NCBI GenBank assembly: GCA_001797815.1
Contig: MGQK01000121.1
Location: 24,641-37,805 of the forward strand
Source of the DNA: Deltaproteobacteria bacterium RBG_13_61_14
Lineage (GTDB): Bacteria; RBG-13-61-14
Length of the DNA stretch: 13,165 nucleotides
Direction: 5' to 3'
Part shown: piece by piece, positions 1-13,165 of the stretch
Layout: every line of letters begins with the position of its first letter
Position numbering within the stretch: the first letter of the stretch is position 1
Program-made: the position numbers and the translations under genes
The notes under the pieces: model-generated
What the model saw: only the letters and a program-made list of their open reading frames with translations
What the model was told of the DNA's origin: nothing
Databases searched by the model: none

Positions 1-279
1 CGAGTATTCGGAAAGCAGGAAGGAAGCGAACAGGACCGCGAACATCATGGCCAGGACCAGATAGAGCAGGTTGTTGCCGGTGTTGGTGGCCGCGGCGCCG
101 ACCGCGATGAGGATGCCCATGAACAGGTAGCCCTCGCGGGTGGTCTTGACCTGGCGGTTCCAGAGCCAGCCGGGGAGTCGCCGGAGAATGGCGGCTGGGG
201 TCAGCCGCCCCCCCAACGAGGTCAGCCGCCCCCCTGGCTGGGTCAGCCGCGCCCCGAATGATTTGAAGAGATTTGCCAT
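1..279 (-). CDS. DUF58 domain protein, N-terminal fragment (runs off window start)
   Basis: An open minus-strand frame runs from an ATG at 279-277 to the window edge with no stop (93 codons). After about 30 residues it reads TTREGYLFMGILIAVGAAA then NTGNNLLYLVLAMMFAVLF. The TxEG and NTGNNLLYL signatures on two membrane helices are the typical start of DUF58 proteins, whose soluble von Willebrand-like domain would follow outside the window. The family usually sits beside MoxR ATPases and transglutaminase-like membrane proteins; its biochemical role is not settled. The start codon lies inside the YfhO gene, a 37-bp overlap, and no clear Shine-Dalgarno is visible, so translational coupling is likely (inference). 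The N-terminal extension contains three copies of a 7-residue unit (GARLTQP, GGRLTSL, GGRLTPA) encoded by a 21-bp DNA repeat. Such an extension is not part of the usual family profile. The family call rests on the membrane segment only. Confidence 0.82.
   Translation of the reverse strand, partial: MANLFKSFGARLTQPGGRLTSLGGRLTPAAILRRLPGWLWNRQVKTTREGYLFMGILIAVGAAATNTGNNLLYLVLAMMFAVLFASFLLSEYS
199..261. repeat. 21-bp tandem repeat, three units
   Basis: Three contiguous 21-bp units begin with GGTCAGCCGC at 199, 220 and 241. The first two continue with C-runs and the third is slightly diverged. Because 21 bp is seven codons, the array keeps the DUF58 frame open. In the YfhO frame each unit holds a TGA (plus-strand TCA), and the one at 243-245 is the actual YfhO stop. 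The array therefore repeats the stop region of YfhO within the start region of DUF58. It looks like slippage or unequal exchange. Confidence 0.88.
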
Positions 280-2345
280 TGGCGAAAGAGACAAACGAAA
301 AACAGACTGCAGAAAGAAGTCAGAGCGAGCCAGAGCCCGAGCGCGAACGAGGCCGGCCGGTAGCGGAACACGACCTTGCTCGGCTGCGCCGGGACCGGGA
401 CCGCGCGGAGCAGTCCATGAACGCGCTCAATCCGGACCGGCTGGCCGTTGACCTCGGCCTCCCATCCGGGATAATACAGATCCGCCAGCACCACAATACT
501 AGGGACAGGCCCCGGTATTGGGATTCGGAGATGGACTTTTTCCGCTGAATCCGCGGAAATTTTTACTTCCTCGCCCGGCGGAGCTCCGAAGGCTTTTTCC
601 AGCCATGCCCGCGGATAGGCGCGGGGCCTCTGCCAGAGCACCAGTTCACCCCCGGCAAAGGGTTCGCGGGAGACGGCGATGAATTCGGGGGGAATGACTT
701 GAGCGGTATGACCGGCGCTGGCCGCGAGCACGTATTTCAGGTTCCAGGTGTCCAGGACCGGACTCCCCAGCGCCTCGGGCCGGGGCTGGAGATACCCGAC
801 CTCCTGATACCAGTAGTTGCCGGCCTGGGTGCGGTCGTGGCCGTTGATCGCGTTGATCGCTTCCACCAGGCGGCGGTCGTTGATCCCATCCATCACCCGG
901 AGGTCGGCGAAACGGAAGTAGAGGTTAAGGTTGGGCGGGAGCAGGCGGTCGGCCACATAGGCGCGGAACGGTTCCGCCTCGGCCTGGAGCCGGCGGATGG
1001 CAGCAGTGTGCTGGAGGTTCTTGAGGTAGCCCGGGTCAAAAGGCTTCAACCACCGGCCGGCGGCCTGGAGTTCGGCCAGCAACAAGATAATCGCGATCGC
1101 GGCTAAACCCGTTCGCGCCCGGCGTGAATCCAGGCGGCTGAGAATCCGGTCCAGACCGGCCCCGGCGAGATAGGCCAGGGCAAAGGCGACTTCGGGCATG
1201 GGGTGCTTGAAGTTGCCGGAAAAGTTGAAGAGGGGGACAAAGCCGATCAGGCGGAAGCCGGGCAGTCCGAACATGACGGCGAGGAAGAAAAGCGCGAAAG
1301 CCGTGAAAAAGAGGACGCGATTGTCCACGGGAAACAATCCCGTGGCACGAACTGACTTGCGAATTGGAATAAAGCGAGAGAGGGCGAGGAGCAGGGTGAT
1401 ACCGGCCACGGCCGGGATCAGCCAGGGCACGATGGTGCCCGCATAAGGCGGCAGGCCCTGGGCGCCGAGTTCCCAGTGCCACTCGACCGGCCGGTAATAG
1501 GCTGCGCCCGGCGCCGGCGGAGGGAAGAACCAGGGCGAGACCAGGGCCGCGGCTTCGCGGAGGTCGTAGTGATAGAAACCGGCCCCGGGCAGGTGAAAGT
1601 GAAAGCCGCGGGCCCAGTATTCGAGGAAAGGGAGGAGCATGGGGGAGGCGAGACACAGCCCGATGAGCAGAGCCGCGGCGAGGCGAAGTGAATTCTTTAA
1701 AGGACACCGGCAGAAAGCCGGTGCCACTACATAATAGAGCACGATGAAGAGAGTGACATAAAAAGCGGCTTCGGGATGGCCGTTGGTGAAGACGGCGAAG
1801 ACGGCGAGGCCGAGCAGTCCGAGGTCGAGGATGCGGCCGCGCTCATGGAGGCGGTCGGCGAGGATGAGGAGCAAGGGGATCAGGGTCTCGGCGTTGAGAT
1901 AGTTTTCATTGATGAAGAACTGGAAATAGGCGGTGAAGGCGAAAGCGATGGCGGCCAGGATCGCCGGGGGTTTGGAGAGATGCCGGCGGGCGAAGGCATA
2001 GGTGAAGAAGGCGGCGAGGAAGATGCGGAGCAAGAGGAAAAACTCGCGCATGGCCGGAGTGGGAACCAAGTAGATGAGGAGTTTGAGCGGGAAGAGGATT
2101 GCGGAGAGCATGTCGCCGAGGAAAGGGTGGCCGAGGGCGTTGTCGGGATTCCAGAGGGGGAAGTATCCGGCGGCCAGGGCGCGGAGAATCTGATGGTCAT
2201 AAGCGTATTGGCCGAGGAGGTAGTATTGCTCCTGGAGCGCGCCGAAAAAGAGTCCGGGCGGATTGAGCAGGCGGGGCAGGAAAAAGAGGGTGACCAGGAC
2301 GGCGAAGCCGAGCAGGGCGAGGAGCGTTTCGGACTTCCGCATCAT
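243..2345 (-). CDS. YfhO family membrane protein, probable GT-C-type glycosyltransferase
   Basis: This 700-residue integral membrane protein has about twelve hydrophobic helices between residues 8 and 425, a soluble stretch at about 430-660 and a last helix at about 667-687. Family signatures are WNPDNALGHPFLGD near residue 65, NGHPEAAFY near 188, the FSGNFKHPMPEVAFALAYLAG stretch at 375-395, and a C-terminal segment with YYPGWEAEVNG near 624 followed by VVFRYRPASFALG. YfhO proteins are polytopic enzymes thought to transfer sugars from lipid carriers to cell-surface polymers; the substrate here is unknown. The first loop, where related enzymes often have acidic catalytic residues, reads GALQEQYY, so activity is not certain. 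The start is the first of two adjacent ATGs (2345, 2342). No Shine-Dalgarno is visible upstream, so this start is the weaker part of the call. The 3' end overlaps the DUF58 gene. Two short palindromic elements lie inside the coding sequence in loops between helices. Confidence 0.88.
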   Translation of the reverse strand: MMRKSETLLALLGFAVLVTLFFLPRLLNPPGLFFGALQEQYYLLGQYAYDHQILRALAAGYFPLWNPDNALGHPFLGDMLSAILFPLKLLIYLVPTPAMREFFLLLRIFLAAFFTYAFARRHLSKPPAILAAIAFAFTAYFQFFINENYLNAETLIPLLLILADRLHERGRILDLGLLGLAVFAVFTNGHPEAAFYVTLFIVLYYVVAPAFCRCPLKNSLRLAAALLIGLCLASPMLLPFLEYWARGFHFHLPGAGFYHYDLREAAALVSPWFFPPPAPGAAYYRPVEWHWELGAQGLPPYAGTIVPWLIPAVAGITLLLALSRFIPIRKSVRATGLFPVDNRVLFFTAFALFFLAVMFGLPGFRLIGFVPLFNFSGNFKHPMPEVAFALAYLAGAGLDRILSRLDSRRARTGLAAIAIILLLAELQAAGRWLKPFDPGYLKNLQHTAAIRRLQAEAEPFRAYVADRLLPPNLNLYFRFADLRVMDGINDRRLVEAINAINGHDRTQAGNYWYQEVGYLQPRPEALGSPVLDTWNLKYVLAASAGHTAQVIPPEFIAVSREPFAGGELVLWQRPRAYPRAWLEKAFGAPPGEEVKISADSAEKVHLRIPIPGPVPSIVVLADLYYPGWEAEVNGQPVRIERVHGLLRAVPVPAQPSKVVFRYRPASFALGLWLALTSFCSLFFVCLFRQWQISSNHSGRG
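1325..1345. repeat. In-frame palindromic element 1 within YfhO gene
   Basis: The hairpin has arms CCACGGGA and TCCCGTGG around a 5-nt loop (AACAA) and is flanked by GCACGAACTGACT. On the coding strand it encodes part of the loop around residues 330-342 (KSVRATGLFPVDN) between two membrane helices. The surrounding sequence is locally less GC-rich than the gene. It resembles the dispersed palindromes of many environmental genomes. Identity as a mobile repeat is inferred from a second similar copy at 1705-1723. Confidence 0.6.
1705..1723. repeat. In-frame palindromic element 2 within YfhO gene
   Basis: Perfect 7-bp arms CACCGGC and GCCGGTG enclose a 5-nt loop (AGAAA). The surroundings, read on the coding strand, are GTAGTGG on one side and CCTTTAAAGAATTCAC on the other. 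It encodes residues around 206-218 (VAPAFCRCPLKNS), including the only Cys-x-Cys of the protein, in a loop between hydrophobic segments. Layout and flanks resemble the element at 1325-1345, which suggests one repeat family landing twice in one gene. Confidence 0.6.
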
Positions 2346-2464
2346 TGAAAAGTTATCACGAGGGTGGGGTAGAGTCAAAAAAGAATTACCCCTCGGGCGC
2401 CGGGCCGGAGGCCGGACGGATTGGGGCGGGCGGCAACATGCGGCCGCGTTTCTTTGGGCCGGGA

Positions 2465-2494
2465 TTGACCTCCAGTCCAAAGGATTGGTATTCT
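2465..2494 (+). promoter_or_regulatory. Candidate sigma70 promoter for the hydrolase-crotonase operon
   Basis: TTGACC (2465-2470) and TATTCT (2489-2494) are separated by 18 bp, matching the sigma70 consensus at 5/6 and 4/6 positions. The predicted start near 2501 would leave a leader of about 75 nt before the ATG at 2577. No better pair is visible between 2346 and 2576. The rest of that 231-bp divergent intergenic stretch holds no gene that I can recognise. Confidence 0.35.
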
Positions 2495-2576
2495 CAAGCG
2501 GGAAATATTTGACCCGCCATTTTTGCCCATGAGTGGAAAAGAATGGCCATTCCATTGAAAGAAGGGAACCTATTCC

Positions 2577-3473
2577 ATGCCGAACGTAAAAGCCAACGGG
2601 ATCCAGATCGAATACGACACTTTCGGGAACCGCGGCTCGCGGCCGCTCTTGCTGGTGATGGGGCTGGGGACCCAGATGATCGCCTGGGATGAGGACTTTT
2701 GCCAACAGTTGGCGGAGCAGGGCCATTACGTGATCCGGTTCGACAACCGGGACGTGGGGCTTTCCACCAAGTTCGAAGGGGCGGGCCTGCCCAATGTCTT
2801 GAAAGCCATGGCCGCCGCGGCCAAGGGGGAAGAGGTTCGCGCGCCTTACACCCTGGATGACATGGCCGAGGACACGGTGGGCCTGCTCGAGGCCCTGGGC
2901 CTCGCCACGGCGCACGTCTGCGGCGCCTCCATGGGCGGGATGATCGGGCAGACCCTGGCGATCCGGCATCCCTCGCGGCTTCAGAGCCTGATCTCGATCA
3001 TGTCCAGCACCGGCAACCCCAAGCTGCCGCCGGCCCAGCCCGAGGCCATGAAGGCATTGATGAAGCCACCCCCGGCCGAGCGCGCGGCTTTCATCGAGCA
3101 CATGGTGCAGACCTGGCGGACCATTGCCGGCCGCGGCTTTCCCTTTGACGAGGACCGGATGCGCGCGCAAATGGCGCGAGCCTTTGATCGCTGTTTCTGT
3201 CCGGCCGGCGCGGCGCGGCAAATGATGGCCATTATCGCCCACGGCAACCGCAAGCCGGCCCTGGCCGGCGTCCGGACGCCGACGCTGGTGATCCACGGGG
3301 CGGACGACCCCCTGATCCCGGTGGCGGCCGGCCGGGACACGGCCGAGGCCATCCCCGGCGCGGAACTGCTGATCCTCGAGGGCATGGGCCACGACCTTCC
3401 GCCGGCGCTGTGGCCGCGCCTGGTGGACGCCATTGCCGGCCACACCCAAAAGGCGGAAAAATTCAAGGGATAG
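2577..3473 (+). CDS. Alpha/beta hydrolase (LipG/RdmC-like esterase group)
   Basis: This 298-residue single-domain hydrolase is of usual length for the group. The N-terminus reads VKANGIQIEYDTFG, followed by LLLVMGLGTQMIAWDEDF (oxyanion loop) and VIRFDNRDVGLSTKF, a combination typical of the aclacinomycin methylesterase / mycobacterial LipG-type branch. The catalytic triad is visible: Ser118 in the nucleophile elbow GASMGG, Asp244 in HGADDPLIP and His272 in GMGHDLPP. A lid-like helical segment lies at about residues 147-215. There is no signal peptide, so it should be cytoplasmic. A purine-rich AAGAAGGG at 2559-2566 precedes the ATG. The stop is 35 bp before the crotonase start on the same strand, so the two are probably co-transcribed. 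Pairing with a CoA-processing enzyme suggests that it cleaves an ester or thioester in fatty-acyl or similar catabolism (inference); substrate unknown. Confidence 0.9.
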   Translation: MPNVKANGIQIEYDTFGNRGSRPLLLVMGLGTQMIAWDEDFCQQLAEQGHYVIRFDNRDVGLSTKFEGAGLPNVLKAMAAAAKGEEVRAPYTLDDMAEDTVGLLEALGLATAHVCGASMGGMIGQTLAIRHPSRLQSLISIMSSTGNPKLPPAQPEAMKALMKPPPAERAAFIEHMVQTWRTIAGRGFPFDEDRMRAQMARAFDRCFCPAGAARQMMAIIAHGNRKPALAGVRTPTLVIHGADDPLIPVAAGRDTAEAIPGAELLILEGMGHDLPPALWPRLVDAIAGHTQKAEKFKG

Positions 3474-3497
3474 CGCCAAAGCCTTCGTTTTGGGCGC

Positions 3498-3504
3498 GGA
3501 GGGG
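3498..3504 (+). promoter_or_regulatory. Shine-Dalgarno that fixes the crotonase start
   Basis: GGAGGGG lies four bases before the ATG at 3509. The reading frame is open further upstream, to 3410 and inside the hydrolase gene, but only the 3509 start has a ribosome binding site and gives the normal crotonase N-terminus. Confidence 0.85.
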
Positions 3505-3508
3505 AAAG

Positions 3509-4477
3509 ATGACCGAGCAGATCAAAGTCCGACAGGAGGGCGCGGTGGCGATCATCGAGTTTGCCAACCCGCCGATGAACTTCATCTCCCACGTCATGCT
3601 CCAGGAGTTTCACCGCGAGCTGATCCGGGTCAAGCAGGACCGGACGGTCCGGGTGCTGGTCCTGACCGGCGGCATGAAAGATTCCTTCCTGACCCATTAC
3701 GACGTGGCGGAACTGCTTGCCTTCAGCGAGAAGGGCGACCTCACCGGCGGCAGCCAACTGGCGGCGCGCCTGGTCACCTGGCTTCTGCGGCAGATGCAGG
3801 AGCGGGTCTGGCTGGAGAACTTCATCCTCCAAGGGTTGGAGAAAAGGTCTCCGGCCGAGCGGGGTATCTTTTACTGGTCCCGCTGCCTGGAGTTGCTGGA
3901 CACCCTGCCCAAGCCGGTGATCGCGGCCATCAACGGCCTGGCCCTGGGCGGCGGCTGCGAGATATCGCTGTGCTGTGATTTCCGGTTCATGTCCCGGGGC
4001 GAATACTACCGGATCGGGCTGCCCGAGGTCCTGGTGGGAATCATCCCGGGCGGCACCGGGACGCCCTTGCGTCTGCCCCGGGTGGTGGGAGAAGCCAAGG
4101 CCCTGGAAATGCTTTTGACCGGGACGCTTTATACCCCGGAAGCAGCCGAGGCCATGGGTTTGATCCACCGGGCGCTGGCGCCGGAGGAACTGATGCCCGC
4201 GGTCATGGAGCTGGCAGAGCGGCTGGCCCGGGGCGCGCCGCTGGCCCAGGCCTCCATTAAGAAAGACGTCCGGCTGGGAAGCCGGCTGTCCTATGCTCAG
4301 GCCCGCGCCTTGGACCTGGCCGTGACCAATGCCGCGGTGTATTCCGAGGATGCGAGAAGAGGGATGCGCCGGTATGTGGAAGAGGTGGCGAAATACGATT
4401 CGCTTGATCTGAAGGTGGTATTAGCCAACGCGGAGGAATTCCTGGCGGCACGCGCGGTGGAGTACCAGGGCCAGTAG
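3509..4477 (+). CDS. Enoyl-CoA hydratase/isomerase family protein (crotonase fold)
   Basis: This 322-residue protein should act on acyl-CoA thioesters in the cytoplasm. The N-terminus (VRQEGAVAIIEFANPPMNF) and the central block KPVIAAINGLALGGGCE match the crotonase family. The second oxyanion-hole glycine lies in ALGGG (147-149). Both glutamates that serve as acid and base in enoyl-CoA hydratase have counterparts: Glu151 in GGGCE and Glu173 in GLPEV. This favours hydration of 2-enoyl-CoA over non-hydratase family members. The first oxyanion segment is TGGMKDSFLTHYDVAELL, a variant of the usual AFCAGADL type. It is longer than the usual 255-265 residues because about 50 residues (roughly 73-125, helical, Trp/Arg/Glu-rich) sit between the two oxyanion segments. 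It is the second gene of the operon with the hydrolase. Exact substrate is not readable from the sequence. Confidence 0.9.
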   Translation: MTEQIKVRQEGAVAIIEFANPPMNFISHVMLQEFHRELIRVKQDRTVRVLVLTGGMKDSFLTHYDVAELLAFSEKGDLTGGSQLAARLVTWLLRQMQERVWLENFILQGLEKRSPAERGIFYWSRCLELLDTLPKPVIAAINGLALGGGCEISLCCDFRFMSRGEYYRIGLPEVLVGIIPGGTGTPLRLPRVVGEAKALEMLLTGTLYTPEAAEAMGLIHRALAPEELMPAVMELAERLARGAPLAQASIKKDVRLGSRLSYAQARALDLAVTNAAVYSEDARRGMRRYVEEVAKYDSLDLKVVLANAEEFLAARAVEYQGQ

Positions 4478-4538
4478 TCCCTGACGGCTGAAATCGTTGC
4501 CAAAGTGGGCGCGATTTTATTCCGGGCGGAAAGAAGAA

Positions 4539-4566
4539 TTTCACGCTCAGGCGCAAAGTCGCCAAG
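4539..4566 (+). repeat. Outer inverted repeat, left copy
   Basis: This 28-bp sequence, starting TTTCACGC and ending CGCCAAG, matches the reverse complement of 4998-5025 at 23 of 28 positions without gaps. It has the look of the widespread dispersed GCGCAAAG/CGCCAAGG-type repeat of environmental genomes. The pair encloses both MITE-like elements below. With those elements and their duplications removed, the copies would bound about 157 bp. Confidence 0.7.
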
Positions 4567-4672
4567 GACCATAAGCCGCCACGGGCTATTGCTTTGCGGC
4601 GCGGCCGCTGGGGGACAGACCAAGATCGGAAATCCACATAACTCTCTTTCCTCCGAAAGCTTGAACCCTTAG

Positions 4673-4854
4673 AACTTATCCGTAAATAGAGAAAGGATAA
4701 GAGACCTCGGCGTGAATCTTATCCTCGGCAAGTCGGAGTCCCCTCACCCTCCCCTCTCCCCCGCGGGGGAGAGGGTTAGGGAGAGGGGGAAACCCGGAAT
4801 CGGGGCCTTGGGGAAGCGTCAGATCATCCTCTTGTAGCTATTGACGGATAAGCT
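4673..4854. mobile_element. MITE-like element, 182 bp, with CTTAG direct repeats
   Basis: The left end AACTTATCCGTAAATAG and the reverse complement of the right end, AGCTTATCCGTCAATAG, match at 15 of 17 bases. CTTAG stands directly outside both ends (4668-4672 and 4855-4859), as expected of a 5-bp target duplication. No coding capacity for a transposase exists, so any movement would need an enzyme supplied elsewhere. The interior carries the GC-rich palindrome at 4752-4775. The transposase family is not identified. Confidence 0.65.
4752..4775. repeat. 24-bp perfect GC-rich palindrome
   Basis: The sequence CCCTCTCCCCCG followed by its exact reverse complement forms a perfect 24-bp palindrome centred on CCGCGG, extended by imperfect CCCTCACCCT / TTAGGGAGAGGG flanks. 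Palindromes of this CCCTCTCC...GGAGAGGG type are known dispersed repeats in many bacterial genomes. It is not followed by a T-run on either strand. It lies inside the 182-bp element. Confidence 0.8.
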
Positions 4855-4860
4855 CTTAGC

Positions 4861-4997
4861 TGTAATGTTACAGTTGATTAGCATCCGGACATTCCTTCGG
4901 GCAGGTATCCAAACCTGCCCTACGGGCGGCTGTTGTTCGTAGGGCACGATTGGATTCGTGCCCTACAATTTGTGTGGTAATGCCATGTAACATTACA
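4861..4997. mobile_element. MITE-like element, 137 bp, perfect 12-bp terminal repeats, CTTAGC target duplication
   Basis: The element starts TGTAATGTTACA (4861-4872) and ends TGTAACATTACA (4986-4997), an exact 12/12 inverted repeat. The hexamer CTTAGC directly abuts both ends (4855-4860 and 4998-5003), the signature of a transposition target duplication. Inside are two perfect hairpins: GGGCAGGT / ACCTGCCC at 4899-4920 and GTAGGGCACGA / TCGTGCCCTAC at 4939-4966. There is no coding capacity. Its left duplication overlaps the right CTTAG of the 182-bp element, so it most likely inserted there later. Confidence 0.78.
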
Positions 4998-5025
4998 CTT
5001 AGCGTCTTGGCGCCTTTGCGTGAAA
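4998..5025 (-). repeat. Outer inverted repeat, right copy
   Basis: This is the reverse-orientation partner of 4539-4566 (CTTAGCGTCTTGG through GCGTGAAA). Its first six bases are also the right target duplication of the 137-bp element, so that element landed exactly at the edge of this repeat. Past the repeat, a CTTCTTCTTT stretch mirrors the AAAGAAGAA outside the left copy. Confidence 0.7.
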
Positions 5026-5089
5026 CTTCCTTCTTCTTTGGTTCCGGTTCGGCCGGGTTGGGTGAGATGCCCGGTCCGCGGCTTTGTCC

Positions 5090-5392
5090 TTATTGGACCG
5101 TGCTTTGAATCGGGGGCGGCAGGTTGGGGAGCTGGATCTCGCCGAAGTGCTTTTCATAGTGGCTGAGGTTCTCGCGCAGGGCCATTGCCAAGCGCTTGGC
5201 GTGCTCGGGCGCCAGGATGATCCGGCTGCGGACCTTGGCCTTGGGCTGGCCGGGCGGGATGAAGATGAAATCGAGCACAAACTCGGCATGGGAGTGCTGC
5301 ACCACCGCCATGTTCACATACATGCCCTGCGCCACGTCCTCATCCAACTGAATCTGGATGTTGACCTGCTTGACCTCTTGCTTGCCGGCCAT
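5090..5392 (-). CDS. DUF3467 domain protein
   Basis: This small 100-residue protein matches DUF3467 over nearly its full length: IQIQLDEDVAQGMYVNMAVV, then HSHAEFVLDFIFIPPGQPKAKV, SRIILAPEHAKRLAMALREN and a C-terminal HYEKHFGEI. The family is widespread and of unknown function; it has no signal peptide or membrane segment, so it should be cytoplasmic. AGGGAGG lies about 8 bases before the ATG at 5392, a convincing ribosome binding site. It is the last gene of the minus-strand series, 33 bp after the membrane-anchored gene upstream. Past its stop the nested repeat region begins. Confidence 0.93.
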   Translation of the reverse strand: MAGKQEVKQVNIQIQLDEDVAQGMYVNMAVVQHSHAEFVLDFIFIPPGQPKAKVRSRIILAPEHAKRLAMALRENLSHYEKHFGEIQLPNLPPPIQSTVQ

Positions 5393-5425
5393 GTTCGGCC
5401 CTCCCTTTGCGCGTGAAGCGCGGCG

Positions 5426-6046
5426 TTACTTCGGCCAGGTTTCCACGCGGAGGCGGACCCGGCCGCGCTCGACGTGAAAATCGGGAATCCGCCAGGGCTG
5501 GTGGGCCAGAGAGGGATCTTTCTCCAGCACCAGTTCCAGCAGGTGGCTGAGCTGGCCCAGGGCGACGCCCGGGCAGTCACAGGTGCCGAGGCGGAGCTTA
5601 CGGATCTGCACGTTGAAATCACCCTGCTCCGCTTTCACCGAAGCCTGGCCATCCAGGTTCAGCCATTTATCCTCGTTCCATTTCCGGGAAAAGCGAAGGT
5701 CCACGAGGTTGTCCGTCTCCAGGCCCAACTCGACCCGGATGGGACCCAGCCAGGGCGGAAGGTTGGAGCCCACGAGAGCGGTGAGTTCCTTGTCATCCAG
5801 CTTCAAGTCGAACTGGCCGCTCTGCTTTTCCAGGAGCGCCTGTCGAACGGGCTTGAGCTGGTGGGTCAGCAGCTTGTCACGGATCAGGCCCAACTCGGTC
5901 ACTTCGCTCACCAGGGGCGCGGGTTCCAGCAGACGGCGGGCGGCCCAGAAATAGGTGACGCCGGCGCCGATCATCGCGAGCAGGATGACCGCGAGCAAGA
6001 CGGGGAGCAGAACCAACTTCAGACATCCGGAGAGCAGACGGCGCAT
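5426..6046 (-). CDS. Membrane-anchored protein of unknown function
   Basis: I do not recognise this 206-residue protein. It has a positive N-terminus (MRR), one long hydrophobic helix at residues 9-33, then a soluble, probably extracytoplasmic domain. The domain has alternating beta-like segments (FDLKLDDKELTALV at 79-92, PIRVELGLETDNLVDLRF at 102-119, FNVQIRKLRL at 144-153) and a CDC pair at 156-158. The layout of one anchor followed by a beta-rich domain with an exposed LDDKELTALV-like helix is reminiscent of DUF2140/YpmS-type proteins, but this is only a resemblance. Cys8 is before the helix and is not a lipobox. Its ATG is 3 bp after the stop of the upstream gene, with GGTGA nearby, so the two are probably coupled and may act together at the membrane. 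Confidence 0.75.
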   Translation of the reverse strand: MRRLLSGCLKLVLLPVLLAVILLAMIGAGVTYFWAARRLLEPAPLVSEVTELGLIRDKLLTHQLKPVRQALLEKQSGQFDLKLDDKELTALVGSNLPPWLGPIRVELGLETDNLVDLRFSRKWNEDKWLNLDGQASVKAEQGDFNVQIRKLRLGTCDCPGVALGQLSHLLELVLEKDPSLAHQPWRIPDFHVERGRVRLRVETWPK

Positions 6047-6049
6047 GGT

Positions 6050-6787
6050 TTATTTCACCAATCCTTGTGCAAAATCGGGCAAGGAGAAGCCCAGGTAGAG
6101 ATCGTCATAAAAGACCTCGGCGCGGATCGGGGCGTCGGCCTTTTCCCGCTCATCGTAGCGGGCCTCGAAAAAGACATTGATCCGGTCCCACTCGGGGGGC
6201 ACATAGCCCCATTGGCTCTGGAAGGCCTCCCAGACATCCACGGCGAAGGGGGTCCACTGGCCCTGCACCGGCGCCGCTTTGGAGAAATGGATGTAGCGGA
6301 CGTTTTCCATCCGGGTGGGGCGGAAGGCGACTCCGCCCAGCAGGAAGCGCACCTGGAAGTTGTTCATGCCCGCGGCCGGCTTTTTTCGCCAGACGATAAT
6401 GACCGACTGGAGATACATGAGGGGCGTGCCCTGCTCCCAGGAGTTGACCCGATAGAAGCCGGCGAGGTAATGGGGAAACTCTTTGGGCCGGAGCTCCTGC
6501 ATCACGCCCCAGACCAGGGTCGAGCGGGCTGGGTCGTTCCGAACCTCCAGGTGCGCGGCCCGGCGGCCGGAATGGGCCTCCCGCCGGTCCACCTCGAACC
6601 CGGCCCAGTGTTCGGACCAGGTGGGATAACTCCACCCCCTGGCCCCGGATTCAAAATCGGCATTCACGAGTAAATTATCCTCGGGCAGTTCAATGCCCTG
6701 GCCCGGCCAAAACCACCAGACCGCGGCCCCTGCCCCGGCCAGGATCACGACCAGCACGGCCCATCCCCAGGCCGGAACTTTGCTCAT
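6050..6787 (-). CDS. Membrane-anchored protein with galactose-binding-like (carbohydrate-binding) domain
   Basis: This 245-residue protein has a single helix at residues 8-27 and a predicted extracytoplasmic domain. The opening NLLVNADFESGARGWSYPTW (39-57), then DRREAHSGRRAAHLEV (67-82) and the closing AEVFYDDLYLGF (223-234) follow the pattern of the CBM4/9-type galactose-binding-like jelly roll (N..F...GW, aHSG..s..., fDD..l). Such domains bind sugars or other surface ligands; no catalytic residues are evident. The tract LGGVAFRPTRMENVRYIHFSK between them is not recognisable as a known motif. No strong Shine-Dalgarno precedes the ATG at 6787. It follows the cyclic-nucleotide-binding gene after 51 bp and is almost joined to the next anchored gene, so a membrane partnership between the two is plausible (inference). 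Confidence 0.8.
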   Translation of the reverse strand: MSKVPAWGWAVLVVILAGAGAAVWWFWPGQGIELPEDNLLVNADFESGARGWSYPTWSEHWAGFEVDRREAHSGRRAAHLEVRNDPARSTLVWGVMQELRPKEFPHYLAGFYRVNSWEQGTPLMYLQSVIIVWRKKPAAGMNNFQVRFLLGGVAFRPTRMENVRYIHFSKAAPVQGQWTPFAVDVWEAFQSQWGYVPPEWDRINVFFEARYDEREKADAPIRAEVFYDDLYLGFSLPDFAQGLVK

Positions 6788-6838
6788 CGTCCGTCAAACC
6801 CGCGGCCCCTGGCGCCGGAGCGCAGCGCCGGCATATCC

Positions 6839-7315
6839 CTAGTCCAACTCCTGGAGCATCTTGTTGATCTCGTGGGAAAAGGTGAGGTTCTCGTTGGTGA
6901 TGCGGAGCCGCTCGCACAGCACTTCGGAAAAGGATCGGTAGAACTTGCGCTCGATGTCCTGGTTGCCGGCGATGAGGTTTTTGAAGTCGCCGCGCTTGAT
7001 CACCAGGAGCTCGCAGTCTTCCTGCGCCGCCACCGTGGCGGAACGGGGCGCGCGGTCCACCAACGAGATCTCCCCGAAATACTCGCCGGCCTTGAGCAGG
7101 GCGAGCACGTGCTCTTCGCCGAAAGAGTCGGTCTTGATCACCCGGCACTTGCCCTTCTTGATCACGTAGAGGGAGTCGCCCTTGGCCCGCTCTTTGAAAA
7201 TGATCTGGTCGCGCTGGTAGGTCTCGCTCCGGGCGACCATGTTCACGCTCATCAACTCAGTGACCTTGAAATCCTTGAACAGGGGGATGCTTTTCAGCAG
7301 TTTGATGTCTTCCAT
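6839..7315 (-). CDS. Stand-alone cyclic nucleotide-binding domain protein
   Basis: This 158-residue protein is mostly one cNMP-binding beta-barrel of the Crp/Fnr type: SIPLFKDFKVTELMSV (9-24), DSLYVIKKGKCRVIK (47-61) and the phosphate-binding cassette at 77-95, GEYFGEISL followed by PRSATV. Glu82 and Arg91 occupy the positions that contact ribose and cyclic phosphate in CRP, so ligand binding is likely. There is no helix-turn-helix domain. After the barrel only about 45 helical residues follow (DIERKFYRSFSEVLCERLR, then a short amphipathic tail), so it is a sensor that should act through protein contacts, not as a transcription factor. AGGACGG is placed about 4-8 bases before the ATG. It begins 28 bp after the rtcB stop, indicating the same operon. 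Confidence 0.92.
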   Translation of the reverse strand: MEDIKLLKSIPLFKDFKVTELMSVNMVARSETYQRDQIIFKERAKGDSLYVIKKGKCRVIKTDSFGEEHVLALLKAGEYFGEISLVDRAPRSATVAAQEDCELLVIKRGDFKNLIAGNQDIERKFYRSFSEVLCERLRITNENLTFSHEINKMLQELD

Positions 7316-7343
7316 GGCCGTCCTGTTGGTTATTCCCGGCGCG

Positions 7344-8780
7344 CTATCCCTTCAACACCGCCTTGGGCCGGAGCCGCGCCACCGGCCGGGCTAACCCGGC
7401 CTCCCGCACCACCTCGATCACCGCATCAATATCCTTGTAAGCCTGGGGCGCTTCCTCTTTGACCGAGCCCCGATCCTCGCAGACCAGGTAGATCCCCTCC
7501 ATCGCCCTCCGGAATTCCTCGTCCGAGATCGCGGCCGTCCGCTTCGGCTTGCCCCTTCTCCCGCGCTTGCCCGCGGCCGCGGTCCGGCTCATCACCCGGC
7601 CGGCGCCGTGGTTGACGGATGCCAGCGAGCACTCGCCCGCGTCGGTGCCGACCAGGAGGTAGCTGGCGGTGCCCATCGAGCCGGGGATCAGGATCGGCTG
7701 GCCCACCTCGGCAAAGGCCGTGCCCGCCATCCGCCCCGGCCCGAAAGCCCGGGTCGCGCCTTTGCGGTGGATGAGCAAGGTCTGGCCGTGGTGGCTCTCG
7801 AACTTGGCAATGTTATGGGGGACATCATACACCAAAGGCAGGGCAATGTCACCATAGTAATGCCGGAAATTCTTCTTGACCAGCGCCGCCATCAGGTGGC
7901 GGTTGGCAAAGGCAAAGTTGGCCGCGGCCGACATGGCCTGGAGATAATTCCGGCCTTCTTTGCTCTCGAGCGGCAGAAAGCAGAGGTTGTCGTTGGGCTG
8001 GCCTCCGCCGTGGCGATGGTCGTAGTCCCGGGAGAGGCGCATGTAATCGTCGCCCACCTGGTGGCCCAGACCCCGCGAGCCGGAATGGATCATCACCACC
8101 GCCTGGCCCGCGAACAGGCCGAAGCGCTGAGCGAGCTTGGGGTCATACACTTGCTCGACCAGCTGGATCTCGATGAAGTGATTGCCCCCGCCCAGGGTGG
8201 CCAGTTGGTCCTGGCCCCGGCTGAACGCGTGATGGGACACGGCTTCGACCCCGCCTTCCATGCTCCCGCGCTCTTCGATCTTCTCCAGCAACGGCCGCTC
8301 TTCGTCATCGCTCCAGGCCTCCCAGACCCGGTGGCCGGAATGCTTGACCCCGAACAGGGCCGACACCCCGCCCTCCAGCACCGCGGCAAAATCATCCTTG
8401 CCCAGGGCCACGTTGTGATGGCCTTCGCCCAGCGGGATATCGCGGCGGATGGAGTCGGCGAGCTGCTTGACGTCAATTTCCTCGAGCCGGAGCGGCGTAG
8501 TCAGCAGCCGCATGCCGCAGTTGATGTCATAGCCGACCGCGGCCGGCACCACGATCTCGCGGGTGGCCACGACCGAGCCGATGGGCACCCCATAGCCCTG
8601 GTGAATATCGGGCATGCCCAGGGCCTCGACCACGCTGGGCAGGGCACAGGCGGCTTTGAGCTGTTCAATGGCCGTCTCTTCCACCTGCATGCCCTCCCGG
8701 ATGAAAATCCGGGCCGGGATCTTCATCGGCGGCACCGCGGGGATCAATAATTCATTGGGGTTGAGGCGCGGCATGAGCAT
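7344..8780 (-). CDS. rtcB: RtcB family RNA ligase
   Basis: RtcB joins RNA 2',3'-cyclic phosphate or 3'-phosphate ends to 5'-OH ends through a guanylylated histidine, using GTP and Mn2+, in RNA repair or tRNA splicing. This protein has 478 residues from the first ATG, close to the longer RtcB form (about 480). Metal ligands are conserved: Asp85 and Cys88 in YDINCGMRLL, His201 in GGGNHFIEI, His232 in IHSGSRGLGH and His322 in VYDVPHNIAKFE. The guanylylated histidine is His391 in VNHGAGRVMSR. A basic insert AAAGKRGRRGKPKR follows at 401-414. The start could be 8780 (AGGAGG at 8791-8796, 10-nt spacing) or 8774; see the promoter entry. The frame is open upstream to 8858, but those codons give no RtcB-like sequence. 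No archease gene is in view. Confidence 0.96.
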   Translation of the reverse strand: MLMPRLNPNELLIPAVPPMKIPARIFIREGMQVEETAIEQLKAACALPSVVEALGMPDIHQGYGVPIGSVVATREIVVPAAVGYDINCGMRLLTTPLRLEEIDVKQLADSIRRDIPLGEGHHNVALGKDDFAAVLEGGVSALFGVKHSGHRVWEAWSDDEERPLLEKIEERGSMEGGVEAVSHHAFSRGQDQLATLGGGNHFIEIQLVEQVYDPKLAQRFGLFAGQAVVMIHSGSRGLGHQVGDDYMRLSRDYDHRHGGGQPNDNLCFLPLESKEGRNYLQAMSAAANFAFANRHLMAALVKKNFRHYYGDIALPLVYDVPHNIAKFESHHGQTLLIHRKGATRAFGPGRMAGTAFAEVGQPILIPGSMGTASYLLVGTDAGECSLASVNHGAGRVMSRTAAAGKRGRRGKPKRTAAISDEEFRRAMEGIYLVCEDRGSVKEEAPQAYKDIDAVIEVVREAGLARPVARLRPKAVLKG

Positions 8781-8781
8781 T

Positions 8782-8809
8782 ATGATAGAACCTCCTCGGA
8801 GGCTGTCAA
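8782..8809 (-). promoter_or_regulatory. Near-consensus sigma70 promoter overlapping the rtcB start
   Basis: On the minus strand TTGACA (8804-8809) and TATCAT (8782-8787) are 16 bp apart, matching the consensus at 11 of 12 positions. Transcription would begin at about 8775-8774, downstream of the first ATG (8780) and right at the second (8774), giving a leaderless mRNA. The AGGAGG at 8791-8796 lies inside the spacer, and would only be transcribed from a promoter further upstream. The two signals thus compete for the start assignment. Confidence 0.5.
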
Positions 8810-8851
8810 GGAAAGGCGGAGGAAAATCCAACCCTGGGGTGCCAGGTGGAA

Positions 8852-8892
8852 CAAACAAAAAAAGGGGAAAGGGCCATTGCCCTTCCCCCTTT
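8852..8892 (-). terminator. Rho-independent terminator of the first complete lipoprotein gene
   Basis: A 14-bp stem (8861-8874 with 8879-8892, one G-U pair in the minus-strand RNA) with a 4-nt loop is followed on the minus strand by a run of T (TTTTTTT then GTTTGT). It lies about 20 bp after the stop at 8914, and separates this gene from rtcB. Confidence 0.9.
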
Positions 8893-8913
8893 GGGGTTCA
8901 CCCTCGAGCTAAA

Positions 8914-10614
8914 TTAGAAGGTCAGGTCGGTCAAGCGGGGAATATCATTCATGCCCAGGGCCTGGCAGTTCAATAGATCGGTCACCGACAAGGTCCGGGC
9001 CTGGGGATCTACTCTCACGGTTACTTTGCAGGGACTGTCGTTCTGCGGGTTCCCGCACTGATCCTGCTCGCCGTTGCCCTTCTCGTAGAAGCTGAAAACC
9101 GCGGTGAAGCCGGTGGCGTCGCTGTCTATCACGTTCACGCCCCAACCGCCGTGCTCATTGTGCAGGGAGACAATGGCGCTGCCGTCGGTGAATAAGAAAT
9201 CGCCGTCCTCGAAGTCAAAACCCCCGTTCAGCCGATACCGGCTCGTTGGCTGGGCCGGCCCGTCCTTGCCGTCCAGGTCCAAGGTTACTTGCAGCAGGTC
9301 AATCTCCATGCCATCGAAGTCGCCTTTGTTCAGCCCGCCCTGGGTGGTGCCGCGGGCGGGATTGCCGGCGGGGTCCAAGACCGTGTATTCCAGGCTCACT
9401 CCATTCAGGGTGACAAAGGGATTGGTGTCGGTGCTGGCGCTTCCGTCCTGGTCCCAGACCTGGGTGAGATTGTTGTAGCGGGTGTAGATCAATTGCTCGT
9501 TCAGGTCGGCCGAGGCGTGATGGATGGTCATGTTGCCGTTCAGGAACACGTCCAGCGGACCGGTGGTGGTGAACTGAGGATACTGGTGATAAGGATGCAG
9601 CAATTGGATCCGAAAAACCCAGGTCAGAGCGGTGGAAGTCGAGGGAAAGGTATCTTGGATATTAGAATCAACCCATAGGCCATAAACACAATTAACCTGG
9701 TTGGTAAAAGTGGGCGGGGTGGTCAAGGTAGTGCTGTCCGGGTTCCAGAAGGCACATGGCGCCAGCGCGGGAAAAGTGCAATCCATTTTTTGCATTAAAC
9801 TATGGGCCACTTCATTAACGGTCCCTTGCCCCATGATCACCGTGCAATAGGGATTGGCGGTAGTGAAGGATACCGCCGTGATGTTCCAGGCTTGCAGCTT
9901 GCCGATGGTGTCCTGGGTGGTGGTGTTGGTGCACCGAAAGGAACCCACGATATTGATGAAAATTGAGGTGGTTACAGTTCCCATCGACGGGGTCCAATAG
10001 AAAGGGTAAGCAATGGAGGTGACGTAACCAGCCGGCTGAAAGTTGGTGGCATAATAAAAAGCGGCGCTGGTGGCCACCTGGCAATCGGTGAACTTGACGG
10101 TGAAGCTGTTGCCGACCGAGGTGCAATTGACCTGGGTCGCCGCAGTCATGCACAGCCCGGTGCAGTTCGGGTCCGTGGCCGGATCGCACTTGTCTTCCAG
10201 GTAATCCGGGGTGCCGTCGCTGTCCGAGTCCTGCCGGCAGGGGTCGTTGTCCACGCTGGCCGCGGCCGAGCCCAGCGCCGCCAGTTGGGACCCGATCCCT
10301 TTCTTCCCGGGCAGCGGGGCCCAGAGGCCGGGGGTCAACTCATTCATCAGGCTCTGCACCGCGGCCTTCACGACCGCCGGGGTAACCGCGCCCAGGAGTT
10401 GCGTGGCTTCATGCGAGCCGCCGGCCGCGGCCGCGGTGGCTTTGGGATCGTTCGCCACTCCGGGCGTCACCGGTCCGAACTGCCGGTCCACCGACCGGGC
10501 CACGCCGGCGCCCATCCAGCCGCCGCCCCCGCCCCCGCCGCCTTCACCCTTGCAGGCCGGGAGCAGGAAGAGCAAAAGGCATAGCGCCCCTAACCCGACT
10601 ACCAACTTCTTCAT
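8914..10614 (-). CDS. Tandem-family lipoprotein A: Gly8 linker, TSP3-like calcium motif
   Basis: This 566-residue secreted lipoprotein starts MKKLVVGLGALCLLLFLLPAC; Cys21 in LPAC is the lipidation site. The mature protein begins with KGE and eight glycines, a flexible tether. Residues 124-155 carry DPCRQDSDSDGTPDYLEDKCD and DPNCTGLC, an Asp-rich loop like thrombospondin type 3 / calcium-binding repeats with flanking cysteines. The centre (about 160-400) is Ser/Thr/aromatic-rich with several cysteines and no recognised domain. The conserved C-terminal block (about 507-566) contains FYEKGNGEQDQCGNPQNDSPC and ends NCQAL...LTDLTF. No catalytic motif is visible; a surface adhesin or structural role is only a guess. 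The start has AAGGAGG 6 bases upstream. Own promoter and terminator flank it. The stretch encoding the centre, about 9590-10060, looks richer in A+T than the rest. Homologous to the two genes upstream. Confidence 0.88.
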   Translation of the reverse strand: MKKLVVGLGALCLLLFLLPACKGEGGGGGGGGWMGAGVARSVDRQFGPVTPGVANDPKATAAAAGGSHEATQLLGAVTPAVVKAAVQSLMNELTPGLWAPLPGKKGIGSQLAALGSAAASVDNDPCRQDSDSDGTPDYLEDKCDPATDPNCTGLCMTAATQVNCTSVGNSFTVKFTDCQVATSAAFYYATNFQPAGYVTSIAYPFYWTPSMGTVTTSIFINIVGSFRCTNTTTQDTIGKLQAWNITAVSFTTANPYCTVIMGQGTVNEVAHSLMQKMDCTFPALAPCAFWNPDSTTLTTPPTFTNQVNCVYGLWVDSNIQDTFPSTSTALTWVFRIQLLHPYHQYPQFTTTGPLDVFLNGNMTIHHASADLNEQLIYTRYNNLTQVWDQDGSASTDTNPFVTLNGVSLEYTVLDPAGNPARGTTQGGLNKGDFDGMEIDLLQVTLDLDGKDGPAQPTSRYRLNGGFDFEDGDFLFTDGSAIVSLHNEHGGWGVNVIDSDATGFTAVFSFYEKGNGEQDQCGNPQNDSPCKVTVRVDPQARTLSVTDLLNCQALGMNDIPRLTDLTF

Positions 10615-10700
10615 CAGACTCCTCCTTCTTCCCTATCCTCGAAATGCTTTGGCTCGGCCGGAGTCGCTTTGCCGGGGCCGCGCGGCCGAGAGTCCCCTTT

Positions 10701-10730
10701 ATCATAGGAAGAGTGGACGGCAGTTGTCAA
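10701..10730 (-). promoter_or_regulatory. Sigma70-type promoter of lipoprotein A
   Basis: On the minus strand TTGACA (10725-10730) and TATGAT (10701-10706) are separated by 18 bp. The surrounding 47 bp (10684-10730) match the promoter block of gene B (12792-12838) at 40 positions, far more than the leaders downstream. The predicted start is near 10694, leaving a leader of about 80 nt. Confidence 0.85.
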
Positions 10731-10741
10731 CCCCCAAGGGG

Positions 10742-10990
10742 GCTGACCGTCTATCACCTTTTTTTCAGAGAGAAACCACAGATTTCGCAGAGCTCCTGGA
10801 TCGGCCAGAGGGAAGCCGCGGAGAAGATTCGGCGTCATCCCATAAAAATTTTTCCTTTCCCCATTTCCGCCTCGCCTGGGGCCTTCGGAGAGATTAAGAA
10901 AAGATTTCACAGACCGGATTGGCCTAAACCCTTGGCCTGCTTCTGCGTAATCGGTGGTTTTCTTTCATAACAAACCGATATACGGTCAGC
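10742..10990. mobile_element. MITE-like element, 249 bp, with about 51-bp imperfect terminal inverted repeats
   Basis: The ends read GCTGACCGTCTATC (10742-10755) and, reverse-complemented, GCTGACCGTATATC (10977-10990), 13/14 identical. The match continues imperfectly inward to 39 of 51 bases without gaps (10742-10792 against 10940-10990) and includes an ACCACAGATT / AATCGGTGGT core. CAAGGGG (10735-10741) and AAAGGGG (10991-10997) flank it, a possible 7-bp target duplication with one mismatch. It has no transposase gene. At the paralogous junction 12793-12871 nothing is inserted. Confidence 0.72.
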
Positions 10991-10993
10991 AAA

Positions 10994-11019
10994 GGGGGAA
11001 GGGACCAAACCCTTTCCCC
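10994..11019 (-). terminator. Hairpin after lipoprotein B, a weak or displaced terminator
   Basis: A 10-bp stem (10994-11003 with 11010-11019, one A-C mismatch on the minus-strand RNA) and a 6-nt loop lie 23 bp after the gene B stop. It is related to the terminators of the two other copies, but no T-run follows it: next comes the 249-bp element. Termination here is therefore doubtful. Confidence 0.5.
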
Positions 11020-11042
11020 AAAGAAGAGCCGAGAAGCCGGAG

Positions 11043-12716
11043 TTAGAAGGTCAAGCCGGTGAGGTCGGCGATGTCCCCCACGTCCAGGGCCTGGCAGTTG
11101 CTGACCTGGGTTACATCCAGGGTGCGCAGTTTCGGGTCCAGCTCGATGGTGACCTGGCACGGATCATTCTGCGGGTCCCCGCACTTGTCCGCCTCGCCGT
11201 TGCCTTCCTCGAAGAAGCTCAGGATCCAGATCTGCTTTCCGGCCGCGCTCTTGCCGGCAAAGTGGATGCCATCATACCCGTGCTTATCGTTCACCGAGAC
11301 CATGGCGCTGCCGGCGCTGAACACAAAGAGGCCGTCTTCGTTGTCCCGGCCCTCATCCAGCAGGTAGGTGGCGGTTTCCCAGACCGGCCCTTGCTCGCCG
11401 TCCATGTCCGCGACCACCAGCCGGCGATCAATCTCCATCCCGTCCAGCGGGCCTTTGCCCGCGCCGCCAAAAGTGGTGCCATGGGCGGAATTCCCGTCGG
11501 CATCCAGCACCCGGTATTCCATGGTCTGGCCGTTGAAGGTGAGAAAGGGATCGGTGCCGGTGTCCAAGACTTCATCCCGGCTCCAGAGCTGGGTGAAGTT
11601 GTCATAGCGGATGCCCAGCACCTGCTCGTTCACCCCGCCCTGGCCGTTGTGCAAGGTGACCGAGCCGTCCAGGATGATCTTGACCGGATTTATCTGGGTG
11701 CCGACCAGGGTGCCGCCCAGGTAGGTCCAGACGGGAACCGGATTTCCGGGTTGGTGGATGACGAGCGTGAAGGGACCCGGAGGGACCGTGGTCAAGTCCG
11801 CCCACTGACCCAAAGCGCATTGCACCGTCTCGAACCAGGTCTGGAAAGGACTGGTAATGGTGCTGCTGGCCGGATTCCAAAAGGCGCAAGCGACCGGGGT
11901 CATGGTGCTTCCGGACTTTCGGAGGACAAAATCATGAGCGACACCGTCCGCGGTCCCGGGACTCCCGGTATACCATCCCCTCAGCCGGCCGACGGTGCCC
12001 CGGGTGGTGGTATGGGAACAGCCTTGGGCGGTATAGAGATAAGTCGTCTGGACGATGGTCAGGGTCGTGCTCAAGTTGAGAGTCTGGAACGTGGTCAGGG
12101 TGGAGAGGAACCGGGTGGAAATCCAGGACCCGCCGTTGAAAGTGGTCACGTTCACCTGGCAGTCGCTGAACTTGACGGTGAAGCCCGCGCCGGAGCTCAA
12201 GCACTCCGCCGCCTCCGGCCCCGGGTTAAAACACAGGCCGGTGCAGTTCGGGTCCGTGACCGGGTCGCACTTGTCCTCCAGGTAGTCGGGCATGCCGTCG
12301 TTGTCCGAGTCCTGCCGGCAAGGGTCGCTCGAAAGGCCCGCGGCAAAAGCGAGCGCCAGGAGCGGGTTCGCGATTCCGGGCTTGGGAAAGAGCCCCCGGT
12401 TGACTGGGTCGTTTTCCCAGCCCAGCGGCGCAAACCGGGAGGCGAGATTCGCGGCCGCGTCCAGGATCACCTTGGGGTTGACCGCGCCCTGGAGCCGGGT
12501 GGCCTCGTGGGACCCGCCGCCCCCGGCCGCGATCTCGGCCGGAAGGTTGGAATCCACCACGGTGATCGGCCCGAACTGCTCATCCACCGACCGGGCCAGG
12601 CCGGCGCCCAGCCATTCGTCGCCCCCGCCGCCCCCGCCGCCGCCCGGGCAGGCCGGGAGCAGGAACAATAGAAAGCACAGCGTCCAGAACCCGACTACCA
12701 CTCTCTTCATCTTCAT
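11043..12716 (-). CDS. Tandem-family lipoprotein B: Gly8 linker, TSP3-like calcium motif
   Basis: This 557-residue paralogue of lipoprotein A has the signal MKMKRVVVGFWTLCFLLFLL then PAC, with Cys23 as the lipidation site, followed by P and eight glycines. Shared blocks are DEQFGP, SHEATRLQGAV, the calcium motif at 131-162 (DSDNDGMPDYLEDKCD, DPNCTGLC), FTVKFSDCQV, CAFWNPASSTIT, RYDNFTQLW, KGPLDGMEID and the C-terminal block 499-557 (EEGNGEADKCGDPQND, SNCQAL, LTGLTF). Between these the centre differs strongly from A. No enzyme motif is seen; exported surface protein of unknown role. The start at 12716 aligns at the DNA level with that of A (GGAG then four bases then ATGAAG); 12710 is the alternative and aligns better at the protein level. 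The frame is open up to 12776, but those codons would add residues before the signal peptide. Confidence 0.88.
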   Translation of the reverse strand: MKMKRVVVGFWTLCFLLFLLPACPGGGGGGGGDEWLGAGLARSVDEQFGPITVVDSNLPAEIAAGGGGSHEATRLQGAVNPKVILDAAANLASRFAPLGWENDPVNRGLFPKPGIANPLLALAFAAGLSSDPCRQDSDNDGMPDYLEDKCDPVTDPNCTGLCFNPGPEAAECLSSGAGFTVKFSDCQVNVTTFNGGSWISTRFLSTLTTFQTLNLSTTLTIVQTTYLYTAQGCSHTTTRGTVGRLRGWYTGSPGTADGVAHDFVLRKSGSTMTPVACAFWNPASSTITSPFQTWFETVQCALGQWADLTTVPPGPFTLVIHQPGNPVPVWTYLGGTLVGTQINPVKIILDGSVTLHNGQGGVNEQVLGIRYDNFTQLWSRDEVLDTGTDPFLTFNGQTMEYRVLDADGNSAHGTTFGGAGKGPLDGMEIDRRLVVADMDGEQGPVWETATYLLDEGRDNEDGLFVFSAGSAMVSVNDKHGYDGIHFAGKSAAGKQIWILSFFEEGNGEADKCGDPQNDPCQVTIELDPKLRTLDVTQVSNCQALDVGDIADLTGLTF

Positions 12717-12808
12717 CGCACTCCTTACTCCTGTTTCCATTTTACTCGCCAGGCGCCGGCTCCACTGGAATTGCACCCGCTTCTGCCACTCGGCCGAGAA
12801 TCGCCTTT

Positions 12809-12838
12809 ATCATATGCAGGGTGGAATGCAGTTGTCAA
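12809..12838 (-). promoter_or_regulatory. Sigma70-type promoter of lipoprotein B
   Basis: TTGACA (12833-12838) and TATGAT (12809-12814) on the minus strand are 18 bp apart, as in gene A. The -35 box touches the T-run of the upstream terminator, so the intergenic region is minimal. Confidence 0.87.
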
Positions 12839-12871
12839 TAAAAAGGGGAAAGGGCCGAAGCCCTTTCCCCT
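12839..12871 (-). terminator. Rho-independent terminator with UUCG tetraloop, after lipoprotein C
   Basis: A perfect 12-bp stem (12844-12855 with 12860-12871) closes on a loop that reads TTCG on the minus strand, with C and G next to it, the very stable cUUCGg tetraloop. It is followed by TTTTATTG, whose last bases run into the -35 box of gene B. Confidence 0.93.
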
Positions 12872-12894
12872 GGAAAGACTCAGTCAGGTCTGAG

Positions 12895-13165
12895 TTAGAA
12901 AGCCACGCCGGTCAGGCTGGGAATGTCCGCCGCGTCCAGGAGTTGGCAGGCAGCGCTGATCGAAAGCACGTCGAACTCCCGCATTTCCGGATCCACTTCC
13001 ACGTTGATCCGGCAGGGGGTCTTGTTCTGGGGCACGCTGCACTTGTCATTCTCGGTGTTGCCCTTCTCGTAGAAGCTCAGCGCATAGATCGGGTTCCCGG
13101 CCGCGGTCGCGCCCACCAGGCGCCAGCCGCCGAAGCCCAGGGAAGGCCACTGCGGTCCAAACGCG
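12895..13165 (-). CDS. Tandem-family lipoprotein C, C-terminal fragment (runs off window end)
   Basis: The frame is open from the stop at 12895-12897 to the window edge (90 codons). It shows the family's C-terminal block: LSFYEKGNTENDKCSVPQNK, then PCRINVEVDPEMREFDVLSI, CQLLDAADIPSLTGVAF. It is upstream of gene B in the same direction and is the third member of the array. A GTG at 13116-13114 is in frame, but is internal: homologous residues (FGGWRLVGATAAGN) continue upstream of it, comparable to the GYDGIHFAGKSAAGK stretch of B. The N-terminal lipobox, Gly run and calcium motif are beyond the edge, so lipidation of this copy is inferred from its paralogues. Confidence 0.85.
   Translation of the reverse strand, partial: AFGPQWPSLGFGGWRLVGATAAGNPIYALSFYEKGNTENDKCSVPQNKTPCRINVEVDPEMREFDVLSISAACQLLDAADIPSLTGVAF

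Follow-up and report, generated by a model that had tools for sequence, protein, structure and literature searches.

Three paralogous genes at the end of a contig

The window, the whole stretch of 13,165 nucleotides that was analysed (G000:C121:24641-37805), is the right-hand end of contig C121 and ends with the contig itself (37805 of 37805). The host genome, from a poorly sampled phylum, is 4.74 Mb in 132 contigs and 95% complete. Three lipoprotein genes (P1, P2 and P3, Table 1) are transcribed from the minus strand in the order P3, P2, P1, followed by rtcB. P1 and P2 are complete and encode proteins of 566 and 555 aa, with ATG 12710 the most likely start of P2 in preference to GTG 12776. 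P3 is incomplete because the window stops at the end of the contig. P1 and P2 aligned over their full length (BLAST E about 1e-137, 49% identity over aligned residues) and the 89 residues of P3 matched P2 at E about 1e-20, far beyond chance, confirming the three adjacent same-strand paralogues described in an earlier note on this DNA. In P1 the lipobox LPAC (Cys21) is followed by KGE and eight glycines; then come an N region, a Cys/Asp motif, a middle rich in Thr and, at the C terminus, a domain rich in Asp and Gly. P2 has LPAC, P and eight glycines with the rest arranged as in P1. Elsewhere in the window, two neighbouring minus-strand genes at 5426-6787 (206 and 245 aa, no Pfam match) lie close to a DUF3467 gene.

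Table 1. Coordinates of the array and its features in the window
Feature	Position	Strand	Description
rtcB	7344-8858	-	downstream of P1; Pfam RtcB E 1e-136
P1 terminator-like hairpin and T-run	8861..8892	-	-26.7 kcal/mol, z -3.2
P1	8914..10614	-	complete lipoprotein gene; ORF and paralogy
P1 Cys-rich block with Asp motif (DPCRQDSDSDGTPDYLEDKCDPATDPNCTGLC region)	10154..10246	-	83% protein identity to P2; DNA repeat D4 90%
P1 promoter-like TTGACA-18-TATGAT	10701..10730	-	83% identity to P2 over a 54-nt block
P2 hairpin, weaker, short T-run	10989..11020	-	z -1.7; absent from terminator scan
P2	11043..12710	-	complete lipoprotein gene; ORF and paralogy
P2 Cys-rich block with Asp motif	12231..12327	-	DNA repeat and dN/dS comparison with P1
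P2 promoter-like TTGACA-18-TATGAT	12809..12838	-	pattern and shared 54-nt block
P3 terminator-like hairpin and T-run	12844..12871	-	-24.7 kcal/mol, z -4.4; ends just before P2 -35
P3	12895..13165	-	C-terminal 89 codons of third copy; ORF and paralogy

The promoter-like sites of P1 and P2 lie in a 54-nt block identical at 45 of 54 positions, and the only exact genome-wide matches to TTGACA-18-TATGATAAAG were these two sites. TTGACA-type sites were also read upstream of the copies on contigs C124 and C83 described below. Sequence similarity links the hairpins of all three genes, those of P1 and P3 being strong. An operon reading was rejected as the genes carry separate promoter-like and terminator-like sites, and duplication of single-gene units is the best reading of the array.

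Further copies and the search for relatives

The genome was searched using a profile built from four family members. Full copies were detected on C124, adjoining a signal peptidase S26 gene, and on C83, adjoining a gene identified as thioredoxin-like by reading the sequence. Positions 5-343 of C65, a contig that starts inside the gene, hold an N-terminal fragment of a family member. Its orientation fits an arrangement in which C65 follows C121, and this fragment and P3 cover complementary portions of a single protein, leaving a gap of about 70 residues; no sequence overlap was found between the C121 end and the C65 start. P3 and the C65 fragment are likely one gene, in which case the genome would have five copies, in three places. 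No further copy came from a C-terminal profile run at E 10. The expanded lipoprotein family proposed in the earlier note, which had suggested such a profile search and copy count, was thus borne out by the copies on C124, C83 and C65.

Profile searches of 386 genomes found the family in its own genome only, with no copy in two other species of the same phylum (both of another family) and no relative in 383 further sampled genomes. Plasmids, viral contigs and GTDB contigs gave no relative outside the host genome; the contig scans started from short seed peptides, with which remote relatives can be overlooked. Nothing above cut-off was found in Pfam, NCBIfam, PHROGs or PDB sequences and no described family matched over the full length, in agreement with the earlier failure to place the proteins in a named family. 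On these searches this is a real, lineage-restricted orphan family with no detectable relative elsewhere, a new and apparently narrowly restricted version of a familiar type of envelope lipoprotein.

Predicted lipid-anchor end, Cys/Asp block and C-terminal domain

The lipobox was read as LLPAC in P1 and P2, LLPGC in C65 and LAAGC in C83, and the C124 copy has a GGGC site. The signal peptide and lipobox Cys that characterize bacterial lipoproteins are both predicted in P1, P2, C65 and C83. LspA, LolA and several Omp85 proteins are encoded in the genome (all above cut-off). The organism therefore has a pathway for lipoproteins and an outer membrane, which makes outer-membrane anchoring of the family proteins likely; their display on the surface is plausible. 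The lipobox Cys and the eight glycines reported earlier are both present in P1 and P2, but the run does not directly follow the Cys (C-P-G8-DEW in P2, C-K-G-E-G8-W in P1). The segment after the glycine stretch is conserved (EWLGAGLARSVDxQFGP), and the stretch itself is missing in the C83 copy.

In this genome glycine runs habitually follow the lipid Cys, in unrelated lipoproteins too. A protein of 678 aa with the motif HEYAH and several lipoproteins resembling YadA have one, and the run was rejected as a family marker. Such runs are described as frequent in Neisseria and other lipoproteins, and surface display of Neisseria fHbp persisted after its run was removed (PMC5500766). The occurrence in unrelated lipoproteins and the fHbp result together mean that the run is no proof of surface export. 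Neisseria fHbp and NHBA resemble the family in having a lipobox Cys and then a glycine stretch (PMC5500766). They differ in glycine number (four there, eight here) and in a body without family or sequence match. For the Slam translocator (PF04575), neither the host genome nor any of 14 control genomes gave a match.

Three further tandem lipoproteins of the genome, at G000:C121:204-4453 (L023:204-4453), carry SVSGGxxNTASG repeats resembling YadA heads in addition to glycines behind the lipid Cys, with no anchor domain seen, and one more YadA-repeat-like lipoprotein with a glycine run is on C99 (L055). The 678-aa lipoprotein (L061:1002-3038, C118) carries CDTGDGGGGGGGG and then a proline run; its HEYAH motif suggests a metallopeptidase, and NCBIfam gave no match worth naming. 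A 408-aa protein with TSP3-like motifs (L060:1872-3098, C74) ends in a C-terminal Gly/Ser run, Cys, a hydrophobic stretch and RRRR, and its MYXO-CTERM match was sub-threshold (15.8 of 20 bits). A protein at L021:986-2833 has a similar GGGCG end, and the two ends suggest a C-terminal sorting system.

The Cys/Asp block contains four invariant Cys surrounding a DxDxDGxxD motif. Neither the D-x-D-x-D-G core nor these Cys, which lie in the N-terminal half, vary among the 4/4 full copies. The Asp motif reads DSDNDGMPDYLEDKCD in P2, the motif quoted in the earlier note being that of P1. That note called the motif TSP3-like, and while an Asp-rich motif with cysteines is present, the profile did not assign it to TSP3: each protein has a single motif in place of the tandem repeats of the bacterial TSP3 family PF18884, P2 scored 14.1-14.3 bits against a cut-off of 25, and no match was listed for P1. 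The DxDxDGxPDYLEDKCD pattern is common to PF18884 and the family over 13 aligned positions, at 14 bits against 25 for the single copy. The motif is probably a site for metal-ion binding, with calcium as one candidate, and a calcium-binding loop is likely despite the sub-cut-off profile score. An Asp-rich calcium-type motif in an envelope protein is also seen in myxobacterial TraB (layout from PMC6372800), and a likeness to the TSP3-bearing envelope proteins CglD and MtsD is drawn from their NCBIfam names alone. In place of repeats, the family proteins have one motif that scores under the Pfam TSP3_bac cut-off, and they do not match those families. A weak match to the block (E 0.007) was seen at G000:C34:10106-10261, within a 4,768-codon open frame.

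TSP3 and a lipobox occur in secreted carbohydrases of Saccharophagus (PMC2386152), and the genome has the glycine-linked HEYAH-motif lipoprotein, both of which would suit extracellular enzymes (hydrolases, for instance) held by a lipid anchor and with a body stabilised by calcium. However, no enzyme family was matched and the invariant columns hold no obvious catalytic set, and we regard an enzymatic role as very improbable.

Asp and Gly are abundant in the C-terminal domain, in which the motifs DGM, DxDG and EDG are invariant. The conserved C-terminal block reported earlier is present in P1, P2 and P3, but it varies between copies, reading EEGNGEADKCGDPQND-PC in P2 and EKGNTENDKCSVPQNKTPC in P3, with NCQAL replaced by AACQLL in P3. 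Structure prediction, also proposed in the earlier note, was run with AlphaFold on alignments of the window's own two to three rows and gave no confident model (pLDDT 28.9 and 41.2). A Foldseek search with the low-confidence model returned no match better than E 0.4. With such low pLDDT there is therefore no fold to back a binding role.

The Thr-rich middle and the proposed role

The middle contains 17-27% Thr and 0-3% Glu and Lys, and measures 179 residues in P1, 162 in P2, 103 in C124 and 63 in C83; it is absent in C65. Identity between the middles of P1 and P2 is 33%, with 54 gap columns, as compared to about 51% elsewhere outside the Cys block (Fisher p 0.0003). The two are still homologous (E 3e-15), so within the tandem array the middle has diverged and not been swapped. 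The C124 and C83 middles gave no significant match to those of P1 and P2, while both flanks matched clearly. The fixed ends and variable middle of the earlier note are therefore supported by the C124 and C83 copies.

For P1 versus P2 the overall dN/dS (Nei-Gojobori) was 0.53. It was lowest in the Cys block (0.17) and reached 1.1 in a 29-residue piece before the middle, while the middle itself gave 0.48 and the C-terminal domain 0.4 to 0.7. These rates fit weak constraint on the middle. Selection for diversity is not demonstrated because they come from a single paralogue pair with a dS of about 1.4 in the middle. The earlier note had likened the proteins to adhesins or self/non-self surface proteins. 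As ligand-variable adhesins or recognition proteins of that sort, they would have a middle under selection for diversity. Fixed ends with a variable middle, the higher ratios outside the Cys block and the three tandem YadA-like lipoproteins on the same contig would suit such a role. Against it, ratios below one from one pair also fit relaxed constraint, one middle is common to P1 and P2, and no recombination or switching signal was seen in the one genome of the species compared. Pfam gave no match to YadA head, stalk or anchor domains in P1, P2 or P3, so the proteins do not qualify as trimeric autotransporters. Nothing was found for either role, which we consider improbable.

In C65 the N-terminal segment joins GGVDEQ of the C-terminal domain directly and both the Cys/Asp block and the middle are missing. 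The junction DNA GGCGGCGGGGTGGACGAG resembles both GGCGGCGGGTCC and GGGCGGGGTGAACGAG of P2, and this form would be explained if sequence between short GC-rich repeats had been deleted in frame. Alternatively, the middle-less form could be an assembly fault at the contig edge. A copy lacking the middle, weak constraint on the middle between P1 and P2, the presence of LolA and the absence of a surface translocator match (PF04575, likewise unmatched in the control genomes) are consistent with periplasm-facing outer-membrane lipoproteins, structural or substrate-holding, in which the middle would be a tolerated, fast-evolving spacer. This reading is at odds with a family found in one genome only, as one-genome families are generally more usual among surface proteins than among periplasmic housekeeping ones. 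We consider it unlikely, though less so than the adhesin role.

The explanation we favour, at about even odds, is a lineage-restricted family of outer-membrane-anchored lipoproteins, most likely binding or structural proteins of the cell surface with the variable middle as the exposed part. Signal peptidase II would cleave ahead of the lipobox Cys, the Lol route would deliver the protein to the outer membrane, and the glycine-rich tether would hold the Cys-containing body away from the membrane. This body would comprise the conserved, putatively metal-binding Cys/Asp motif, the near-uncharged Thr-rich middle of variable length and the conserved Asp/Gly-rich C-terminal domain. Whole promoter-gene-terminator units would have been duplicated and then diverged, chiefly in the middle. 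A bolder form of this proposal, which we offer tentatively and hold to be doubtful, is an undescribed surface-lipoprotein family of duplicated promoter-gene-terminator cassettes. Between ends that stay constant, the Thr-rich middle would be dropped, reduced or exchanged, so that the cell displays several different modules on a single chassis.

The family alone would leave current views unchanged. Orphan envelope lipoproteins make up a large share of the unreadable content in genomes of poorly sampled lineages, and here they form a small group of paralogues whose ends are constant and whose middle is apparently dispensable, providing natural long, short and middle-less copies for comparison.
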